From positions 212,836 to 276,835 of the forward strand of contig NZ_KE557277.1 in assembly GCF_000442255.1 (NCBI RefSeq): a DNA stretch of 64,000 bases, read 5' to 3'. The DNA comes from Salipiger mucosus DSM 16094 (GTDB lineage: Bacteria > Pseudomonadota > Alphaproteobacteria > Rhodobacterales > Rhodobacteraceae). The position numbers and the translations under genes were made by a program. Below the pieces are notes generated by a model. That model did no database searches. It worked only from the letters and a program-made list of their open reading frames with translations, and was not told where the DNA came from. This document shows, piece by piece, positions 1-64,000 of this stretch (position 1 is its first letter; every line of letters starts with the position of its first letter).

Positions 1-2
1 CG

Positions 3-68
3 GGGATCTTCGTTCCCGTGGTCCTGGGCGCGGCCGGGGGCCGCAAGCGGAACGGAGATCGCACATGA
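3..68 (+). CDS. 3' end of the gene upstream of nuoK (partial)
   Basis: The reading frame open from the left edge ends in a TGA that overlaps the nuoK start as ATGA. Only about 21 codons are visible: a hydrophobic stretch ([11 protein letters not shown]) followed by a basic, polar tail. The position is where nuoJ normally lies, but the tail could equally belong to one of the small membrane proteins that some Rhodobacterales carry between nuoJ and nuoK. The overlap indicates translational coupling within the complex I operon. Too short to assign with confidence. Confidence 0.45.
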
Positions 69-370
69 TCGGGTTGGAGCATTACCTCACGGTGGCGGCG
101 GTGCTGTTCGTCATCGGCATCTTCGGCATCTTCCTGAACCGGAAGAACGTCATCATCCTGCTGATGTCGATCGAGCTGATCCTGCTCTCGGTGAACATCA
201 ACTTCGTCGCCTTCTCTTCGTTCCTCGGTGATCTCGCGGGACAGGTCTTCACGCTCTTCGTGCTGACCGTCGCGGCGGCCGAGGCGGCGATCGGCCTCGC
301 GATCCTTGTCTGCTTCTTCCGCAACCGCGGCACCATCGCCGTGGAAGACGTCAACGTGATGAAAGGCTGA
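65..370 (+). CDS. nuoK: NADH-quinone oxidoreductase subunit K
   Basis: A 101-residue, three-helix membrane subunit of proton-pumping complex I, the usual length for NuoK. The N-terminus ([12 protein letters not shown]), the segment [18 protein letters not shown] with its conserved membrane Glu, and the [13 protein letters not shown] helix carrying the second conserved Glu are diagnostic. It is the first complete gene here of the membrane-arm cassette nuoK-L-M-N; only five bases separate it from nuoL. It should act in the cytoplasmic membrane in the proton channel between NuoJ/A and NuoN. Confidence 0.97.
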
Positions 371-375
371 GCCGC

Positions 376-2514
376 ATGGAGACGATCATCCTCTTCGCCC
401 CGCTGGTGGGCGCGCTCATCGCGGGCTTCGGCTGGCGCTTCATCGGCGAGACCGGCGCGCAGTGGGTCACCACCGGCCTGCTGTTCCTGGCCTGCCTGCT
501 GTCGTGGATCGTGTTCTTCACGCTGGGCGAGGCCGAGAGCATCTCGCTCTTCCGCTTCATCGAGAGCGGCACGCTCAGCACCGACTGGGCGATCCGCTCG
601 GACCGGCTGACCGCGATCATGCTGATCGTCGTGACGACGGTCTCGGCGCTCGTGCACCTCTACAGCTTCGGCTACATGGCGCATGACGAGAACTTCCGCG
701 CCGGCGAAAGCTACAAGCCGCGCTTTTTCGCCTACCTGTCCTTCTTCACCTTCGCGATGCTCGCGCTGGTGACCTCGGACAATCTGGTGCAGATGTTCTT
801 TGGCTGGGAAGGCGTCGGCGTCGCATCCTACCTGCTGATCGGCTTCTACTACCGCAAGCCCTCGGCCAACGCGGCGGCGATGAAAGCCTTCATCGTGAAC
901 CGCGTCGGCGACTTCGGCTTCGCGCTGGGGATCTTCGGACTGTTCTACCTGACCGACAGCATCAACCTCGACGACGTCTTCGCCGCCGCACCGCAGCTGG
1001 CCGAAACCCAGCTCACCTTCCTCTGGACCGAGTGGAACGCGGCGAACCTGCTGGCCTTCCTGCTCTTCGTGGGCGCCATGGGCAAATCGGCGCAGCTGCT
1101 GCTGCACACCTGGCTGCCCGACGCAATGGAAGGCCCGACGCCGGTCTCGGCACTGATCCACGCGGCCACCATGGTGACCGCCGGCGTCTTCCTCGTCTGC
1201 CGCATGTCGCCGCTGATGGAATACGCACCCGATGCGATGGCCTTCGTCACCTTCCTGGGCGCCGCCACAGCCTTCTTCGCGGCGACGGTCGGCCTAGTGC
1301 AGAACGACATCAAGCGCGTCATCGCCTATTCGACCTGTTCGCAGCTCGGCTACATGTTCGTGGCCGCGGGCGTGGGGGTCTATTCGGTGGCGATGTTCCA
1401 CCTCTTCACGCACGCCTTCTTCAAGGCCATGCTCTTCCTCGGCGCCGGCTCGGTGATCCACGGGATGCACCACGAGCAGGACATGCGGAACTACGGCGGC
1501 CTGAAGGACAAGCTTCCCTACACCTTCTGGGCGATGATGATCGGCACGCTGGCGATCACCGGCGTGGGCATCCCGCTCACCGGCTGGTTCGGCTTCGCGG
1601 GCTTCGTGTCCAAGGACGCGATCATCGAGAGCGCCTGGGCCGGCACCGACGGCGGCTTCGCCTTCTGGGCTCTGGTCATCGCGGCGCTGTTCACCAGCTT
1701 CTATTCCTGGCGGCTGATGTTCATGACCTTCTGGGGCAAGCCGCGCGGCGACAAGCACACGCACGAGCATGCACATGAATCCCCGCGGGTCATGCTGATC
1801 CCGCTCGGCGTGCTGGCCGTGGGTGCGGTTTTTGCCGGGATGCTGTGGTACGGCGTCTTCTTCGGCGACCACGACAAGGTCACCCGCTGGTTCGGCATGC
1901 CTGCGCATCACGCCGAAGCCTCCGAAGGTGATCACGGCGAGGAAGCCGCAGCCGAGGGCGGCGCGGAAACGGCGGCTGCCGACACCGAAGAGGGTGGCGA
2001 GCAAACCGCCGCGGATGAAGGTCATGGCGAGGCCGAGACTCACGCCGCCGCCGGCATGGCGCCACAGGGCGCGATCTACATGGCGCCGGACAACACCGTC
2101 ATGGACGACGCGCACCACGCGCCGGTCTGGGTCAAGCTTTCGCCCTTCGTTGCCATGCTCATCGGGCTGGGCATCGCCTACTGGTTCTACATCGTGAACC
2201 CGGCACTGCCCAAACGTCTGGCCGAGACGCACCGTCCGCTGTACCTCTTCCTGCTGAACAAGTGGTACTTCGACGAAATCTACGACTTCCTCTTCGTGCG
2301 GTCCGCAAAGGCGCTTGGCCGCCTCCTGTGGAAGCGCGGCGACGGTAGCGTCATCGACGGCTCGATCAATGGCGTGGCGATGGGGATCATTCCCTTCTTC
2401 ACCCGCCTCGCAGGCCGCGCGCAGTCCGGCTACATCTTCACCTATGCCTTCGCCATGGTCATCGGGATCGCGATCCTGGTCACCTGGATGTCGATCCTCG
2501 GAGGGGCGCAGTAA
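376..2514 (+). CDS. nuoL: NADH-quinone oxidoreductase subunit L
   Basis: A 712-residue antiporter-like subunit at the distal end of the complex I membrane arm. Visible are the conserved [14 protein letters not shown] segment with its channel Glu, the [23 protein letters not shown] signature, and the C-terminal lateral-helix region followed by a last transmembrane helix. Unusual is a hydrophilic insertion at about residues 455-572 that begins with a His-rich stretch (HTHEHAHE) and continues as an acidic/Ala/His tract. That makes the protein longer than the roughly 610 residues of the E. coli homologue. The stop codon shares its last base with the nuoM start. Confidence 0.97.
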
Positions 2515-4067
2515 TGGCCAACCTGCTTTCCATCGTCACCTTCCTGCCTGCGCTGGCGGCGCTGATCCTCGCGGTCTTCCTGCGCGGCGGTGACGCGGCG
2601 GCGGACCGCAACGCGAAGTGGCTGGCGCTGATCGCCACGACCGCGACCTTCGTGATCTCGCTGTTCATCCTGTTCCAGTTCGATGCCTCGAACACCGGCT
2701 TCCAGATGGTGGAAGAGGGTGACTGGATCCTCGGGCTGAAGTACAAGATGGGCGTCGACGGCATTTCGGTGCTGTTCGTGATGCTCACGACCTTCATGAT
2801 GCCGCTGACCATCGCGGCCAGCTGGGCGGTGAAGTCGCGCGTCAAGGAATACATGATCGCCTTCCTGCTGCTGGAAACGCTCATGCTGGGCGTCTTCATG
2901 GCGCTGGACCTGGTGCTCTTCTACCTCTTCTTCGAGGGCGGCCTGATCCCGATGTTCCTGATCATCGGCATCTGGGGCGGCAAGAACCGGATCTACGCGG
3001 CCTTCAAGTTCTTCCTCTACACTTTCCTCGGGTCGGTGCTGATGCTGGTGGCCATGGTCGCCATGTACACCGACGCGGGCACCACAGACATCCCGACACT
3101 GCTGACGCACGAGTTCTCGACGGGCAGCTTCGAGGTGCTGGGCGTGCACATCCTCGGCGGGCTGCAGACCATGCTCTGGCTGGCCTTCTTCGCCAGCTTC
3201 GCGGTCAAGATGCCGATGTGGCCGGTGCACACCTGGCTGCCGGACGCGCACGTTCAGGCGCCCACCGCGGGCTCGGTCGTGCTGGCGGCGATCCTTCTGA
3301 AGATGGGCGGCTACGGCTTCCTGCGCTTCTCGCTGCCGATGTTCCCCGTGGGCTCCGAGGTCATGGCGCCGCTGGTCTTCTGGATGTCGGCCATCGCCAT
3401 CGTCTACACCAGCCTCGTGGCGCTGGTGCAGGACGACATGAAGAAGCTGATCGCCTACTCGTCGGTCGCGCACATGGGCTATGTCACCATGGGCATCTTC
3501 GCGGCGAACCAGCAGGGCGTGGATGGCGCCATCTTCCAGATGCTGTCGCACGGCTTCATCTCGGGCGCGCTCTTCCTCTGTGTCGGCGTGATCTACGACC
3601 GGATGCACACCCGCGAGATCGACGCCTACGGCGGGCTCGTGAACCGCATGCCGGCCTATGCGCTGATCTTCATGTTCTTCACCATGGCCAACGTGGGCCT
3701 GCCGGGCACCTCGGGCTTCGTGGGCGAGTTCCTGACGCTCATGGGCATTTTCCAGGTCAACACCTGGGTGGCGCTCTTCGCGGCCTCGGGCGTGATCCTG
3801 TCGGCGTCCTATGCGCTGTGGCTCTACCGCCGCGTCGTCTTCGGCGACCTCATCAAGGAGAGCCTCAAGACCATCCGCGACATGACCAGCCGCGAGCGCG
3901 CGATCTTTGCGCCGCTGGTCATCATGACGCTCTGGCTGGGGGTCTACCCCTCGGCGGCGCTGGACATCGTGGGACCGTCGGTCGAGGCGCTTCTTTCCAA
4001 CTATGACACGGCCGTCGCGGCCGCCGACCTCGGCGGTGACGCGCAGGTGGCCGAAGCGAACCACTGA
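2514..4067 (+). CDS. nuoM: NADH-quinone oxidoreductase subunit M
   Basis: A 517-residue antiporter-like proton-translocating subunit of complex I with about 14 transmembrane helices. The conserved motif [20 protein letters not shown] lies near residue 237, and [18 protein letters not shown] contains the conserved membrane Glu. The start overlaps the nuoL stop by one base (TAATG), so translation is coupled. The short C-terminal tail after the last helix ([16 protein letters not shown]) is hydrophilic. Length and order match the standard alphaproteobacterial nuo operon. Confidence 0.97.
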
Positions 4068-4078
4068 GGGGGCGGGAC

Positions 4079-5521
4079 ATGATCTCGGCTGATCTGAACA
4101 TCATCCTTCCGGAGATCGTGCTCGCGGTCTTTGCCATGCTGACGCTGGTGGGCGCGGTCTACACCGGCAAGGACAAGCTGGCCCGGCCCATGCTCTGGGC
4201 CACGGCTGCCGTCTTCGCGCTGCTGGCGCTGTGGATCGGCACCGCGGGCGGGGGCGACCGGACGGCCTTCCACGGCATGTTCATCGACGACGCCTTCGCC
4301 CGCTTCGCGAAGGTCACGGTCCTGATCTCGGCCGCCGCCGTGCTGGTCATGAGCGAGGGCTACATGGCCCGCCACGGGCTGCTGCGCTTCGAATACCCGG
4401 TGCTGGTCGCGCTCGCGGCCGTGGGCATGATGGTCATGGTCTCGGCGGGCGATCTCATCGCGCTCTACATGGGGCTCGAGTTGCAGTCGCTGGCGCTCTA
4501 CGTCGTGGCCTCGCTGCGCCGCGACAGCGAGACCTCGACCGAGGCCGGCCTGAAGTACTTCGTGCTGGGCTCGCTCAGCTCGGGCCTGCTGCTCTACGGC
4601 GCCTCGCTGACCTACGGCTATGCCGGCACCACGCTTTTCCCGGGCGTGATCGAGGCGGCGACCGGCGATCACCTCTCGGTGGGCCTGCTGATCGGTCTCG
4701 TCTTCATGCTCTCGGGTCTGGCGTTCAAGGTCTCGGCGGTGCCCTTCCACATGTGGACGCCCGACGTCTACCAGGGCTCGCCCACGCCGGTGACGGCCTT
4801 CTTCGCCACGGCGCCCAAGGTCGCGGCCATGGCGCTCTTCGCCCGGCTGCTGCACGATGCCTTCGGCGGCGCGGTCGCGGACTGGAGCCAGGTGGTTGCG
4901 CTGCTGGCGCTGCTGTCGATGTTCCTGGGCTCGATCGCGGCGATCGGCCAGCGCGACATCAAGCGCCTGATGGCCTATTCCTCGATCGCGCACATGGGCT
5001 ACGCGCTGATGGGGCTCGCGGCAGGCACCGATTTCGGCGTGCAGGCGATGCTGGTCTACATGGTGATCTACGTCACCATGAACGTCGGCACCTTCGCCTT
5101 CATCATGTCCATGAGCCGCGACGGCCGGCCGGTGACCACCATCGACTCGCTGGGCCTCTACGCCCGCAAGGAGCCGGGGCGCGCGCTGGCGATGCTGGTG
5201 CTGCTCTTCAGCCTGGCGGGCGTGCCGCCGATGGTCGGCTTCTTCGGCAAGCTCTACGTTCTGCGCGCGGCCTACGAGGCGGGGCTGATCTGGCTTGCGG
5301 TGGGCGGCATGATCGCCTCGGTGATCGGCGCCTACTACTACCTGCGGATCGTCTACCTGATGTATTTCGGAGAGGATCGCGAGGATGCGCTCGACAGCGG
5401 CGGGGCGCCGGTGCTCTGGGGCTTCCTCGTTGTTTCGGCGGTGGTCATGGTGGCCGGCGTCGTGAACCTCTTCGGGATCGAGGGCGCAGCGGCGGCCGCG
5501 GCGGCGACGCTTGTCAACTGA
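4079..5521 (+). CDS. nuoN: NADH-quinone oxidoreductase subunit N
   Basis: A 480-residue third antiporter-like subunit of complex I, ending the nuo operon. Recognisable are [19 protein letters not shown] with its conserved Glu, the [17 protein letters not shown] helix, and [20 protein letters not shown]. It starts 11 bases after nuoM. A clear intrinsic terminator follows at 5550-5575, so transcription of the nuo operon probably largely ends here, although birA lies only about 120 bases further on. Confidence 0.97.
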
Positions 5522-5549
5522 GCGTCCCCAGGGTCGTTCGGGAAAGGGT

Positions 5550-5576
5550 GACGCGCCGCGGGCGCGTCGCCTTTTC
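5550..5576 (+). terminator. Intrinsic terminator after nuoN
   Basis: A perfect eight-base-pair stem (GACGCGCC / GGCGCGTC) with a three-base loop is followed shortly by TTTTCGTTT. It lies 28 bases past the nuoN stop and fits a Rho-independent terminator of the nuo operon. Confidence 0.8.
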
Positions 5577-5600
5577 GTTTGCGGCGCCTGCGGCGCCGAT

Positions 5601-5633
5601 GCCTCCGGCGGGCGTATTTCGGGAAAGATGAAG
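5601..5633 (+). repeat. Short intergenic repeat-like element, copy 1
   Basis: The string reads GCCTCCGGCGGG, then CGTATTT, then GGGAAAGATGAAG. A related arrangement (CGCCGGCCGCTTTTGCGTATTTGGAACAAGAAGAAG) occurs after tgt at about 16,001-16,036. The pattern resembles a short element that recurs between genes in many Rhodobacteraceae genomes; that statement rests on general familiarity, not on a search. Here it covers the 5' untranslated part of birA, and its AAGGTG end may serve as part of that gene's ribosome binding site. Confidence 0.45.
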
Positions 5634-5644
5634 GTGCAGGGCGC

Positions 5645-6391
5645 GTGAGCTGGCCGGCGGGATATGGTCGGCGTGTGCTACCGGAGGTGGACAGCACCAT
5701 GGCCGAGGCCGGGCGGCTGGCGGGAACCCTGGCAGGCCCCGAGTGGATCCTGGCGCTGCGGCAGACGGCGGCGCGCGGGCGGCGCGGGCGGGCCTGGGTG
5801 ACGCCGGACGGCAACTTCTCGGCGACGCTGGTCATGATGCCGCGCGAGGCGCCCGGCGTGGTGGCGCTGCGCAGTTTCGTGGCCTCGCTCGCGCTCTTCG
5901 ATGCGCTGGTCGCGGTCACCGGGCGGGCCGAGGGGCTTTCGCTGAAGTGGCCCAACGATGTCTTGCTGAACGGGGGAAAGCTGGCGGGGATTCTGCTGGA
6001 AAGTCTTGGCCCGCGTCGCGGCACGACGCACCTGGCCATCGGGGTCGGCGTGAACCTTGCGGCCGCGCCGGGCGCGGACGAGGTCGAGCCCGGCGCGCTG
6101 CGGCCGGTTTCGCTGGTTTCGGAGACCGGCGCGGCGGTGGCGCCCGAGGCGCTGCTGGAAGCGCTGGCCGCGGCCTATGCGCGCCACGAGGCGGCTTTCG
6201 TGACCTACGGGTTCGGACCGGTCCGCGAGGCCTGGCTGGCGCGGGCGGCACGGCTGGGCGAGACCGTCGCGGCGCGCACGGGGCGGAGCGAGGTGACCGG
6301 CACCTTCGAGACGGTGGACGATACCGGCAATCTTGTCTTAAAGACCGCCAAGACCCGGCAGGCCATTCCCGCCGCCGACGTGTTCTTCTGA
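5645..6391 (+). CDS. birA: Biotin--[acetyl-CoA-carboxylase] ligase
   Basis: A 248-residue cytoplasmic enzyme that activates biotin with ATP and attaches it to carboxylase carrier proteins. It has the catalytic-domain hallmarks: VDSTMAEA, QTAARGRRGRAW (the biotinyl-AMP loop, a GRGRRGR variant), LKWPNDVLLNGGKLAGIL, and GVGVNLA. It lacks the N-terminal DNA-binding domain of bifunctional BirA, so it should be ligase only. I chose the GTG at 5645 because an AAGGTGCAGG stretch lies just upstream; the longer in-frame extension would read through terminator and repeat sequence. coaX follows 10 bases later, a common Rhodobacterales order. Confidence 0.92.
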   Translation: MSWPAGYGRRVLPEVDSTMAEAGRLAGTLAGPEWILALRQTAARGRRGRAWVTPDGNFSATLVMMPREAPGVVALRSFVASLALFDALVAVTGRAEGLSLKWPNDVLLNGGKLAGILLESLGPRRGTTHLAIGVGVNLAAAPGADEVEPGALRPVSLVSETGAAVAPEALLEALAAAYARHEAAFVTYGFGPVREAWLARAARLGETVAARTGRSEVTGTFETVDDTGNLVLKTAKTRQAIPAADVFF

Positions 6392-6401
6392 GGGGGCGCC
6401 C

Positions 6402-7178
6402 ATGCTTCTGGCGATCGATTGCGGCAACACCAACACGGTCTTCTCGATCTGGGACGGCACGCGGTTCCTCGCGACCTGGCGGACCTCGACCGAGCATCAG
6501 CGGACGGCGGACCAGTACTACGTCTGGCTCTCGACGCTGATGGAGTTCCAGAAGATCGAGGCCGATATCACCGACGTCATCATCTCGTCGACCGTGCCGC
6601 GGGTGGTCTTCAACCTGCGCGTCCTGTCGGACCGCTACTTCGGCACCCGTCCGCTGGTGGTGGGACGCCCGGACTGCGCGCTGCCGGTCGAAGTGCGCGT
6701 CGATGCGGGCACGGCCGTGGGGCCGGACCGGCTGGTCAACACCGTGGCCGGGCATCACCTTTTCGGCGGCGACCTGATCGTCGTGGATTTCGGCACCGCC
6801 ACGACCTTCGACGTGATCGACAGCGACGGCGCCTATGTCGGCGGCGTGATCGCGCCCGGCGTGAACCTGAGCCTCGAGGCGCTCCACCAGGCCGCCGCGG
6901 CGCTGCCGCATGTCGATGTGACGCGGCCACAGAAAGTGGTGGGCACCAACACGGTCGCCTGCATGCAGTCGGGAGTCTTCTGGGGCTACGTCGGCCTGGT
7001 GCGCGAGATCTGCGCGCGCATCAAGGAGGAACGCGGGCGCGCGATGAAAGTTATCTCGACCGGGGGTCTTGCGCCGCTCTTCAACCAGGCGGGCGAGCTC
7101 TACGACGAATGGGTCGACGACCTCACAATTCACGGGCTGACCGTGATCCACAAGTACAACACAGGGGCAACGGCCTGA
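6402..7178 (+). CDS. coaX: Type III pantothenate kinase
   Basis: A 258-residue cytoplasmic enzyme that phosphorylates pantothenate in the first step of coenzyme A synthesis. The ASKHA-fold signatures are present: an N-terminal phosphate loop (LLAIDCGNTNTVFSIWDG), GPDRLVN in the middle, DFGTATTFDVI, GGVIAPG, and a late STGGLA. The length matches the CoaX family. It lies between birA and the RNase J gene, separated from the latter by a single base, so the three are probably co-transcribed. No other pantothenate kinase is seen in the window. Confidence 0.96.
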   Translation: MLLAIDCGNTNTVFSIWDGTRFLATWRTSTEHQRTADQYYVWLSTLMEFQKIEADITDVIISSTVPRVVFNLRVLSDRYFGTRPLVVGRPDCALPVEVRVDAGTAVGPDRLVNTVAGHHLFGGDLIVVDFGTATTFDVIDSDGAYVGGVIAPGVNLSLEALHQAAAALPHVDVTRPQKVVGTNTVACMQSGVFWGYVGLVREICARIKEERGRAMKVISTGGLAPLFNQAGELYDEWVDDLTIHGLTVIHKYNTGATA

Positions 7179-7179
7179 C

Positions 7180-8847
7180 ATGAGCAACGCGCGCATCATC
7201 TATCTTCCGCTCGGCGGCGCAGGCGAGATCGGCATGAACTGCTATGTCTACGGCTACGGCAAACCGGGCGAGGAGCGGCTGATCGTCGTCGACCTGGGCG
7301 TGGCCTTTCCGGACATGGACACGACGCCGGGCGTCGACATCATTTTCGCCGACATCGCCTGGCTGGTCGAGAACCGCGAGCGGATCGAGGCGGTCTTCAT
7401 CACGCATGCGCATGAGGACCACGTCGGCGCTGTGGGTCACTGCTTCGAGCGGTTGGGCGCGCCGATCTACGCCCGGGCCTTCACCGCGAATATCGCCCGC
7501 GGCAAGATGGCCGAGTACGGCTATTCCGAGGAGTCCGTGCGCACCGTGTCGAAGTGGCCCGAGACGGTGACGGCCGGGCCCTTCACCGTCGGCTTCCTGC
7601 CGATCTCGCACTCGATCCCGGAAAGCTCGGCGCTGGTCATCGACACGCCCGAGGGGCGGTTGGTGCACACCGGCGACTTCAAGCTCGACGCCGAGCCGGT
7701 GGTGGGCGAAGCCTTCGACCCGGACCTCTGGGCCGAGGTGGCGAAGCCCGGGGTGAAGGCGCTGGTCTGCGATTCCACCAACGTCTTCTCGACGCATGCC
7801 GGGCGGTCGGAATCGACCGTCGGGCCCGAGATCGAGAAACTCGTCAGCGGGGCGCAGAACATGGTCGTCGCGACGAGCTTTGCCTCGAACGTGGCGCGGG
7901 TGAAGACGCTGGCCGAGGCAGGCGAACGGGCAGGGCGCTCGATCTGCCTGCTGGGCCGGGCCATGCGGCGCATGGTCGAGGCGGCGATCGAAACCGGCGT
8001 GCTGACCGGCTTCCCGAAGGTCGTCAGCCCGGAGGAAGCCGCCGACATCCCGCGCGAGAACATCATGCTCATCGTCACAGGCAGCCAGGGCGAGCGGCGC
8101 GCGGCCAGCGCGCAGCTGTCGCGGGGCAAGTACAACGGGATCGAGCTGAAGGAGGGCGACCTCTTCCTGTTCTCCTCCAAGACGATCCCCGGCAACGAGA
8201 AGGACGTCATCCGCATCGTCAACAACTTCTCCGAACGGGGCGTGGATGTGGTCGATGACAGCTCGGGCCTCTATCACGTTTCCGGTCACGCCAACCGTCC
8301 CGACCTGGAGCGGATGCAGGAGATCGTGAACCCGCAGATCGTGATCCCCATGCACGGCGAGCACCGGCACCTGCGCGAGCACGTCAAGCTTGCCCAGGCC
8401 AAGGGGCGCACTGGCGTGCTGGCCGTGAACGGCATGATGATGGACCTCAGCGGCAACGAGCCCACGGTGGCCGAGTGGATCGACGCCGGGCGCACCTACC
8501 TCGACGGTGGGGTGCAGATCGGCGCGCTGGACGGCATCGTGCGCGACAGGATCCGCATGGCGCTGAACGGACACGTGGTGGTGACGGTGATCCTCGACGA
8601 GGACGACGAGCCGCTGGGCGAGCCCTGGTGCGAACTCATGGGCCTGGCCGAGACCGGGCGCAGCAACGCGCCACTGGTCGACGTGCTGGAAGAGGACCTG
8701 AGCCAGTTCATGGGCCGGGCGGGCGACAAGACGCTGTCGGACGACGACAAGATCGAGGAGGGCATGCGCCGCATCGTGCGCAACACCTCGCAGAACGAGA
8801 TCGGCAAGAAGCCCGAGGTCACGGTGATCGTCAGCCGCCTGTCCTGA
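7180..8847 (+). CDS. rnj: Ribonuclease J
   Basis: A 555-residue metallo-beta-lactamase/beta-CASP ribonuclease with endo- and 5'-exonuclease activity in RNA maturation and decay. The zinc motif HAHEDH lies at residues 76-81. Further metal-site motifs (SHSIPES, HTGDFK) and the beta-CASP motifs (CDSTN, TGSQGE, PMHGEHRHLREHVKLA) follow in the usual order. Length is typical. The start is one base after coaX. The N-terminal LPLGGAGEIGMN is characteristic of the family. Confidence 0.95.
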   Translation: MSNARIIYLPLGGAGEIGMNCYVYGYGKPGEERLIVVDLGVAFPDMDTTPGVDIIFADIAWLVENRERIEAVFITHAHEDHVGAVGHCFERLGAPIYARAFTANIARGKMAEYGYSEESVRTVSKWPETVTAGPFTVGFLPISHSIPESSALVIDTPEGRLVHTGDFKLDAEPVVGEAFDPDLWAEVAKPGVKALVCDSTNVFSTHAGRSESTVGPEIEKLVSGAQNMVVATSFASNVARVKTLAEAGERAGRSICLLGRAMRRMVEAAIETGVLTGFPKVVSPEEAADIPRENIMLIVTGSQGERRAASAQLSRGKYNGIELKEGDLFLFSSKTIPGNEKDVIRIVNNFSERGVDVVDDSSGLYHVSGHANRPDLERMQEIVNPQIVIPMHGEHRHLREHVKLAQAKGRTGVLAVNGMMMDLSGNEPTVAEWIDAGRTYLDGGVQIGALDGIVRDRIRMALNGHVVVTVILDEDDEPLGEPWCELMGLAETGRSNAPLVDVLEEDLSQFMGRAGDKTLSDDDKIEEGMRRIVRNTSQNEIGKKPEVTVIVSRLS

Positions 8848-8913
8848 CGGGCGGCACCGATCAGGCGATCCGGGCGGAACCTTTGACCGCGTCCCGGGCG
8901 TTGAGTGTGCACA

Positions 8914-8931
8914 GGCCCCGCAACCGGGGCC
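8914..8931 (+). promoter_or_regulatory. Perfect hairpin upstream of the OsmC-family gene
   Basis: GGCCCCG-CAAC-CGGGGCC forms a seven-base-pair stem with a four-base loop, about 15 bases before the Shine-Dalgarno sequence (AAGGAGG) of the OsmC-family gene. There is no T-run, so it may be an attenuator, a factor-dependent end of the RNase J transcript, or an mRNA-stabilising structure rather than a classical terminator. Function not determined. Confidence 0.45.
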
Positions 8932-8959
8932 GCCAGCATGCAAAGCTCAAGGAGGCGAC

Positions 8960-9385
8960 ATGATCAACAAGAAGGGTTCCGCGAACTGGAAGGGTGGCCT
9001 GACGGACGGCACCGGCACCGTGTCCTCGGAGTCGGGTGTTCTTGACAAGGAGAACTACGGCTTCAACAAGCGGTTCGAGGGCGAGCCCGGCACCAACCCC
9101 GAGGAGCTGATCGCCGCCTCGCACGCGAGTTGCTTTTCCATGGCGCTGAGCATGGTGCTGGGTGAAGCGGGCTTCACCGCCGACGACATCTCGACCGAGG
9201 CGACCGTCTCGCTTGAGAAGCTGGATGACGGTTTTGCCGTGACCAAGAGCCACCTCGTCGTGACCGCCAAGGTGCCCGATGCCTCGGCCGAGGATTTCGC
9301 CAAGGCGGCGGAAACGGCTAAGGCAAACTGCCCGATCTCCAAGCTGATGACGGCCGAGATCACGATGGAGGCCAAGCTGGCCTGA
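8960..9385 (+). CDS. OsmC/Ohr family peroxidase
   Basis: A 141-residue thiol peroxidase of the OsmC branch, which reduces organic hydroperoxides in the cytoplasm. Both redox cysteines are present: Cys58 in ELIAASHASCFSMAL and Cys124 in AKANCPISKL. An AAGGAGG ribosome binding site supports the start. It is a stand-alone gene: no OhrR-type repressor is adjacent. Closer to OsmC (YhfA/OsmC-like, with the N-terminal GTV and SGVL segments) than to Ohr. Confidence 0.9.
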   Translation: MINKKGSANWKGGLTDGTGTVSSESGVLDKENYGFNKRFEGEPGTNPEELIAASHASCFSMALSMVLGEAGFTADDISTEATVSLEKLDDGFAVTKSHLVVTAKVPDASAEDFAKAAETAKANCPISKLMTAEITMEAKLA

Positions 9386-9409
9386 GCCGCCGTGATCTGC
9401 AAGGCTTCC

Positions 9410-9443
9410 GGCGTCCGTTCCCGTGCGGGGCGGGCGCCTTTTC
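9410..9443 (+). terminator. Intrinsic terminator after the OsmC-family gene
   Basis: GGCGTCCG pairs with CGGGCGCC (one G-T wobble), with an inner CCCG-TG-CGGG stem, followed by TTTTC. The structure ends just before the next gene and argues that the following membrane-protein gene does not start at the GTG inside this hairpin. Confidence 0.7.
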
Positions 9444-9458
9444 ATGTCGGGGCAGGGT

Positions 9459-10085
9459 ATGACACGGCAATCTAGGGTAACCTACACGATCTGGGCGCTG
9501 CTCGTGCTGAGCGGTGTCTTCGGGGCCTACGAACTGCGCTGGAGCATCGTCTTCGTCAGTCTCGCGACGCTGGCGCTGACTCTCCTGCCACTGGTTCTGC
9601 AAAGCTGGAGTGGCATCCGCATCCCCGCGGGCTTCGTCGCCGGGGTGAATCTCTTCATTGTCGGGACGTTGTTCCTGGGCGAGGTCGGGGCGTTCTACTA
9701 TCGCTTCTGGTGGTGGGATATCCTGATGCACAGCGGCTCGGCGGTGGGGTTCGCGATGATCGGCACGGTCTTCGTGGTCATGCTGAATCGCAGCCCGTCC
9801 GAGACGCATACCTCGCCGATCCTCGGGGCGGTCATGGCCTATTGCTTCGCGGTGGCCATGGGCGCGATGTGGGAGATCTTCGAGTTCGCGATGGACGAGC
9901 TCTTCGGCTTCAACATGCAGAAGTCCGGGCTGGTGGACACCATGGGCGATCTTATCGTCGACTGCATCGGCGCCGGTGTCGGGGCTGTTGCCGGGTTCTT
10001 CTACCTGCGGGGGCAGCATGACGGCTGGCTGACCGGCGTCCTGGCGCAATTCGTGCGCGACAACCTGCGGCGCAGGCGGCCGTGA
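9459..10085 (+). CDS. Predicted inner-membrane protein, DUF2238/YjdF-like
   Basis: About 208 residues with five or six predicted membrane helices. The segment FWWWDILMHSGSAVGFAMIG, with its Trp/Asp/His set, and the later FEFAMDELFG and MGDLIVDCIGAG stretches resemble the DUF2238/YjdF family of uncharacterised inner-membrane proteins. I prefer the ATG at 9459 (GGGGCAGGGT upstream) to the in-frame ATG at 9444 or GTG at 9423, because the latter lies inside the preceding terminator. No function can be stated; it is not obviously linked to its neighbours. Confidence 0.72.
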   Translation: MTRQSRVTYTIWALLVLSGVFGAYELRWSIVFVSLATLALTLLPLVLQSWSGIRIPAGFVAGVNLFIVGTLFLGEVGAFYYRFWWWDILMHSGSAVGFAMIGTVFVVMLNRSPSETHTSPILGAVMAYCFAVAMGAMWEIFEFAMDELFGFNMQKSGLVDTMGDLIVDCIGAGVGAVAGFFYLRGQHDGWLTGVLAQFVRDNLRRRRP

Positions 10086-10091
10086 TCGCTC

Positions 10092-10310
10092 TCACTCGGC
10101 TCGCCGCATCGCCAGAGCATCTGCCGTCGTGAGCGGCACTCCGGCATAGCCCCAGTCTCCGCTTCGGATTTCATGGATGCGCACGGACGTGGCCTGTTTC
10201 ATGCGGCCGCCCGCAACCTCGGCGAAGGCCTCGGTCACCTTCGCGATCATCTGCGCCTTTTCCTCGGCGGAAAAGACGCCCTCGAGCACCTGGATATCGA
10301 TCAACGGCAT
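10092..10310 (-). CDS. Tautomerase family protein (4-oxalocrotonate tautomerase-like)
   Basis: A 72-residue member of the small tautomerase superfamily. Proline follows the initiator Met (MPLIDIQVLEG), so removal of Met would expose the catalytic N-terminal Pro. The SAEEKAQMIAKVTEAFAEV helix is typical. Family members catalyse keto-enol tautomerisation of small acids; the physiological substrate here cannot be deduced, and no aromatic catabolic genes are adjacent. It converges with the upstream membrane-protein gene, with six bases between the stops. Confidence 0.85.
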   Translation of the reverse strand: MPLIDIQVLEGVFSAEEKAQMIAKVTEAFAEVAGGRMKQATSVRIHEIRSGDWGYAGVPLTTADALAMRRAE

Positions 10311-10380
10311 TCGCGGGCTTCCTCGTCGGACCTGTCGGCCCGGCGAGTATAGCGTGGCGATGCCTGTCGCGGAAGCGCGC

Positions 10381-11853
10381 TCAGCTGGCGCGGCGTTCCT
10401 CGAAGCTCAGAGCGATGAACTCGGGCATGTGATCGCCCATGCCGACGACGTTGTTGTCGGACTTGTCCGAGCCGCGCGAGCGACGCTTGTTGTCGCCTTT
10501 CTGAGGCCGTTCCGCTTTTTCCGGCTTCGAGTCCGGTGCGGGGGATGCGGGGGCAGCGTCAGCGTCCTTGCTCTCCTGCTCGGCGGGAGCCTCGGCACGT
10601 TCCTCCGCCTTGCCGCGACCGCGCGGGCTCTTGCGCTCGGATCGGCGCGGACTCTTCGGTGCGGCCCCCTCGGAGGGTGCCTCCTCGGCCTCGGGCGCCT
10701 TGGCCTTCACCGGGTTCTCGACCCGCGGGATCTCTTTCTGGATCAGCTTCTCGACGTCCTCGAAGTTCTTCTCGTCCTTCGGCACGACGATGGTATAGGC
10801 CTTGCCCTCGCGTCCGGCGCGGCCGGTGCGGCCGATGCGGTGCACGTAGTCCTCGGCATGGCCGGGGACGTCGAAGTTGAAGACGTGGCTCACCGAGGGA
10901 ACGTCGAGGCCGCGCGCGGCCACGTCCGAGGCGATCAGCAGCCGGACCGAGCCGTCGCGGAAACCGTCGAGCGTGCGTGTGCGCTGCGACTGGTCGAGGT
11001 CGCCGTGGATCGGTGCGGCGTTATAGCCGTATTTCTTCAACGACTTGGCGACGACGTCGACGTCGACCTTGCGGTTGCAGAAGACGATGGCGTTGGTGCA
11101 GGCCTCGCCCTCGGCGTCGATGAGTTCGCGCAGGACGCGGCGCTTTTCCGTCGCTTCGCGGTCGCGGCGCGAGGGCTTCACGAAGACGGCGGCCTGTTCG
11201 ATGGTTTCCGAGGCGGTCGCCTGGCGGGCCACCTCGATCCGCGCGGGATTCGACAGGAAGGTGTTGGTGATACGCTCGATCTCGTTGGCCATGGTGGCCG
11301 AGAAGAAGAGCGTCTGGCGCGTGAAGGGCACCAGGCCGAAGATGCGTTCGATGTCGGGGATGAAGCCCATGTCGAGCATGCGGTCGGCTTCGTCGACGAC
11401 CATGATCTTGACGTCGGACAGGATCAGCTTGCCGCGCTCGAAGTGGTCGAGCAGGCGGCCAGGCGTGGCGATCAGCACGTCGACGCCCTTGTCGATGAGC
11501 GCGTCCTGCTCCTTGAACGAGACGCCGCCGATGAGCAGCGCCTTGGTCAGCTTGACGTGCTTGGCGTAGGTGTCGAAGTTCTCGGCAACCTGCGCGGCAA
11601 GTTCGCGGGTCGGGCAGAGCACGAGGCTGCGCGGCATCCGCGCCCGGGCGCGGCCACGGGCGAGCGTGGTGATCATCGGCAGCGTGAAGCTGGCGGTCTT
11701 GCCGGTGCCGGTCTGGGCGATGCCCAGGACGTCGCGCCCTTCGAGGGCGGCGGGAATCGCGCCTTCCTGGATCGGGGTCGGCGATTCGTAGCCGGCTTCC
11801 TCGATGGCTTTCAGCACCTTGGGATTGAGATTTAGCTCAGAAAACTTGGTCAT
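10381..11853 (-). CDS. DEAD-box ATP-dependent RNA helicase (RhlE-like)
   Basis: A 490-residue RNA helicase. All core motifs are present: Q motif (SPTPIQEGAIPAAL), AQTGTGKT, PTRELA, TPGRL, DEAD (VVDEADRML), SAT, ARGLD and HRIGRTGR. After about residue 370 comes a long, low-complexity, Lys/Arg/Glu/Ala-rich tail, common in RhlE-type proteins and thought to help bind RNA. I start it at the ATG at 11853 (MTKFSELNL), because the upstream extension is not protein-like. A dead fragment of a second helicase lies at about 34.6 kb. Confidence 0.95.
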   Translation of the reverse strand: MTKFSELNLNPKVLKAIEEAGYESPTPIQEGAIPAALEGRDVLGIAQTGTGKTASFTLPMITTLARGRARARMPRSLVLCPTRELAAQVAENFDTYAKHVKLTKALLIGGVSFKEQDALIDKGVDVLIATPGRLLDHFERGKLILSDVKIMVVDEADRMLDMGFIPDIERIFGLVPFTRQTLFFSATMANEIERITNTFLSNPARIEVARQATASETIEQAAVFVKPSRRDREATEKRRVLRELIDAEGEACTNAIVFCNRKVDVDVVAKSLKKYGYNAAPIHGDLDQSQRTRTLDGFRDGSVRLLIASDVAARGLDVPSVSHVFNFDVPGHAEDYVHRIGRTGRAGREGKAYTIVVPKDEKNFEDVEKLIQKEIPRVENPVKAKAPEAEEAPSEGAAPKSPRRSERKSPRGRGKAEERAEAPAEQESKDADAAPASPAPDSKPEKAERPQKGDNKRRSRGSDKSDNNVVGMGDHMPEFIALSFEERRAS

Positions 11854-12031
11854 TTGTGTCCGATTTCGGTGCGGACACTGACTTGGCCCGCGCGTCTGGG
11901 ATGGGATCGGGCCCGGATGGCCCCGCGCATGGCGGTTTCGTCGATCCTTGTGGGCGCGCTTGTAACGGAAACTCCGGGTAAAGGTCAATGAGAAGGGCGT
12001 TTAAGGCCGTTCGGGCGGTGGGAAAGGCACA

Positions 12032-12973
12032 TCAGGTGCCCGGAAAGTGGTGTTCGCGCAGGGTATCGAGGGGGAGATGGTACCGGCGGAGGAGGCCGTG
12101 TTCGGAGAGGCGGGCGCGGAGTTCCGGTGTGGCCGTGCAGACCTCGTCGAAGAAAAGCCGGAGCGCGTCTTCGCCGCCCTCGGCCTCGATGAGGCCCAGC
12201 AGGTCGTGCAGGTTGAGCGCGCCGTCGCGGCGGACCTGCGCGCCAAGTTCGGCCCGGTAGGATCCTTTTTCCATGCGAAACCGGTAGCTTGCGAGGAAAT
12301 GTTCCCAGTCGGCGGCATGGAAATGGGCGAGCTCGGTCTCGGGCAGGGGGCGCTCGCCGGGGTTCTGGGCGCCGTCCAGAAAGACGTTGTGGATGCGGAC
12401 CTGCAGGCCCTTCGTGCCGGGGCGGAAGAAGAGCTTGCCGGCGACGTGGCTGAGGAACCCGCCGGAGAGGTGCCGGCCCCATGTCGGGAAGCAGGCCTCG
12501 GCGGCCGCCTGCCGCGCGTCCTGTACCAGTCGTACGGCTTTGAAGTACGTCTCGTCTCCCGACTGTCCCGGCGCGGGGGCCAGCGCCTCGATCGGGCGGA
12601 CGCGGGCGCAGAGGCAGTCCTCCGGAAGCGCGGCCAGCTGGTCGGAGAGGGGCCGTGCGGGCACCAGGAACTCGTCGGTGTCGACATGGGCCAGCCAGTC
12701 GACCTCGGCGCGGCGATTGTTGGCGTGGCGGGCGTTGCGGGTCTGGCGGACCTGGTGCTTGTCCGGACGGCCGCCGCGCTTGTCCCACCATGCGGCATCG
12801 GTGCGGAAGACGCGGATCCTCGGATGGGCCGACAGCGCGGCCTGCGCCTCGGGGTCCTCGGCGTCGAGGTAGATGTAGAGACGGTGCGCGCCCTGTTCGA
12901 GATGCCATGCGGCGAAGGACTGGATGTCTCGGAGCGGCGCGTTGGTCGTGGTGACCGTGCCCCAGCGGATCAT
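12032..12973 (-). CDS. Glycosyltransferase, family 2/92-like
   Basis: A 313-residue cytoplasmic or membrane-associated glycosyltransferase with no predicted helices. The nucleotide-sugar DXD-type motif is HVDTDEFL, and the N-terminus ([26 protein letters not shown]) matches the Glyco_tranf_2_4/GT92-like group. Its start overlaps the stop of the next upstream gene (ATGA), so the two are co-translated. It is clearly paralogous to the C-terminal half of that gene (compare HLDVDELL and FRLEKGSYR with FRMEKGSYR), suggesting a tandem duplication. The acceptor is unknown. Confidence 0.85.
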
Positions 12974-14721
12974 GGCAGTTTCCCGAAGACGCGCGTCACC
13001 GCGGCGTCGAGGTCGAGCGGGCGGTGCAGCAGCATCCCCTGCGCCGCGAGACGCTGGCGCAGCTCGGGCGTGTCGGCGCAGACCTCGTCGAAGAGGGCGC
13101 GCAGGCCCGCCTCTCCCTCCTCGTCGCGCAGGTAGTCGATCAGCTGGGCCTGTCCCATCTCGGGCCGGCCGGAGGGGCGGCGGTAGGAGCCTTTCTCGAG
13201 ACGAAAGGCGAGGTGGTCGCGGAAATGCTCCCACGACGGCGCGTGCAGGTGGCCGAGCCAGGCGCCGGTCAGGCGGTGACGGTTGGTGGCCTCGGTGCCG
13301 TGATACTTCAGCGAATGGATGCCGAGGCGGGTGTCCTCGATCCCGGTGCGGGCCAGCACCTTGCCCGCGGTGTGACTGAGAAAGCCGCCGTAGAGATGCA
13401 GGCCGAAGGTCGGGTAGACGTCCTGCAGCACGGCCTTGGGGCGGCCGCCGTGAAGGTGGGAGAGCTTGAAGTATCCCGGGCGCCCCTCGGCATGCGACAG
13501 CGCCTCGGCCGGGGCGATGCGGGCCCAGGCGCGGTCGGGCGGCACATCCGCCAGCAGCGTGGCGATGGGGCGGTCGGGCAGGAGCAGCTCGTCCACGTCG
13601 AGATGCGCGAGCCAGTCGAGATCGGGGGCCAAGGCGCGCAGGCAGCGGGTGGCGTTGAAGACCTGCCGCAGCTGGTGCGCCTCCATCCGGGCCTTGCCGG
13701 TCTGCGCCCAGTAGTCCGCGTCGCACTGCGTGACCTGGAGGCGCGGGTGGCGCGAGAGGAAGGCCGCCGTCTCGGGCGCGGGGGCGTCGAGGTGGATGTG
13801 CAGCGCCTGTGCGCCCAGCTCGATGTGATGCGCGGCAAAGCGCGCCACCTGCCGCAGCGGTGCCTTGACGGTCGAGACGATCCCCCAGCGCAGGGTCGCG
13901 GCGGTGAGCCGCCGCGCGCTCGCCGGGACGGGCGCGGGGTTCCTGGCCCTGCCGGGCGCATCCTCGCGCCGGGCGCGGCGCTGGCGCATGGTCATCAGGC
14001 GGCGAAAGAGCGTGCGGTCGTCGTGCACCAGCAGGTCGAGCAGGTGGTGCGCGAGCGGGCGGATCACCGCGTCGCCCTCGGCCTCGCTCCACAGGCGGCC
14101 GATCATGTTCACGTCGAGCCCGCCGTCGGCCAGCGCGTAGGCGTCCATGTCCAGCGGCAGCGTCGCCTGCACGCGGCCGGTGAAAGCGAAGGGCCGCTCG
14201 GGCGGGTGTCCGGAGTAGAGGCGTTCGCTTTCGTAGAGCTTCATCGTGCCGAAGAGCACGGTCATCGCCAGCCCGACGGAGCGCTGCGTGGTGCTCTCGC
14301 CGTGATCGCCGAAGGTGGTCACCGCCGAGACCAGCCAGCGCGGGTCGAGATGCTGCAGCAGGTGGTCCGGGTGCTCGGCCCAGAGCCGCCGGAAGAGCGC
14401 GGGGGCCTGCGCGGGCCAGTCGCGCTTGCGCAGGTGGGCGATGAGCAGCCCGTGCAGCGCGCAGAGCTCGCTCGCGCCGGTCAGCTCGCGCCTGATCGCG
14501 TGGCGCTTGCGGTGGTGGCCCGAGCGGAAGGGGGGCGCCTCGGCGGGGTCGGCATCGGGATCGCCGACCCGCTGCCGGGTGAGCGGCGCGAGGTCGAGGT
14601 CGGCGGGCGGCAGGCCCTCGCCCTCGGCAAGGGTGAGCGGATCGCGCCGCCCCTCCATCCGGGTCAGCACGCCGTCGATGCCGCCGGGATAGGTGGGGCG
14701 CCTGTCGTCAGTCTCGCTCAT
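12970..14721 (-). CDS. Two-part protein: unknown N-terminal domain plus glycosyltransferase
   Basis: A 583-residue protein. Residues from about 290 onward are a family-2-like glycosyltransferase with the DXD-type motif [10 protein letters not shown], paralogous to the downstream gene. Residues 1-280 form a separate domain that I do not recognise; it is rich in His, Arg and Leu and ends in a basic, proline-rich linker. The start at 14721 is the first Met downstream of the divergent tgt promoter region; the frame stays open much further upstream but only antisense to tgt. The two genes form one operon with coupled translation. Substrate unknown. Confidence 0.8.
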
Positions 14722-14847
14722 GGGCGCAGAGTGGCCCGGCGCGCGGGGGCGCGCAACGGCGGATGGCAGCGCCGCGCCTCGCCTGTGGCCGGGGCGCCGC
14801 GACGGCGGGCTTGGCAAGGCGCGCGCTTTGCGGCAGAGGGATTGGCC

Positions 14848-15975
14848 ATGAGCGAGACCTCCTTCACCCTGCATGGCACCGACGGCGCGGCCCGCACCGG
14901 CGTCATCCGCACCCCGCGCGGCGAGATCCGCACGCCGGCCTTCATGCCCGTGGGCACCGCCGCCACCGTCAAGGCGATGCTGCCCGAAAGCGTGCGCGAG
15001 ACCGGCGCCGACGTGCTGCTGGGCAATACCTATCACCTCATGCTGCGCCCCGGCGCCGAGCGGGTGGCGCGGCTGGGCGGGCTGCACCGCTTCATGAACT
15101 GGGACCGGCCGATCCTGACCGACTCGGGCGGCTTCCAGGTGATGTCGCTGGCGGGTCTGCGCAAGCTGACCGAGGAGGGGGTGACCTTTCGCAGCCATGT
15201 CGACGGCTCGAAGCACATGCTGAGCCCGGAACGCTCGATGGAGATCCAGCGGCTGCTGGGCTCGGACATCGTCATGGCCTTCGATGAGTGCCCGGCGCTG
15301 CCGGCCGAGCGCGAGCGGGTCGCGAGCTCGATGCGGCTCTCGATGCGGTGGGCGCAGCGGTCGCGCGATGCCTTCGGCGACCGGCCGGGGCACATGCTGT
15401 TCGGGATCCAGCAGGGCGGGCTCGACCGCGAGCTGCGCGAGGAGAGCGCCGAGGCGCTGCGCGGCATCGGCTTCGACGGATACGCGGTGGGCGGGCTGGC
15501 CGTGGGCGAGGGGCAGGCGGCGATGTTCGACTGCCTCGATTTCGCGCCGGGCATGCTGCCGGAGGACAAGCCGCGCTACCTGATGGGCGTGGGCAAGCCC
15601 GACGACGTCGTGGGCGCGGTGAAGCGCGGCATCGACATGATGGACTGCGTGCTTCCGACCCGCTCGGGGCGGACGGGGCAGGCCTTTACCCGCCGGGGCG
15701 TGGTCAACATCAAGAACGCGCGGCACGCGGACGATCCGCGGCCGCTGGACGAGCACTGCGCCTGCCCGGCCTGCACGGGCTATTCGCGCGCCTACCTGCA
15801 CCACGTCTACCGCTCGCACGAGATGATCTCGGGGATGCTGCTGAGCTGGCACAACCTGCAGTATTTCCAGGACATCATGGAGGGGATGCGCGGGGCGATC
15901 GCCGCGGGGCGCTTTGGTGAATGGGAAGCGGCGTTCCACGCGGGGCGCGCGGAGGGGGATATTCCGCCGCTCTAG
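14848..15975 (+). CDS. tgt: Queuine/preQ1 tRNA-guanine transglycosylase
   Basis: A 375-residue cytoplasmic enzyme exchanging G34 of GUN-anticodon tRNAs for preQ1 on the route to queuosine. Family signatures seen are [31 protein letters not shown] (nucleophile and base-binding region), [15 protein letters not shown], and the zinc ligands CACPAC plus the later HN. Length matches bacterial Tgt. The start at 14848 has an AGAGGG site and lies 126 bases from the divergent glycosyltransferase gene; longer upstream starts run antisense to that gene and are rejected. Confidence 0.97.
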
Positions 15976-16000
15976 CGCTGCTGCTGGCGTGGGTGCGGGA

Positions 16001-16036
16001 CGCCGGCCGCTTTTGCGTATTTGGAACAAGAAGAAG
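16001..16036 (+). repeat. Short intergenic repeat-like element, copy 2
   Basis: CGCCGGCCGC, then TTTTGCGTATTTGGAA, then CAAGAAGAAG, similar in layout to the element at 5601-5633. The CGCCGGCCG-TTTT part could also act as the tgt terminator. It lies in the 240-base gap between tgt and the Old Yellow Enzyme gene, in which I see nothing else apart from a GC-rich inverted stretch near 16,180. Confidence 0.35.
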
Positions 16037-16215
16037 GGCCGGGCGGGGCGGTTTGCCTTTGCGGGGTCTTCGGTGATTGCGCGGGGTTCCGTGCGGGAGG
16101 GTCCCGGGGGTGTGCGCCTGTGCATGTCGGGGATGCGTTGCCTTGGCGGGCCGGGTGCTTAGGTGCGTGCTGACACGCCGGCGCGGGGGCCGGCGGCCAG
16201 AGGAAAGGACATCCC

Positions 16216-17310
16216 ATGACCGAGGCACTTTTCACGCCCTTCACCGCGGGCGCGATCGAGATGGCGAACCGCGTCGTGATGGCGCCGCTGACGCGCAACC
16301 GCGCGGACGACGAGACGGACGCCGTGGGCGAGATGCACGTCGACTACTACGCGCAGCGCGCGGGCGCCGGGCTGATCGTGAGCGAGGCGACGCAGGTCTC
16401 GCCGCGCGGCAAGGGCTATATCCAGACGCCGGGGATCTACAACGACCGGCACGTGGCGGCCTGGCGGAAGGTGACCGACGCGGTGCATGCGGCGGGCGGC
16501 AAGATCGTCGTGCAGCTCTGGCACGTGGGGCGGATCAGCCATGTCTCGCTGCAGCCGGAGGGCCATCGGCCGGTGGCGCCCTCGGCGGTCGCGGCCGGGT
16601 TGCAGACCTTTACCCGCGACGGCTTCGAGGAGGTTTCGGAGCCGGAAGCGCTGACGCTCGAGGGCATCGTGCAGACGGTCGAGGACTTCCGCCGCGCCGC
16701 GCGGCTGGCGATGGAGGCGGGCTTCGACGGGGTCGAGGTGCACGGCGCGAACGGCTACCTCATCGACCAGTTCCTCAAGACCGGGGCGAACCGGCGCGAG
16801 GACGGCTACGGCGGGGCGATCGAGAACCGGGCGCGGCTGCTCTTCGAGGTGCTGGACGCGGTGACCTCGGAGATCGGGGGCGACCGGACGGGGCTGCGGC
16901 TCTCGCCCTTCTCGCCGGCGAACGGGATCTCGACCGAGACGCCGCAGGCGGACTTCGAATACGTCGTGCCGCGGCTGAACCGCTACGGGCTGGCCTACCT
17001 GCACATGGTCGAGGGCGCCACGGGCGGCTCGCGCGAGCTGGAGGAGGGCCAGAGCATCGCGGCGCTGCGCGGGCTCTTCGAGGGGCCCTACATGGGCAAC
17101 AACGGCTATGACCGGGACATGGCGCTCGAGGCCGTGGCAAGCGGGCAGGCCGAGATGGTGGCCTTCGGGCGGCCCTTCATCGCCAACCCCGACCTTGTCG
17201 AGCGGCTGCGCCGCGACGCGCCGCTCAACGAGGGCGACAAGGCGACCTTCTACGGCGGCGGGGCCGAGGGCTACACCGACTACCCGACGCTGGGAGACAA
17301 GGCGGCCTGA
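16216..17310 (+). CDS. Alkene reductase, Old Yellow Enzyme family
   Basis: A 364-residue FMN-dependent NAD(P)H oxidoreductase that reduces activated C=C bonds (and in some members nitrate esters). Seen are MAPLTRNRA at the N-terminus, LWHVGRISH, the substrate-binding and FMN region VHGANGYLIDQFLKTGANRR, and the phosphate-binding VAFGRPFIANPDLVERL near the end. Similar in size and order to NemA/N-ethylmaleimide reductase. A GAGGAAAGG stretch precedes the start. No TetR/NemR-type regulator is adjacent. Confidence 0.93.
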   Translation: MTEALFTPFTAGAIEMANRVVMAPLTRNRADDETDAVGEMHVDYYAQRAGAGLIVSEATQVSPRGKGYIQTPGIYNDRHVAAWRKVTDAVHAAGGKIVVQLWHVGRISHVSLQPEGHRPVAPSAVAAGLQTFTRDGFEEVSEPEALTLEGIVQTVEDFRRAARLAMEAGFDGVEVHGANGYLIDQFLKTGANRREDGYGGAIENRARLLFEVLDAVTSEIGGDRTGLRLSPFSPANGISTETPQADFEYVVPRLNRYGLAYLHMVEGATGGSRELEEGQSIAALRGLFEGPYMGNNGYDRDMALEAVASGQAEMVAFGRPFIANPDLVERLRRDAPLNEGDKATFYGGGAEGYTDYPTLGDKAA

Positions 17311-17387
17311 AGCGAATGGATATTGCGCCGGGGCATGCCTTGATGCATGTCCCGGTGCATGGCCGCTTCGGCCCGGAGTCTCAGACC

Positions 17388-17552
17388 ATGGATTACAGCA
17401 AATCGGGCGGGGTGCGCCCCGGCAGCAACAAGCCGCGGTTCGACGGGCACAAGTCCGCGCCCAAGGGCAAGGATGCCCATGGCGGCAAGTCCAGCAAGGC
17501 CGAGCTGATCGCGCGGATGAAAGCCGCCGCGAAGGCCAGGACGCAGGACTGA
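17388..17552 (+). CDS. Small basic hypothetical protein
   Basis: A 54-residue hydrophilic protein starting MDYSKSGGVRPGSNKPRF and ending in a Lys/Ala-rich helix (KAELIARMKAAAKAR). I prefer the ATG at 17388 because a GGAG lies 12-15 bases before it and the upstream extension is unlike protein. Small proteins with this MDYSKSG start are, to my knowledge, common in Rhodobacteraceae, but their function is unknown. The KxELxxRMK helix recalls the small stress-associated proteins at 35.9 and 36.3 kb. Confidence 0.65.
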   Translation: MDYSKSGGVRPGSNKPRFDGHKSAPKGKDAHGGKSSKAELIARMKAAAKARTQD

Positions 17553-17955
17553 GCTTCGGCCGGACGCATTGGCGCCCCCGTCGTGGCCTTGACGCGGTGC
17601 ACCGGTTCTCATGACAGAAAGTCGGCTTGCCGCCGCGTCGTGGCGTGGGCGGATCGCCGTGGCGCGCCGCGATGACGATGGCGTGACCGCCTGGTCCCTT
17701 TGGATGGTCCCTGGGGAGACCGGGGTGGGGCGCCGGTTCGGGCCGGCGCCGTCGCGCAAAGTCGGCACGGCGTTGCGGGGAGGGCGCTTGCGCAGGCTCC
17801 GGTCGAGTGGCCTTGATGCGCGCAAGTGACGGCGCCGCAAGCCTTATCGCTCGGGCCGTCGGGGCACCGGCGCGCGCGCCCGTGATCCGGCCCGCGATCT
17901 GGTCTCTTGCCACCGCCGCCCGGCTTCGTCATCGTCCATCGACCGGCGCGGCGGC
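17553..17955. other. Intergenic region upstream of lon, no convincing gene
   Basis: About 400 bases. One open frame at 17611-17829 (+, 72 codons) has no ribosome binding site and an Arg/Gly-rich composition typical of chance frames in GC-rich DNA. I see no RNA gene or strong inverted repeat. Confidence 0.5.
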
Positions 17956-17985
17956 GGTTGATTTCGCCCGACCGCGCCCCCAAGT
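17956..17985 (+). promoter_or_regulatory. Possible heat-shock (sigma-32 type) promoter of lon
   Basis: GGTTGATTT, a 12-base spacer and CCCCCAAGT resemble the CTTGAAA / CCCCATNT pattern of RpoH promoters, about 75 bases before lon, a gene under heat-shock control in many proteobacteria. The match is imperfect and rests on reading by eye. Confidence 0.35.
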
Positions 17986-18061
17986 TAAAGCTCCGTGAAG
18001 GGGACGGTAAGCGCCGCCGGAAAACCGGGGCCGGCCCGTCCTGCCAAGATAAGGAATGCGT

Positions 18062-20464
18062 ATGCAACATCCCCTCAATGCCTCGTATCCCGTGCTGCCG
18101 CTGCGCGACATCGTCGTGTTCCCGCACATGATCGTGCCGCTCTTCGTGGGGCGCGAGAAGTCGGTGAAGGCGCTGGAAGAGGTGATGCAGGACGACAAGC
18201 AGATCCTGCTTGCCGCCCAGATGGACCCCTCCGTCGACGATCCCGAAGCATCCGGAATCTACAAGGCCGGCGTGCTGGCCAACGTCCTGCAGCTGCTGAA
18301 GCTGCCCGACGGCACCGTGAAGGTGCTGGTCGAGGGCCAGGCGCGCGTGCAGATCACCGAGTATCTCGAGAACGACGAGTTCTTCGAAGCCTCGGCCGAG
18401 TACCTGACCGAGATGCCGGGCGACACCGCCGCGATCGAGGCGCTGGTGCGCACCGTCGGCGAGGAATTCGAGCGCTACGCCAAGGTCAAGAAGAACATCC
18501 CCGAAGAGGCGCTGTCCTCGGTTTCGGAGACCGACGACCCGGCGAAGCTCGCCGATCTCGTGGCCGGGCACCTCGGCATCGAGGTCGAGCAGAAGCAGGA
18601 CCTGCTGGAGACGCTGGCGATCAGCGAGCGGCTCGAGAAGGTCTACGGCCTGATGCAGGGCGAGCTGTCGGTGCTGCAGGTCGAGAAAAAGATCAAGACC
18701 CGCGTCAAGAGCCAGATGGAGAAGACCCAGCGCGAGTACTACCTGAATGAGCAGATGAAGGCCATTCAGAAGGAGCTGGGCGACGGCGAGGACGGCCAGA
18801 ACGAGGTCAACGAGCTGGCCGAGCGGATCGAGAACACCAAGCTCTCGGACGAGGCCCGCGAGAAGGCGGAGGCCGAGCTCAAGAAGCTGCGGAACATGAG
18901 CCCCATGTCCGCCGAGGCCACTGTCGTGCGCAACTACCTCGACTGGATGCTGTCGATCCCGTGGGGCACGAAGAGTCGCGTCAAGAAGGACCTTGGCCGC
19001 GCGCAGACCGTGCTGGACGAGGATCACTTCAGCCTCGAGAAGGTCAAGGAGCGCATCGTCGAGTACCTGGCCGTGCAGGCGCGCAGCAAGAAGCTGAAGG
19101 GCCCGATCATGTGCCTTGTCGGCCCTCCGGGCGTGGGCAAGACCTCGCTGGGCAAGTCGATGGCGCGGGCCACCGGGCGCGAGTTCATCCGCATCTCGCT
19201 GGGCGGCGTGCGTGACGAGTCCGAGATCCGCGGCCACCGCCGGACCTACATCGGCTCGATGCCGGGCAAGATCATCCAGGCGCTGAAGAAGGCCAAGACC
19301 ACGAACCCGCTCATCCTGCTCGACGAGATCGACAAGATGGGTCAGGACTTCCGTGGCGACCCGGCTTCGGCGATGCTCGAGGTGCTCGATCCCGAGCAGA
19401 ACTCGACCTTTGTGGACCACTATCTCGAGGTGGAATACGACCTGTCGAACGTGATGTTCGTGACCACGGCCAACAGCTACAACATGCCGGGGCCGCTGCT
19501 CGACCGGATGGAGATCATCCCGCTCTCGGGCTACACCGAGGACGAGAAGGCCGAGATCGCGCGTCGCCACCTGCTGCCCAAGCAGATCAAGGCGCACGGG
19601 CTCAAGAAGGGCGAGTTCGAGATCACCGACGAGGCGCTGACGGGCATCATCCGCTACTACACCCGCGAGGCGGGCGTGCGGAACCTCGAGCGCGAGATCG
19701 CGCGGGTGGCCCGCAAGGCGGTGACCAAGATCGTCAAGAAGGAGACCGGCTCGGTCGAGGTCACGATCGACAACCTCGACGATTTCCTTGGGGTCCGGAA
19801 GCACCGCTACGGTCTGGCCGAGGAAGAGAGCCAGGTCGGCGTGGTCACGGGGCTTGCCTATACCTCGGTCGGGGGCGACCTGCTTCACATCGAGGCGCTG
19901 CGCCTGCCGGGCAAGGGCAAGATGAAAACCACCGGCACGCTGGGCGACGTGATGAAGGAGTCCATCGAGGCCGCGTCGAGCTACGTGCGCTCGATCTCGC
20001 CGCAGATCGGGGTCAGGCCGCCGCGCTTCGACAAGTGGGACATCCACGTCCACGTGCCCGATGGCGCGACGCCCAAGGACGGACCCTCGGCGGGCTTGGC
20101 CATGGTGACCTCGATCGTGTCGGTCCTGACGGGGCTGCCGGTGCGCAAGGACATCGCCATGACCGGTGAGGTCAGCCTGCGCGGCAACGCCATGCCCATC
20201 GGCGGGCTCAAGGAGAAACTGCTCGCGGCCCTGCGGGGGGGCATCAAGACGGTGTTCATCCCCGAGGAGAACGAGAAGGATCTCGCCGAGCTGCCCGACA
20301 ACGTGAAGGAGGGGCTGGAGATCATCCCCGTCAAGCACGTCTCGGAGGTGCTGGAGCAGGCGCTCATCGGCAAGCCCGAGCCCGTCGAATGGGACGAGGA
20401 AGCCGAGGCGGCCGCCGCCCTCGCGCGCAGCGAGGAGAGCGGGCGCGGCGCGGTCGCGCACTGA
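18062..20464 (+). CDS. lon: ATP-dependent protease Lon
   Basis: An 800-residue cytoplasmic AAA+ serine protease degrading misfolded and regulatory proteins. Order: N-terminal LON domain ([20 protein letters not shown]), coiled-coil region, AAA+ module with Walker A GPPGVGKT near residue 354 and Walker B LLDEIDKM, then the protease domain with catalytic Ser676 (DGPSAGLAM) and Lys717 ([10 protein letters not shown]). Spacing matches E. coli Lon. I choose the ATG at 18062, six bases after AAGGA; the ATG at 18056 directly abuts that site. Confidence 0.98.
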
Positions 20465-20491
20465 TCCGCGGGCTTTCGGCCTGACAACATG

Positions 20492-20522
20492 GGGCGTCGC
20501 AGGAGACTGCGGCGCCCTTTTT
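20492..20522 (+). terminator. Intrinsic terminator after lon
   Basis: GGGCGTCGCAG pairs with CTGCGGCGCCC (one G-T wobble) around a GAGA tetraloop and is followed by TTTTT. It lies 28 bases downstream of the lon stop. Confidence 0.88.
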
Positions 20523-20613
20523 CCGGCCGCTCCGGGGCGGCGAAATTTTCGCGCGATTGCCCGTCGAAGGGCTCTTGCACCCGCCGCGCGCATTGTCTAT
20601 TAGGCCGCCTACC

Positions 20614-20688
20614 GGGTGATTAGCTCAGTGGTAGAGCGCTTCGTTCACATCGAAGATGTCAGAAGTTCGAATCTTCTATCACCCACCA
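20614..20688 (+). tRNA. tRNA-Val (anticodon CAC)
   Basis: A 75-base cloverleaf with encoded CCA. The acceptor stem GGGTGAT/ATCACCC is perfect; the D arm is TAGCTCAGTGGTAGAGC; the anticodon stem CTTCG/CGAAG encloses the loop TTCACAT, giving anticodon CAC; the T arm has GTTCGAATC. The integrase gene that follows 60 bases later points toward this tRNA, which makes its 3' end the likely attachment site of the neighbouring element. Confidence 0.95.
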
Positions 20689-20750
20689 TTTTCCTCTTTA
20701 ATATCAAGGCCCTTCCCAGTGCCTACGAAGTGCGTTCAGGTTCGCTGAAC

Positions 20751-21764
20751 CTAAGCGCCTCTCTTCAAGCTCGCGAAGTCGAGCACATCCACCGCGTCCT
20801 GCATGTGCTGCGGCAGGAATCGCGCGTAGGTCGAGAACGTCACGGCGGTGTTGGAGTGCCCCAGCACCTGGCTGACCTTCTCCAGCGGCACTCCCCCTGA
20901 GAGCATCGTGACGGCCGCCGTGTGGCGAAGGTCGTGGATCCGCACATGCCCGATCTTCGAACGCTCGACCGCGTTCTTGAACCCGGTGCGGATCGACCGG
21001 ACTTGCCGTCCTGCGTACTCGATCACATAGTCGGTCAGGGCGGCTTCCTTGGCTGCCAGAAGGGCCGGGCGGGTCGCATTGTTCATCGGCAGGAATGCCC
21101 GGCCTTTCCTTGTCACGCTGTCCTCGAGCCGGAGATTGATCGTCCCGCTCTCGAAGTCGACACGATCCCACGTCAGGTCGAGGATCGCGCCAAGCCGACC
21201 GCCGGTTCCCAGCAGGAGCACCAGGGCGAGCCGAACGTGCGGGTCGTGCGCGCCTTCGATCAGGGCGCGTGCTTCGCCGCGGTTCAGGATGCGCTTGTCG
21301 GTCTGTGGCTTCTCCGGGCGCCAGATCTTCGGCGCGCGCGAGATGGCCCGCATGTCCTCGGCAAACCGCATGGCGCTGCGAAGGTGGCCCAGCTCGGTCC
21401 AGACAGAGCCCTGGCTCTTTCCGGCCTCGAAGCGCTTCGCGGCGTAGCTCTCGCAGAGCGCCTTCGTGATCTGGTCGGGGGTATAGGCGCCGAAGTGCTC
21501 CAGCACTGCCTTGCCTGTGTAACCCATGGTCTTCGCGGTCGGCTTGCTTCCGAGATCTTCCCGGTAGGCCTCCCATAGATCCGCCACGGTCGTGCCTCGC
21601 GGTGCATTGGCCAGCGCCGTTCTGCGGTAGACGCTCAGCCCTTCGGCTTCCGCTTCCGCTCTGGTGCGTGCCTCAAGCTGATAACGGGCTCGCTTTCCGG
21701 TGTCCGGATCTCGCCAATAGACGCAGAATCCTCCGCGTAATCTTCCGATGCTGATGTCTGGCAT
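20751..21764 (-). CDS. Tyrosine-type site-specific integrase
   Basis: A 337-residue phage-type recombinase. The N-terminal part (IGRLRGGFCVYWRDPDTGKRAR) is an arm-binding domain; a SAM-like core-binding domain follows; the catalytic domain has the first Arg in GGRLGAILDLTWDRV, the HDLRHTAAVTML box, LGHSNTAVTF, and the nucleophile Tyr in STYARFLP. It is oriented toward tRNA-Val, the usual arrangement for integration into a tRNA 3' end. Its first 130 bases overlap the 3' part of the HTH gene in another frame. Confidence 0.95.
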   Translation of the reverse strand: MPDISIGRLRGGFCVYWRDPDTGKRARYQLEARTRAEAEAEGLSVYRRTALANAPRGTTVADLWEAYREDLGSKPTAKTMGYTGKAVLEHFGAYTPDQITKALCESYAAKRFEAGKSQGSVWTELGHLRSAMRFAEDMRAISRAPKIWRPEKPQTDKRILNRGEARALIEGAHDPHVRLALVLLLGTGGRLGAILDLTWDRVDFESGTINLRLEDSVTRKGRAFLPMNNATRPALLAAKEAALTDYVIEYAGRQVRSIRTGFKNAVERSKIGHVRIHDLRHTAAVTMLSGGVPLEKVSQVLGHSNTAVTFSTYARFLPQHMQDAVDVLDFASLKRGA

Positions 21765-21919
21765 TCGTAGTCCTCAACTGCCTGGGATGGGATTCGGATC
21801 ATGCGGCCGGCTCTGAAGCCGGGCAACTGTCCTCTCTTCACCATCTGGCGGATCGTCTCGGCCGAGCACTGCCAGCGCTCAGCGAGGGCTTGTGGGGTGT
21901 AGGGGCGTGCAGTCGGCAT
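21635..21919 (-). CDS. Helix-turn-helix DNA-binding protein, excisionase-like
   Basis: A 94-residue protein whose first 50 residues are a MerR/AlpA-type winged helix (YTPQALAERWQCSAETIRQMVKRG, then LPGFRAGRMIRIP). Proteins of this type act as recombination directionality factors or small regulators beside integrases. The C-terminal 43 codons, hydrophilic and Arg/Lys-rich at the end, overlap the integrase start in a different frame; the fold is complete before that, so the tail may be dispensable. Start overlap (one base) with the upstream gene indicates coupling. Confidence 0.8.
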   Translation of the reverse strand: MPTARPYTPQALAERWQCSAETIRQMVKRGQLPGFRAGRMIRIPSQAVEDYECQTSASEDYAEDSASIGEIRTPESEPVISLRHAPERKRKPKG

Positions 21920-22212
21920 CAGACGGTTTCCAGTTCTTCAAGCAGCTCGCGCAGGAAGCGGACAGTGGCCTTGCGGTCGATCTGCGCGGCGCCGCGCAGC
22001 TGGGCGCGGTACATCGCGAACCGATCCGGGGCGGCTTTCTTCGCGCGGCACCTGGCGTGCGAGTTCAGCAGGTCTTCCACCATCTTCGGGGTCACCGTGT
22101 CGGCGGCGTCCGCTTCGATGCGGGCCGCGATCTCGTCCAGCGACAAGCCATCAGCCTGCAGGGCGAGGGCAGCCGCGGTGCGGCTGGGGTGTCCGAGGCA
22201 GCGCTTGGCCAT
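21919..22212 (-). CDS. Hypothetical phage-type protein
   Basis: A 97-residue protein with a likely N-terminal HTH-like pair of helices (ALQADGLSLDEIAARIEADAAD) and a charged C-terminal helix ending FLRELLEELETV. It is not assigned to a family. It lies between the HTH gene and a small membrane protein with one-base overlaps at both ends, so it belongs to the same operon. A DNA-binding or assembly role is possible but not shown. Confidence 0.6.
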   Translation of the reverse strand: MAKRCLGHPSRTAAALALQADGLSLDEIAARIEADAADTVTPKMVEDLLNSHARCRAKKAAPDRFAMYRAQLRGAAQIDRKATVRFLRELLEELETV

Positions 22213-22370
22213 CAGTGGTCCCCCTCTTTCTCAAGCCGGTCCATCTCCACGATGGCCGCCTGAACAATCCCTACGGGCCACAGGAGCGACTGCAGAACGC
22301 CACAGCCGACGTCCCTGCAACCCATGTAGCCGCCGAGGTAGAGCATGATCGCGAGCGCCTCGGAGACCAT
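22212..22370 (-). CDS. Small hypothetical membrane protein
   Basis: 52 residues (MVSEALAIMLYLGGYMGCRD...), with one probable membrane-spanning segment made of two hydrophobic stretches around a Cys-containing turn, and an acidic C-terminus. Starts and stops overlap the adjacent genes by single bases, which supports it as a real gene in the operon. No family recognised. Confidence 0.5.
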   Translation of the reverse strand: MVSEALAIMLYLGGYMGCRDVGCGVLQSLLWPVGIVQAAIVEMDRLEKEGDH

Positions 22371-22714
22371 CACCCATCCCTCCTGTTCGCCAGTTCCAGC
22401 AGCACGTCCCCGTGGCAGGGCCCGTCGACCGGGCACCAGCACGCGAGGTCGCGCCCGCGCAGTTCGTCCAGGTCCGCGCGCAGCACGTCCTGCATCGCGA
22501 AGAGCTCCTCGATCGCAGGCGCGCCCGTGAAGTTGTTGAGGATGCCGCCCTGGGCCGCGTGCCTGTAGAGATCCACGCACCGGGCGGCGTCGCCGTGGAC
22601 GCCCACGCGATATGGGTTCCCCCATTTCGACGGCCGCGCGACGATCACCGCATCCGGGTGGTCGCGGCGCCACGGGCGCTGGCGGGTCATCTGGATTCGG
22701 CGGGGCATGGTCAT
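22370..22714 (-). CDS. DUF4326 domain protein
   Basis: 114 residues. The family signature is clear: RPSKWGNPY near the N-terminus, a region of about 35 residues with DLYRHAA, and the C-terminal LRGRDLACWCP-x4-CHGDVLLELAN, whose Cys and His residues look like a metal site. DUF4326 proteins occur in phages and mobile elements and are of unknown function. The ATGA-type overlap with the upstream gene indicates co-translation. Confidence 0.85.
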   Translation of the reverse strand: MTMPRRIQMTRQRPWRRDHPDAVIVARPSKWGNPYRVGVHGDAARCVDLYRHAAQGGILNNFTGAPAIEELFAMQDVLRADLDELRGRDLACWCPVDGPCHGDVLLELANRRDG

Positions 22715-23259
22715 TTGAGCTTCGCCTCCAAGCGTGCGGCGTCCCGGCTCATCTCGGCGATGGTTCGTTCCGGGTGGCGATCCTTCAGCCGGACCATGGG
22801 GCGGGACGGCGCCGGTTCGCCGTCCAGCTCGCAGCGCAGAGCGGCGGCCTCGCGTTTCGTTTCCTCGACGCGAGCATGCATGTCCCAGTGATCCGACAGG
22901 AGCTGCGATGCCAGCGCACGCACATCGCCCAGCTGTTCCCGTAGGGCCCGGAGTTCCGCAGTCACCGCGTCGGTTCGGCCGTTGTCGAGCTGAGCCAGTC
23001 GAACCATTTGGAGCGCCACCGCGCCGGCCTCGGTCAGGCGGTACTCAAGGCCGCCTTGGTCGTTCTTTCGCGATCCGCTCGGCGCCCGTCTGATCATCTC
23101 GATGAGGCCCTTCGCGTGCAACGCCCGAAAGGTGTGTTCGCCCATGGCGCTGTCGCCGGTTTCCGCCACCATCGAGAGCGCGGAGATCTGAGCGCGCGAG
23201 AGAGACATCCGGAACGTGCCGCTCGTGACGTATTCTCGGAAACGCGTGTCGGCGGTCAT
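22711..23259 (-). CDS. Hypothetical protein, winged-helix-like with C-terminal coiled coil
   Basis: 182 residues starting MTADTRFREY, with a GGAGG site before it. Residues 15-85 read like a winged-helix domain (LSRAQISALSMVAETG, then FRALHAKGLIEMIRR and EYRLTEAGAVALQMV); residues 90-182 are a long charged helix suggestive of a coiled coil. A regulator of the element is plausible. The longer in-frame extension upstream overlaps the next gene and lacks a ribosome binding site. Confidence 0.65.
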   Translation of the reverse strand: MTADTRFREYVTSGTFRMSLSRAQISALSMVAETGDSAMGEHTFRALHAKGLIEMIRRAPSGSRKNDQGGLEYRLTEAGAVALQMVRLAQLDNGRTDAVTAELRALREQLGDVRALASQLLSDHWDMHARVEETKREAAALRCELDGEPAPSRPMVRLKDRHPERTIAEMSRDAARLEAKLK

Positions 23260-23465
23260 GTCGCGTTCCTCCTGTCGTTCGTCGGCTTGACCGGGCGCAC
23301 GCCGGGTGTGGCGCGCGCCGTGTCCGGAGCCCATTCCCACGGGCCGCAGCGGCCGCAGAGGCATTCGAGCCGCCAGAGACGGCGGAACAGACCGCGACGG
23401 CGCCAGCGCATGATGCCGCCACACTTGCAGTCGGCTTGGACGAAGACAGTCGGGCCGCCGATCAT
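23256..23465 (-). CDS. Small Cys-rich protein, possible zinc ribbon
   Basis: 69 residues starting MIGGPTVFVQADCKCGG. Two Cys pairs (CKCGG and CLCGRCG) separated by an Arg-rich stretch suggest a small zinc-binding fold that could contact nucleic acid. Four-base overlaps with both neighbours (stop of the DUF5131 gene, start of the winged-helix gene) support it as a real gene. Family unknown. Confidence 0.55.
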   Translation of the reverse strand: MIGGPTVFVQADCKCGGIMRWRRRGLFRRLWRLECLCGRCGPWEWAPDTARATPGVRPVKPTNDRRNAT

Positions 23466-24514
23466 CCCGGCACCTCGTCCCATGTGCGGCCGTCGAGCTG
23501 ACGGCCGGCGGCGCGCTTGCCGATGCGAAACATGTACGGTTCGTCTTCGTAGTGCTGATCGGGCCGGGCCTTGCCGACGCGCTCATAGCGCCATTGATCG
23601 TCCCACCAGTCTGCAGCTTCGATGGGGCGTTCGTTCGGACCAGCCACCTCGCCCGGTGCCCACTCGCCCCATTGCTTGAAATGGAACGCCACGCCCGCCG
23701 CCTGGCACTGGTCGCGCAGGCTCCGCGCCCAGTCCGGGTGCATCGGCCGGGCGCCCGGGCCGCTCTCGCCGCCGACGATGACCCAGTCGAGCGTCGGGTG
23801 CATCATCGTCTCGGGATCGGGCATATCTGCCAGGCCGAACCAATCGATCAGGCCTTCCTGCCATTCTGGGTCGGTATCGCGCCAGCGCTCGATCTCATCG
23901 CGCCATGGTACCGGGTTCAGTGCATCAGTTTCGCCCTCGCCGCAGATGTCCAGCTTGGTCAGATCCACCGGCCCGAGTAGAGGTTCCATGCTCAGCCCGA
24001 CCCAAGGGATGCCGAAGCGGCCTTTCAGGGCTAGCAGCTTCGGCACGTCACGGTCGGCTTCCTCCTGGTTGACGACGGTGATCATCAGCCCGACGTGCGC
24101 GGGCCAGCCGCCGTCGCGCCACATGGGAGGGATCATCTTCTCGACGTTGCCGACGCGCTTCGTGAGCAGCTGCGGCCGGGTGTGCGCGGCGCGGTCGATC
24201 TCGGCAAAGGCCTCCTCGCGCCACGCCGGGTCGACGGCGTTGTCGAAGATGTCCGAAAGGCTCGAGCAGAAGATCCGCGGCCAGCGGCCGTGCGCCTCGT
24301 GGAAGGCCTCGGCCTCGCGCTGTATCTTCCGCAGCTTGGCGATGCCGCCCTTCACCTTGCGGCGCGGCGCCCCGGGCCCCCAGTGCGTGCCGCCGGTGAA
24401 GCGCGCGTCCCGCGCCTCGGCGTAGCAGTGGTCGCAGCCCGGGCCGACCTTCTGGCAGCCCTCCCAGAAATTGACCGTGAAGTCGGTCCACTCGATCTTG
24501 GTCTGGTCGATCAT
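23462..24514 (-). CDS. Phage Gp37/Gp68 family protein (DUF5131), radical-SAM-like
   Basis: 350 residues. The N-terminus IEWTDFTVNFWEGCQKVGPGCDHCYAE carries the C-x6-C-x2-C cluster typical of this phage family, which is related to radical SAM enzymes such as spore photoproduct lyase. Further family blocks are PRIFCSSLSDIFD, LLTKR, GLSMEPLLGP, VIVGGESGPGARPM and FHFKQWGEW. The reaction is not established; a role in nucleic-acid modification has been suggested for the family only by its fold. Start chosen at the ATG at 24514. Confidence 0.85.
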   Translation of the reverse strand: MIDQTKIEWTDFTVNFWEGCQKVGPGCDHCYAEARDARFTGGTHWGPGAPRRKVKGGIAKLRKIQREAEAFHEAHGRWPRIFCSSLSDIFDNAVDPAWREEAFAEIDRAAHTRPQLLTKRVGNVEKMIPPMWRDGGWPAHVGLMITVVNQEEADRDVPKLLALKGRFGIPWVGLSMEPLLGPVDLTKLDICGEGETDALNPVPWRDEIERWRDTDPEWQEGLIDWFGLADMPDPETMMHPTLDWVIVGGESGPGARPMHPDWARSLRDQCQAAGVAFHFKQWGEWAPGEVAGPNERPIEAADWWDDQWRYERVGKARPDQHYEDEPYMFRIGKRAAGRQLDGRTWDEVPG

Positions 24515-24527
24515 GGTGTCTCCGGGG

Positions 24528-24761
24528 TTATTTGGTCTCGACGAGGTGGATCGCCGCGCCGTCGATGGTGTCTCCAAGGGGTTCAGGTTCGATGGCGCGG
24601 AACCCTTCATATTCTTCGACCCCCAAAGCCCAGAGGCAGTTGCCGGCGCGATCAGTCGCAATCTCCTTTTGCGTCGGCAAAACCGAGTGGTTGGCAATTA
24701 TCCTGAAGCCCACGAAAGCCCGGACGAGGACAGCCTTCATTTCGTCTTGAGATTTGCTCAT
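24528..24761 (-). CDS. Hypothetical phage-type protein
   Basis: 77 residues starting MSKSQDEMKAVLVRAF. It has a probable N-terminal helix and a beta-rich remainder (LWALGVEEYEGFRAI). No recognised family and no strong motif. Same strand and spacing (13 bases) as the DUF5131 gene downstream. Confidence 0.5.
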   Translation of the reverse strand: MSKSQDEMKAVLVRAFVGFRIIANHSVLPTQKEIATDRAGNCLWALGVEEYEGFRAIEPEPLGDTIDGAAIHLVETK

Positions 24762-24777
24762 CAGCCGCGCTCCTGGG

Positions 24778-25014
24778 TTAGCTGAGCTTGTTGGCGAAGA
24801 GCATGATCCGCTCTTCGACGCTTGGGATTGTCCCCTCGTTGAACATGGCGAGCGCCTTCTTCGGATCATTGCCCATGGCGGAGATCAGGACCGTGGCGAT
24901 CACATGATCCAAGGTGATCAGAACGCCTGAGCGCTCAAACATCGGGTGCCTGCCGTCGCAGATCGCTTTCGCGGCTTGTAGCGCGCGCTGCGTGTCTTTC
25001 TGGGCTTCGTGCAT
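24778..25014 (-). CDS. Hypothetical phage-type protein
   Basis: 78 residues, mainly helical by composition (MHEAQKDTQRALQAAKAICDG, then HVIATVLISAMGNDPKKALAMFNEG). An AGGAGG site (5'-AGGAGGAATC) lies immediately before the ATG. No family recognised. Confidence 0.55.
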   Translation of the reverse strand: MHEAQKDTQRALQAAKAICDGRHPMFERSGVLITLDHVIATVLISAMGNDPKKALAMFNEGTIPSVEERIMLFANKLS

Positions 25015-25032
25015 GATTCCTCCTGGAAGGGG

Positions 25033-25194
25033 TTAGGTGGGTTCGGCCGCAGGTGTTTGCGTCCAGAAGTTCAGCAAGACTTGTTCGAAGCCTTTGCGGT
25101 CGAAGCCAGCGGCCTTGGAGATCGCAATCGCGCGAAGCATCGCCTCAGCGGCGGCCTCTTGCGGGTCTTGGTTGGACGGATATGTGTGGCTCAT
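25033..25194 (-). CDS. Hypothetical small protein (53 residues)
   Basis: A short frame, MSHTYPSNQDPQEAAAEAMLRA through to FWTQTPAAEPT, preceded by GGAGAG six bases before the ATG and placed neatly between two same-strand genes. Composition is protein-like: an amphipathic Ala/Glu helix, then AAGFDRKGFEQVLLNFW. Likely a real small gene of the element; function unknown. Confidence 0.55.
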   Translation of the reverse strand: MSHTYPSNQDPQEAAAEAMLRAIAISKAAGFDRKGFEQVLLNFWTQTPAAEPT

Positions 25195-25208
25195 CTCGCT
25201 CTCCGAGG

Positions 25209-26093
25209 TTATCTGGGCTGCGTGGGGGCGGCTTCGCCTTCCCAGCCGTGGGGCATCAGGAAGCCGGCGGCGCCACGATGCCCGCCGCCGCCGTAGATCG
25301 CCGCGATCTCCGAGACGTCCAGGCCATCAGCTCGGGACCTCAGCGAAAACGCGCGTCCTTTCAGGCCGTCGACATAGGTGGCGGCGAAGGGCTCACCTTC
25401 GGCCATGGTGCCTGCCGTGTCAGAGGCGAGCGCATAGGGAGCGGCGGCGACTGGTACATCATGCCCGCCGATGACCATGCGCCGCTGCGAAACGTCGATG
25501 ACCTGGCGCACCAGCTTATCGTGGGCGCGCAGGATCGCTTCCCCTTCTGCCGCAACGCGCTCGATGTCCGCATCCGCCTGCAGCCGCGCCGCCAGGTCGT
25601 GCCATGTGTCCCACGTCATTTCATGCGAGCCGATCACTGCGTTGATCTCGCGCGACTGGTCGATTTTCCACCGCCACAGATCCCGGTCGGCCACGTAGTC
25701 GACCAGCCGATCACGTGCGCCAACGCAGAAGTAGTCCCATGCCATTTGGGCGCCGCTGCGTTGCATGTCGAATAGGGCGACGGGGTTCCCCGCCACATGC
25801 CGATGGAAGGTCCAATCGCCTGCGGGTTGCGGCAGGCCTCTCAGGTCGGCTTGCGCAGTCTTGTGGTGGTCGAGGATCAGAATGGAGCGGGCCGTCTGTG
25901 CCATGCGCTCCAAAACGGGGCGCTTGTAACTGAAATCCACAATGATGACGTCATGGCCTGTCACGTCCGGTGGTGCGTCGCCGTATCCTGCCGGGACGAA
26001 CTCGACGTGGTCGCCCAAGGCGCAGCGGACACACCATGCGGCGGTGAAGCCGTCGGCGCAGTTGGCGTGGTAGATGCAGATGGTGTGGGTCAT
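25209..26093 (-). CDS. DHH-family phosphoesterase
   Basis: 294 residues. Catalytic motifs of the DHH/DHHA1 superfamily are visible: HANCADG near the N-terminus, VDFSY, LDHHKT (the DHH box), VADRDLW, and the DHHA1-type GGGGHRGAAGF at the C-terminus. Relatives hydrolyse cyclic dinucleotides, nanoRNA or 3'-phosphoadenosine phosphate; the phage-associated branch is uncharacterised. Within this element it could process small nucleotides. Start overlaps the stop of the upstream zinc-finger gene (ATGA). Confidence 0.85.
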   Translation of the reverse strand: MTHTICIYHANCADGFTAAWCVRCALGDHVEFVPAGYGDAPPDVTGHDVIIVDFSYKRPVLERMAQTARSILILDHHKTAQADLRGLPQPAGDWTFHRHVAGNPVALFDMQRSGAQMAWDYFCVGARDRLVDYVADRDLWRWKIDQSREINAVIGSHEMTWDTWHDLAARLQADADIERVAAEGEAILRAHDKLVRQVIDVSQRRMVIGGHDVPVAAAPYALASDTAGTMAEGEPFAATYVDGLKGRAFSLRSRADGLDVSEIAAIYGGGGHRGAAGFLMPHGWEGEAAPTQPR

Positions 26094-26464
26094 GTCGACT
26101 TCCTGAGTCCGCGGGTGGTGGCTGTTTCGGGCGCGGGCGGCTGTGGCGGCAGGCGCGTCCAGTGAGTGTGGTAGCCGGGCCAGCCACCCACGTCGGTGCG
26201 GATGACCCTTTCGGGCCGATCGCCGCTGCGCATCTCAACCGTGATGCCGCAGTCCAGCGGGCTGCCAACGTATGGCGCCTCGCCGAGCCAGTCGTTTCCA
26301 TCCCAACACCACCAGAGGACGTCGCCATCGTTTTCGTGCCACCAGATGGCCGGGAATGGCCCTGCGCAGGTTTCGGCGTGTTCAAGGCGGTCCTCAAAGC
26401 GCCCGCCGCACGCATCGCAGATGTATGCCGTAGGCGCTGCTGCGGGTTTCCTCGGGTCGATCAT
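26090..26464 (-). CDS. Hypothetical protein with N-terminal CxxC...HxxxC finger
   Basis: 124 residues. CDACGGRFEDRLEHAETC forms a C2HC-type metal-binding finger near residue 16, followed by a Trp-rich, acidic middle (WWHENDGDVLWWCWDGNDW) and a Pro-rich tail. Four-base overlaps on both sides tie it to the DHH and HNH genes. The finger suggests nucleic-acid or protein binding; no family recognised. Confidence 0.6.
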   Translation of the reverse strand: MIDPRKPAAAPTAYICDACGGRFEDRLEHAETCAGPFPAIWWHENDGDVLWWCWDGNDWLGEAPYVGSPLDCGITVEMRSGDRPERVIRTDVGGWPGYHTHWTRLPPQPPAPETATTRGLRKST

Positions 26465-27099
26465 GACCTCCCCCGCTTCTTCGCCTCGCGGGCCGCATGC
26501 TCCAGGCGCGCCGTTGCCATGATCGTCGGCTTCAGCTCGGCCGGTGCGGTGTCATACCCGCGCCCGAAGCGGCCGTTTAGACGGGGCGCAAGGGCGCGGG
26601 GGATAGGTTCCCAGTTCGACGGGTCACAGTTGGTCTTGTCGCCGTCCAGGCACTTAAGGCGGTGGCCCTCCGGCACGGGGCCGTTGGCCTTCTCCCAGAG
26701 GTACTTGTGCTTATGAACGGGGCGGGTTGGCGCACCGGTCCAAGGGTTCGTCTCATCGACGATCATGATGACGTAGCCATCCTTGCTGTCGATCCGCTCG
26801 TGCCCGGCGCCGCGGTACGTGTGGGGTCTGTGGCCCTTCTTGAACTGGGTCTTCGCGCTGTTAGGGTTGAAGGGCATCTGCTTGCCCTTGTTCCAGCTCT
26901 CCTGCCCCTGCTCGAAGCATCCGGTGCGGCCCGTCATCCAGCCCTTGCGCTTGCAGAGGGAGTTGAAATTCGAGAGCGACACGTCGGGCCGATCCCACAC
27001 ATAGACGAACTCGGCGTGCGCCTCGCGGCGCGGGCGCTTGCTGTTGTCGTGGATCCAGAACGGCTCGGCGTCGCTGTATTCGATGGAACGGCCCTTCAT
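26461..27099 (-). CDS. HNH endonuclease family protein
   Basis: 212 residues. The C-terminal half carries an HNH core: VHKHKYLWEKANGPVPEGHRL, then CLDGDKTNCDPSNWEPI, with the usual His, Asn-region and Trp. The N-terminal part (FVYVWDRPDVSLSNFNSLCKRKGW) resembles a DNA-binding module of phage HNH proteins and contains NUMOD-like SNFNSLCKRKGW. Likely a homing-type or phage-encoded nicking/cleaving endonuclease. Start at the ATG at 27099 overlaps the upstream stop. Confidence 0.82.
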   Translation of the reverse strand: MKGRSIEYSDAEPFWIHDNSKRPRREAHAEFVYVWDRPDVSLSNFNSLCKRKGWMTGRTGCFEQGQESWNKGKQMPFNPNSAKTQFKKGHRPHTYRGAGHERIDSKDGYVIMIVDETNPWTGAPTRPVHKHKYLWEKANGPVPEGHRLKCLDGDKTNCDPSNWEPIPRALAPRLNGRFGRGYDTAPAELKPTIMATARLEHAAREAKKRGRS

Positions 27100-27344
27100 T
27101 CCTGGCCTGCCTTTCCGTTGCCGATCTGGGGCAGCATGGGCAGCACGCCCTGGCCGTGCTCGGCGAAGAGCTTGGCAGCCTTCAGCTGCAGGTCTGCCGC
27201 GCCGGTGATCTGGTCTGAGACCGAGACGATGGCGCCTGCGCGCTTGACCTCCTGCTCGATCTGCTCGGCGCTGAGGTTGGGATCGCTCATGCGCTCCAGC
27301 TGGGCGAAAAGGTGGTTGTTCAGATCGGTGAGGCTGTTTGCCAT
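27096..27344 (-). CDS. Hypothetical phage protein
   Basis: 82 residues starting MANSLTDLNNHLFAQLERM, predominantly alpha-helical (LSAEQIEQEVKRAGAIVSVSD, then AADLQLKAAKLFAEHG). Proteins with this SLTDLNNHLFAQLERL-type start are, to my recollection, common in proteobacterial temperate phages, without known function. The GGAGAC stretch just upstream fits a ribosome binding site. Confidence 0.65.
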   Translation of the reverse strand: MANSLTDLNNHLFAQLERMSDPNLSAEQIEQEVKRAGAIVSVSDQITGAADLQLKAAKLFAEHGQGVLPMLPQIGNGKAGQE

Positions 27345-27404
27345 TGGACGTCTCCTGCCTGGTGACCATCGCAACGCCCCGTGGCCGGGGCGCTGACATG
27401 GGCA

Positions 27405-28256
27405 TCAGTGATCCGCGGCGCGGCCGAACATCACGGGCAGGCCCGTGGCCTCGGCGATGCGCGTGGCGATGGCTTGGAACTCGGCCTGCCGGCGGTACTC
27501 GACGCGGCGCCAGACGAAGCCCAGCTTCAGCCCGTCCGCGCGCGGCCGGAACCGGAAGCTGGCGGTGATGTCGATCGGCTCCTCGCCGGCGAAGAGCGGG
27601 ATCTGCAGCGTGAACTGAGTGGGCACCTTGATGTCGCCCTTGGTGTGGGTCTCGGTCTCGTAGGTGATCGACCGTTCGCCGGTCTGCAGGCGCGTGCTGG
27701 ACTTGAAGGCGACGCCCTGCGTGGCCTCGAGGTCGCGCGCGATCTCGATCATCACGGCGGGCTCGGGATCGACGATGTCGGCGGCGTTCTCGTCCAGGAA
27801 CTCGGCGAAGGCCATCTGGTCGATGAACTCGTCCTGGATCTTGTTCCAGCGCTTGAACTCCTCGCTCTCGCGCAGCTTCAGCGTGGCCGTGTGCTTGCGC
27901 GCGCCGGGCGTCAACGCCGTGTCGGACTGGTTGTGATCGTGCCAGTCGAGGCAGGCGTGCACGGAGAGCGCATCGATGTCGGCGATCAGGACCGAGGCGC
28001 CGGTGCTGAAGCGGCTGGCGTAGATCGCGAGCGAGTCCGCGTCGTCGACGGTCACCCGCTGCAGGATGTACGGCGGCAGGCGATGGGGCGACGGAATTTC
28101 ATTCAGCTGGAAGTCGGGCGGGGTGAGCGCGAAGCGCTTGCCGTGCTCGCCTTCGATGACCGGGTTCGCCATCCGCGCGGAGGTCAGGGCGACCTCGAGT
28201 GCGCTTCGGGGGTCGTGCGCTGCCTCTGTTTCGTTGATTTCGGGCTGCTCAGGCAT
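27405..28256 (-). CDS. DUF2303 family phage protein
   Basis: 283 residues. Order and content match DUF2303: an early LDWHDHNQ-like core (HACLDWHDHN), LKRWNKIQDEFIDQMAFAEFL-type block, ETHTKGDIKVPTQFTLQIPLF, and a C-terminal RFRPRADGLKLGFVWRRVEY. DUF2303 genes lie in early regions of proteobacterial phages, often near recombination genes; function unknown. A GGAG site precedes the ATG. Confidence 0.85.
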   Translation of the reverse strand: MPEQPEINETEAAHDPRSALEVALTSARMANPVIEGEHGKRFALTPPDFQLNEIPSPHRLPPYILQRVTVDDADSLAIYASRFSTGASVLIADIDALSVHACLDWHDHNQSDTALTPGARKHTATLKLRESEEFKRWNKIQDEFIDQMAFAEFLDENAADIVDPEPAVMIEIARDLEATQGVAFKSSTRLQTGERSITYETETHTKGDIKVPTQFTLQIPLFAGEEPIDITASFRFRPRADGLKLGFVWRRVEYRRQAEFQAIATRIAEATGLPVMFGRAADH

Positions 28257-28287
28257 GGTTTTCTCCTGTGGTGAACGGTGGGGTGGG

Positions 28288-28485
28288 TCAGTGCTTGTCG
28301 GGGTGGTGCTGCATGTGCAGGTTCAGCGCGTCTGCGATCTCGGCGGCCGCTTCCTCGTTGAGCCCGTCGCTGACCACGCAGACTTTGAAGCCCATCTTGA
28401 TTCCGGTGTCTGTCCTCGTCGGGCTGCGGAAGACGTTGCCGCGCTCGGCGTAGTATGTTCCGTCCTGCGGCATCGGCTGGCTCAC
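28288..28485 (-). CDS. Hypothetical small protein
   Basis: 65 residues (MSQPMPQDGTYYAERG through to LNLHMQHHPDKH). The middle, FKVCVVSDGLNEEAAAEIADALN, reads like a beta strand and helix. Overlaps the upstream gene by ATGA. No family recognised. Confidence 0.5.
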   Translation of the reverse strand: MSQPMPQDGTYYAERGNVFRSPTRTDTGIKMGFKVCVVSDGLNEEAAAEIADALNLHMQHHPDKH

Positions 28486-28795
28486 TCAGCTGCCCGGTCG
28501 CGGCGGGCTTCCATGTCGTCGAGCCAGTCCTGCTGGTTCGGGTCGCGGCGGGTGAGCTGGGCCTCGTCGTTGAGGAAGTAGACGCCGGTGCCCATCTCGC
28601 GGCGGGGCTTCTTGGCGGTGATCTGCGGCACGCATTCGATCTGCCCGGCCTTGTTGACCTTGAACGGCAGCTTGACCGTGATCTCTCCGCTGTTCCCGGT
28701 GTCCTGGATCGCGGCGAGCACTTCGCTCATGCGCTCGTCGGCCTCGCGCAGCAGCTCGCCGCGGCGGAAGCTCTGCAGGAACTCGAGGAAGTTCA
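28482..28795 (-). pseudogene. 5'-truncated phage gene
   Basis: The frame that could start at the ATG at 28730 (82 residues, ITVKLPFKVNKAGQIECVPQ, then ETGVYFL-like GTGVYFLND and RRDPNQQDWLDD) continues upstream as convincing protein, NFLEFLQSFRRGELLREADER, to about 28795, but no start codon precedes it before a stop near 28849. The natural N-terminus therefore seems to be missing, lost at the junction with the unrelated plus-strand sequence at 28.80 kb. A shortened product from 28730 remains possible. Confidence 0.55.
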
Positions 28796-28801
28796 GTTCG
28801 T

Positions 28802-29213
28802 CTCGACGTCGAGACCGCGCTCGCCGCCGATGGCCGCCGGCTGATCGACGTCATCAACGAGCAGGCCGCCGCCTACGGGCGTCTCGTCGCCGAGAAGGAC
28901 CGCGACGCGAAGTCGCGTCTATCGCGAGGTGCTGGGCATCGAGTTATCATCAACCGCGCGGCCGGCGCGTTCCAAATGGCCACGGGCATTGCCGTCGAGC
29001 GTGAGTTCCGTGCCTCTCTCAAGGAAGCGCTGATGTCGGGTGTCAAAGCGGCACTGGCGGAGAACCCGCAGGCCGGGCTCGAGGAGATCAGGGCGCACGC
29101 TATCTATCACGCCCGCGAGTCCGTGCCGGATGCCATCGCCTACCTGGTGCCAGGCGACGGCGTGCTCGACCGGCTGGCGCTCCGGGCTTACCGCGAGGCG
29201 GTGGAAGGGTTGG
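28802..29213 (+). pseudogene. Fragment of an unrecognised gene
   Basis: An open plus-strand frame with strong G/C third positions reads LDVETALAADGRRLIDVIN..., then MATGIAVEREFRASLKEALM and, near the end, LEEIRAHAIYHARESVPDAI. It has no start at its left edge and is cut at its right edge by the IS3-family terminus at 29215. A part from the ATG at 28976 could still be translated. Function unknown. The opposite orientation to the neighbouring phage genes marks it as foreign to that operon. Confidence 0.45.
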
Positions 29214-29214
29214 G

Positions 29215-29388
29215 TGATCCTACCCCGAAAAAGTGGACGGGGTCAGGCCGCCATGCGCTCCATGTCGGCCGGTGATCTGTAGCCTATCGCGGAATGCAGA
29301 CGGCTTGAATTGTAGAAGCCCTCGACATAGGCGAAGAGGTCGCGGCGCGCTTCGTCTCTCGTGGCATAGGTGCGGTGATGAACGCGGT
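29215..29388 (-). mobile_element. IS3-family insertion sequence, 3' remnant
   Basis: On the minus strand the last 48 or so codons of an IS3-family transposase are intact (RTYATRDEARRDLFAYVEG, then FYNSSRLHSAIGYRSPADM), ending with a stop at 29243. The outer end TGATCCTACCCCGAAAAAG, starting at 29215, looks like the terminal inverted repeat. Everything upstream of the RTYATRDEA block is missing, so the element is inactive. Confidence 0.8.
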
Positions 29389-29511
29389 GGACTGACCAAG
29401 CGCCCAAGCTGATTGCGTCTCCGGGATTGGTCGGGCATTGCGCCTGGAACCGGTGCGACCTTGGCACCGTTGCCTCAGCAATCAGACCGCGCCCTGATCG
29501 GGAGTCCAGCA

Positions 29512-30774
29512 ATGCTTTCTGTCATCCTGCACGTATGGGCTCTTCTTTTCGGGGTCTTCCTCATCATGGTCGGCAACGGCATGCAATCGACGTTGATGGG
29601 TGTTCGCGGCGGCTTGGAAGGCTTCACGACATTCGAGTTGTCTGCCATCACCTCAGCCTATTTCGCAGGGTTTCTCATCGGGTCCCGAATCGCATCGAGC
29701 TTCATTCGATCCGTTGGGCATGTCCGCGTTTTCGCGGCATTGGGATCCTTCATGTCAGCCGGCCTGATCGCATTCCCGATCATTGTCGATCCATGGTTCT
29801 GGGTCCTGATCCGTGTTCTGCTGGGGTTCTGTCTTTCCGGGGTCTACGTCTCGGCCGAAAGCTGGCTGAACAACAAGGCGACCAACACCACGCGCGGCGC
29901 CATACTGTCAGCCTACATGCTGGCACAGACCTTCGGCATGGTCGGCGCACAGGTCCTCGTTGGGATAATCCCCGTTGAAACCTTCGCGGCCTTCGCGGTC
30001 GCATCCATTCTGGTGTCGCTGTCCTTTGCGCCGATCCTGCTGTCCGCCAGCCCTGTCCCAGTCGTAGACAGCATCAAGCCGATGAGCTTGAAGCGGCTCT
30101 ACCAGGCCTCGCCCTTGGCGACCGTGGGGACGCTCCTCCTGGGCGGCGTCTTTGCAGCTCAACTCGGCATGGCATCGGTCTACGGTAGCGCAATCGGACT
30201 TTCGCCCGGGCAGATCACGACATTCGTCGCCTCGATCTTCGTCGGATCCATCATTTTCCAAATTCCGGTGGGATGGCTTTCTGACATCATCGACCGGCGC
30301 CTGATGATCCTCGGGGTTGCCTTGATCGGTGGTGTGGTCAGCCTGGTGCCCTGGTTGACCGGGCCAACTCTCGAGATCCTCCTCGGGACCGGGGTCATCA
30401 TGGGTGGTATGGCTTCGCCGCTCTACTCGCTGCTGATCGCCTACTGCAACGACTACCTCGAGCTCGACGAGATGCCTGCGGCGTCAGGCGGGATGATCTT
30501 CATCTATGGACTGGGTGCCATTGCGGGCCCCCTGGTCACCGGGCAGATCATGGATCTCGTCGGGGACAACGGCTTCTGGCTCTTCATCGCGGGGACCTTC
30601 ATGGCGATTGCAGCATGGTGCGCATTCCGCATGACGGTACGCGAAGCGCCTTCCCTGGACGAGGCTGGCGATTACGTCTCCCTGTCGCCGACGGCATCCC
30701 AGGTTGCCGTTTCCGCGGCCACCGAATGGTCGGCGGAACAGGGGGCCGAGGAAGATGAAGAAGCGGTAGACTAG
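29512..30774 (+). CDS. MFS transporter
   Basis: 420 residues with 12 predicted membrane helices in two halves. The segment SAYFAGFLIGSRIASSFIRSVGHVR contains the cytoplasmic loop 2-3 motif of the major facilitator superfamily in weak form; WLNNKATNTTRGAILSAYMLAQTFGM is typical of the YcaD-like branch. A GGGAG site precedes the ATG at 29512. The acidic C-terminus (EQGAEEDEEAVD) faces the cytoplasm. Substrate unknown. It stands alone between two IS3 remnants, so it may be horizontally acquired. Confidence 0.85.
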   Translation: MLSVILHVWALLFGVFLIMVGNGMQSTLMGVRGGLEGFTTFELSAITSAYFAGFLIGSRIASSFIRSVGHVRVFAALGSFMSAGLIAFPIIVDPWFWVLIRVLLGFCLSGVYVSAESWLNNKATNTTRGAILSAYMLAQTFGMVGAQVLVGIIPVETFAAFAVASILVSLSFAPILLSASPVPVVDSIKPMSLKRLYQASPLATVGTLLLGGVFAAQLGMASVYGSAIGLSPGQITTFVASIFVGSIIFQIPVGWLSDIIDRRLMILGVALIGGVVSLVPWLTGPTLEILLGTGVIMGGMASPLYSLLIAYCNDYLELDEMPAASGGMIFIYGLGAIAGPLVTGQIMDLVGDNGFWLFIAGTFMAIAAWCAFRMTVREAPSLDEAGDYVSLSPTASQVAVSAATEWSAEQGAEEDEEAVD

Positions 30775-31232
30775 GGCCCGACCGGGGCGCTATCAACATC
30801 TTCGAACCCCGCGGCGAATTCGGTGAACTCGGTGCGCAGGGAGTTCGGATTGTCACTGGTGATGAGGTATCCTTCCTCGCCGTCTTGGGGATCCCAGAGC
30901 ACCCAGCTGAATCCGCCATCCCACACACTGTTTTCACGTGCACGCTGGATGAGATGATCCGGGGCTTCCTATTCGAATTCGGAGCGCGCGTGCAGCTTGA
31001 ACCCGAAGTTCTCGATCCGCTCGTCGACGGCAATCGCGGTTGCCATTTGCAGCGCCATGCCGTCATTTTTTCGAAACTCCGGCGTCCTTGGGTTTCCAGG
31101 CCCACGCCCGAGAGCCCGCGGTGACATCCACCTCGAGACAGCCTTTGCTGGGCAGGGTGATAGCCATGACGGTCGGCTCTTCGTCGGCCGGAATGCCGAG
31201 ATGCATGAACTCATGAAGATTGGCGGGAATGG
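30771..31232 (-). pseudogene. Decayed gene of unknown function
   Basis: On the minus strand one protein can be stitched together: HEFMHLGIPADEEPTVMAI, then a frame change at an A-run near 31073 (one extra A), then MALQMATAIAVDERIENFGF, an in-frame TAG at about 30965, and finally NSVWDGGFSWVLWDPQDGEE running to a stop at 30771. Its 5' end abuts the IS3 fragment at 31236, so the gene was probably interrupted there. No family recognised. Two independent lesions make a working product unlikely. Confidence 0.6.
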
Positions 31233-31235
31233 GCC

Positions 31236-31650
31236 ACGCGCCGCATCCTGGCCTGGCGGATATCGATCACGCTGGATGCGGGCTTTTGCATTGAGGCGCT
31301 GGAGGAGGCTCTGGCGAAATATGGCCAGCCCGAGGTCTTCAACTCGGATCAGGGCAGCCAGTTCACGTCCATCGACTTCATCAAGGTTCTGGCCGTTCGG
31401 CAGATCAAGATCGGCATGGATGGCAAAGGTGCATGGCGCGACAACGTCTTCGTCGAAAGGCTGTGGCGGAGCATCAAGTATGAAGAGGTCTACTTTCGGG
31501 CCTATTCCTGCGTGTCCGAAGCACGCGCCGGGATCGGCCGCTACATCGGCTTCTACAACGGACGCCGCCCCGATTCATGGCTTGACGGCAGGACGCCCGA
31601 CCAAGCCTACTTCAACCCGCTGCTGCCCGAGCTGGCAGCGGAGTGCCTGC
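31236..31650 (+). mobile_element. IS3-family transposase fragment (rve domain)
   Basis: The plus-strand frame from 31236 reads as the C-terminal integrase core of an IS3-family OrfB: ILAWRISITLDAGFCIEAL, then YGQPEVFNSDQGSQFTS with the second catalytic Asp, and WRDNVFVERLWRSIKYEEVY with the catalytic Glu, ending near YFNPLLPELAA. The first catalytic Asp and OrfA are missing. It differs from the remnant at 29.2 kb, so two separate IS3-type elements have decayed here. Confidence 0.82.
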
Positions 31651-31769
31651 CGGCAAGCCGCCGCGTTTGCGCGCAGGCGCGCGCGAACGCCGACCTGCGG
31701 GACTCGAGCAGAATCGGGTCACCGGTCATCCCCGCACCGGGGAGCCGAACGCAACTGCGTGCCCGGTCT

Positions 31770-32192
31770 TCATTCGCCGACGCCAGGGCGCGGGCTTCCA
31801 GGAAGCGGGCCTTTATCGGCAATCGGACCAGATGCCGAAGCCTGGTACCGGAAGCCGGGCGCAGGGTTATGCCGTTGCATTGGCGGCGCCACGTCGTACA
31901 GGCGCCGTATCTCGGTTTCCGTGACGCCATCCGCCCTCATCACGAGCCGGATCATCGGATCCGCCAGCATCCGCTCGATGAAGCTGCTGCGCAGACCGGC
32001 ACGGGACTCCGTGGGGCACGCGCGCATCTGCCGCCCGTTAGGCTGCATCGCGCCAGTGTCGGCCGCGAGACCGGCCCCGCCCGGCGGGATGCTAACCTGC
32101 CTGCCGTGGCTGCAGGGCTTCGGGCCGTGGGCGAAGGCCGCGATCACGAAACGGGGATCACGGGAAATGACTGCGTCGAAGGAACGGTTCAT
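31770..32192 (-). CDS. Hypothetical protein
   Basis: 140 residues. An AAGGAG site seven bases before the ATG gives good support. The most protein-like block is SSFIERMLADPMIRLVMRADGVTETEIRRLYDV, a helical segment of a kind seen in small Rhodobacterales proteins; the rest is Pro/Gly/Arg-rich and probably disordered. It precedes no obvious partner; the transglutaminase-like gene on the same strand ends 27 bases upstream. Function unknown. Confidence 0.55.
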   Translation of the reverse strand: MNRSFDAVISRDPRFVIAAFAHGPKPCSHGRQVSIPPGGAGLAADTGAMQPNGRQMRACPTESRAGLRSSFIERMLADPMIRLVMRADGVTETEIRRLYDVAPPMQRHNPAPGFRYQASASGPIADKGPLPGSPRPGVGE

Positions 32193-32219
32193 GAAGGAAC
32201 TCCTTGAAGGGAAAGGGCG

Positions 32220-33080
32220 TCAGGCAGGGCCCGGCAGGCCCGGCGCAGATTGGGTACGGGTGCCGATGTTCGCGGCCGCGCCATCGACCTCATGCGTCCA
32301 GACATCGAAGTCCGAGAGCGTGCCTGGCCCGAAGATCTGCGTGAGCGGCACGTCCGCCGCATCGCGGCCGCGCGCCACGAGGATGCGCCCGGTGCGCCGT
32401 GTGTTGTTCCGAGGATCAAAGACCCACCAGCGGCCGCCGAGAAAGACCTCCATCCAGGCCGCGAAATCGTCAGGCGCATGGGGCTCCGGTTGGCCCAGTT
32501 CGCTCAGGTATCCGGTGCAGTAGCGAGCCGGAATGTTCATGCAGCGGCAGAAGGCAATGGCGAGATGGGCAAAGTCACGACAGACGCCGTGCCGTCCAGT
32601 CAGCGTTTCTGAAGCCGTACGCGTCGCGCTCGCCTGCATGTAGTCGAAGGAAACGGAATTGTGCACGTAATCGCAGATTGCTTGAACGCGCGCCCATCCT
32701 GGTTCTGTGCTTTTGAACAGCCGCCAAGCTTCGTCGGAGAGAAGGTCCGTGTCGCAGTATCGACTGCCTAGAACATAAACCAAAGTTTCGGACGGCAGAT
32801 CTTGAACAGTATGCTGCCTGGCGTCCGGCGCGATTGGGTCTGGCAAGCCGCTGTCGCGGAATATCCCGTCGGAGGATAACGTGAAGACCCCGGCCGGCGC
32901 CATCATCCTCGTGCACCAATTTCCAAACGCGTCCCGATAGCTTTCGAGCGGCACGCTTGGCCAAGTCACGAGATAGTCAGCACGTTCCAGATCGCTGAAG
33001 CGTGAGTAGTGCACGTTTAGCATGGCGATAATCGGCGTTGGCTGTATCAACCGATAGCTAATGCGACATCCAATGCGCAT
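32220..33080 (-). CDS. Transglutaminase-like protein lacking the catalytic His
   Basis: 286 residues. The N-terminal beta-domain (MRIGCRISYRLIQPTPIIAMLNVH) and the core HGVCRDFAHLAIAFCR with the nucleophile Cys, plus WWVFDPRN with the third-residue Asp, match bacterial transglutaminase-like proteins. At the position of the second catalytic residue the sequence reads DDFAAWMEVFL, that is Ala where active members have His (FHAW). Classical amidase or protease chemistry is therefore doubtful. The start at 33080 has a GGAG site; the upstream extension is unlikely to be used. Confidence 0.83.
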   Translation of the reverse strand: MRIGCRISYRLIQPTPIIAMLNVHYSRFSDLERADYLVTWPSVPLESYRDAFGNWCTRMMAPAGVFTLSSDGIFRDSGLPDPIAPDARQHTVQDLPSETLVYVLGSRYCDTDLLSDEAWRLFKSTEPGWARVQAICDYVHNSVSFDYMQASATRTASETLTGRHGVCRDFAHLAIAFCRCMNIPARYCTGYLSELGQPEPHAPDDFAAWMEVFLGGRWWVFDPRNNTRRTGRILVARGRDAADVPLTQIFGPGTLSDFDVWTHEVDGAAANIGTRTQSAPGLPGPA

Positions 33081-33120
33081 GCGCAAGCTCCACGCTTCAC
33101 CATGCGTTGATGGCGAAACT

Positions 33121-33927
33121 TTATCGTCCAAGAACGCACTCCCCGTTCGAATATTGAAAGCCGCGATCACAGCTCCAGCGGTTGCCGGATCTGTCCAGAT
33201 GGGCGTTTGCCGGCAAGGTCATCGCCGCACAGGCATCACCTTTGGTCGTGTATCCCCGCTCGCAACGCCAGCCCGGACCATATGAGTCGGGGTGAAGATA
33301 GGCGTTCTTGGGAAGTATTACCGGATCGCAACGGCCATTGTTTTCGAAGAAACCCCTTTCGCAGGCCCACTTATCGCCGTAGTTGGAATTCGTTAGATAG
33401 CCATTCTCGGGCACATCTATTGCAGCGCAAGCATCTTCAGTCGCGAAATAGCCGCGATCGCAAGTCCAGCCACTTCCTGAGGAATCGCCTGTGAGGTATG
33501 CTTTATCGGGCAGAACGATGGGGACGCATGTTTGCCTGTCTTTCCGATAGCCGCGGTCGCATGTCCAGTTGTACCCAGACGATTGAAGGTAGGCATTCTC
33601 TGGCACTGGAATCGCTTGGCAGGATTCGCCATTCACTTCTTCGTATCCGCGCTCGCATGCCCACCCCGGCCCGAATGACCGGCCCGATGCATAAGCGTTC
33701 TTGGGGATATCAATGGCGACGCATTCAGTGCCCGCCACTCGGTATCCAGAGTTGCAGTCCCAGCCAGCGCCATACCTGCGTGCGTCTGCGTTGTCTGGGA
33801 CCGCACCGGTACCATCCTGCGCTGTCAGCGGAAAGGCAATCAAGATGATCGCGGTAGTTACGATCATCATTATCACAATTGGGCTGACCCGCGTTTTTTG
33901 CGGGGTCGTTTCTTGAAACCGACTCAT
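33121..33927 (-). CDS. Membrane-anchored Cys-rich tandem-repeat protein
   Basis: 268 residues. One N-terminal transmembrane segment (residues 16-35, VIMMIVTTAIILIAFPLTA), then seven imperfect repeats of 36-40 residues, each built as W-x-C-x-x-G-Y/F, a C about ten residues later, then a P-x-NAYL-type linker. Fourteen cysteines, two per repeat, suggest disulfide-linked modules outside the cytoplasm. DNA of the repeats has diverged, so they are not recent duplications. Its start overlaps the stop of the upstream gene. Function unknown; a binding or envelope structural role is plausible. Confidence 0.8.
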   Translation of the reverse strand: MSRFQETTPQKTRVSPIVIMMIVTTAIILIAFPLTAQDGTGAVPDNADARRYGAGWDCNSGYRVAGTECVAIDIPKNAYASGRSFGPGWACERGYEEVNGESCQAIPVPENAYLQSSGYNWTCDRGYRKDRQTCVPIVLPDKAYLTGDSSGSGWTCDRGYFATEDACAAIDVPENGYLTNSNYGDKWACERGFFENNGRCDPVILPKNAYLHPDSYGPGWRCERGYTTKGDACAAMTLPANAHLDRSGNRWSCDRGFQYSNGECVLGR

Positions 33928-34310
33928 CCTTCGTCAACCTTGGTTTCCGAACGATCCACGGATCCTTCGAAGTCGAGAGACGCCAGGCAGGCCTGCGCGA
34001 TGTCGCGGTTCGGCTCCTCTGCCCCTGGCATCGTTGCCCACCCGGCATCCATCACGGCGTCTCTCTGTCGATAGGAAGATTTGCCACGGATCGTTTCCAG
34101 CTTTTCCCGGCGTGCCGGGTCGTTGCGAGCAATATCAAGGCAGACAGGCACCATAGCTGCGACGACTTCTTCATGGGACCTCTCCAAAGCCCTGTCATTT
34201 GCAGCGTTACCGGTTACCCAGCCACCCCAGGTAAATCCGACGATGCCGATGAATGCAGCACCGATCACGGCACCGTAGGCCCCCGGCTTGAGCCATTCAG
34301 GAAAGTTCAT
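33924..34310 (-). CDS. Hypothetical membrane protein
   Basis: 128 residues with one N-terminal membrane segment (GAYGAVIGAAFIGIVGFTWGGW) and a soluble C-terminal part containing two Cys. Translation is coupled to the tandem-repeat gene by a four-base overlap, so the two products probably work together, both anchored in the cytoplasmic membrane. No family recognised. Confidence 0.65.
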   Translation of the reverse strand: MNFPEWLKPGAYGAVIGAAFIGIVGFTWGGWVTGNAANDRALERSHEEVVAAMVPVCLDIARNDPARREKLETIRGKSSYRQRDAVMDAGWATMPGAEEPNRDIAQACLASLDFEGSVDRSETKVDEG

Positions 34311-34511
34311 ATCGTATCCTCCAGCGGACTAAGCGCCGCATCGCTATGGGGAGATCACCCGGGTCTCAGTCAGCTGCCGGTGCAGCGCGGTCTCTTTCGT
34401 CTGGCTTTGGTCGCCAATCGCCTCTAGCTACGCCGCGATCCGGTCCCTACGCCGACCTAGGTGCTGGCGTGACTGCCCAGCCGTCGGTTGGGACTTCGCT
34501 TCGTGCTTTAC

Positions 34512-34773
34512 TCAGGGACGAACGCCAGAAATCTCGATGCGCGTACCAAGTATCCTTTCGATGACCTCTGCATGGCCGGCGGAGAGCGCCACGACTAGCG
34601 GAATGCCGAATGCGGTAGTATTGCCGGTTCCGGTCTGCGCGATCCCCAAGATGTGGCGCCACTCAAACGCGTGGGGAATTAGCATTCGCCTGAATTGGAG
34701 TAGGTCTTTTCAGTCCCAGGCCGTCGAGCCGTGAGACCAACCAGGCGCTAGGCCCGAGTTCATCGAAATTCAT
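34512..34773 (-). pseudogene. Remnant of a DEAD-box helicase gene
   Basis: Starts like a helicase with a good AAAGGA site: MNFDELGPSAWLVSRLDG, then RPTPIQANA (Q motif). A frameshift follows; in the next frame comes HILGIAQTGTGNTTAFGIPL, the Walker A box with Asn in place of the essential Lys. The sequence then jumps to VIERILGTRIE, which resembles a late part of the helicase. Frameshift, Walker A mutation and internal deletion together show a dead copy. The intact helicase at 10.4-11.9 kb is a different paralogue (MTKFSELNL start). Confidence 0.75.
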
Positions 34774-35140
34774 CTATGTCCTTTTCCGGACCGAAGTTCG
34801 GTGTCACCGCCACTCGCCATTGCGTTTGGTCGGCCGGAGTGTACCCTCAGAATTGAATTCGACACAGGATTGCGTCGAAGCCTCCCAGAGTGGGTTTCCC
34901 TGCGTGGTATGGGAAAACTGTGCATCATGTCCGGGACGCCGCGAAGGCAGCCTTCTCAACCGGCGACGCACTTCAGTTCCCGTATACTCATGCATTAAGG
35001 AGGTTTTGTCAATCTCTGTCTTGATCGGCCACGTTCATGAGCCTTGCCGAAAAAAAGGGTTTTCTCTAATGTTTGGTCAATGTTCGCGTCCTGAGGCACG
35101 GCGGCGTCCAAGAAACTCGAGGCTATTTAGTTGATGCGTT
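34774..35140. other. No convincing gene
   Basis: About 370 bases with base composition closer to neutral than the flanks. I see no frame with protein-like content and a ribosome binding site, and no clear RNA element. Confidence 0.4.
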
Positions 35141-35221
35141 TCAACCTAATTGCAGCGTCAGGACGCTGAAGATGACTAGGGCCGCTGCGGCAGCGATAAG
35201 TATCAAAGTTTCGCCCGACAT
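35141..35221 (-). CDS. 26-residue single-helix membrane peptide
   Basis: The frame encodes MSGETLILIAAAAALVIFSV followed by LTLQLG and stop: nearly the whole peptide is one membrane helix. GGGAG lies about eight bases before the ATG. Very small, uniformly hydrophobic peptides of this sort exist in bacteria as regulators of membrane complexes or as toxins; which applies here cannot be read from the sequence. Confidence 0.45.
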   Translation of the reverse strand: MSGETLILIAAAAALVIFSVLTLQLG

Positions 35222-35355
35222 GATGTCTACTCCCGTTGCGGTGTGACTGCATCCACAGGTCTGTCATTGTTTGCCGCCAAGAAGAGTGAAAATCCGCTGA
35301 GGTTTCGATCACGCTCGTATTCGCATCGAGTTTGCTTAGGCCCTTTCTTCAGCAT

Positions 35356-35371
35356 GCAAAAAATTTTTTGC
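35356..35371. promoter_or_regulatory. Perfect A6T6 palindrome
   Basis: GC-AAAAAA-TTTTTT-GC, a 16-base perfect palindrome in otherwise GC-rich DNA, between the 26-residue peptide gene and the DUF982 gene. It could be a bidirectional terminator core (short stem, T-run), a bent-DNA site, or a binding site of a nucleoid protein. The surrounding 35,222-35,432 stretch holds no gene. Confidence 0.35.
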
Positions 35372-35432
35372 GAGCGCCTCGCGACGCTCCAAATGTACCG
35401 CGATAATTAAACAATCTGGCGGTTGGAACTCG

Positions 35433-35684
35433 TCACGCGACACGAGTTGGCTTAAAACCTGCCGACAAAGCCGCGAACATGAAGGCACGGCGTGCGTCTT
35501 CCACCGGACTCATGCAGTCCATTGCGGATTCGACCTTTGCGATGGCCGTGTGCCGAGCACCGTCTGATACTGGCCACCGGCGGCGCAACCAGTAGCGGGC
35601 CTTCTCGATCGTGCCGAACCGTTCGACTTCGCCGTTCTGCGACGTCAGTAGGTGCACTGGTTCACCCCATTGAATTTCCATCAT
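35433..35684 (-). CDS. DUF982 domain protein
   Basis: 83 residues. GTIEKARYWLRRRWPVSDGAR and AMDCMSPVEDARRAFMFAALSAGF match DUF982, a small family frequent in Rhizobiales and Rhodobacterales, often in multiple copies on accessory replicons. Function unknown. No partner gene is adjacent; 225 bases without a gene follow on the right (35,685-35,910). Confidence 0.88.
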   Translation of the reverse strand: MMEIQWGEPVHLLTSQNGEVERFGTIEKARYWLRRRWPVSDGARHTAIAKVESAMDCMSPVEDARRAFMFAALSAGFKPTRVA

Positions 35685-35910
35685 TCGTATTGCCTTTCAG
35701 TTGTGAAGGATCCAGGCCGCCAACCTCGTGCCGACCTTGCGCTGCGAACCATCCAGGCTCGGCGCGGGGATCCGAAAATGTCCGGCGGCTGATGCCACCG
35801 TTTGATGCATGCCCACAAAGGCCTGCGAGCGCTCGCTGCGAGCGACAGATGCCAATGAAACGCAGCTAGGCTGTAACGAAGGCCGCGCGGGACGCAGTCC
35901 TCAGGGGCGC

Positions 35911-36075
35911 TCAACTATCCTTGTCGTCCGGTTTTTCGGACGCAGCCTCCGCGGGCTGCGCCTTGGGCGCATCATACTTGCGATAGCTGAAGCCCTTGCC
36001 ACCCGGGCGCTTCTTGGCAGGCGTGCTGAGGAACTCTTTGAGGTCCAGCTGCTTCTTGGGGGATGAATAGCCCAT
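35911..36075 (-). CDS. Small basic hypothetical protein
   Basis: 54 residues, MGYSSPKKQLDLKEFLSTPA..., rich in Lys, Pro, Ala and Asp, predicted mostly disordered. GAGGAGAC before the ATG is a good ribosome binding site. It lies downstream of the cold-shock operon on the same strand with a 190-base gap. Unknown function; similar in character to the small proteins at 17.4 and 36.3 kb. Confidence 0.6.
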   Translation of the reverse strand: MGYSSPKKQLDLKEFLSTPAKKRPGGKGFSYRKYDAPKAQPAEAASEKPDDKDS

Positions 36076-36265
36076 GGTCAGTCTCCTCGACATGTGTGAT
36101 CGCACCGGACGCTGCGGCAGGGTTCTCCTGCCGCAGATCTTCCGGGTGAGCATTTTAAGGAACGTGCCAGTCCGACAAGGACCGGCCAGCTCGACGCGCT
36201 CGACCTGGATTCCGGCGCATCCTGCCGCCCCTGAACGGGTCGGAATGACATCCGACAAAGGACGA

Positions 36266-36505
36266 TCAGTCTTTGCCGCCGGAATCGCGATCTTCGCGGG
36301 CTGCCTTGAGGCGCGCGGTCTTTTCGGCGCGCGCCTCGGCCTCTTCCTCCAGAACGCGCTTGGCGTTCGTGTCGGTCTTCTGGAGCTGGGTGACCGGCTC
36401 AGAGGCCTTTGCCTTGGTGGCGGAGACGTTGGGCTTCAGAGGCTTCCCACCGTTCCCGTCCTGAGCCGGAACACCTGAAAGCAGATCTTCCAGCGAGCGC
36501 TTCAA
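36266..36505 (-). CDS. Small helical protein coupled to the cold-shock gene
   Basis: 79 residues with a TTG start whose last bases overlap the stop of the cold-shock gene (TTGA), so it should be translated by the same ribosomes. N-terminus KRSLEDLLSGVPAQ, then a disordered middle and a Lys/Arg/Glu-rich C-terminal helix (EEEAEARAEKTARLKAAR). Small proteins of this layout occur next to cspA-type genes in other alphaproteobacteria, as far as I recall. Possibly an RNA-binding or regulatory partner. Confidence 0.65.
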   Translation of the reverse strand: MKRSLEDLLSGVPAQDGNGGKPLKPNVSATKAKASEPVTQLQKTDTNAKRVLEEEAEARAEKTARLKAAREDRDSGGKD

Positions 36506-36708
36506 GCAAGTGCCAGGTTGCTGGCGGCCTCGCGACCGTCACGGCCGGTCTCGACGTCGAAGGTCACCTTCTGTCCGTCCTCGACCCGGCTGATGCCGGC
36601 ACGCTCTACGGCGGAGATATGCAGGAAGACGTCCCTGTTGCCCTGTTCCGGCTCGATGAAGCCGAAGCCCTTGGTGGTGTTGAACCATTTCACGGTGCCA
36701 TTGGCCAT
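36502..36708 (-). CDS. Cold-shock protein, CspA family
   Basis: A 68-residue single OB-fold nucleic-acid-binding protein. RNP1 (KGFGFIEP) and RNP2 (VFLHISAV) are intact. Family members melt RNA secondary structure as chaperones at low temperature or in stationary phase. Start MANGTVKWFN with a GGAG region upstream; the longer in-frame extension is not protein-like. First gene of a two-gene operon with the TTG-started gene. Confidence 0.95.
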   Translation of the reverse strand: MANGTVKWFNTTKGFGFIEPEQGNRDVFLHISAVERAGISRVEDGQKVTFDVETGRDGREAASNLALA

Positions 36709-37896
36709 GTCCGTGGTCTCCTTGAAAGTGCTGCCCGCAGGATCGCGGCAGCCCGGCGAAAGTCGATCCAAGTCGATCAACCGACACCGGCTCACCGGAA
36801 GCAGCATTTCGAAGAGAAGAAACGTAAGCTTAAGATACATGGGCTCCGTTGCCGCCAATTGCAAGGATTATTGTGTGGCGGACCCTAAATACGATTGCGG
36901 CTATCCGCACGCCTGGGAGACCGGATCGCAGGCGAAGGCGGCAATCCAAAAAAGATGAATTTCTACAACCACCAGTGCGCCCCCCCCCCTTTAGCTCTCG
37001 GCGGCAGCCCACTGGCGCAGGTCTACCGGCAGAATAGTGATATCGACCAATCTGGTCAGCAGGTGCAGCGAGTAGCTTTGATCACGCCAGATCCTGCCCA
37101 AGAGATATGGAGTAGCTCAGGCCGCTGTGGAAACGGTCGTTCAGCCGAACGCTTTTCCTCGTTCAGACATCTCACCGTGTTCGCCAAGCTGCCGTGTGAC
37201 TGAGCGGAGGGTATCGAACTGATTTCAAGAGATATCGACAGAACGCAAGTACCCTGTGCGGTGGCGAAGGGTCAAAGTCGTTAGTGCTGGCATTGAGCCA
37301 GGCCGGAACCCCAAAAAAGTTGTCACTTCCATCGTAACCCATTGATCTGCGACGCATGATTTGTTGTCATCTTTTGCCACAAGGCCTTGATTTTACTTGA
37401 AACAGCGGTGTCCCCTACGGGCTGCCACCGTGTCAGGAATTCCCCTGGCATCTAGAACCACCGCTGCTGCGCTGCCCGTTGTCGGCTGAGGGGTGTCTGC
37501 ATCCACTTCTTGAATGGGACTGTGCAGGTTCGACAGCCTGAGTGACCTCGGTTGTGCGGCACGACGTTCGAGGCATGACGCCGCCGGTCTCCGGGCCCAA
37601 ACCGCGCCGAGGCACCGGCGAGCACAGGCAGTTCGTGGAGCCCTTCACCAGGTTCGACGCGACTGTGCCGTGATGCGCGGCACCAGGTTGAACGATGTGG
37701 TCAAACGTGATGCGGACGCGCAGACTGGGGCGCCTGGGGTGTTCCGCCACTTGACGGCGTCCGCCCTGCAAAGTTGACAAACATTCGAAATGGGCCACCG
37801 TTGGGGGTGGATCCGATGCTCGCATGGTCGAGGTAAGCCGCCCATCGGACCTGATCACCCGCTCGAGGACCGACTGACCCGGAGAGGAACATCGAC
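36709..37896. other. Long stretch without a convincing gene
   Basis: About 1.2 kb. Contains the 5' region of the cold-shock gene, a run of ten C (36,980-36,989), and several short frames with neither protein-like composition nor ribosome binding sites. Eroded accessory DNA is the likeliest reading. Confidence 0.45.
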
Positions 37897-38151
37897 ATGG
37901 CAGCTCAAACAATCGCTCTTCTGATCCTGTTGCCCTTCACGGTGGCCTTCATCTACGCCGCGTTCCACGAATTCAGGCGCTACAAATACGAGGGACGCGC
38001 GGTTTACGGGCTCGCCTACGACGAAGAAACCGGGACGACCCACGTCACGGGCATTGCCGAGGGCGAGGATGCCTACGACCCGGACAACTACGATCCAAGC
38101 GACTACAACGACCCCGAAAGCAAGCAGGACCCGAACGAGGCCAAGACATAG
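37897..38151 (+). CDS. Small membrane protein with acidic tail
   Basis: 84 residues: one N-terminal membrane helix (TIALLILLPFTVAFIYAAF), a basic juxtamembrane stretch (RRYKYEGR), and a strongly acidic, Tyr-rich C-terminus made of DPDNYDPSDYNDPE. A GGAGAGG site lies eight bases before the ATG. Family unknown. It stands alone between gene-poor stretches. Confidence 0.65.
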   Translation: MAAQTIALLILLPFTVAFIYAAFHEFRRYKYEGRAVYGLAYDEETGTTHVTGIAEGEDAYDPDNYDPSDYNDPESKQDPNEAKT

Positions 38152-38536
38152 GTCACCGGATCGAATGATCCTCGCCGCGCTGCCGGCCGCGACGACTGCC
38201 TGCCGGCATGGCGATAAGGTGCAGCTTTGATCGCCTGGCGAATGGATTGCCGATGCGAAGCCGTTTTTCCACCAGACGCTCGTCTTGCATGTCCCCCGCG
38301 AAGGGCTGATCGCAGGCGGCTAGGCCTGCTGCGCTGGCTGATCGTGGTGCCGTGGACCGATCTTGCGCATTGATGGCGGCAAGCGGCTGGTATCAAGCGT
38401 AGACATGGTCCCGAAAGCGGGCCCGGCGTGGCACCCGCAATCGGTTCCCGGATGTCAGATCACGAGATCCGTGGCGGTCTGATCCTTTGCCTTTTTCGAT
38501 TCGATTTGAAGAACGGCCAGTCCGACAGAGGACCCC
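38152..38536. other. No convincing gene
   Basis: 385 bases between the small membrane protein and the end of the glycosyltransferase gene. A phrase, CCAGTCCGACA(A/G)AGGACC, occurs near 38,516 and in similar form near 36,166, but no gene, clear terminator or RNA element is evident. Confidence 0.4.
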
Positions 38537-39559
38537 TCACGCCGCGACGGCGGAGACCTCCGTGGTCACCGAGCCGGCGTCATCGGTCAGACCGTCGAAC
38601 CCGTCCAGCAGCGCGGCCCACCCAAGTCGCGTAAGGGTCGCCGGCTCCTCGGCTCGGCGCGCGGCGGGGGGAAGCGACGGACCGGTGAGCGTTGCAAGGG
38701 CCTCCTGCCAGGCGTCGACGGTGGACTCGCGGACCGCGATTGCGCCGTCCTCGACCTGGTCCCGCAGGCCATCGACGCCGGAGACGAGGACCGGACGCCC
38801 TGCGGCGCGGGCCTCGGCGCCGACAAGCCCGTAGGGCTCCCAGCGCGAGGGCATGGCGAGCGCGTCGCAGGCGGCCATGGCCTGCGCCGGGCTGTCGGCG
38901 AAGCCGGCAAAGCGGATGCGCGGGTCGCCCTGCGCCAGGGCCTCGAGCGCGGCGCGCTCCGGGCCGTCGCCGATCATCTCGAGCCGCAGGTCCGCCTGCG
39001 GCAGGGCGCGGAAGGCGCGGATCAGCAGGTCGAAGCCCTTCTGCCGGTCGAAGCGGCCCAGTGCGCCGATCACGCGGACCGGGCCTTGCGGTGCGGGCAG
39101 GGCGGCGAAGGCCGAAAGATCGACGCAGGGCGGGATCACCGAGAGCTGCGCCGCCGGCACCAGTCCGCGACCGAGCAGCCAGTCTCCCTGCGGGTGGCTC
39201 ACGGCGACGATGCGGTCGAAGAGCGCGTAGGCGGTGCGCAGCAGCGTGCGGAAGCGGCGGCGGGCGCGGACGTTGTGGGCGGCGAAGCCCTCGGAGTAGC
39301 TGTGCTCGACATGGATCAGCGGCGTCCCCGCATGGCGCGCGCGCAGGGCCATGAGGCCGGGCAGGCCGCGCCAGGTCACGGCCAGGTGCGAGACGATGAC
39401 GTCGGCTTCGATCCCGGCGACGCAGGGCCGGTTGCGCGGGACCGCGCGGACCTCGTGGCTGGCGAGCGCGGCCATGCCGGGATCGCGGCGCAGGAAGTCG
39501 AGGTAACGGGTGACGCCGCCGGGGTTGGTGTCGTCGACGAGGTGGAGGATGCGGGTCAT
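38537..39559 (-). CDS. Glycosyltransferase, family 4 (GT-B fold)
   Basis: 340 residues. N-terminal acceptor domain begins ILHLVDDTNPGGVTRYLDFL; the donor domain has VIGALGRFDRQKGFDLLIRAF and the EX7E-type loop EPYGLVGAEARAAG. It should transfer a sugar from a nucleotide donor to a growing lipid-linked repeat unit on the cytoplasmic face. It is last of a four-gene minus-strand block (flippase, two GT2 genes, this gene) in the polysaccharide locus. Confidence 0.92.
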   Translation of the reverse strand: MTRILHLVDDTNPGGVTRYLDFLRRDPGMAALASHEVRAVPRNRPCVAGIEADVIVSHLAVTWRGLPGLMALRARHAGTPLIHVEHSYSEGFAAHNVRARRRFRTLLRTAYALFDRIVAVSHPQGDWLLGRGLVPAAQLSVIPPCVDLSAFAALPAPQGPVRVIGALGRFDRQKGFDLLIRAFRALPQADLRLEMIGDGPERAALEALAQGDPRIRFAGFADSPAQAMAACDALAMPSRWEPYGLVGAEARAAGRPVLVSGVDGLRDQVEDGAIAVRESTVDAWQEALATLTGPSLPPAARRAEEPATLTRLGWAALLDGFDGLTDDAGSVTTEVSAVAA

Positions 39560-39579
39560 GTCGGTGTCCTTTCGGGCGG

Positions 39580-40560
39580 TCAGGCGGCGCGGCGGCGGGC
39601 GAGGCCGCGCAGGGCGTCGATGGTTGCGGGGCCGGCGAGGCTCAGCAGCGCCGTGGCAGTGAGGGTGGTCAGGGTCTTGGCAGGCTCGGCGGCGAGCGCG
39701 AGCGGCGCCGTGGCGAGAGCGGCCCGCATCCGGCTGCGCGCCTCGGAGGCATTGCCGGAACTGACGGCGCGGCGCGCGAGGTAGCGCTGCTGGAAGGCGC
39801 GGGCGGCCCGCGCGTGGCGGGCGAAGAAGGCGGGGGCCAGCGGGGTGAGCTTGGTCACCATGGCTTCCCAGGAGGCTTCCTGCCGCGCGGTGCCGGCCGA
39901 GAGGCCCCCGGGCACGATCCGGTAGCGGGTCAGCAGGCCGGGGATGCCGGCGATGTCCCAGTCGGTGGTCAGCGCCAGGCGCAGCCAGCACTCGACATCC
40001 TCGGACTGGCGGAAGCGTTCGTCGAACCACCAGTCGCGGCGCGTCTCGCCCTCGGGCCGGAAGGCGATGGCATCGAGCGCCGCGCGGCGGAAGACCGGGG
40101 CCGAGCCGTTGCCCACCGGGTTGCGGCGAAAGACATGCGCGGGGGTGACGCCCTGCAGGCGCGGGCGCTGCGCCAGGCCCGTGGGGCGGCCCTCGGCGTC
40201 GATCAGTTCGGAGCCGGAGTAACTGAGGCCGATCTCGGGGTTGGCCTCGAGATGCGCGACATGGGCGGCGAGCTTGGTCGGACGCCAGAGGTCGTCTGCG
40301 TCGCAGAAGCCGATGAAAGCGCCGCGCGCAGCGGCGATGCCGCTGTTGCGCGCTCCGGCAAGCCCACGGTTGGGCTGTTGCACCACACGGATGCGCGCAT
40401 CGCCAAAGCCGCGCGCCACCGCGACGGTGCGGTCGGTGGAGCCGTCGTCGACCACGACGATCTCGAAATCCGGGTGGGTCTGCGCCAGCAGGCTGCGCAG
40501 GGTCTCGCCGAGCGTGTCGGCGGCGTTGAAGGCGGGGACGACGATGGAAGCCTGGGGCAT
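39580..40560 (-). CDS. Glycosyltransferase, family 2
   Basis: 326 residues, GT-A fold: ASIVVPAFNAADTLGETL, VVVDDGSTD, LAGARNSGIAAARG, and the DXD region FCDADDLW. The later SEDVECWLRL acidic motif is the likely catalytic base region. Start taken at the ATG at 40560; a GTG at 40566 is also possible. Likely builds the exopolysaccharide repeat. Related to, but clearly diverged from, the next gene. Confidence 0.93.
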   Translation of the reverse strand: MPQASIVVPAFNAADTLGETLRSLLAQTHPDFEIVVVDDGSTDRTVAVARGFGDARIRVVQQPNRGLAGARNSGIAAARGAFIGFCDADDLWRPTKLAAHVAHLEANPEIGLSYSGSELIDAEGRPTGLAQRPRLQGVTPAHVFRRNPVGNGSAPVFRRAALDAIAFRPEGETRRDWWFDERFRQSEDVECWLRLALTTDWDIAGIPGLLTRYRIVPGGLSAGTARQEASWEAMVTKLTPLAPAFFARHARAARAFQQRYLARRAVSSGNASEARSRMRAALATAPLALAAEPAKTLTTLTATALLSLAGPATIDALRGLARRRAA

Positions 40561-40572
40561 GGTCACGGTCTT

Positions 40573-41487
40573 TCAGTGAGAGAAGAGGGCGCGGCGCAGC
40601 GACCGCGGAAGGAACGGGGCGACGAGCGCGCCGCCAAGGGTCAGAACGCCGCGCCGGTGGTCGGCGAAGAAGCCGACGGGGCTCGTCAGCGCGCCCGAGA
40701 GGGCCAGGCGAAGCGGTTGGTGCCGCGGGGCGCCGGTACGCAGGGCGCGGCGCGCGAGGTAGCGCAGGTAGACGGCCTCGTGCTTCCGGTCGGGCCGGAC
40801 GCCGTAGCGCGCGGCGGTCTCGATCGCGGTGGCGCGGCCGCGGCGCATGGCGCCGAGGTCGGCCGAGAGCCCGTTGGCGACGGTCCGATAATGCACCAGG
40901 GTCTGGTTCACCCCGAGGACGGCGTGGCCGTCACCCACGAGGCGGATCAGCCACTCCAGGTCCTCGTTGTGCACCATGCGGCTGTCGAATCCGCCGCTGG
41001 CCTCGAAGGTGTCGCGTCGCACGACGAGGTTCGACATCGTGCAGACCGGGTTCTCCGCCAGCAGCATGCCGATGGTCAGCGGCCCCTCGGGCACCGTTGA
41101 AAGGCTTCGCGAGCCGCGCTCGTCGAAGAAGGCGATCCGTGCGAAGGCCGCGTCGACGCACTCTTCCGCGAAGAGCCGGTCCATGACCGCCAGCTTTTCC
41201 GGAGCCCAGAGGTCGTCTGCGTCGCAGAAGGCGATGAGCTTTCCGCTGGCCCGGCGCAGCGCCACGTTGCGCGCCGCGCTGGGGCCGCGCGAGGGGTTGT
41301 TCAGCAGCGTGATGCGCGCGTCCCCGAGGGCGGCGGTGCGGGCGATCTCCCGGCTGGCGTCGGTCGAGCCGTCATCGACGATCAGCATCTCCCAGTCGGT
41401 GAAGGTCTGGGCGCGCAGGCTGTCCAGTGTGGCGGGCAGGGTGGCTTCGGCGTTGAAGCAGGGGATGACGATGGTGAAGGTGGTCAT
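40573..41487 (-). CDS. Glycosyltransferase, family 2
   Basis: 304 residues with the same GT-A hallmarks: FTIVIPCFNAEATLPATL, IVDDGSTD, GPSAARNVALRRASG, FCDADDLWAPEKL, and NEDLEWLIRLV as the catalytic-base region. Its ATG overlaps no gene, but the flippase stop lies one base upstream, so the block is a tight operon. Sugar specificity cannot be inferred. Confidence 0.93.
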   Translation of the reverse strand: MTTFTIVIPCFNAEATLPATLDSLRAQTFTDWEMLIVDDGSTDASREIARTAALGDARITLLNNPSRGPSAARNVALRRASGKLIAFCDADDLWAPEKLAVMDRLFAEECVDAAFARIAFFDERGSRSLSTVPEGPLTIGMLLAENPVCTMSNLVVRRDTFEASGGFDSRMVHNEDLEWLIRLVGDGHAVLGVNQTLVHYRTVANGLSADLGAMRRGRATAIETAARYGVRPDRKHEAVYLRYLARRALRTGAPRHQPLRLALSGALTSPVGFFADHRRGVLTLGGALVAPFLPRSLRRALFSH

Positions 41488-41488
41488 G

Positions 41489-42727
41489 TCACGCGGTCCT
41501 TGCGAAGCGGGTGGAGAAGGCGGGGGCAAGCACCGGCAGCGCGGCGCCTGTCTGGATTACGAGGGCGAGGGCGAGGGTGCCCCAGGCGATCGCGGTCAGC
41601 CCGAGCGGGGCGAGCAGAGCGGTGTTGGCGACCAGGGCGATGGTGAGTGCCAGCGTCACGGAGAACTCGACCTGCGGCCGGCCGGCGGCACGCAGCCATT
41701 GCGCTGCGGCGGACCAGATCACCCCGGGGATCGCGGCGAGGCAGAGGATCGAGACCACATCGGCGATCCCGTCCCAGCCCGCGCCGAAGAGCACCGGCAC
41801 GTACCAGGGCGCGGCAAGGGCCTGCAGGACGACCACCGGGGCGATCACGCCAACGCTCATGAGCGTCGCCTGCCGCAGGGCCTGGGCGCGGTCGGTGGCG
41901 GTGCACAGATGCGGAAATAGCGCGACCGAGAAGGCCTGCGAGAAGGAGTTGGCAAGCCCCAGCCCGGCGTTAAAGGCCATGAAATAGAGGCCAAGCACCT
42001 CGGGGCCCATGAGCGCGCCAACGACCAGCTTGTCCGCCTGCAGGCGCGCGGCCTTCACGACCTCGACGCCCAGAACGGCCCAGCCGTAGCGCAGGAAGGG
42101 GGCGAGCGGCGCGGGGCGCGTGCTGCGGTCGGCCTGCCAAGGGTGCAGGCGGCGCATGGCCACCAGCCAGATCGGTGCGGCCAGAAGGCGCGGCAGCACA
42201 AGCGCCAGCGGTCCGGGCATCAGCAGGGCGAGCGCGGCGGAGAGCGCATTGGCGCCCACGACCTGGCCCGCGGCGATGGCAGCTGTCTGGCGCATCTTGC
42301 CCGCGCGCATGGCGAGAGCGCATTGCACCAACCCGGCCGGCATGAAGAGGTATTCGCCGGCGAGCACCGCGATCAGCGCGAAGATCACCCAGTCGCCCGA
42401 AAGCGCCCAAAGTGCCGCGCCAAGCGCGACCTGCGCTGCGAAGAGGCCGATGCACCACGCCCAGAAGATGCGGCTCGCGGTGCGGCAGGTGGCGGCGAGG
42501 TCCTCGTCCCGGGCGGCGATGATGCGTTGTCCTGCGCCGTTCTCGGTCAGGGCCTTGAGAATGTCCGCCGCAGCGATGGCCGCCGCCGCCAGCCCGATGG
42601 TCGTTGCGTCCATCGAGCGTGCGACCGCCACGACGACCAGCAGACGCGACGCTTTCGCCGCGACCTCGGAGAGGCTGTAGGCGATCAGGGAACGCCCGAA
42701 AGGGCCGATGCGATCTGCGAGGGTCAT
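41489..42727 (-). CDS. Polysaccharide flippase, Wzx/RfbX (MATE/MOP) type
   Basis: 412 residues, mostly hydrophobic, with 12-14 predicted helices. N-terminal IAYSLSEVAAKASRLLVVVAVARSM and the mid-protein LRYGWAVLGVEVVKAARLQADKLVVG are typical of oligosaccharide flippases of the MOP superfamily, which move lipid-linked repeat units across the inner membrane. First gene of the four-gene block; the dyad at 42838-42861 lies about 110 bases before its start. Confidence 0.88.
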   Translation of the reverse strand: MTLADRIGPFGRSLIAYSLSEVAAKASRLLVVVAVARSMDATTIGLAAAAIAAADILKALTENGAGQRIIAARDEDLAATCRTASRIFWAWCIGLFAAQVALGAALWALSGDWVIFALIAVLAGEYLFMPAGLVQCALAMRAGKMRQTAAIAAGQVVGANALSAALALLMPGPLALVLPRLLAAPIWLVAMRRLHPWQADRSTRPAPLAPFLRYGWAVLGVEVVKAARLQADKLVVGALMGPEVLGLYFMAFNAGLGLANSFSQAFSVALFPHLCTATDRAQALRQATLMSVGVIAPVVVLQALAAPWYVPVLFGAGWDGIADVVSILCLAAIPGVIWSAAAQWLRAAGRPQVEFSVTLALTIALVANTALLAPLGLTAIAWGTLALALVIQTGAALPVLAPAFSTRFARTA

Positions 42728-42837
42728 GTGGGTCAGTCCCGTGAATGTGGCTGTGCGGTCTGCACGGGTTTCTTTTACCGGGCGCCGGTCCCGGGCGCTT
42801 CCGCGCCACTGGCGAGTGCAACGACGCAACGGTCGAG

Positions 42838-42861
42838 CGACCTATCCGAAGGGACAGGTGG
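42838..42861. promoter_or_regulatory. Exopolysaccharide-locus dyad, site 1 (imperfect)
   Basis: CGACCTATCCG-AA-GGGACAGGTGG, matching the dyad at 47347-47372 perfectly in the left arm and with two core mismatches in the right arm. It lies between the divergent flippase operon (start 42727) and the export lipoprotein gene (start 42950), about 90-110 bases from both, where an operator could serve two promoters. Confidence 0.7.
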
Positions 42862-42949
42862 GCTATCCCGGCACAGCGATGGACGCGGGCGAGTCCGCAG
42901 GGCTATGATTCCCGTCAAAGTGAAGAACCAACGGCGAGGAGCAGCGACC

Positions 42950-44185
42950 GTGGTGCCGCCCCTACACAGACAGACCGCGCGCGCCGTCGCGCTTGTCGCC
43001 CTTGCGGCCTGTTCGGCGCCGCGCGAGGCCGCCAACATCGAGCCCGTGGCCGAGGGGGGCGCCTACCAGGCGCAGTACCGTGACATCGAGGTGCGCCGCG
43101 AGGCCATGCCGATCCTCGAGGCGCCGCGGATCAACGCCGAATCCTGCCGGCCCCCCATCGGCGGCACGCGCGAGGCGGCCGCCGCAGACGGCGGCAAGGC
43201 CGGCTGGCGCGCCGATGCGGCGCTGCGCGGAGACGTGCTCTCGCGTGGTGACCTCGTGGACCTGATGCTGCCCGGCGACGAGACCTTCTCGGGCGACTAC
43301 GTCATCTCGCGGGACGGCACGCTGAAGGTGCCCTTTCTCGCGCCGATCCCGGCGCAGGGCAGGACCACCGCTCAGGTCGGCGCGGATCTCCGGCGGGCGC
43401 TTGTCGCGGGGGACTACTACGACACCGCGCCCGAGACCGCGCTGCTGGTGCAGGACTACGCGCCGGCCCGCGTCACGGTCTCCGGCGCCGTCTTCGAGCC
43501 GCAGCCGGTCACCATAGGCGGCGTGCCGGGCGACCAGGTGGATACGCTGCGGCAGGCCGCGCTCGGCGCCTCGACCGAGGGACGCAACCTCTCGGTCGCG
43601 CTGCGCAACGCGGGCGGCGTGCGCCCCGACGCGGATCTCTCGGCCGTCCGCCTGACGCGCGGCGGCACGACCTATACGCTCGACCTGCGCGGCGCGGTCG
43701 ACGGCACGCCCTTCGACGACGTCATGCTGATCACCGGCGACCAGGTCGAAGTGCCCTCGCGCCTGTGCTTCCAGGACGATCTGATGAAGCCCAGCCCGGT
43801 CAGCCCTGCCGGGATCTCGCTCTACATGTCGAACCTGACGCAGCCGGCGACCGGCAACGCGCCCTCTGCCATCGGCGAGACCGTGCGGCAGGTGCCCTAC
43901 GGCACCCGCTACATGCAGGCCGTCGTGGACCTCAACTGCGTGGGCGGCGCGCGGGCCAGCAGCGCGGATCGCTCGGCGGCGCTCTTTTCGCGCAACCCGA
44001 TGACCGATGTCTCGGTCGTGGTGGAGCGCAAGGTCGAGGTGATGCGCACCCGCGCGGACCGCGACGATTACGACCCCTACCTGCTGCCCGGCGATGCGCT
44101 GGCCTGCTACGACAGCGGCGTGACCAACGTGACCGAGGTGGCGCGCGTGCTGGGCGTGGTGGGGGCCCTGACGCTGCTGCGCTGA
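42950..44185 (+). CDS. Polysaccharide export outer-membrane lipoprotein (Wza-like)
   Basis: 411 residues from a GTG start with GAGGAG eight bases before it. The short signal sequence ends in a lipobox, LVALAAC, with Cys21. The export domain (LVDLMLPGDETFSGDYVIS, then DGTLKVPFLAPIPAQGRT) and SLBB-like parts (RVTVSGAVFEPQPV) follow, and a second beta-grasp block later. It should form the outer-membrane channel. A longer start (ATG 42905) is possible but has no good site. Converges with the kinase gene, leaving four bases between the stops. Confidence 0.88.
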   Translation: MVPPLHRQTARAVALVALAACSAPREAANIEPVAEGGAYQAQYRDIEVRREAMPILEAPRINAESCRPPIGGTREAAAADGGKAGWRADAALRGDVLSRGDLVDLMLPGDETFSGDYVISRDGTLKVPFLAPIPAQGRTTAQVGADLRRALVAGDYYDTAPETALLVQDYAPARVTVSGAVFEPQPVTIGGVPGDQVDTLRQAALGASTEGRNLSVALRNAGGVRPDADLSAVRLTRGGTTYTLDLRGAVDGTPFDDVMLITGDQVEVPSRLCFQDDLMKPSPVSPAGISLYMSNLTQPATGNAPSAIGETVRQVPYGTRYMQAVVDLNCVGGARASSADRSAALFSRNPMTDVSVVVERKVEVMRTRADRDDYDPYLLPGDALACYDSGVTNVTEVARVLGVVGALTLLR

Positions 44186-44189
44186 ACGC

Positions 44190-46754
44190 TCAGCGCGCCT
44201 GCTCCATCCGGTCTTCCAGCGCCGTCCGGCTGCGTGCCCAGAGGTGGCGCAGCGCTTCGAGATCGCCCCTGTCGACGGGCTGGCCGCGTTTGGCGGAGGT
44301 CTCGATCCGGCCAAGCGCGCCGCGCAGGGCGACAAGTCCGAAGGTGGCGCAGTTGCCGGCGCACTTGTGCGCCGCGGCGGGCAGATCGGGGTCGTCGGGC
44401 GATAGAGCCGCAAGATCGGCGATCGCCGCGTCCATCTCGGCCAGGAACCGCGTTCGCAGGTCGGCGCGCGCACTGTCCGGCAGGCCCTTCCAGAGCGTCG
44501 CGATCTGCGCCTCGTCGAGAAGCGGCTCGGGCTCCTGAACCGGCTCCTGCAAAACCTCCGCGCCTGCCTCGTCCAGGGCGACGGCCAGGGTGTCGAGAAG
44601 ATGCCGCCTGTTCACGGGTTTGCTGATGCAATGCGCCATGCCCGCCTCGCGGAAGCGGGCCAGTTCCTCGGGCAGGGCATGGGCCGTCACCGCGATGATC
44701 GGCGCCTTGGCCGAGGCGCCCGCGCCCTCGCGGATGTGGCGGGCGGCGGCCGGGCCGTCCATCACCGGCATCGAGATATCCATGAGGATCGCGTCGAAGG
44801 CCCGGGCCTCGGCCCACTCCACCCCGGCGCGGCCGTCCAGCGCCTCGGTCACCTTGTGGCCCTCGGCCTCGAGCATCTCGCGGGCGACGAAGCGGTTGAT
44901 CTCGTTGTCTTCCACGAGCAGCAGGTCGAGCGGGCGCACCGCGGGCCGCTCCTCCTTGCGCGACGCGGCCGGCGTTTCGGCCTGCGCCTCTGCCTCGGAG
45001 GAGACCAGCGGCAGGCGGATCCAGAACAGGCTGCCCTCTCCCGGCTCGCTCTCGACGCCGATCTCGCCGCCCATGGCCTCGGTCAGGCGGCGGGCGATGC
45101 CAAGCCCCAGCCCGGTGCCGCCGGCGCGGCGGGCATAGGAGGAATCGAGCGTCTCGAAGTCCTCGAAGATGCGGTCGAGGTCGGCCTCGGCGATGCCGAT
45201 GCCGGTGTCGATCACCCGGAACTCGAGGGTCTTCCCATTGCCCAGCCGCTCGGCCTCGACATCGACGCTGCCGCCGCGGGTGAACTTCACCGCATTGCCC
45301 ACGAGGTTCAGCAGCACTTGCCGCAGGCGGCGCGAGTCGCCCAGGGCGGCATCGGCAGGCTGGCCCACCCATTGCCATTCCAGCGTGGTCCCTGCGGCGG
45401 CGGCCAGTGGCGAGGCGGTCTCGACCACACCGTCGAGCAGGCGCGTCACCGAGAAGGGACGCTGGTCCGGGTGCACCTTGCCGGCTTCGAACTTCGAGAG
45501 GTCGAGCACGTCGTTGACCAGCCCGAGCAACTGGCTGCCCGAGGTCTGCATCCGGTCCAGCAGGTCGCTCTGCCGCTCGGTCAGGGTGTGGTCGCGCATC
45601 AGCTGCATTGTGCCCAGCATCCCGTTCAGCGGCGTCCGCATCTCGTGGCTCATCACGGCCAGGAACTCGGCCTTGGCACGCTCGCCCGCCAGCGCGCGGT
45701 CCCGGGCCTCGGTCAGGCCGTCCTCTGCGGCCCGCCTGCGCGAGATGTCGCGGATGTAGGCCACGAAGAGCTTGCCGCTCTCGGCGCGGACAACCGAGAT
45801 TTCGGCGGGAAAGCGGTGCCCGTCCCGGTTGAGCGCCTGTTCTTCGAACCGGCGTTCCTGCTGCTGCGGAGCGCCCGGCGTGTCCACGAAAGCCAGCTCG
45901 CCGCCGCGCAGCCGGTTCAGCACCTCGGGCGGAAAGATGAGCTCGCCCGCGTTGCGCCCCAGCGCCTCCTCGCGGTCATATCCGAAGATGCGCCGCGCCG
46001 CGGGGTTGAACTCGCGGATCGTGCCCTCGGCGTCGGTCACGAGGATCGCGTCGAGCGCGGTGTCCACGATGGCCTGCATCCGGCGCCCGGTGCGCTGAAT
46101 CTCCTCGGCGCGGGCCTGGTCCTGCCGGCTCATGCGGTAAAGCGTGAACGAGATCAGCACCAGCCCGACAAAGACGAGCGCCAGCAGCACGGCCAGCGCG
46201 ATCAGCGTGTGCACGAGATCCTGGCGGCGGTTGTCCGAGGTCTCGGCAAAGGCCGTCAGGCCTGCGAGGGAAAAGGCCCGCACGTCTTCGTTGATGGCAC
46301 TCGCGGCCTCGGAGAGTTCGGGCAGGGCGTCACGCAGGGCGGGGTCGGGCCCGTCGATCAGCGGGACGGCATCGTCGAGAAAGCGCTGCACCACTGCACG
46401 GGGTTCGGCGTATTCATCGCCCGAGCGCAGGGTCCGGAAGGCGGTGCCGCTGTCGAAAATGCCGACGCGGCTGTAGAAGATGTCGAACCGGCGCCGCACC
46501 TCGTCCAGCGTGGCGCGGTCCTGCTGCGCCTGTTCGAGAGCCAGGCGCAGGCGCAGGAATTCCACGTCCGCCTGGGCCAGGCTCCATTGCAGGTTGTCGG
46601 AATTGGCGGTCGACAGTTCGTCGATCTCGCGCAGGACCGAGGCGGCCATGCCGGCCACGAGCCCGACGCAGAAAACGACTGCGGTGACGGCGATCCTGTT
46701 CGGCGACAGGATCCGCCACCGCCGCCGCATTGTCTGCGGCGCGGGCTCACTCAT
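44190..46754 (-). CDS. Hybrid sensor histidine kinase
   Basis: 854 residues. Order: TM1 (about 22-42), periplasmic helical sensor (43-185), TM2 (about 186-208), PAS domain (DALDAILVTDAEGTIREFN), HisKA with His370 (SHEMRTPLNG), HATPase (NLVGNAVKF, DTGIGI, GTGLGLGIA), receiver with Asp659 (MDISMPVMDG), and a C-terminal Hpt domain with His796 (AAHKCAGNC). A complete His-Asp-His relay, ready to feed a separate response regulator; the NarL-type regulator at 49.2 kb is the obvious candidate. Coupled by six bases to the secreted partner gene upstream. Confidence 0.95.
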   Translation of the reverse strand: MSEPAPQTMRRRWRILSPNRIAVTAVVFCVGLVAGMAASVLREIDELSTANSDNLQWSLAQADVEFLRLRLALEQAQQDRATLDEVRRRFDIFYSRVGIFDSGTAFRTLRSGDEYAEPRAVVQRFLDDAVPLIDGPDPALRDALPELSEAASAINEDVRAFSLAGLTAFAETSDNRRQDLVHTLIALAVLLALVFVGLVLISFTLYRMSRQDQARAEEIQRTGRRMQAIVDTALDAILVTDAEGTIREFNPAARRIFGYDREEALGRNAGELIFPPEVLNRLRGGELAFVDTPGAPQQQERRFEEQALNRDGHRFPAEISVVRAESGKLFVAYIRDISRRRAAEDGLTEARDRALAGERAKAEFLAVMSHEMRTPLNGMLGTMQLMRDHTLTERQSDLLDRMQTSGSQLLGLVNDVLDLSKFEAGKVHPDQRPFSVTRLLDGVVETASPLAAAAGTTLEWQWVGQPADAALGDSRRLRQVLLNLVGNAVKFTRGGSVDVEAERLGNGKTLEFRVIDTGIGIAEADLDRIFEDFETLDSSYARRAGGTGLGLGIARRLTEAMGGEIGVESEPGEGSLFWIRLPLVSSEAEAQAETPAASRKEERPAVRPLDLLLVEDNEINRFVAREMLEAEGHKVTEALDGRAGVEWAEARAFDAILMDISMPVMDGPAAARHIREGAGASAKAPIIAVTAHALPEELARFREAGMAHCISKPVNRRHLLDTLAVALDEAGAEVLQEPVQEPEPLLDEAQIATLWKGLPDSARADLRTRFLAEMDAAIADLAALSPDDPDLPAAAHKCAGNCATFGLVALRGALGRIETSAKRGQPVDRGDLEALRHLWARSRTALEDRMEQAR

Positions 46755-46760
46755 GCCGCA

Positions 46761-47273
46761 TCATTCCTCGACGGTGATGCGGTCCAGTTGCCAGATGCTG
46801 CGCGAATAGATCACCTCGGTCTGGTAGTCGGCGTTGCTGTCATAAGGGTAGACCACCCAGAGGGGGCCCTTGTCACGCACAGACATTGCCTCGCCGTTAT
46901 TCAGGTAGGCGACGATGGCGCCATCCTCGACCCAATCCTCGCGCGGGATCTGCACGGCGTAGTCGTTGATGGCGGTGGCGCTCAGGCTGTCGGCCTCGGC
47001 GCCCACGACCTCCATCAGGCGCGACAGCGGCACGCCGGTGAAGCTCTGGACGCCGTCGGTCCAGATCGTGGTGGTCTCGAAGGTCACCGGGTCCAGCTCC
47101 TCGAGCATGGCGCGGTCGAAGGCGGCTGTCCCGTCCACGTTGGTGTTGGCGATGGCACCGTTCACGGTGAGCAGGATCGTCCCTTCGGGGGCGGCAAGCT
47201 CGGCCGCGGCCAGCGGCAGTGGCATGGCCAGGGCAAGCAGGGCGGCGGCGCGGCGGATCGGGCTGAGGGTCAT
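46761..47273 (-). CDS. Secreted molybdopterin-fold protein without the Mo-ligand Cys
   Basis: 170 residues: signal peptide (RRAAALLALAMPLPLAAA), then a mature part resembling the oxidoreductase molybdopterin-binding fold: LLTVNGAIANTN, then FTGVPLSRLMEVVG and GPLWVVYPYDSN. The protein has no cysteine at all, so it cannot bind molybdenum the usual way; it may bind another small ligand. Its position directly before the hybrid kinase suggests it is a periplasmic ligand-binding partner of that sensor. The perfect dyad at 47347-47372 lies about 75 bases before the ATG. Confidence 0.8.
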   Translation of the reverse strand: MTLSPIRRAAALLALAMPLPLAAAELAAPEGTILLTVNGAIANTNVDGTAAFDRAMLEELDPVTFETTTIWTDGVQSFTGVPLSRLMEVVGAEADSLSATAINDYAVQIPREDWVEDGAIVAYLNNGEAMSVRDKGPLWVVYPYDSNADYQTEVIYSRSIWQLDRITVEE

Positions 47274-47346
47274 GGCGGAACTCCGGGAATGTCGAGGATG
47301 GTTATGTCACGACAGGGGTTACCTGTCCGTTGGGCATTGTGGGAAA

Positions 47347-47372
47347 CCGACCTATCCGAACGGATAGGTCGG
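47347..47372. promoter_or_regulatory. Exopolysaccharide-locus dyad, site 2 (perfect)
   Basis: A perfect inverted repeat with 12-base arms, CCGACCTATCCG and CGGATAGGTCGG, around a two-base AA centre. It lies just upstream of the secreted-sensor/kinase operon and seven bases after the stop of the sugar-transferase gene. It lacks a T-run, and its core recurs at 42.84, 48.96 and 49.78 kb, which favours an operator over a terminator. Confidence 0.85.
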
Positions 47373-47379
47373 CCGGGGG

Positions 47380-48807
47380 TCAATAGGCGCCGCGCCCGCC
47401 GATCACGGCGCGGAAGGTGGTCGCGATCAGGATCATGTCCAGCAGGAGCGAGCGGGCGCGGACATAGGCAAGGTCCATGTCGATCATCTTGTCGAAGCCG
47501 ATCTCGGCGCGGCCCGAGACCTGCCAGATGCCGGTGAGGCCGGGTTTCACGGCCAGCCGGCCGAGGGCGCGGGCCGGGTAGGCCGCGACCTCTTCGGGCA
47601 GCGCCGGGCGGGGGCCGACGATGGACATCTCGCCACGCAGGACGTTGAGGATCTGCGGCGCCTCGTCGATGGAAAAGCGGCGCAGGATGCGGCCAAGGCG
47701 CGTGACGCGCGGGTCGTTGCGCGACTTGAAGCAGACGCCCTGCCGGTCGGATTGCGCGAGCAGCGCGGCGCGCCGCGCCTCGGCATCGACGTGCATCGAG
47801 CGGAACTTGAACATGGTGAACGGGCGTCCGTCACGGCCGATGCGCACCTGCTTGAACAGCACCGGTCCGCGGCTGTCGAGCCGGATCGCGATCACAAGCA
47901 GCAGGACCACAGGGGCGAGCAGCAGCAGCGCGCTGCCCGAGAGCGTGACGTCGATGGCGCGCCGGGCAATGTCCTGCGGCTCGGTTTTCGCAAGGGTCTC
48001 GCGGGCGGCGCGGGCCAGGAAGGTCGCGTTGCCCAGCAGGTAGCGGCCCGCCATCCGGCGCGGCTCCATCGCCAGCCGCCAGACCCACTCGCAGCGCATG
48101 CGGCGCACCGGCGCCGGCGCGCGACGCACGCGGCCCGCGAGGAAGTCGAAGAGCGCGCCGACGCCCATGGTGATCCGCGCGTCGAGGCGGTGGGCATTGC
48201 GCGCGAGCCAGAGGTCCTGCAGCGGCACGCCAGCCGCGACCAGCAGGATGTCGGGCTGCGCCGCGTTGATCGCGGCGACGGTGGCGTCGGTATCGCCCAT
48301 TCCGTCGTAGCCGTCGCGGTGGCCGGCGACGCGCAACCCGGGCGTTGCCAGGACCAGCTTGTCGGCGGCGGCGCGGGCCACGCCGGGACGGCCGCCCAGC
48401 AGGAAGACGCTCAGGCCCTTCTGCGCGGCGCGGCGCAGCAGGGCAGGGGTGAAGTCGGTGCCGTTGAGGTTCTCGCGGAAGCGCAGCCCCTGCATCCGGG
48501 CCGCCAGCTCCATGCCGATGCCGTCGGGCAGGATCATGTCGGCGGTGGCGAGCGCGTCGAAATAGGCGCTGTCGCGTGCCAGGACGTTGCCGCAGTGGGC
48601 GTTGACGAAGGCGATGCGGCTGCGGCGGCCGGGTGTCATCAGCCGGTCGATCACGGCTTCGGTGGTTGCCGAGACGATGTCGAGGCCGAAGAGGCGGATG
48701 GTCTCGATCCCGCTTCCAGGGCGGTCGGTGAGGCCGGCGGGCGCGGGGATGACGGGAAGGGCGTCGGCGAAGGCTGCGTCGTGGCGGGGGTGTCGTGCGT
48801 AGGTCAT
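47380..48807 (-). CDS. Fusion of GT26 (WecG/TagA) glycosyltransferase and undecaprenyl-phosphate sugar transferase
   Basis: 475 residues with two enzymes in one chain. Residues 35-230 are WecG/TagA/CpsF-type: FVNAHCGNVLARDS, ILPDGIGMELAARMQG, NGTDFTPALL and VGVGALFDFLAG. Residues 285-475 are a polyisoprenyl-phosphate hexose-1-phosphate transferase: a membrane hairpin (GSALLLLAPVVLLLVIAI), FKFRSMHVDA, RRFSIDEAPQILNVLRGEMS, GPRPALPEEV and KPGLTGIWQVSGR. The fusion would start the repeat unit on undecaprenyl phosphate and add the second sugar. Confidence 0.93.
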   Translation of the reverse strand: MTYARHPRHDAAFADALPVIPAPAGLTDRPGSGIETIRLFGLDIVSATTEAVIDRLMTPGRRSRIAFVNAHCGNVLARDSAYFDALATADMILPDGIGMELAARMQGLRFRENLNGTDFTPALLRRAAQKGLSVFLLGGRPGVARAAADKLVLATPGLRVAGHRDGYDGMGDTDATVAAINAAQPDILLVAAGVPLQDLWLARNAHRLDARITMGVGALFDFLAGRVRRAPAPVRRMRCEWVWRLAMEPRRMAGRYLLGNATFLARAARETLAKTEPQDIARRAIDVTLSGSALLLLAPVVLLLVIAIRLDSRGPVLFKQVRIGRDGRPFTMFKFRSMHVDAEARRAALLAQSDRQGVCFKSRNDPRVTRLGRILRRFSIDEAPQILNVLRGEMSIVGPRPALPEEVAAYPARALGRLAVKPGLTGIWQVSGRAEIGFDKMIDMDLAYVRARSLLLDMILIATTFRAVIGGRGAY

Positions 48808-48954
48808 GTCAGGTCCTCGGGGGCAAGCGTTTGTCCCCTTCCGGATGGGCCATGCCGCGCCTTTCGCTCAACGCCGCCACCGGACAGCCCTACCGCTCCG
48901 AGGGATCGTCACCTGCCTGCATGGCGCGTTCCGCGCCCGACCGGCGGGGCAAGG

Positions 48955-48972
48955 CCTATCCGGGCGGATAGA
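48955..48972. promoter_or_regulatory. Exopolysaccharide-locus dyad, site 3
   Basis: CCTATCCG-GG-CGGATAGA: seven-base arms CTATCCG/CGGATAG are perfect. It sits in the divergent region between the sugar-transferase fusion (start 48807) and the response regulator (start 49159), about 150 and 190 bases from each. Confidence 0.8.
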
Positions 48973-49098
48973 GCTTCTATGCCGTTACGCCCTTCTCGTG
49001 ACGCATTTGACGTGCATCGTGATCCCGCGGCCGCCGAATTTTGTGCGGTCATTCGTTTGCCGTCATGACCGGGATCGATCATCATGTCCTTTCAGGGA

Positions 49099-49106
49099 CC
49101 TATCCG
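49099..49106. promoter_or_regulatory. Possible half site before the response regulator gene
   Basis: CCTATCCG without a matching right arm (ACTCGCG follows), 52 bases before the regulator's start codon. By itself an eight-base match could be chance; its location beside the other sites raises its interest. Confidence 0.35.
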
Positions 49107-49158
49107 ACTCGCGCCACGGACCTCGTCCGCCATCCAGACCTCCGGCAGAGGAGACGCC

Positions 49159-49779
49159 ATGCGCATTCTCATCGCGGACGATCACGACCTGCTGCGCGAC
49201 ACGCTCGTGATGTTCATGGAAACCGAGGGCAGCCTCGACCCGGTGGCGGTCGGCACGCTGGATGCCGCCGAGGAGGCCGTGCGCACCGACCCCGAGGGCT
49301 TCGACCTGGTGCTGCTGGATTTCTCCATGCCGGGGATGAACGGCCTCTCGGGCCTCGATACGGTTCGCGCCCTTCCGGGCCGGCACCGCGTGGCCATCAT
49401 CTCGGGCACCGCCAACCGCGAGGTCGCCGAGCAGGCGCTCGAGGCCGGGGCGGCAGGCTTCCTGCCCAAGACGCTTTCGGCCAAGTCGCTGGTCAACGCG
49501 ATCCGCTTCATGGCCATGGGCGAGCAATATGCGCCGCTCGACTTCATGCGCGCCTCGGCCGAGCCTGCCGAGGTGCATCCGCTGGCCGGCAAGCTCTCGC
49601 AGCGCGAACTCGAGGTGTTGCAGGGGCTGACGCAGGGCAAGTCCAACAAGGAGATCGCGCGCGATCTCGACATCCGCGAGCCCACGGTGAAGCTTCACGT
49701 CAAGACGCTCTATCGCAAGATCGGCGCCTCGAACCGCACGCAGGCCGCGATGATCGCCAAGGAGCAGGGACTCTTCTGA
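49159..49779 (+). CDS. Response regulator, NarL/LuxR type
   Basis: 206 residues: receiver domain with ADDHD acidic pocket, phosphoacceptor Asp54 (LLDFSMPG) and the late Lys (LPKTL), then a LuxR-type HTH (LSQRELEVLQGLTQGKSNKEIARDLDI..., KLHVKTLYRKIGASNRTQA). GAGGAG precedes the ATG. It is the only stand-alone regulator in the polysaccharide locus and is flanked by dyads on both sides, so it is the best candidate both to receive phosphate from the hybrid kinase and to bind the CTATCCG sites, including its own region. Confidence 0.94.
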   Translation: MRILIADDHDLLRDTLVMFMETEGSLDPVAVGTLDAAEEAVRTDPEGFDLVLLDFSMPGMNGLSGLDTVRALPGRHRVAIISGTANREVAEQALEAGAAGFLPKTLSAKSLVNAIRFMAMGEQYAPLDFMRASAEPAEVHPLAGKLSQRELEVLQGLTQGKSNKEIARDLDIREPTVKLHVKTLYRKIGASNRTQAAMIAKEQGLF

Positions 49780-49799
49780 GCCTATCCGCACGGATAGGC
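49780..49799. promoter_or_regulatory. Exopolysaccharide-locus dyad, site 4
   Basis: GCCTATCCG-CA-CGGATAGGC: nine-base perfect arms around a two-base centre, beginning at the last base of the regulator gene and about 90 bases before the start of the chain-length gene. Same core as sites 1-3. It could also fold in RNA, but no T-run follows. Confidence 0.83.
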
Positions 49800-49888
49800 G
49801 GCCTCGCCCTCCGCGCGGTGGGGGCATCCCCCGGCGCAGCGGCGCGAGAGCGGGGCAATGGGTAGAGACAGGGGCAAGGAGACCCGCC

Positions 49889-51376
49889 ATGCCCCGCACC
49901 CGCAAATCCATCGTTCCCGCCCTGATCCGCCGCCCCCTGCGCGAGATGACCTTCGCCCGCATGCTGCGTGGCGGCCGCCTGGCCGACGCCGGGCGCCTGC
50001 CACGCTACATCGGCCTCTTCGCCATCGGTGCGGTCTGCATCTGGACGCCGATCACCACCTATCTGTCGACCGCGCCGCTGCGCTACACCTCGAGCCTCTC
50101 GCTGATCCTGCCGGGATCGGGTGCCTCGGCCTCGGTCAATCTCGACCGGATCGGGCAGGCCTCGTCCTTTGCCAATTCGCCCTATGCGCATAGCTCGGTC
50201 AGCCCGACCGAGACCTACAAGCGCCTGCTGGCGGCTGAGCGGATCGTCGATGCCGCCGCCGGGTCGCTCGACATGGTGTCCCGCGACTTCGGCCAGCCGC
50301 GCGTGGAGCTGGTGGACCAGACCGGCCTCATCCACGTCTCCATCACCGGCAATTCGCCCGAGGATGCCAAGGCGCGGGGAGACGCACTGCTGCAGGCCTT
50401 CTTCTCGGAGATCGAGGCGCTGCGGGAAGACGAGGTCGAGATGCGCGAGAGCGGCGCCGGCGTGGCGATCGAGGAGTATCGCCGCTCGGTGCTGGCGACC
50501 CGCGACGAGATTTCCCGACTGCAGCGCGAGACCGGCCTGATCTCGGCCGCGCAGTACGAGGCGCTGGTCACCGAGGCCGACACGCTGGCGAAGCGCGAGC
50601 GCGACCTGGCCGCGACGCTGGCGGAGCGCACCCGCGCGGTGTCCGCGCTGGAGGCCTCGCTGGGCACCACGCCGCGCCTCGCGGCGGCGGCGCTCAAGCT
50701 GCACGCCGACACCGAGCTTTCGGCGCTCAACACGCAGATGGCCGAGCAGGCCGCGCTGCTCTCGCAGGCGCGCAGCAGCTATGGCGCCAACCACCCCGAG
50801 GTGCGTGCGGCGCAGTCCGGCCATGCCGCCGCGCGCGACGAGGCACGGCGCCGTTCCGTACAGCTGACCGGCCTCTCCGGTACGGAACTCGACGCGCTCG
50901 ACATCTCGCACGTGGGCAGCCGCGCGGCGCTGCTGAGCGATCTCGTGACCCTCGAGGCCGAGCGCGCCGGGCTCGAGGCCGAGCACGCCGCGATGACGGC
51001 CCGGCTCGAGGCCGCCCGCGCCCGGCAGATGGACCTGATCGACCCGGCCGCCCGGCTCGAGGACCTGCAGCGCGACTTCCGCGTCGCCGAGGCCGTCTTC
51101 GCCTCGGCCATCGCGCGGACGCAGACCAACAAGGCCGACCTTTTCGCCTCCTATCCGCTGGTGCAGGTGCTGGAGGACCCGGCGCTGCCGACCGATCCCA
51201 GCTCGCCGCGCCGCAAGCTCGCCATCGCGGCCGGCATCGCGGCGACGATCTTCGTCCTCATGGGCCTCGCGCTGGGCTGGATGCGGCGGTCCCTGATCGA
51301 CCGGCTGCTCGAGCCCGCTGCCGAGGGCGATCATGTCCCGCAGGACGACACCCCCGGCCTGGTCGCCGCGGAATGA
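49889..51376 (+). CDS. Chain-length determinant / polysaccharide co-polymerase (Wzz/GumC-like)
   Basis: 495 residues. A first membrane helix lies at about 40-60 (PRYIGLFAIGAVCIWTPITTYL) and a second at about 447-468 (LAIAAGIAATIFVLMGLALGW); between them a periplasmic domain with a long coiled coil (about 180-410) and a PxxP-like segment (ALPTDPSSPRRK) before TM2. No Walker motifs or C-terminal Tyr cluster: there is no fused tyrosine kinase. It should set polymer length and bridge to the outer-membrane channel. AAGGAG precedes the ATG; its stop overlaps the next gene's start (ATGA). Confidence 0.88.
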   Translation: MPRTRKSIVPALIRRPLREMTFARMLRGGRLADAGRLPRYIGLFAIGAVCIWTPITTYLSTAPLRYTSSLSLILPGSGASASVNLDRIGQASSFANSPYAHSSVSPTETYKRLLAAERIVDAAAGSLDMVSRDFGQPRVELVDQTGLIHVSITGNSPEDAKARGDALLQAFFSEIEALREDEVEMRESGAGVAIEEYRRSVLATRDEISRLQRETGLISAAQYEALVTEADTLAKRERDLAATLAERTRAVSALEASLGTTPRLAAAALKLHADTELSALNTQMAEQAALLSQARSSYGANHPEVRAAQSGHAAARDEARRRSVQLTGLSGTELDALDISHVGSRAALLSDLVTLEAERAGLEAEHAAMTARLEAARARQMDLIDPAARLEDLQRDFRVAEAVFASAIARTQTNKADLFASYPLVQVLEDPALPTDPSSPRRKLAIAAGIAATIFVLMGLALGWMRRSLIDRLLEPAAEGDHVPQDDTPGLVAAE

Positions 51377-52692
51377 GCGCCGAGATCGCTCCCCGCAACC
51401 TGGCCGAGCGCATGGTCTGGAATGCGCTGCGCTGGACCTGGCCCTTCTACTTCGTCGGCGCGCTCTACGTCGTGGGGCCGGTGCTGGCCTGGCTGCTGGC
51501 CGGCCTCGCGGCGCTGGTGCTCTACCTCGGCCCGGCGATCCGGGCCGACCTGCGCGCCCGTGGCCCGGTGCCGCCGGTCGTGCTGGCCTGGTTCGCGGGC
51601 ATGGCGGTGATGCTGGTCGCGCTGTGGGTCGGGCACCTCGACTGGGGGCTCGGCGCCAAGCAGACGATCAAGAGCTCCATCGGCTGGGCCAAGGGCTGGG
51701 CGCTGCTGGCGCTCTTTCCCTTTGCCGGCGCGGTGCTGCCGATCCGGCGCGAGATCCTCGTGCGCGGGCAGTGCATCGTCGGGCTCTGGACGCTCTGCCT
51801 GCTGCCGGTGCTCTTCGCCGCGCCCTACGCGGGCCTGCCCGAGCGCATCTTCACCTCGCCGCTCAAGGCCATCGGCGGCCCGGGCCCCGAGTATTTCAGC
51901 GTCTTCTTCTTCACCTGGGACCCGGCAAGCTGGACGCCGCGCTGGCAGTTCTACGCCCCCTGGTCGCCTTTCGCCGCGCTCCTGGGCGTGTTGCAGGTCT
52001 GCTTTGCGCTCGAGGAGCGGAACGTGAAATGGCGCAGCATCGGGGTGGCCGCGGGCGTCGCCATGATCCTGCTGTCCAAGTCGCGAATGGGGCTCGTGGG
52101 GCTGGTGGCCTGCACCATCGGGCCGCGCATGATGCCGCTGCTGCTGCGCGGATGGGCCTGGCAGGCGCTGGCAGGGGCGACCGCCTCGCTCGCCGTGGTG
52201 GGCACGGCGCTGGTGCAGGCGATCAAGGACGGCATCTCGGCCTTCAAGGGCGCGCGGGCCGACAGCACCCGCGTGCGCGAGACGCTTCAGCGCATCGCCG
52301 GCGAGCGGTGGGAGAACGAGGCCTTCTGGTTCGGCCACGGCACCGTTCACCCTGGGGCGCATATCGTGGAGTACATGCCCATCGGCAGCCATCACACCTG
52401 GTGGGGACTGCTCTTCGTGAAGGGGCTTGTCGGGTTGCTGGCCCTGCTGGTGCCGCTTGCCTGGCAGACCATGCTGGCACTCGTTGACGCGGCGCGCGGG
52501 CCGCGAGGGAGGCTGCCACTGTCGATCATGATGACCATCGTCCTGCTGTCCTTCGGCGAGAACCTCGAGATCGAGGCCTATCTTCTGTGGCCCGGTCTGG
52601 TCGTGCTGGGCATCCACGCCGCCGAACTGCTGCGCGCGGAGAACCCTGCCGTGGCCCAAAGCTGCGTGTCTTGTTCGCCTGACGCTGCGTGA
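51373..52692 (+). CDS. Polysaccharide polymerase, Wzy/O-antigen-ligase-like
   Basis: 439 residues with 10-11 predicted helices. The pattern of a large periplasmic loop (about 270-340) containing FWFGHGTVHPGAHIVEYMPIG and SHHTWWGLLFVKGLVGLL matches the O-antigen ligase/polymerase superfamily; SKSRMGLVGL is another typical block. It should join flipped repeat units at the periplasmic face. Its start overlaps the chain-length gene, a sensible pairing since the two act together. Confidence 0.85.
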   Translation: MSAEIAPRNLAERMVWNALRWTWPFYFVGALYVVGPVLAWLLAGLAALVLYLGPAIRADLRARGPVPPVVLAWFAGMAVMLVALWVGHLDWGLGAKQTIKSSIGWAKGWALLALFPFAGAVLPIRREILVRGQCIVGLWTLCLLPVLFAAPYAGLPERIFTSPLKAIGGPGPEYFSVFFFTWDPASWTPRWQFYAPWSPFAALLGVLQVCFALEERNVKWRSIGVAAGVAMILLSKSRMGLVGLVACTIGPRMMPLLLRGWAWQALAGATASLAVVGTALVQAIKDGISAFKGARADSTRVRETLQRIAGERWENEAFWFGHGTVHPGAHIVEYMPIGSHHTWWGLLFVKGLVGLLALLVPLAWQTMLALVDAARGPRGRLPLSIMMTIVLLSFGENLEIEAYLLWPGLVVLGIHAAELLRAENPAVAQSCVSCSPDAA

Positions 52693-52895
52693 CGACCCGG
52701 CCGGACGGTCCGTCTCCGGGCGCGGCTTGATGGGCTGCGCTTCGGGCCTCGGTCGCGTCCTCTTGGCGAGGAAAGCCGCGCCCCCGAAGCCCGGTCGCGC
52801 GACGCGCTGCCGGATCACTGCCAAACGCCGGTGCGACAGGGTTTGCCAGAGTCCTGATTTCCGGAACGTCATCGGGATCACCCGGCAATCTCTGA

Positions 52896-54093
52896 ACCGC
52901 TGCAGAAATTCCGGTTGGGTCGGGAGCGCCTCGGTATTCCAAAGGCGCCCGCGTCGACTATCTCGGCCAGGATTGCAGTGGCCGGCTCGAGGTTCGACGG
53001 GAACAACCGGGCTTCATCCGTCTCGAAGAAAGCGAGTCCGCCGGAACGGGGTGCGGCCAGCCCGGCCAGATCCTCCTGGCAGAGGTCGAGGGCGACCTGT
53101 GGGACTTCGGGTGGCGCAGCAGCCCGGGCGGTCGGGATTGCGCCAAAGGCAGGGTCCGGCCCACGGTCAACGCGGCGGTCGCGCCGCGGACCCTGGTCCC
53201 GCAAACGGAAATCGTGGCGACCGAGACGCTGGCCACGGATGACCGGATCGGGCTCGTTCTCGGGCAGGACCAGCTTCGGGATGGTCGTGTCGGTGGCTAC
53301 CTGCGGGTTCGGCATGTCCTTGCCGGCAGTCCCGCCGCCGCGGCAGGCATCCGTGCAGGTGACCGCATCGTCAGTGTGTGGGGAGGCGCTGTCGACGAAT
53401 ACGCGTTCATCACCGGGATCCACCAGGACTTCGACCGCAGGTCTCTGATCGACCTTGAGGTGCTTCGAGGTGACGGGACCAAGAAGCAACTTCTGGACCT
53501 CGCGGAGGTGCCGGGCGTGCCGGAGAAGGGCATCTCGCAGGCGGTTGCCGACGGGCGGCTCAATCCCGAACCGGACGACCTGCTGGAAGCCTGTCTCGAA
53601 CTGTCGGATGCATACTACCCCGACATGGAGGCGCGCGCCCGGGCGCGGCTTCTGGAGGAGGGCGACAGCTACGCCGCGAGCTATATCGGGGACATGCGCT
53701 GCGATCATGTCGCCCTGAATCACGATGCCGAACGCATCGAAGCATGGAATACGCGCTTTGGTCCAAGGCCCGCACAGCTCGAGACGGGTCGTATCGATCC
53801 GACCGTCCTCGCCTATTTCCGGGCGAACGCGGTCACCGGAACGGAGTATGCCCGGCTGCGCTGCGACGTCACCGTTGCACTTGGCGCGCAGGATCCGGCC
53901 CTGATCGAGTGTCGTGACGTGGACCCGTCGCGCCAGGACAATTCCGTGTTCGACCAGTTCGCCGCCGCGCGGCCTCCTACACCAAGTCGTGGGACACTAC
54001 CCGGAACTGTCCTGCGATAGCGATCACCGCCGTCGCATGGAGGCCAACATGATCGCATGCGTGAACGGCGATCCTCCCGTGACCCGGCGCTGA
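52896..54093 (+). pseudogene. Degenerate PDZ-domain gene
   Basis: The frame from 53214 (GTG) to 54020 encodes a PDZ-like domain (RVRHVLAGSPAAAAGIRAGDRIVSVWGG) and a C-terminal region with DDLLEACLELSDAYYPDME. Equally protein-like residues precede the GTG (YLGQDCSGRLEVRREQPGF, then LLAEVEGDLWDFGW) back to 52896, but a stop lies there and no ATG/GTG/TTG is available. After about 53970 a different frame looks more native (MEANMIACVNGDPP) to 54093. A 5' truncation and a 3' frameshift are likely. Family unassigned; possibly an envelope stress or caspase-linked protein. Confidence 0.5.
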
Positions 54094-54270
54094 TCCGCAG
54101 ATCGCGCCAAAGGGGACCTGTCTGCTGCGACCGCTCCACGGCCAGCCCTGTCCGCCGGGGAACTGGGGATTTCTGCGTCGCAGTCCGCGCGAAGGTATCC
54201 CGGCGCGAGGGATGCTCTCTGTGCGGGCGGGACCGGTTCGGCCTGGTTCCGGCCGAAGCTTTTCGGCTTT

Positions 54271-55155
54271 TCACGGGCTGGATTGCCTCTGCTCGCGCAG
54301 GATCGTGAAGACACCGCTCGCGATGATGATCGCGGCCCCCAGGAGCGTCATCGCGTCCGGGCTCTCGCGCCAGATGAGCCAGCCGAAGAGCGTGGCCCAG
54401 AGCAGACCGGTGTAATCAAGCGGGGCCACGATGACCGCCGGAGCGAGGCGGAAGGCCTGTGTCATCATCGTCATCCCCGCCGTGCCGAAAAAGGCGATCC
54501 CGGCGAAGAGCCAGAGGTCTTCGGACCGGATCGGGACCCAGACGAAAGGCACGAGTAGCGCGCTCAGAAGCGCTCCGGCCCCCGTCAGGTACACAAGCAG
54601 GGTCCAAACGCTCTCGCGCGGGTCGACCCAGCGGGCGCTGAGCATCAGCAGGGCGTAGACCAGCGCCGTCGCGACGGGCAGCAGCGAGATCAGCTGAAAC
54701 GCCGCCCCGCCCGGGCGGATCACCACGAGAACCCCGGCGAATCCCGCCAGAACGGCAAGCCAGCGCCGCCAGCCGACCTCCTCGCCCAGGAACAGGGCCG
54801 AAATCAGCGTGATGAACACGGGCGCGACGAAAATGAGCGCGGTGGCCTCGGCCAGTTCAAGATAGATGAAGCTCGTGAAGAACATCATCGTGGCACCGAC
54901 CCAGAGGGCGCCGCGCAGCAAGTGAGCCTGCGGCCGGTGCGAGCGGAGGGCGGACGGCCCGCGCATGAACAGCGCAATGGCTATTGTGGCCGGCAAGGCG
55001 ATCACGTTGCGCAGGAACAGGATCTGCAGTGGCGAATAGCCTGAGGTCAGCGTCTTCGCGATCGCATCGTTGGTGGTGAGGCAGGCGACTCCCACGCACA
55101 TCAGAAGGATGCCCTGGACGTGTGTTCCCGGTGCGCGGGACAGCGCAATATTCAT
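54271..55155 (-). CDS. DMT-superfamily permease (EamA type)
   Basis: 294 residues, ten helices in two five-helix EamA repeats. The first repeat contains CVGVACLTTNDAIAKTL and LFLRNVIALPATIAI; the second begins AYALLMLSARW-like (ALVYALLMLSARWVDP) and ends LDYTGLLWATLFGWLIW and LLGAAIIIASGVFTI. Substrate unknown (family exports amino acids, nucleotides and other metabolites). Start at the ATG at 55155 with GGAGAGGA five bases upstream. It has no operon partner. Confidence 0.9.
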   Translation of the reverse strand: MNIALSRAPGTHVQGILLMCVGVACLTTNDAIAKTLTSGYSPLQILFLRNVIALPATIAIALFMRGPSALRSHRPQAHLLRGALWVGATMMFFTSFIYLELAEATALIFVAPVFITLISALFLGEEVGWRRWLAVLAGFAGVLVVIRPGGAAFQLISLLPVATALVYALLMLSARWVDPRESVWTLLVYLTGAGALLSALLVPFVWVPIRSEDLWLFAGIAFFGTAGMTMMTQAFRLAPAVIVAPLDYTGLLWATLFGWLIWRESPDAMTLLGAAIIIASGVFTILREQRQSSP

Positions 55156-55768
55156 GTCATCCTCTCCGAGCGGTTCGTGTCGCCGAAGAAAGCTCCGGCG
55201 GTACAATGTTCTCCTGCAAGTCTTGGGCCGGACATCCGCGACGACCGGCGCACCCTCGATGGAAATGTTATGCCGGATCGAGGGGCTGGTTCTTGCATTC
55301 TGGCCAGAAAAACGTCCGAAACTGGCGGAAGGCAACCACTCAAGGCCGGATTGGCGGAGATGTCATGCAGGCCATCGACGCAACAAGGCGGCCGTATCCT
55401 GCGCATGCGGCAGGCTGATTGAGCGCTTTCGGTCACGCATCTCGCGGGCCGGACCGGCCTCGCCCGGTCGCTGCGTTTCCGAGACGGGAGCTCTCGGCCG
55501 CATCCCGAGCTGCAACACGCGACACGGCTGCCTGCTTCCGCAAGAGACAGTTTTTCAGGAACGCACCTCGGCGCCGCCATCGTATCGGTGGGTCGCTTTG
55601 ACTACCCGGCGATTTCGAAGCCTCGGAAGATGCTGCACGCGACCATGACTGACCGGTTCGGGAAAACCCTGTCGCGGCAACGCTGATTGGTGCAAACTCG
55701 GCTGGCCTTGTGGCCGGGGCCGCGGCCCCCCACCTTGGAGTGATCTGACAGCAGGAGATGCACGCGCC
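55156..55768. other. Intergenic stretch without a convincing gene
   Basis: About 610 bases between the divergent permease and ABC-F genes. Short frames here have no ribosome binding site or recognisable content. The right end probably holds the promoter of the ABC-F leader. A GC-rich inverted repeat lies near 55,715-55,735 (GGCCTTGTGGCC, then GGGGCCGCGGCCCCCC). Confidence 0.4.
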
Positions 55769-55873
55769 ATGAACAAGAACCTCGCCGCCTTCACCCATCT
55801 GGTTTCGCCGCGAGAAGTCCTGTCCCATGCCTGCATCCATTTCCCTCAACAACCTGTCCTGGTCCGCACCTGA
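55769..55873 (+). CDS. Possible leader peptide overlapping the ABC-F start
   Basis: A 34-codon frame, MNKNLAAFTHLVSPREVLSH... ending PVLVRT, with GGAG eleven bases before the ATG. It overlaps the first 47 bases of the ABC-F gene in another frame. The ABC-F start itself has only a weak site, so its translation might depend on ribosomes on this leader. Leader ORFs control several ABC-F resistance genes, but whether this one is real is unproven. Confidence 0.4.
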   Translation: MNKNLAAFTHLVSPREVLSHACIHFPQQPVLVRT

Positions 55874-57410
55874 CGGCTCCCCGCTCTTCACCGATATCGA
55901 CCTGACCTTCGGCCCGGAGCGCACCGGCATTGTCGGTCGCAACGGCATCGGCAAGAGTACGCTGCTAAGGCTCATCTCCGGGAAGCTTGCTCCGACCTCC
56001 GGCCATGTCAGTGCTTCGGGCACCTGGGCCGCGATGCGCCAGGAGGTGCTCGAACATCCCGGGGAGACGGTCGCGGATATCCTCGGCGTCGGCCAGGCGC
56101 TGGATCTTCTCGAGCGCGCGGATCGCGGCGCGGCGACCGTCGACGACATGGCCGAGGCCGACTGGACGTTGCCTGTCAGGGTAGAGGCCGCATTGGCGCG
56201 TTGCGATCTGCGGGTCGATCCGTCGACGCCGCTTGCCACTCTCTCGGGCGGGCAGCGGACGCGGGCGGCCCTCGCTGCCCTCACCTTCGCCGAGCCCGAC
56301 TTTCTGCTTCTGGACGAGCCGACGAACAACCTCGATCAAGCGGGACGGCGGAGCGTGATCGAGATGCTGCGCACCTGGCCCGGGGGCGCGATCGTCGTCA
56401 GCCACGACCGCGCGTTGCTGGAGGAGATGGATGCCATCGTCGAGCTGACCTCCCTCGGCGCGAGCCGGTATGGCGGCAACTACAGTGCCTTCCGCGCGAT
56501 GAAGGAGGCCGAGCTTGCCGCCGCCGAGCAGGCCCTGGCACATGCCGGCAAGACACACGACGAGACCGCCCGCCGGGCCCGGCAGGCCGCCGAGCGCAAA
56601 GCGCGCAAGGACAGCGTCGGGCGCAAGGCGCGCGCCTCGGGCAGTCAGCCAAAGGTCCTTCTGGACTACGAGAAGGGTCGCGCGGAGGCATCCGGCGGGG
56701 CCAACATGCGTCTGCGCGAGGCACGCCGGGAGGCGGCGGACGAGGCACTGGCGGCCGCGCGCGAGAAGGTCGAGGTGCTGACGCCGCTGCGCATGGACAT
56801 TGCCTACACGGGACTGCCAGCCGGCAAGACCGTCCTGATGCTGGACCGGGTGAGCGGCGGGTATGATCCCGGGCAACCGGTGATCAGGGATCTGTCCCTG
56901 ACCGTCGCCGGGCCGGAACGTATCGTCCTCGCCGGGCCGAACGGCAGCGGCAAGACAACGCTGCTCAAGCTGATCACCGGCCAGCTCCGCCCCATGTGCG
57001 GGGAAGCGCAGGTCGCTGTCCGGTGGGCGCTTCTGGATCAGCATGTCGGATTTCTCTCTTCCGAACGGACGCTACGAGAGAACTTCCTTGCCCTGCACCC
57101 CGAGGCCTCGGCGGAGGAGGCTCATGCCGCCCTGGCACGGTTCGGATTCCGTGCCGATGACGCCCGTCGACAGGCAGGAAAACTGAGCGGTGGCGAGCGG
57201 CTGCGCGCGGGACTGGCCTGCGTGCTGGGCGGTCCGCGGCCGCCACAGCTCCTCATTCTGGACGAGCCGACCAACCATCTCGACCTTGCCGGCCTGGACG
57301 CGCTGGAGGCCGCGCTGGCCGCCTACGACGGCGCGATTCTCGCTGTCAGCCATGACCAGACCTTCGTGCAAAGCCTTGGGCCGGACCGGGTGGTCACGCT
57401 GGAGGCATGA
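55827..57410 (+). CDS. ABC-F family ATPase
   Basis: 527 residues, two ATP-binding cassettes on one chain and no membrane segments. Cassette 1: GRNGIGKST, LSGGQRTRAAL, LLLDEPTNNLD. Cassette 2: GPNGSGKTT, LSGGERLRAGL, LILDEPTNHLD. The inter-domain linker (about residues 225-320) is long, Ala/Lys/Arg/Glu-rich and helical, as in ribosome-acting ABC-F proteins. Likely acts on stalled ribosomes or in translation regulation; a resistance role cannot be read from sequence. Stand-alone gene, perhaps under leader control. Confidence 0.92.
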   Translation: MPASISLNNLSWSAPDGSPLFTDIDLTFGPERTGIVGRNGIGKSTLLRLISGKLAPTSGHVSASGTWAAMRQEVLEHPGETVADILGVGQALDLLERADRGAATVDDMAEADWTLPVRVEAALARCDLRVDPSTPLATLSGGQRTRAALAALTFAEPDFLLLDEPTNNLDQAGRRSVIEMLRTWPGGAIVVSHDRALLEEMDAIVELTSLGASRYGGNYSAFRAMKEAELAAAEQALAHAGKTHDETARRARQAAERKARKDSVGRKARASGSQPKVLLDYEKGRAEASGGANMRLREARREAADEALAAAREKVEVLTPLRMDIAYTGLPAGKTVLMLDRVSGGYDPGQPVIRDLSLTVAGPERIVLAGPNGSGKTTLLKLITGQLRPMCGEAQVAVRWALLDQHVGFLSSERTLRENFLALHPEASAEEAHAALARFGFRADDARRQAGKLSGGERLRAGLACVLGGPRPPQLLILDEPTNHLDLAGLDALEAALAAYDGAILAVSHDQTFVQSLGPDRVVTLEA

Positions 57411-57691
57411 TCGAGGGCGCAGGCGGGATCATGCGCGTTTCTCGGCGCATCACCGTGTCTGCTGCGGAAAAGAAAATGCCGCGTTGCACCCGCAGTAAAC
57501 GGCAGCAGGACCCGCACTCGAGAGTTCGGACGGCACTCTTGTTGCGCATGCGTGTCGAACGGCGGTTTCGACAGGCCGCGCATCGGTTCGTGCGCCTCGA
57601 AATGCCGGTGCGTGCCGACGCGCGCGTCGCGAAGAGCGGCCGCAGAGGTGCCGATGGCCATAACCCAGCAGAATACGGACCCCAAACTTTG

Positions 57692-57708
57692 TCCTTTGAC
57701 CTTTATAC
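57692..57708 (+). promoter_or_regulatory. Promoter-like motif before the solute-binding protein gene
   Basis: TCCTTTGACCTTTATAC, about 45 bases before the ATG. A similar string, TCTTTTGACTTTCTAC, lies in the LysR/oxidase divergent region at 60328-60343. TTTGAC could be a -35 element or part of a shared regulator site. Apart from this motif, the 57,411-57,753 gap shows nothing convincing. Confidence 0.35.
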
Positions 57709-57753
57709 GTGGCCGTCCTTAGCTCGACGCGCAAGCCATCAGGGAAAAGGCAA

Positions 57754-59319
57754 ATGACAAACACAATCTCTTTTCTGCCAAGAGTTTCGGCGTCAGTTGT
57801 GCTCGCCGCGACGGTGACCGCCGCCATGCCTCATGGCGCCTTCGCCGAGACGCTCAATGTCGGGATCAATTCCGACGTCACCAACCTCGATCCGCACCGC
57901 GCGACGGCGACGACCGACAAGGCGCTCGCGGGCTGGATGTTCAACGGCCTCGTGCGCTTTCCGCCGGGCAGCGCCAATCCCGCGGATATCGAGCCCGATC
58001 TCGCCGAAAGCTGGGAGGCTTCCGAGGATGGCCTGACCTGGACCTTCACGCTCCGCGAGGACGTGCCGTTCCACGGCGCCTACGGCACCGTGACGGCCGA
58101 GGACGTCGTCTACTCGCTGAACCGCGCGGCCAGCACCGACACCTCGTCCTTCGCCGGTGACTACGCCGCCTTCGAGAGCATCGAGGCGGTCGATCCGAAA
58201 ACCGTACAGATCACCCTGTCCACGCCGGTTGCGGGTTTCCTCGGGCTGGTCGCCAACTACCACGGCGGCAACATCGTCAGCAAAGCTGCGGCCGAGGAGA
58301 TGGGCGAGAGCTTTAACAACAACCCCGTCGGCACCGGCCCGTTCATGTTCGAAGAGGCCGTGACCCAGCAATACGTGAGCCTCGCGGCGAACCCCGACTA
58401 TTTCCGCGGCGCGCCCGAGATCGATGACATCCGGTATCGGATCATCCCCTCCGACTCGAGCCGAGAGCTTGCCTTCCAGGCCGGGGAGCTGGACCTGATC
58501 TACGGCAAGCGCGAACAGCGGTGGGTGGAACAGACCGCCGCCGCGGAAGACACCACGATCGACGTCTTCCTGCCCGGCGAATACCGCACGCTGCACCTGA
58601 ACATGACGCACGAACCGCTCGACGACATCAAGGTGCGCCAGGCCGTGGCTCACGCGATCAACGTGGACGAGATCGTGACCTTCGTCGGCCCCGATGTCGG
58701 CCCGCGCGGCTGCTCGGTGGTGCCGACCGGCTACCTTGGCGAGAACTGCGATGTCGGCACCTACGAGTATGACCCCGAACTCGCCCGGAGCCTGCTCGAG
58801 GAAGCCGGCCATCCTGACGGCGTGAGCTTCACCGCCATCGTGTCCTCGAACGCCTCGCAGCTGCCGATCATGGAAGTGATCCAGGCGCAGCTGTCGCAGG
58901 TCGGGATCACGATGGAGATGAACATCGTCGACCACCCGACCTACCACGAGCAGATCCGGCAGGACGCCAGCGACGCGGTCTTCTACGGCGCCGCGCGCTT
59001 CCCGGTGGCCGACAGCTACCTGACCCAGTTCTACCACTCGAACGCCATTGTCGGGACCGACACCGGCATCACCAACTTCTCGCATTGCGACGTCGCCGAC
59101 GAGGCGATCGAAGCGGCCCGCACCGCCACCTCCGAACAGGAGCAGATGGCGAGCTGGGCCGAGGCGCAGCGGCTGATCCACGAAGAGGTCTGCTCGGTGC
59201 CGCTTTTCAGCCTGATGCAGGTCTGGGCGCGGCACGATGCGCTCGACTACGGCTACGAGCTGAACGGCGCGCTGAACCTCGCGCCGCCAATCACGGAGAA
59301 CACCACGCTGTCCCGCTGA
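57754..59319 (+). CDS. ABC-transporter substrate-binding protein, family 5
   Basis: 521 residues. A Sec signal peptide (ASVVLAATVTAAMPHGAFA, cut before ETLNVG), then the family-5 periplasmic-binding fold: ADIEPDLAESWEASEDGLTWTF, PVGTGPFMFEE, YRTLHLNMTHEPLDDIKVRQAVAHAI and a C-terminal EEVCSVPLFSL. Such proteins bind oligopeptides, opines, glutathione or similar amino compounds. No permease or ATPase genes lie downstream; the adjacent LysR and dehydrogenase genes suggest an amino-acid-derived or opine-like ligand. Start at 57754 behind GGGAAAAGG. Confidence 0.9.
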   Translation: MTNTISFLPRVSASVVLAATVTAAMPHGAFAETLNVGINSDVTNLDPHRATATTDKALAGWMFNGLVRFPPGSANPADIEPDLAESWEASEDGLTWTFTLREDVPFHGAYGTVTAEDVVYSLNRAASTDTSSFAGDYAAFESIEAVDPKTVQITLSTPVAGFLGLVANYHGGNIVSKAAAEEMGESFNNNPVGTGPFMFEEAVTQQYVSLAANPDYFRGAPEIDDIRYRIIPSDSSRELAFQAGELDLIYGKREQRWVEQTAAAEDTTIDVFLPGEYRTLHLNMTHEPLDDIKVRQAVAHAINVDEIVTFVGPDVGPRGCSVVPTGYLGENCDVGTYEYDPELARSLLEEAGHPDGVSFTAIVSSNASQLPIMEVIQAQLSQVGITMEMNIVDHPTYHEQIRQDASDAVFYGAARFPVADSYLTQFYHSNAIVGTDTGITNFSHCDVADEAIEAARTATSEQEQMASWAEAQRLIHEEVCSVPLFSLMQVWARHDALDYGYELNGALNLAPPITENTTLSR

Positions 59320-59342
59320 TCCGGGAGGCCGCCACCACTCAC

Positions 59343-59376
59343 ACGCCCGTCACCTCCCGGTGGCGGGCGTTCTCGT
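59343..59376. terminator. Bidirectional terminator between solute-binding and LysR genes
   Basis: ACGCCCGTCACC pairs with GGTGGCGGGCGT (one wobble) around TCCC, followed by TCTCGTT. It separates two converging genes and could end transcription from the left; the T-run is weak. Confidence 0.65.
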
Positions 59377-60291
59377 TCAGCCGGGGTTGGCGAAGGCGCT
59401 CGGCAGGGTATCCACGGCGTTGTGGAACTCCTCGGCGAACGCCTCGACCAGCTCCGACTTCCGGCTGTGCGTCGGCCAGGATATGTGCAGGTCCGACTTG
59501 ATCTCGGGCTCGAAGCGCCGCACCTCGACGCGGCCGAGCGCGATCTCGGCGACGAGGGCATCTGTGACCGTCACGCCAAAGCCGTTCGCCACGAACTCGC
59601 AGACGTTCTGTCCCGTCGTCGCGTCGAGCACGATGTTGGGAAAATAGCCCTCCGTCTCGAAGGCGGCATTGATCCGCCGCCGCGTCAGGCTGGTCACGCC
59701 GAAGCCGATGAATGGCTCCCCTTCGAGATCCTTCGGCCGGACAACCTTCTTGGCCGCGAGGCGATGGCCCATCGGCAGCAGGCAGATCATCGGCGGGTTC
59801 TTCACCGGTTCGGTGCGGATCGTTTCGTGCTCCACCCGGGTGATGAGAAACCCGATGTCCAGCCGGCGCGAGACCAGCCAGTCGGCCAGAAACTGCGAGC
59901 TGCGGGTCTCGACCGAAACGAAGACGTCCGGGTATCTCTCGCGAAAGCCGCGCAGCACGCGCGCCATGAAGGGACCGGCGAGCCCCGGCATGACACCGAC
60001 CAGGAGCTGTCCCTTTTCCTCGCGGCGGATGCGGTCCACCGCGCGGGCGACCTGATCGACGCTGCCGAAGATGCGGTCGGCCTCCTCGTAGAGCCGCATG
60101 CCGCGCTCGGTCGGCACCAGCCGCCCGCTCGAGCGCTCGAAGAGCTGCATGCCGGCGTCCTCCTCGAGATGCGCGATCAGCTTGCTGGCGGCGGGCTGGG
60201 AGATCCTCAGCATGAGCGCGGCGCGGCTCACGCTGCCGGTTTCCACCACGGCCATGAGGGCTTCGATCTGGCGCAGGCTCGGCTGGCGCAT
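59377..60291 (-). CDS. LysR-type transcriptional regulator
   Basis: 304 residues. N-terminal winged HTH: RQIEALMAVVETGSVSRAAL, then SQPAASKLIAHLEEDAGMQLFER; the C-terminal effector domain begins LVGVMPGLAGPFM and shows the usual two-lobed layout. Divergent to the dehydrogenase operon, 96 bases apart, the classical arrangement for a LysR regulator controlling its neighbour. Effector probably the substrate of the operon. Start at 60291 with GAGG eight bases upstream. Confidence 0.93.
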   Translation of the reverse strand: MRQPSLRQIEALMAVVETGSVSRAALMLRISQPAASKLIAHLEEDAGMQLFERSSGRLVPTERGMRLYEEADRIFGSVDQVARAVDRIRREEKGQLLVGVMPGLAGPFMARVLRGFRERYPDVFVSVETRSSQFLADWLVSRRLDIGFLITRVEHETIRTEPVKNPPMICLLPMGHRLAAKKVVRPKDLEGEPFIGFGVTSLTRRRINAAFETEGYFPNIVLDATTGQNVCEFVANGFGVTVTDALVAEIALGRVEVRRFEPEIKSDLHISWPTHSRKSELVEAFAEEFHNAVDTLPSAFANPG

Positions 60292-60327
60292 GAGTATAAC
60301 CTCGTGGAATAGACAGGCCAATCTTTC

Positions 60328-60343
60328 TCTTTTGACTTTCTAC
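60328..60343 (+). promoter_or_regulatory. Promoter-like motif in the LysR/oxidase divergent region
   Basis: TCTTTTGACTTTCTAC, similar to the string before the solute-binding protein gene. It lies 45 bases before the TTG start of the first oxidase gene. Could be its -35 region or a regulator contact. Confidence 0.35.
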
Positions 60344-60387
60344 CCCCAGCGGCGGACAAATCTCAAGAACGCAAGGGGAGAGCCAGA

Positions 60388-61504
60388 TTGCCCGGACCAG
60401 ATTTCATCGTGATCGGCGCAGGGACCGTGGGAGCCTCGATCGCCTACGGGCTTCTCAAGGCGGGGCAGCGGGTGACGGTTCTGGAAGGCGGTGACCGCGA
60501 TTTCCGCGCCGCGAGGGCCAACGTTCGGGCTGGTCTGGGTGCAGGGCAAGGGCGCGAACCTGCCACCGTACCAGACCTGGACCATGCAGAGCTCCAACGC
60601 CTGGCCCGAGTTCGACCAGGAGCTCGCCGGCCGGTCGGGCCAGGCGCTCGACTATTCCCGCAAGGGGGGGCTCGTCTTCTGCCTCGGCGAAGAGGAGTAC
60701 AAGAAGCGCGAGGAGCTTCTTCACCGGATGCATAACCAGCGCGGCGAGGCCGACACCTGGATGCTGTCGCGCGACGAGCTGCAGGAGATGGTGCCGGACG
60801 CTCCGCTCGGCCCGGACGTCACGGGGGCCAGCTTCGGCAGCCGCGACGGCCACGTGAACCCGCTCAAGCTGCTGGCCGCGCTGCATCGCGGGATCCGGGA
60901 ACTTGGCGGCACGATCCTCTTCCGCTCGCCCGTCAGCAGCATCGACCGCATCGGCGGCGGATACCGGCTGACCGGCGCCACCGGGACATGGGACTGCGAT
61001 CGCGTCGTCGTCGCGGCCGGTCTCGCCTCGCCCAAGCTCGTCGCGCCGCTCGGGATCGACCTGCCTCTGCGCCCCCAGCGCGGGCAGGTTCTCGTGACCG
61101 AGCGGATGGGCGAGATGTTCCCGTACCCCGCCAGCGGCCTGCGGCAGACCTCCGAGGGCACCATGATGATCGGCGCCACCCACGAGGACGTGGGCGAGGA
61201 TACGGGCACCACCACCGAGGCGGCCGCGGGGCTCTGCCGCCGCGCCACCCGGATCCTGCCGCAGCTCGCCGGGGCCCGGCTGGTGCGCCAGTGGGCGGGT
61301 CTGCGCGTGCTCTCGCCCGACACCGGCCCCGTCTACACCCAGACGCCCGACCTGCCGGGCCTTTGGACGGCAAGCTGCCATTCCGGCGTCACGCTGGCCG
61401 CGGCCCATGCCGACATTCTCGCGCCGGCGCTCGCCAATGGCGGATTGCCCGAGGCGGTCAAAGATTTCTCGGAAGGAAGATTCGATGTTCAAGTCAGTGC
61501 TTGA
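60388..61504 (+). pseudogene. FAD-dependent oxidoreductase (DAO family) with a one-base frameshift
   Basis: From a TTG start with AAGGGGAG seven bases before it, the frame reads PGPDFIVIGAGTVGASIAYG (FAD dinucleotide fold), to AARAN at about 60522. An extra G at about 60523 shifts the frame; skipping it gives FGLVWVQGKGANLPPYQTW and continues intact to 61504, with HVNPLKLL, VVVAAGLAS and SCHSGVTLAAAHADIL. Apart from that base it is a full-length (about 371 residues) D-amino-acid/sarcosine-oxidase-type subunit. Either a real mutation or a base-call error. Confidence 0.8.
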
Positions 61505-61784
61505 CGGTGCAGAGCGCGGCCCCGCGGTCACCGTGATGGTCGAAGGGCAGGAGGTCGAGGCCTGGGAGGATGAAACCGTCGCCAGCCTGCTGCTCCGGCA
61601 TTTCGGGACGGCGCGGTTGACCCCCGTGAGCCAGTCGCCGCGCGCGCCCTACTGCATGATGGGTGTCTGCTTCGACTGCTTGGCGGTGATCGACGGCAAG
61701 TGGTCCACGCAAAGCTGTCTCGAGCCCGTGCGCGCGGGCATGTCGATCGAACGCCAGAACGGCGCACGCGAGGTCGAGCAATGA
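61485..61784 (+). CDS. (2Fe-2S)-binding subunit of an amino-acid/opine dehydrogenase
   Basis: 99 residues. A ferredoxin-like small subunit with a Cys set in SPRAPYCMMGVCFDCLAVIDG and a fourth Cys in TQSCLEPV. Small subunits of this type form the gamma subunit of opine oxidase, D-hydroxyproline dehydrogenase or HcnA-like complexes. The start overlaps the end of the preceding oxidase gene by 20 bases (AAGGAAG site), and the stop overlaps the next start (ATGA). Confidence 0.9.
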   Translation: MFKSVLDGAERGPAVTVMVEGQEVEAWEDETVASLLLRHFGTARLTPVSQSPRAPYCMMGVCFDCLAVIDGKWSTQSCLEPVRAGMSIERQNGAREVEQ

Positions 61785-63157
61785 CGACGGATGTGGTGAT
61801 CGTCGGCGCGGGCCCGGCCGGCATGGCCGCCGCTATCGAACTGCGCGCGCTGGGACTGTCCGTGCTGGTCGCGGACGAGCAGCCCGCGCCCGGCGGCCAG
61901 GTCTGGCGCGGGGTCGAGCGCAACAATGCCACCCGTCTCGCCGGCGCACTGGGGACGGACTACGCCCGCGGCGAAGCCCTGGTGCGGCGCTTTCGCGACT
62001 GCGGGGCCGACTACCGGCCGGAGACGCAGGTCTGGCAGGTCGAGGAGGGCTGGAAGGTCTTCCTCAACCAAGGCGGCAAGGCCTCGGTCGCGACGGCGCG
62101 TGCCGTGTTGCTCGCGACCGGCGCGCAGGAGCGTCCGGTGCCCTTCGAGGGATGGACGCTGCCCGGCGTGATGACCGTGGGCGCGGCCCAGATCATGTTG
62201 AAATCCGGGGGCTTCATGCCGCAGGGGCCGGTCTGGCTCCGTGGTGCGGGACCGCTTCCGCTGCTTTACGCGCAGCAGATCCTTGCGCTCGGCGGGCGCA
62301 TCGACGGCATCATCGACACCTCCGCTCCGGCCAATCGGGCGCAGGCGCTGCGGCATCTGCCGCGCGCGCTGCGTGACTGGCGCAGCCTCGCCAAGGGCGC
62401 GCGCTGGATGCGCGAGCTGCGCCGCTCCGGCATCCGCATGGTCAAGGGTGTCAGCGAGGTCCGCGCCGAGGGCGACGAGCGCCTGACCCATGTCACCTGG
62501 GTCGAGGACGGGCAGCCCCAACGGGCGCCCGCGGCCCTGCTGCTCACCCACGAGGGCGTCATCCCTTCGGTTCACGCCACCCTGTCGCTGGGCTGCGCCC
62601 ATGACTGGAACGCCGGCCAGCGCTACCTCGCGCCGCGGCTCGACACCTGGGGCGAGACCACCCGCGGCGGGCTCTTCGTCGCCGGCGACGGGGCCGGTAT
62701 CGGCGGCGTCGACGCCGCGGTTGCCCGGGGCGGACTGGCGGCGCTCGGCATCGCGCGTCGCCTCGGCGACGAGGTCGACGGCGACAAGCGGGCGGCCTTC
62801 GAGGCGGATCTCTCCCGCGCCCTCGCCACGCGGCCTTTCCTGGACGCGCTCTATCCCGCGCCGGAGGGCAGGATCCCCGACGGGTTGATGGTCTGCCGAT
62901 GCGAAGAGGTCACGGCCGGACGCATCCGCGAGGCCGCCCGCGAGGGCGCGCCCGATCCCAACCAGGTCAAGGCCGCCACGCGCGCCGGCATGGGACCCTG
63001 CCAGGGCCGCCAGTGCGGCTACACCGTGTCCCGCCTGATCGCCGAGGAGCACGGGATCGAGGCCGGCCACGCGGGTTTTTTCAATATCCGCCCGCCGCTC
63101 AAGCCGATCACGCTCGGCGCGCTGGCCGCGCTGGAGCTTCCCGAGGAGGCGGAATGA
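61781..63157 (+). CDS. FAD/NAD(P)-binding oxidoreductase, alpha subunit with BFD-like iron-sulfur domain
   Basis: 458 residues. N-terminal FAD fold (DVVIVGAGPAGMAAAIEL, then ADEQPAPGGQVWRG), LLATGAQERPVPFEGW, a second GG fold (PVWLRGAGPLPLLYAQQI), VAGDGAGIGG, and a C-terminal BFD-like cluster domain with four Cys: CRCEEV and GPCQGRQCG. It matches the alpha subunit of D-hydroxyproline dehydrogenase, opine oxidase (OoxA) or HcnB. With the small subunit and the oxidase subunits it should form a membrane-associated dehydrogenase complex passing electrons to the respiratory chain. Confidence 0.9.
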   Translation: MTTDVVIVGAGPAGMAAAIELRALGLSVLVADEQPAPGGQVWRGVERNNATRLAGALGTDYARGEALVRRFRDCGADYRPETQVWQVEEGWKVFLNQGGKASVATARAVLLATGAQERPVPFEGWTLPGVMTVGAAQIMLKSGGFMPQGPVWLRGAGPLPLLYAQQILALGGRIDGIIDTSAPANRAQALRHLPRALRDWRSLAKGARWMRELRRSGIRMVKGVSEVRAEGDERLTHVTWVEDGQPQRAPAALLLTHEGVIPSVHATLSLGCAHDWNAGQRYLAPRLDTWGETTRGGLFVAGDGAGIGGVDAAVARGGLAALGIARRLGDEVDGDKRAAFEADLSRALATRPFLDALYPAPEGRIPDGLMVCRCEEVTAGRIREAAREGAPDPNQVKAATRAGMGPCQGRQCGYTVSRLIAEEHGIEAGHAGFFNIRPPLKPITLGALAALELPEEAE

Positions 63158-64000
63158 CCTTCGACGCGCTGGTCATCGGGGGAGGATTGCACGGGCTCTC
63201 GGCCGCGCTGCAGGCAGCCCGCCGGGGCATGAAGGTGGCGCTGGTCGAGCGCGACTTCCTCGGACGCCACGCCTCGGGCGCGACGGCCGCCGGGGTTCGC
63301 ACGCTGGGACGTGACCCGGCTGAGCTTCCTCTCAGCCTCGAGGCCGCCGAGACCTGGCACGTCATGGAGGAACTCGTCGGCGACAGCTGCGGCTTTCACG
63401 CCACGGGCCAGGTCCAGGTGGCCGAGGACGAGGCCGCGATGGAGAAGCTCCGCGCCCGTGTCGAGGGCCTGCAGGCGCGGGGCATGTCGCACGAGGAACT
63501 GATCGGCGCGAACGAACTGAAATCGCTGGTGCCCGCCATGACCGGCCCCTGCGTCGGCGCGGCCTGGACACCACGCGACGGCGCCGCCGATCCGCACGTG
63601 ACCATCCGCGCGTTTCGCACCGCCGCGCTCGCCGCCGGGGTCGAGATGCACGAGCAATGCGCCGTCACGGGGCTTTCGCGGCGCGAAGGCACGTGGATCG
63701 TGACCACCAGCAAGGGCGCCTTCGAGGCCCCGGTGGTGATCAACGCCGCCGGGGCATGGTCGGCCGAGATCGCACGGCTGGCCGGCGATCCGCTTCGGCT
63801 CGGGCTCAAGCATTCCATGATGATCGTCACCGAGCGGGCCAGCAGGGTGGTCGCTCCGGTCATCAGCGCCATGGGCCGCCGTCTTTCGTTCAAGCAGACC
63901 GACGCGGGCACGCTTCTGATCGGCGGTGGCGTCCAGGGCCGCATCCACGACGATGGTCAGAGCGCCGTCGTCGACTTCGCCGCGCTCGCGCTTGCGCTCG
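63154..64000 (+). CDS. FAD-dependent oxidoreductase, DAO family (beta-type subunit), partial
   Basis: Runs off the right edge after 282 codons with no stop. N-terminal FAD fold DALVIGGGLHGLSAALQAARRG, then RHASGATAAGVRTLGRDPAE, a mid-block GAAWTPRDGAADPHVTIRAF, and VVINAAGAWSAEIARLAGDP. A sarcosine-oxidase-beta/D-amino-acid-dehydrogenase-type subunit. Its ATG overlaps the stop of the alpha subunit. It is a second catalytic-type subunit in the same operon as the frameshifted gene at 60.4 kb, and could replace or complement it. Confidence 0.88.
   Translation, partial: MTFDALVIGGGLHGLSAALQAARRGMKVALVERDFLGRHASGATAAGVRTLGRDPAELPLSLEAAETWHVMEELVGDSCGFHATGQVQVAEDEAAMEKLRARVEGLQARGMSHEELIGANELKSLVPAMTGPCVGAAWTPRDGAADPHVTIRAFRTAALAAGVEMHEQCAVTGLSRREGTWIVTTSKGAFEAPVVINAAGAWSAEIARLAGDPLRLGLKHSMMIVTERASRVVAPVISAMGRRLSFKQTDAGTLLIGGGVQGRIHDDGQSAVVDFAALALAL

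Follow-up and report, generated by a model that had tools for sequence, protein, structure and literature searches.

A CTATCC-N4-GGATAG dyad as a probable dedicated operator for a NarL-type regulator encoded with a PruR-type protein and hybrid kinase in a Salipiger mucosus exopolysaccharide locus

The gaps between the genes of an exopolysaccharide (EPS) locus in Salipiger mucosus DSM 16094 carry a conserved inverted repeat with the core CTATCC-N4-GGATAG, and the results strongly support that it is a dedicated operator. Judged from sequence comparison, the dyads are probably the strong anchor sites of an operator array for the NarL/LuxR-type response regulator (RR) encoded among them. The locus lies in a window of 64,000 nucleotides, the whole stretch of DNA that was analysed, from an assembly of 5.69 Mb in 30 contigs (97.5% complete). 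An earlier sequence-only reading of the window had described a CTATCCG-NN-CGGATAG dyad in the gaps of the locus; the core given above, the half-site phasing of about 21 bp and the PruR-type identity of the secreted protein go beyond that reading.

Table 1 Positions of the dyads, half-sites and genes in the window
Feature	Position	Strand	Basis or remark
Two GT2 glycosyltransferases	40573-41529, 39580-40566		Pfam; after flippase gene
Polysaccharide flippase	41489..42727	-	Pfam; start codon 42727
Imperfect dyad CTATCCGAAGGGACAG	42842..42857	.	Flippase/export-lipoprotein gap
Exact CTATCC half-site	42863..42868	+	Offset 22 from dyad, export gene side
Polysaccharide export lipoprotein	42950..44185	+	Pfam (Poly_export, SLBB)
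DTB-like hybrid histidine kinase	44190..46754	-	Pfam PAS, HisKA, HATPase, receiver, Hpt; periplasmic WX7E at residues 57-65
PruR-type secreted protein, putatively pterin-binding, 170 aa	46761..47273	-	Profile, fold and sequence match to PruR
Perfect dyad CTATCCGAACGGATAG	47352..47367	.	Before pruR-type/kinase operon; 12-bp arms 47347-47372
WecG/TagA glycosyltransferase fused to sugar transferase	47380..48807	-	Pfam
Half-site CTGTCC (1 mismatch)	48882..48887	-	Offset 85, transferase gene side
Half-site CGATCC (1 mismatch)	48903-48908		Offset 64, transferase gene side
Perfect dyad CTATCCGGGCGGATAG	48956..48971	.	Between WecG-sugar transferase and RR genes; 7-bp arms
Half-site CTATCC	49100..49105	+	Offset 145, RR gene side
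NarL/LuxR-type response regulator (RR), proposed binder	49159..49779	+	Pfam receiver and GerE
Perfect dyad CTATCCGCACGGATAG	49782..49797	.	Right after RR stop codon, before chain-length/polymerase operon; 9-bp arms 49780-49799
Chain-length determinant-like protein	49889..51376	+	Pfam GNVR and XrtA-system chain-length model, both below cut-off
Membrane protein taken as polymerase	51373..52692	+	Homologue in 39/80 RR loci (best 80 of 478)
Second regulator gene, LysR-like	59377-60321		Translation read by eye; far from dyads

A scan of the window with CTATCCGNNCGGATAG returned the three perfect dyads of Table 1 and the copy at 42842 with two mismatches, as the sequence-only reading had described; this imperfect copy differs at a single base from the better core CTATCC-N4-GGATAG. 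That reading had also seen no equally good copy elsewhere in the window, and the sole further site within two core mismatches lies at 44776, within the kinase gene. When up to three mismatches were allowed, the window held 8 copies against 2.63 expected, a number reached in 1 of 100 shuffles. The start codon lies 115 bases from the site for flippase, 93 for the export lipoprotein (with 42950 as the assumed start), 79 for the secreted protein, 149 for the WecG-sugar transferase, 188 for RR and 92 for the chain-length gene, a span of 79-188 that agrees with the 75-190 given before. Some details had to be adjusted: the long arms around the 47352 and 49782 copies were right, while the dyad at 48956 has 7-bp arms and not nine; the half site reported at 49099 is the exact CTATCC at 49100, and the earlier coordinates take in flanking bases; and RR does sit between two copies, although it is not the only stand-alone regulator, since the LysR-like gene is also in the window. 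The candidate polymerase had no Pfam or NCBIfam match. It is followed by a PDZ-domain protein (53214-54017) that showed no homologue at 1e-8 across the 80 RR loci (best 80 of 478).

The 5.69-Mb genome has three perfect copies of CTATCCG-NN-CGGATAG, and this locus contains all of them, so that a dispersed repeat was rejected; a genome scan, suggested in the sequence-only reading, thus found no scatter of the motif over unrelated intergenic regions. Seven copies have at most one core mismatch, four of them in this locus. When two mismatches of the 12-base core were allowed, 65 sites were found against 61 for the reversed-pattern control, which indicates that loose copies carry no signal and only near-perfect ones do; accordingly, nothing in this genome pointed to a wider regulon at that threshold. 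We then consider other genomes. A scan seeded with this genome and with 39 loci, picked among the motif-bearing ones of the 80, covered 38 genomes (this one plus 37 reached through motif-bearing loci) and gave 80 perfect cores against 3 for the reversed control; 63 of the 80 lay in RR loci, a share that this selection biases upward. In 394 genomes of the family that were not selected by motif, a perfect core was present in 86/190 with an RR match (threshold 1e-45) and in 9/204 without one (p 5e-23), while the reversed control gave 4/190 and 7/204. RR matches were rare beyond the family, with 8/289 genomes of the class, 2 of these 8 being family members.

The dyad is also kept beside orthologous regulators, in the same places. 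We compared 80 loci, the best 80 of 478 confirmed RR relatives, each taken with at most 10 kb of flanking sequence. The 14-base pattern with up to two mismatches occurred 159 times in 66 of the 80 loci and its reversed control 6 times in 5 loci, and the core with at most 1 of 12 mismatches occurred at 162 sites in 67 loci. Among 420 half-site-permuted palindromes, CTATCCG had 88 copies with up to one mismatch, and the other 419 averaged 0.31 with a maximum of 7. The spacing was fixed as well: CTATCC and GGATAG were found 86 times as perfect copies with a spacer of 4, and never with spacers of 0-3 or 5-12 in the same loci. The profile of the sites reads aCCTATCC-gWWc-GGATAGG. Its central two bases are mostly AA or TT, not the self-complementary AT or TA, despite the symmetric arms; they are complementary less often than expected in four of five site classes (0.10-0.15 vs 0.36-0.47 expected), the PGT/RR class being the other (0.33 vs 0.26).

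By place, with classes set by tblastn ends and gap limits therefore approximate, 46 of the 162 sites lie before the secreted-protein/kinase operon, 13 between that operon and RR, 18 in the sugar transferase/RR gap and 36 immediately downstream of RR. The flippase gap holds another 31, a further 3 stand ahead of the chain-length gene at points other than the post-RR position, and the remaining 15 have other positions. The 147 sites assigned to a class all fall outside blast-covered genes. A dyad stands upstream of the pruR-type gene in 59/65 loci, in the flippase gap in 31/39 loci with flippase, in the transferase/RR gap in 18/42 loci with transferase, and after RR ahead of the chain-length gene in 32/39 loci with that gene. 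The 37 loci with all EPS genes tested had four site classes in 10 cases, three in 21, two in 5 and one in 1. Where flippase, transferase and chain-length genes were not detected, the dyad still preceded the pruR-type gene in 21/25 loci. The claim of a dedicated operator in the sequence-only reading is thus strongly supported, the motif being neither dispersed nor lost beside orthologous regulators.

Two window dyads follow stop codons, at 49782 and, on the minus strand, at 47352, and the latter copy folds well (z -5.25), as would be expected if the dyads acted as RNA hairpins, terminators or processing signals; in the pruR classes the first outer arm also pairs slightly above composition (0.54 vs 0.41 and 0.62 vs 0.33). 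However, the other three window sites were matched in folding by 7, 36 and 40 of 200 shuffles, and sites occur in divergent gaps too. A run of at least 5 T in the next 10 nt, the mark of an intrinsic terminator, was found at 1/46 pruR-class and 1/36 post-RR sites, the two classes examined. Few sites have T-runs and the letters of the core arms hardly vary, which suits an operator in DNA better than a hairpin in RNA. A hairpin or terminator as the main role was rejected on the fold and T-run results, and an RNA role of any of these kinds is very improbable.

To the strong dyads, weaker half-sites are added at regular steps. In 142 oriented sequences pooled, 138 extra CTATCC half-sites were found, and 88 of them lay within 1 bp of 21, 42, 63, 84 or 105; an even spread gives a fraction of 0.16 and permuted hexamers give 0.23 when pooled, shifted forms of the motif included. 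The opposite half-site GGATAG was in phase in 9/59 cases. This phasing is weaker in the window than in the pooled loci: besides the half-sites of Table 1, there is one with one mismatch at offset 22 toward RR, and there are two-mismatch forms at offsets 21 (pruR), 42 (flippase) and 43 (chain length). Alignment of promoters on the dyad showed what follows these half-sites. The 59 pruR-type promoters have CTATCC at offset 21, a weak -35 (TG at 38-39) and an extended -10 (TG at 57-58, ATA at 61-63); the 31 flippase promoters have CTGTCC at 42-47, GAC at 60-62 and TA at 82-83; and the 34 chain-length promoters have CNATCC at 43-48 and TA at 82-83. In all three classes about 39-40 bp separate the nearest half-site from the -10 that follows it, and the strong dyad lies upstream of that half-site by one or two steps of about 21 bp. 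A direct search for -10-like hexamers recovered this distance in few sequences (6/64 pruR-class, 8 plus 3 of 29 flippase-class and 2/29 chain-length half-sites); for the transferase class it turned up no such element where one was expected. A second conserved block, CTGTCC...GCG..GGAC, was seen in the flippase gap at offsets 42-62; in some species, for example L081 and L084, it forms an inverted repeat whose spacer is longer. This block may be a separate operator, or a proximal half-site together with the -35.

Dyads at about -63 or -84, half-sites ending near -43 and a poor -35 are the typical geometry of an activator. Since the half-sites approach promoter-like elements in 21-bp steps, the array looks like one for activation, with transcription starts deduced from the aligned sequences. 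RR might instead bind the dyads and mainly repress, for example the EPS genes with pterin bound, much as attachment is limited by PruR-DcpA in Agrobacterium. The sign found in Agrobacterium, where pterin-PruR lowers biofilm formation (PMC13259868), would suit this, as the net sign through the kinase could be negative; set against the geometry of the three promoter classes, whose starts are deduced, we regard repression as decidedly unlikely.

We next consider which protein binds. RR has NarL (1a04) as its closest solved chain, with E 2.2e-25, and among the NCBIfam models listed it reached no equivalog cut-off (best 25). NarL binds inverted 7-bp half-sites of the form TACYYMT with a 2-bp gap. 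RR shares with the NarL/FixJ class the receiver and GerE domains and, in its proposed sites, the inverted 7-bp half-sites with a 2-bp gap; these sites differ in the half-site CTATCC and in the extra half-sites phased at about 21 bp. The recognition helix of RR, EPTVKLH[VM]KTL[YF]RK, hardly varies among the 64 loci that have both motif and kinase. A paralogue, RR2, mostly has EVTxKLHVKTL[SC]RK at this position, and has a kinase beside it in 38/41 loci and a PruR-type gene in 26/41. Among all 4096 half-sites, the best in the RR2 loci was CTATAC, in 13/41 (mean 0.83), with CTATCC in 10/41. Two of the 41 loci are RR1-like and were set aside, which left 39. As the exclusive best form, CTATCC and CTATAC stood at 49:2 in RR1 loci and at 2:4 in RR2 loci (p 5e-4); the RR2 loci also gave 7 ties, and 26/39 had neither dyad form within 2 mismatches.

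Linkage alone cannot name the binder. The dyad could be an operator bound by a regulator encoded elsewhere, RR having other sites: in so compact a locus the same linkage would be seen for whatever regulator controls it, and the RR2 loci are mostly without a clear dyad form. On the other hand, the dyad follows the PruR-kinase-RR genes where no EPS genes were detected, family genomes that lack an RR match seldom carry a perfect core, and RR2 regions prefer the shifted half-site. Taken together, a binder encoded elsewhere seems unlikely, and the evidence favours RR. The NarL-type regulator that the sequence-only reading had named is thus supported as the candidate binder by linkage, co-occurrence and a partial paralogue difference. 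Among the best 80 of 478, 13 loci had no site within one core mismatch. Eight of these lack both the kinase and the secreted protein beside RR, while five keep a kinase homologue with recognition helices mostly unchanged, which counts against the array model, as do the low share of transferase/RR gaps with a site, the missing -10-like element in the transferase class, the 26/39 RR2 loci with neither dyad form and the Paracoccus plasmid locus described below. Loss of sites through an altered helix was not supported, the helices of the site-less loci being mostly unchanged.

In its own genome, S. mucosus has a divergent RR2-kinase pair, with RR2 at G000 C1:24706-25299 (L129:4706-5299), 54-56% identical to RR, and a kinase homologue from about L129:5665; no PruR-type gene was seen beside the pair in the stretch searched. 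A CAATCC-GAAA-GGATTT dyad in the gap of this pair was tried as the RR2 operator and rejected, being absent from other RR2 loci.

The secreted protein matched the Pfam family Oxidored_molyb. A profile of 37 sequences searched against solved chains placed PruR first (7kos 6e-51, 7rkb 3e-49, then 7kp2 and 7kom). The AlphaFold2 model of the protein (pLDDT 91.5) gave PruR chains at Foldseek ranks 1-7, and the four Agrobacterium PruR chains had TM 0.93-0.95 and 49% identity. PruR has been described as a protein of about 170 aa with a secretion signal, in which the molybdenum-binding cysteine is replaced by tryptophan (PMC13259868). The length of the protein here and its N-terminal hydrophobic stretch, read by eye, fit this description; the cysteine is absent from 64/65 aligned segments across loci, and W71, invariant in A1 (36/65 pruR-type loci), is a candidate counterpart of the PruR tryptophan. 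By sequence and predicted fold the protein is PruR-type, and we infer that it binds pterin. A molybdenum enzyme, as suggested by Pfam and five plasmid annotations, is unlikely given the absent cysteine and the PruR profile and fold match. At 1e-5 the genome holds one PruR-type gene.

The kinase gene follows the pruR-type gene with a gap of 6 nt. Its best NCBIfam model is TorS, with a score of 398 under the cut-off of 676.5, and its WX7E motif is W57-E65; the motif was found in 64/69 kinases over the loci, some of these being chance matches near the membrane segment. By its sequence the kinase is DTB-like, forming a two-gene unit after pruR, with a periplasmic WX7E and likeness to TorS/BaeS.

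TorT-TorS and LuxP-LuxQ are systems in which a periplasmic binding protein feeds a hybrid kinase. The layout here is the same, with TorS as the best model, and the fold of the binding protein is unrelated. In Agrobacterium tumefaciens, PruR-DcpA shares the PruR-type protein and a link to surface polysaccharide; DcpA works via c-di-GMP, whereas here the partner is a kinase with, we infer, direct control of promoters. The closest known kind is PruR-DTB (DcpA-TorS-BaeS), described with an example from Ruegeria pomeroyi and broadly represented in Proteobacteria, which shares the two-gene unit of a secreted PruR-type protein and a TorS-like kinase, and in the kinase the periplasmic WX7E, PAS and receiver domains (PMC13259868). 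The present locus appears to add the regulator, operator and targets. In the available text of that review no cognate regulator, DNA site or target is named for the DTB kinase branch, whereas here a NarL-type RR, an operator and polysaccharide targets are attached; the main text of the review does not use the term 'response regulator' (0 occurrences; PMC13259868). Among the publications listed, within the text available, there was no recognised description of this operator.

In the mechanism that we propose, the secreted PruR-type protein would bind a small reduced pterin and contact the hybrid kinase at its periplasmic WX7E domain; phosphate would pass from HisKA through receiver and Hpt to RR. 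An RR dimer would then bind CTATCC-N4-GGATAG, and more copies of RR would occupy the weaker half-sites, which follow one another at about 21 bp on one face of the DNA, until the array reaches about -43, beside the poor -35 element. This would activate the operons of flippase, transferase and chain length as well as the pruR-kinase operon, and probably the export and RR genes too. We lean, with some reserve, towards the general form of this model for the family: a pterin-responsive PruR-type/DTB-kinase/NarL-type system that would control EPS promoters without c-di-GMP through a strong dyad and 21-bp-phased weak half-sites, module and operator being portable and a paralogous copy reading a shifted half-site. 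The locus offers a regulator, a DNA site and targets for the PruR-DTB kinase branch, with an exact sequence that can be tested, and the operator suggests how this pterin sensor family may control genes. Pterins are excreted by bacteria and are redox-active (PMC13259868); if the model is true, they would be a direct input to whether a polysaccharide coat is built.

On plasmids, sites with at most one mismatch were present in 3/5 RR loci examined. One locus on a Paracoccus plasmid, where the annotation shows the three module genes together, had no dyad within 2 mismatches. On a Pacificitalea plasmid (L121, 5200-9615) the PruR-like/kinase/RR module lies beside a CsgG/HfaB-family gene and not EPS genes, with a one-mismatch dyad before RR; the module may there serve other surface structures. 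Perfect cores outside RR loci, 17 of which are implied in the 38 genomes, were looked at in 15 cases (14 of those plus 1 other). Around these 15 sites no window protein was matched, except for a GT2 glycosyltransferase in L112. Pfam searches on the neighbours of 8 of the 15 placed five without an evident link and three before surface-polymer genes: L117:4023 precedes a polysaccharide pyruvyl transferase and a flippase, L112:4060 precedes the GT2 glycosyltransferase, and L105:4008 precedes a protein that contains bacterial Ig repeats and also matches BapA_N, marginally below the cut-off.
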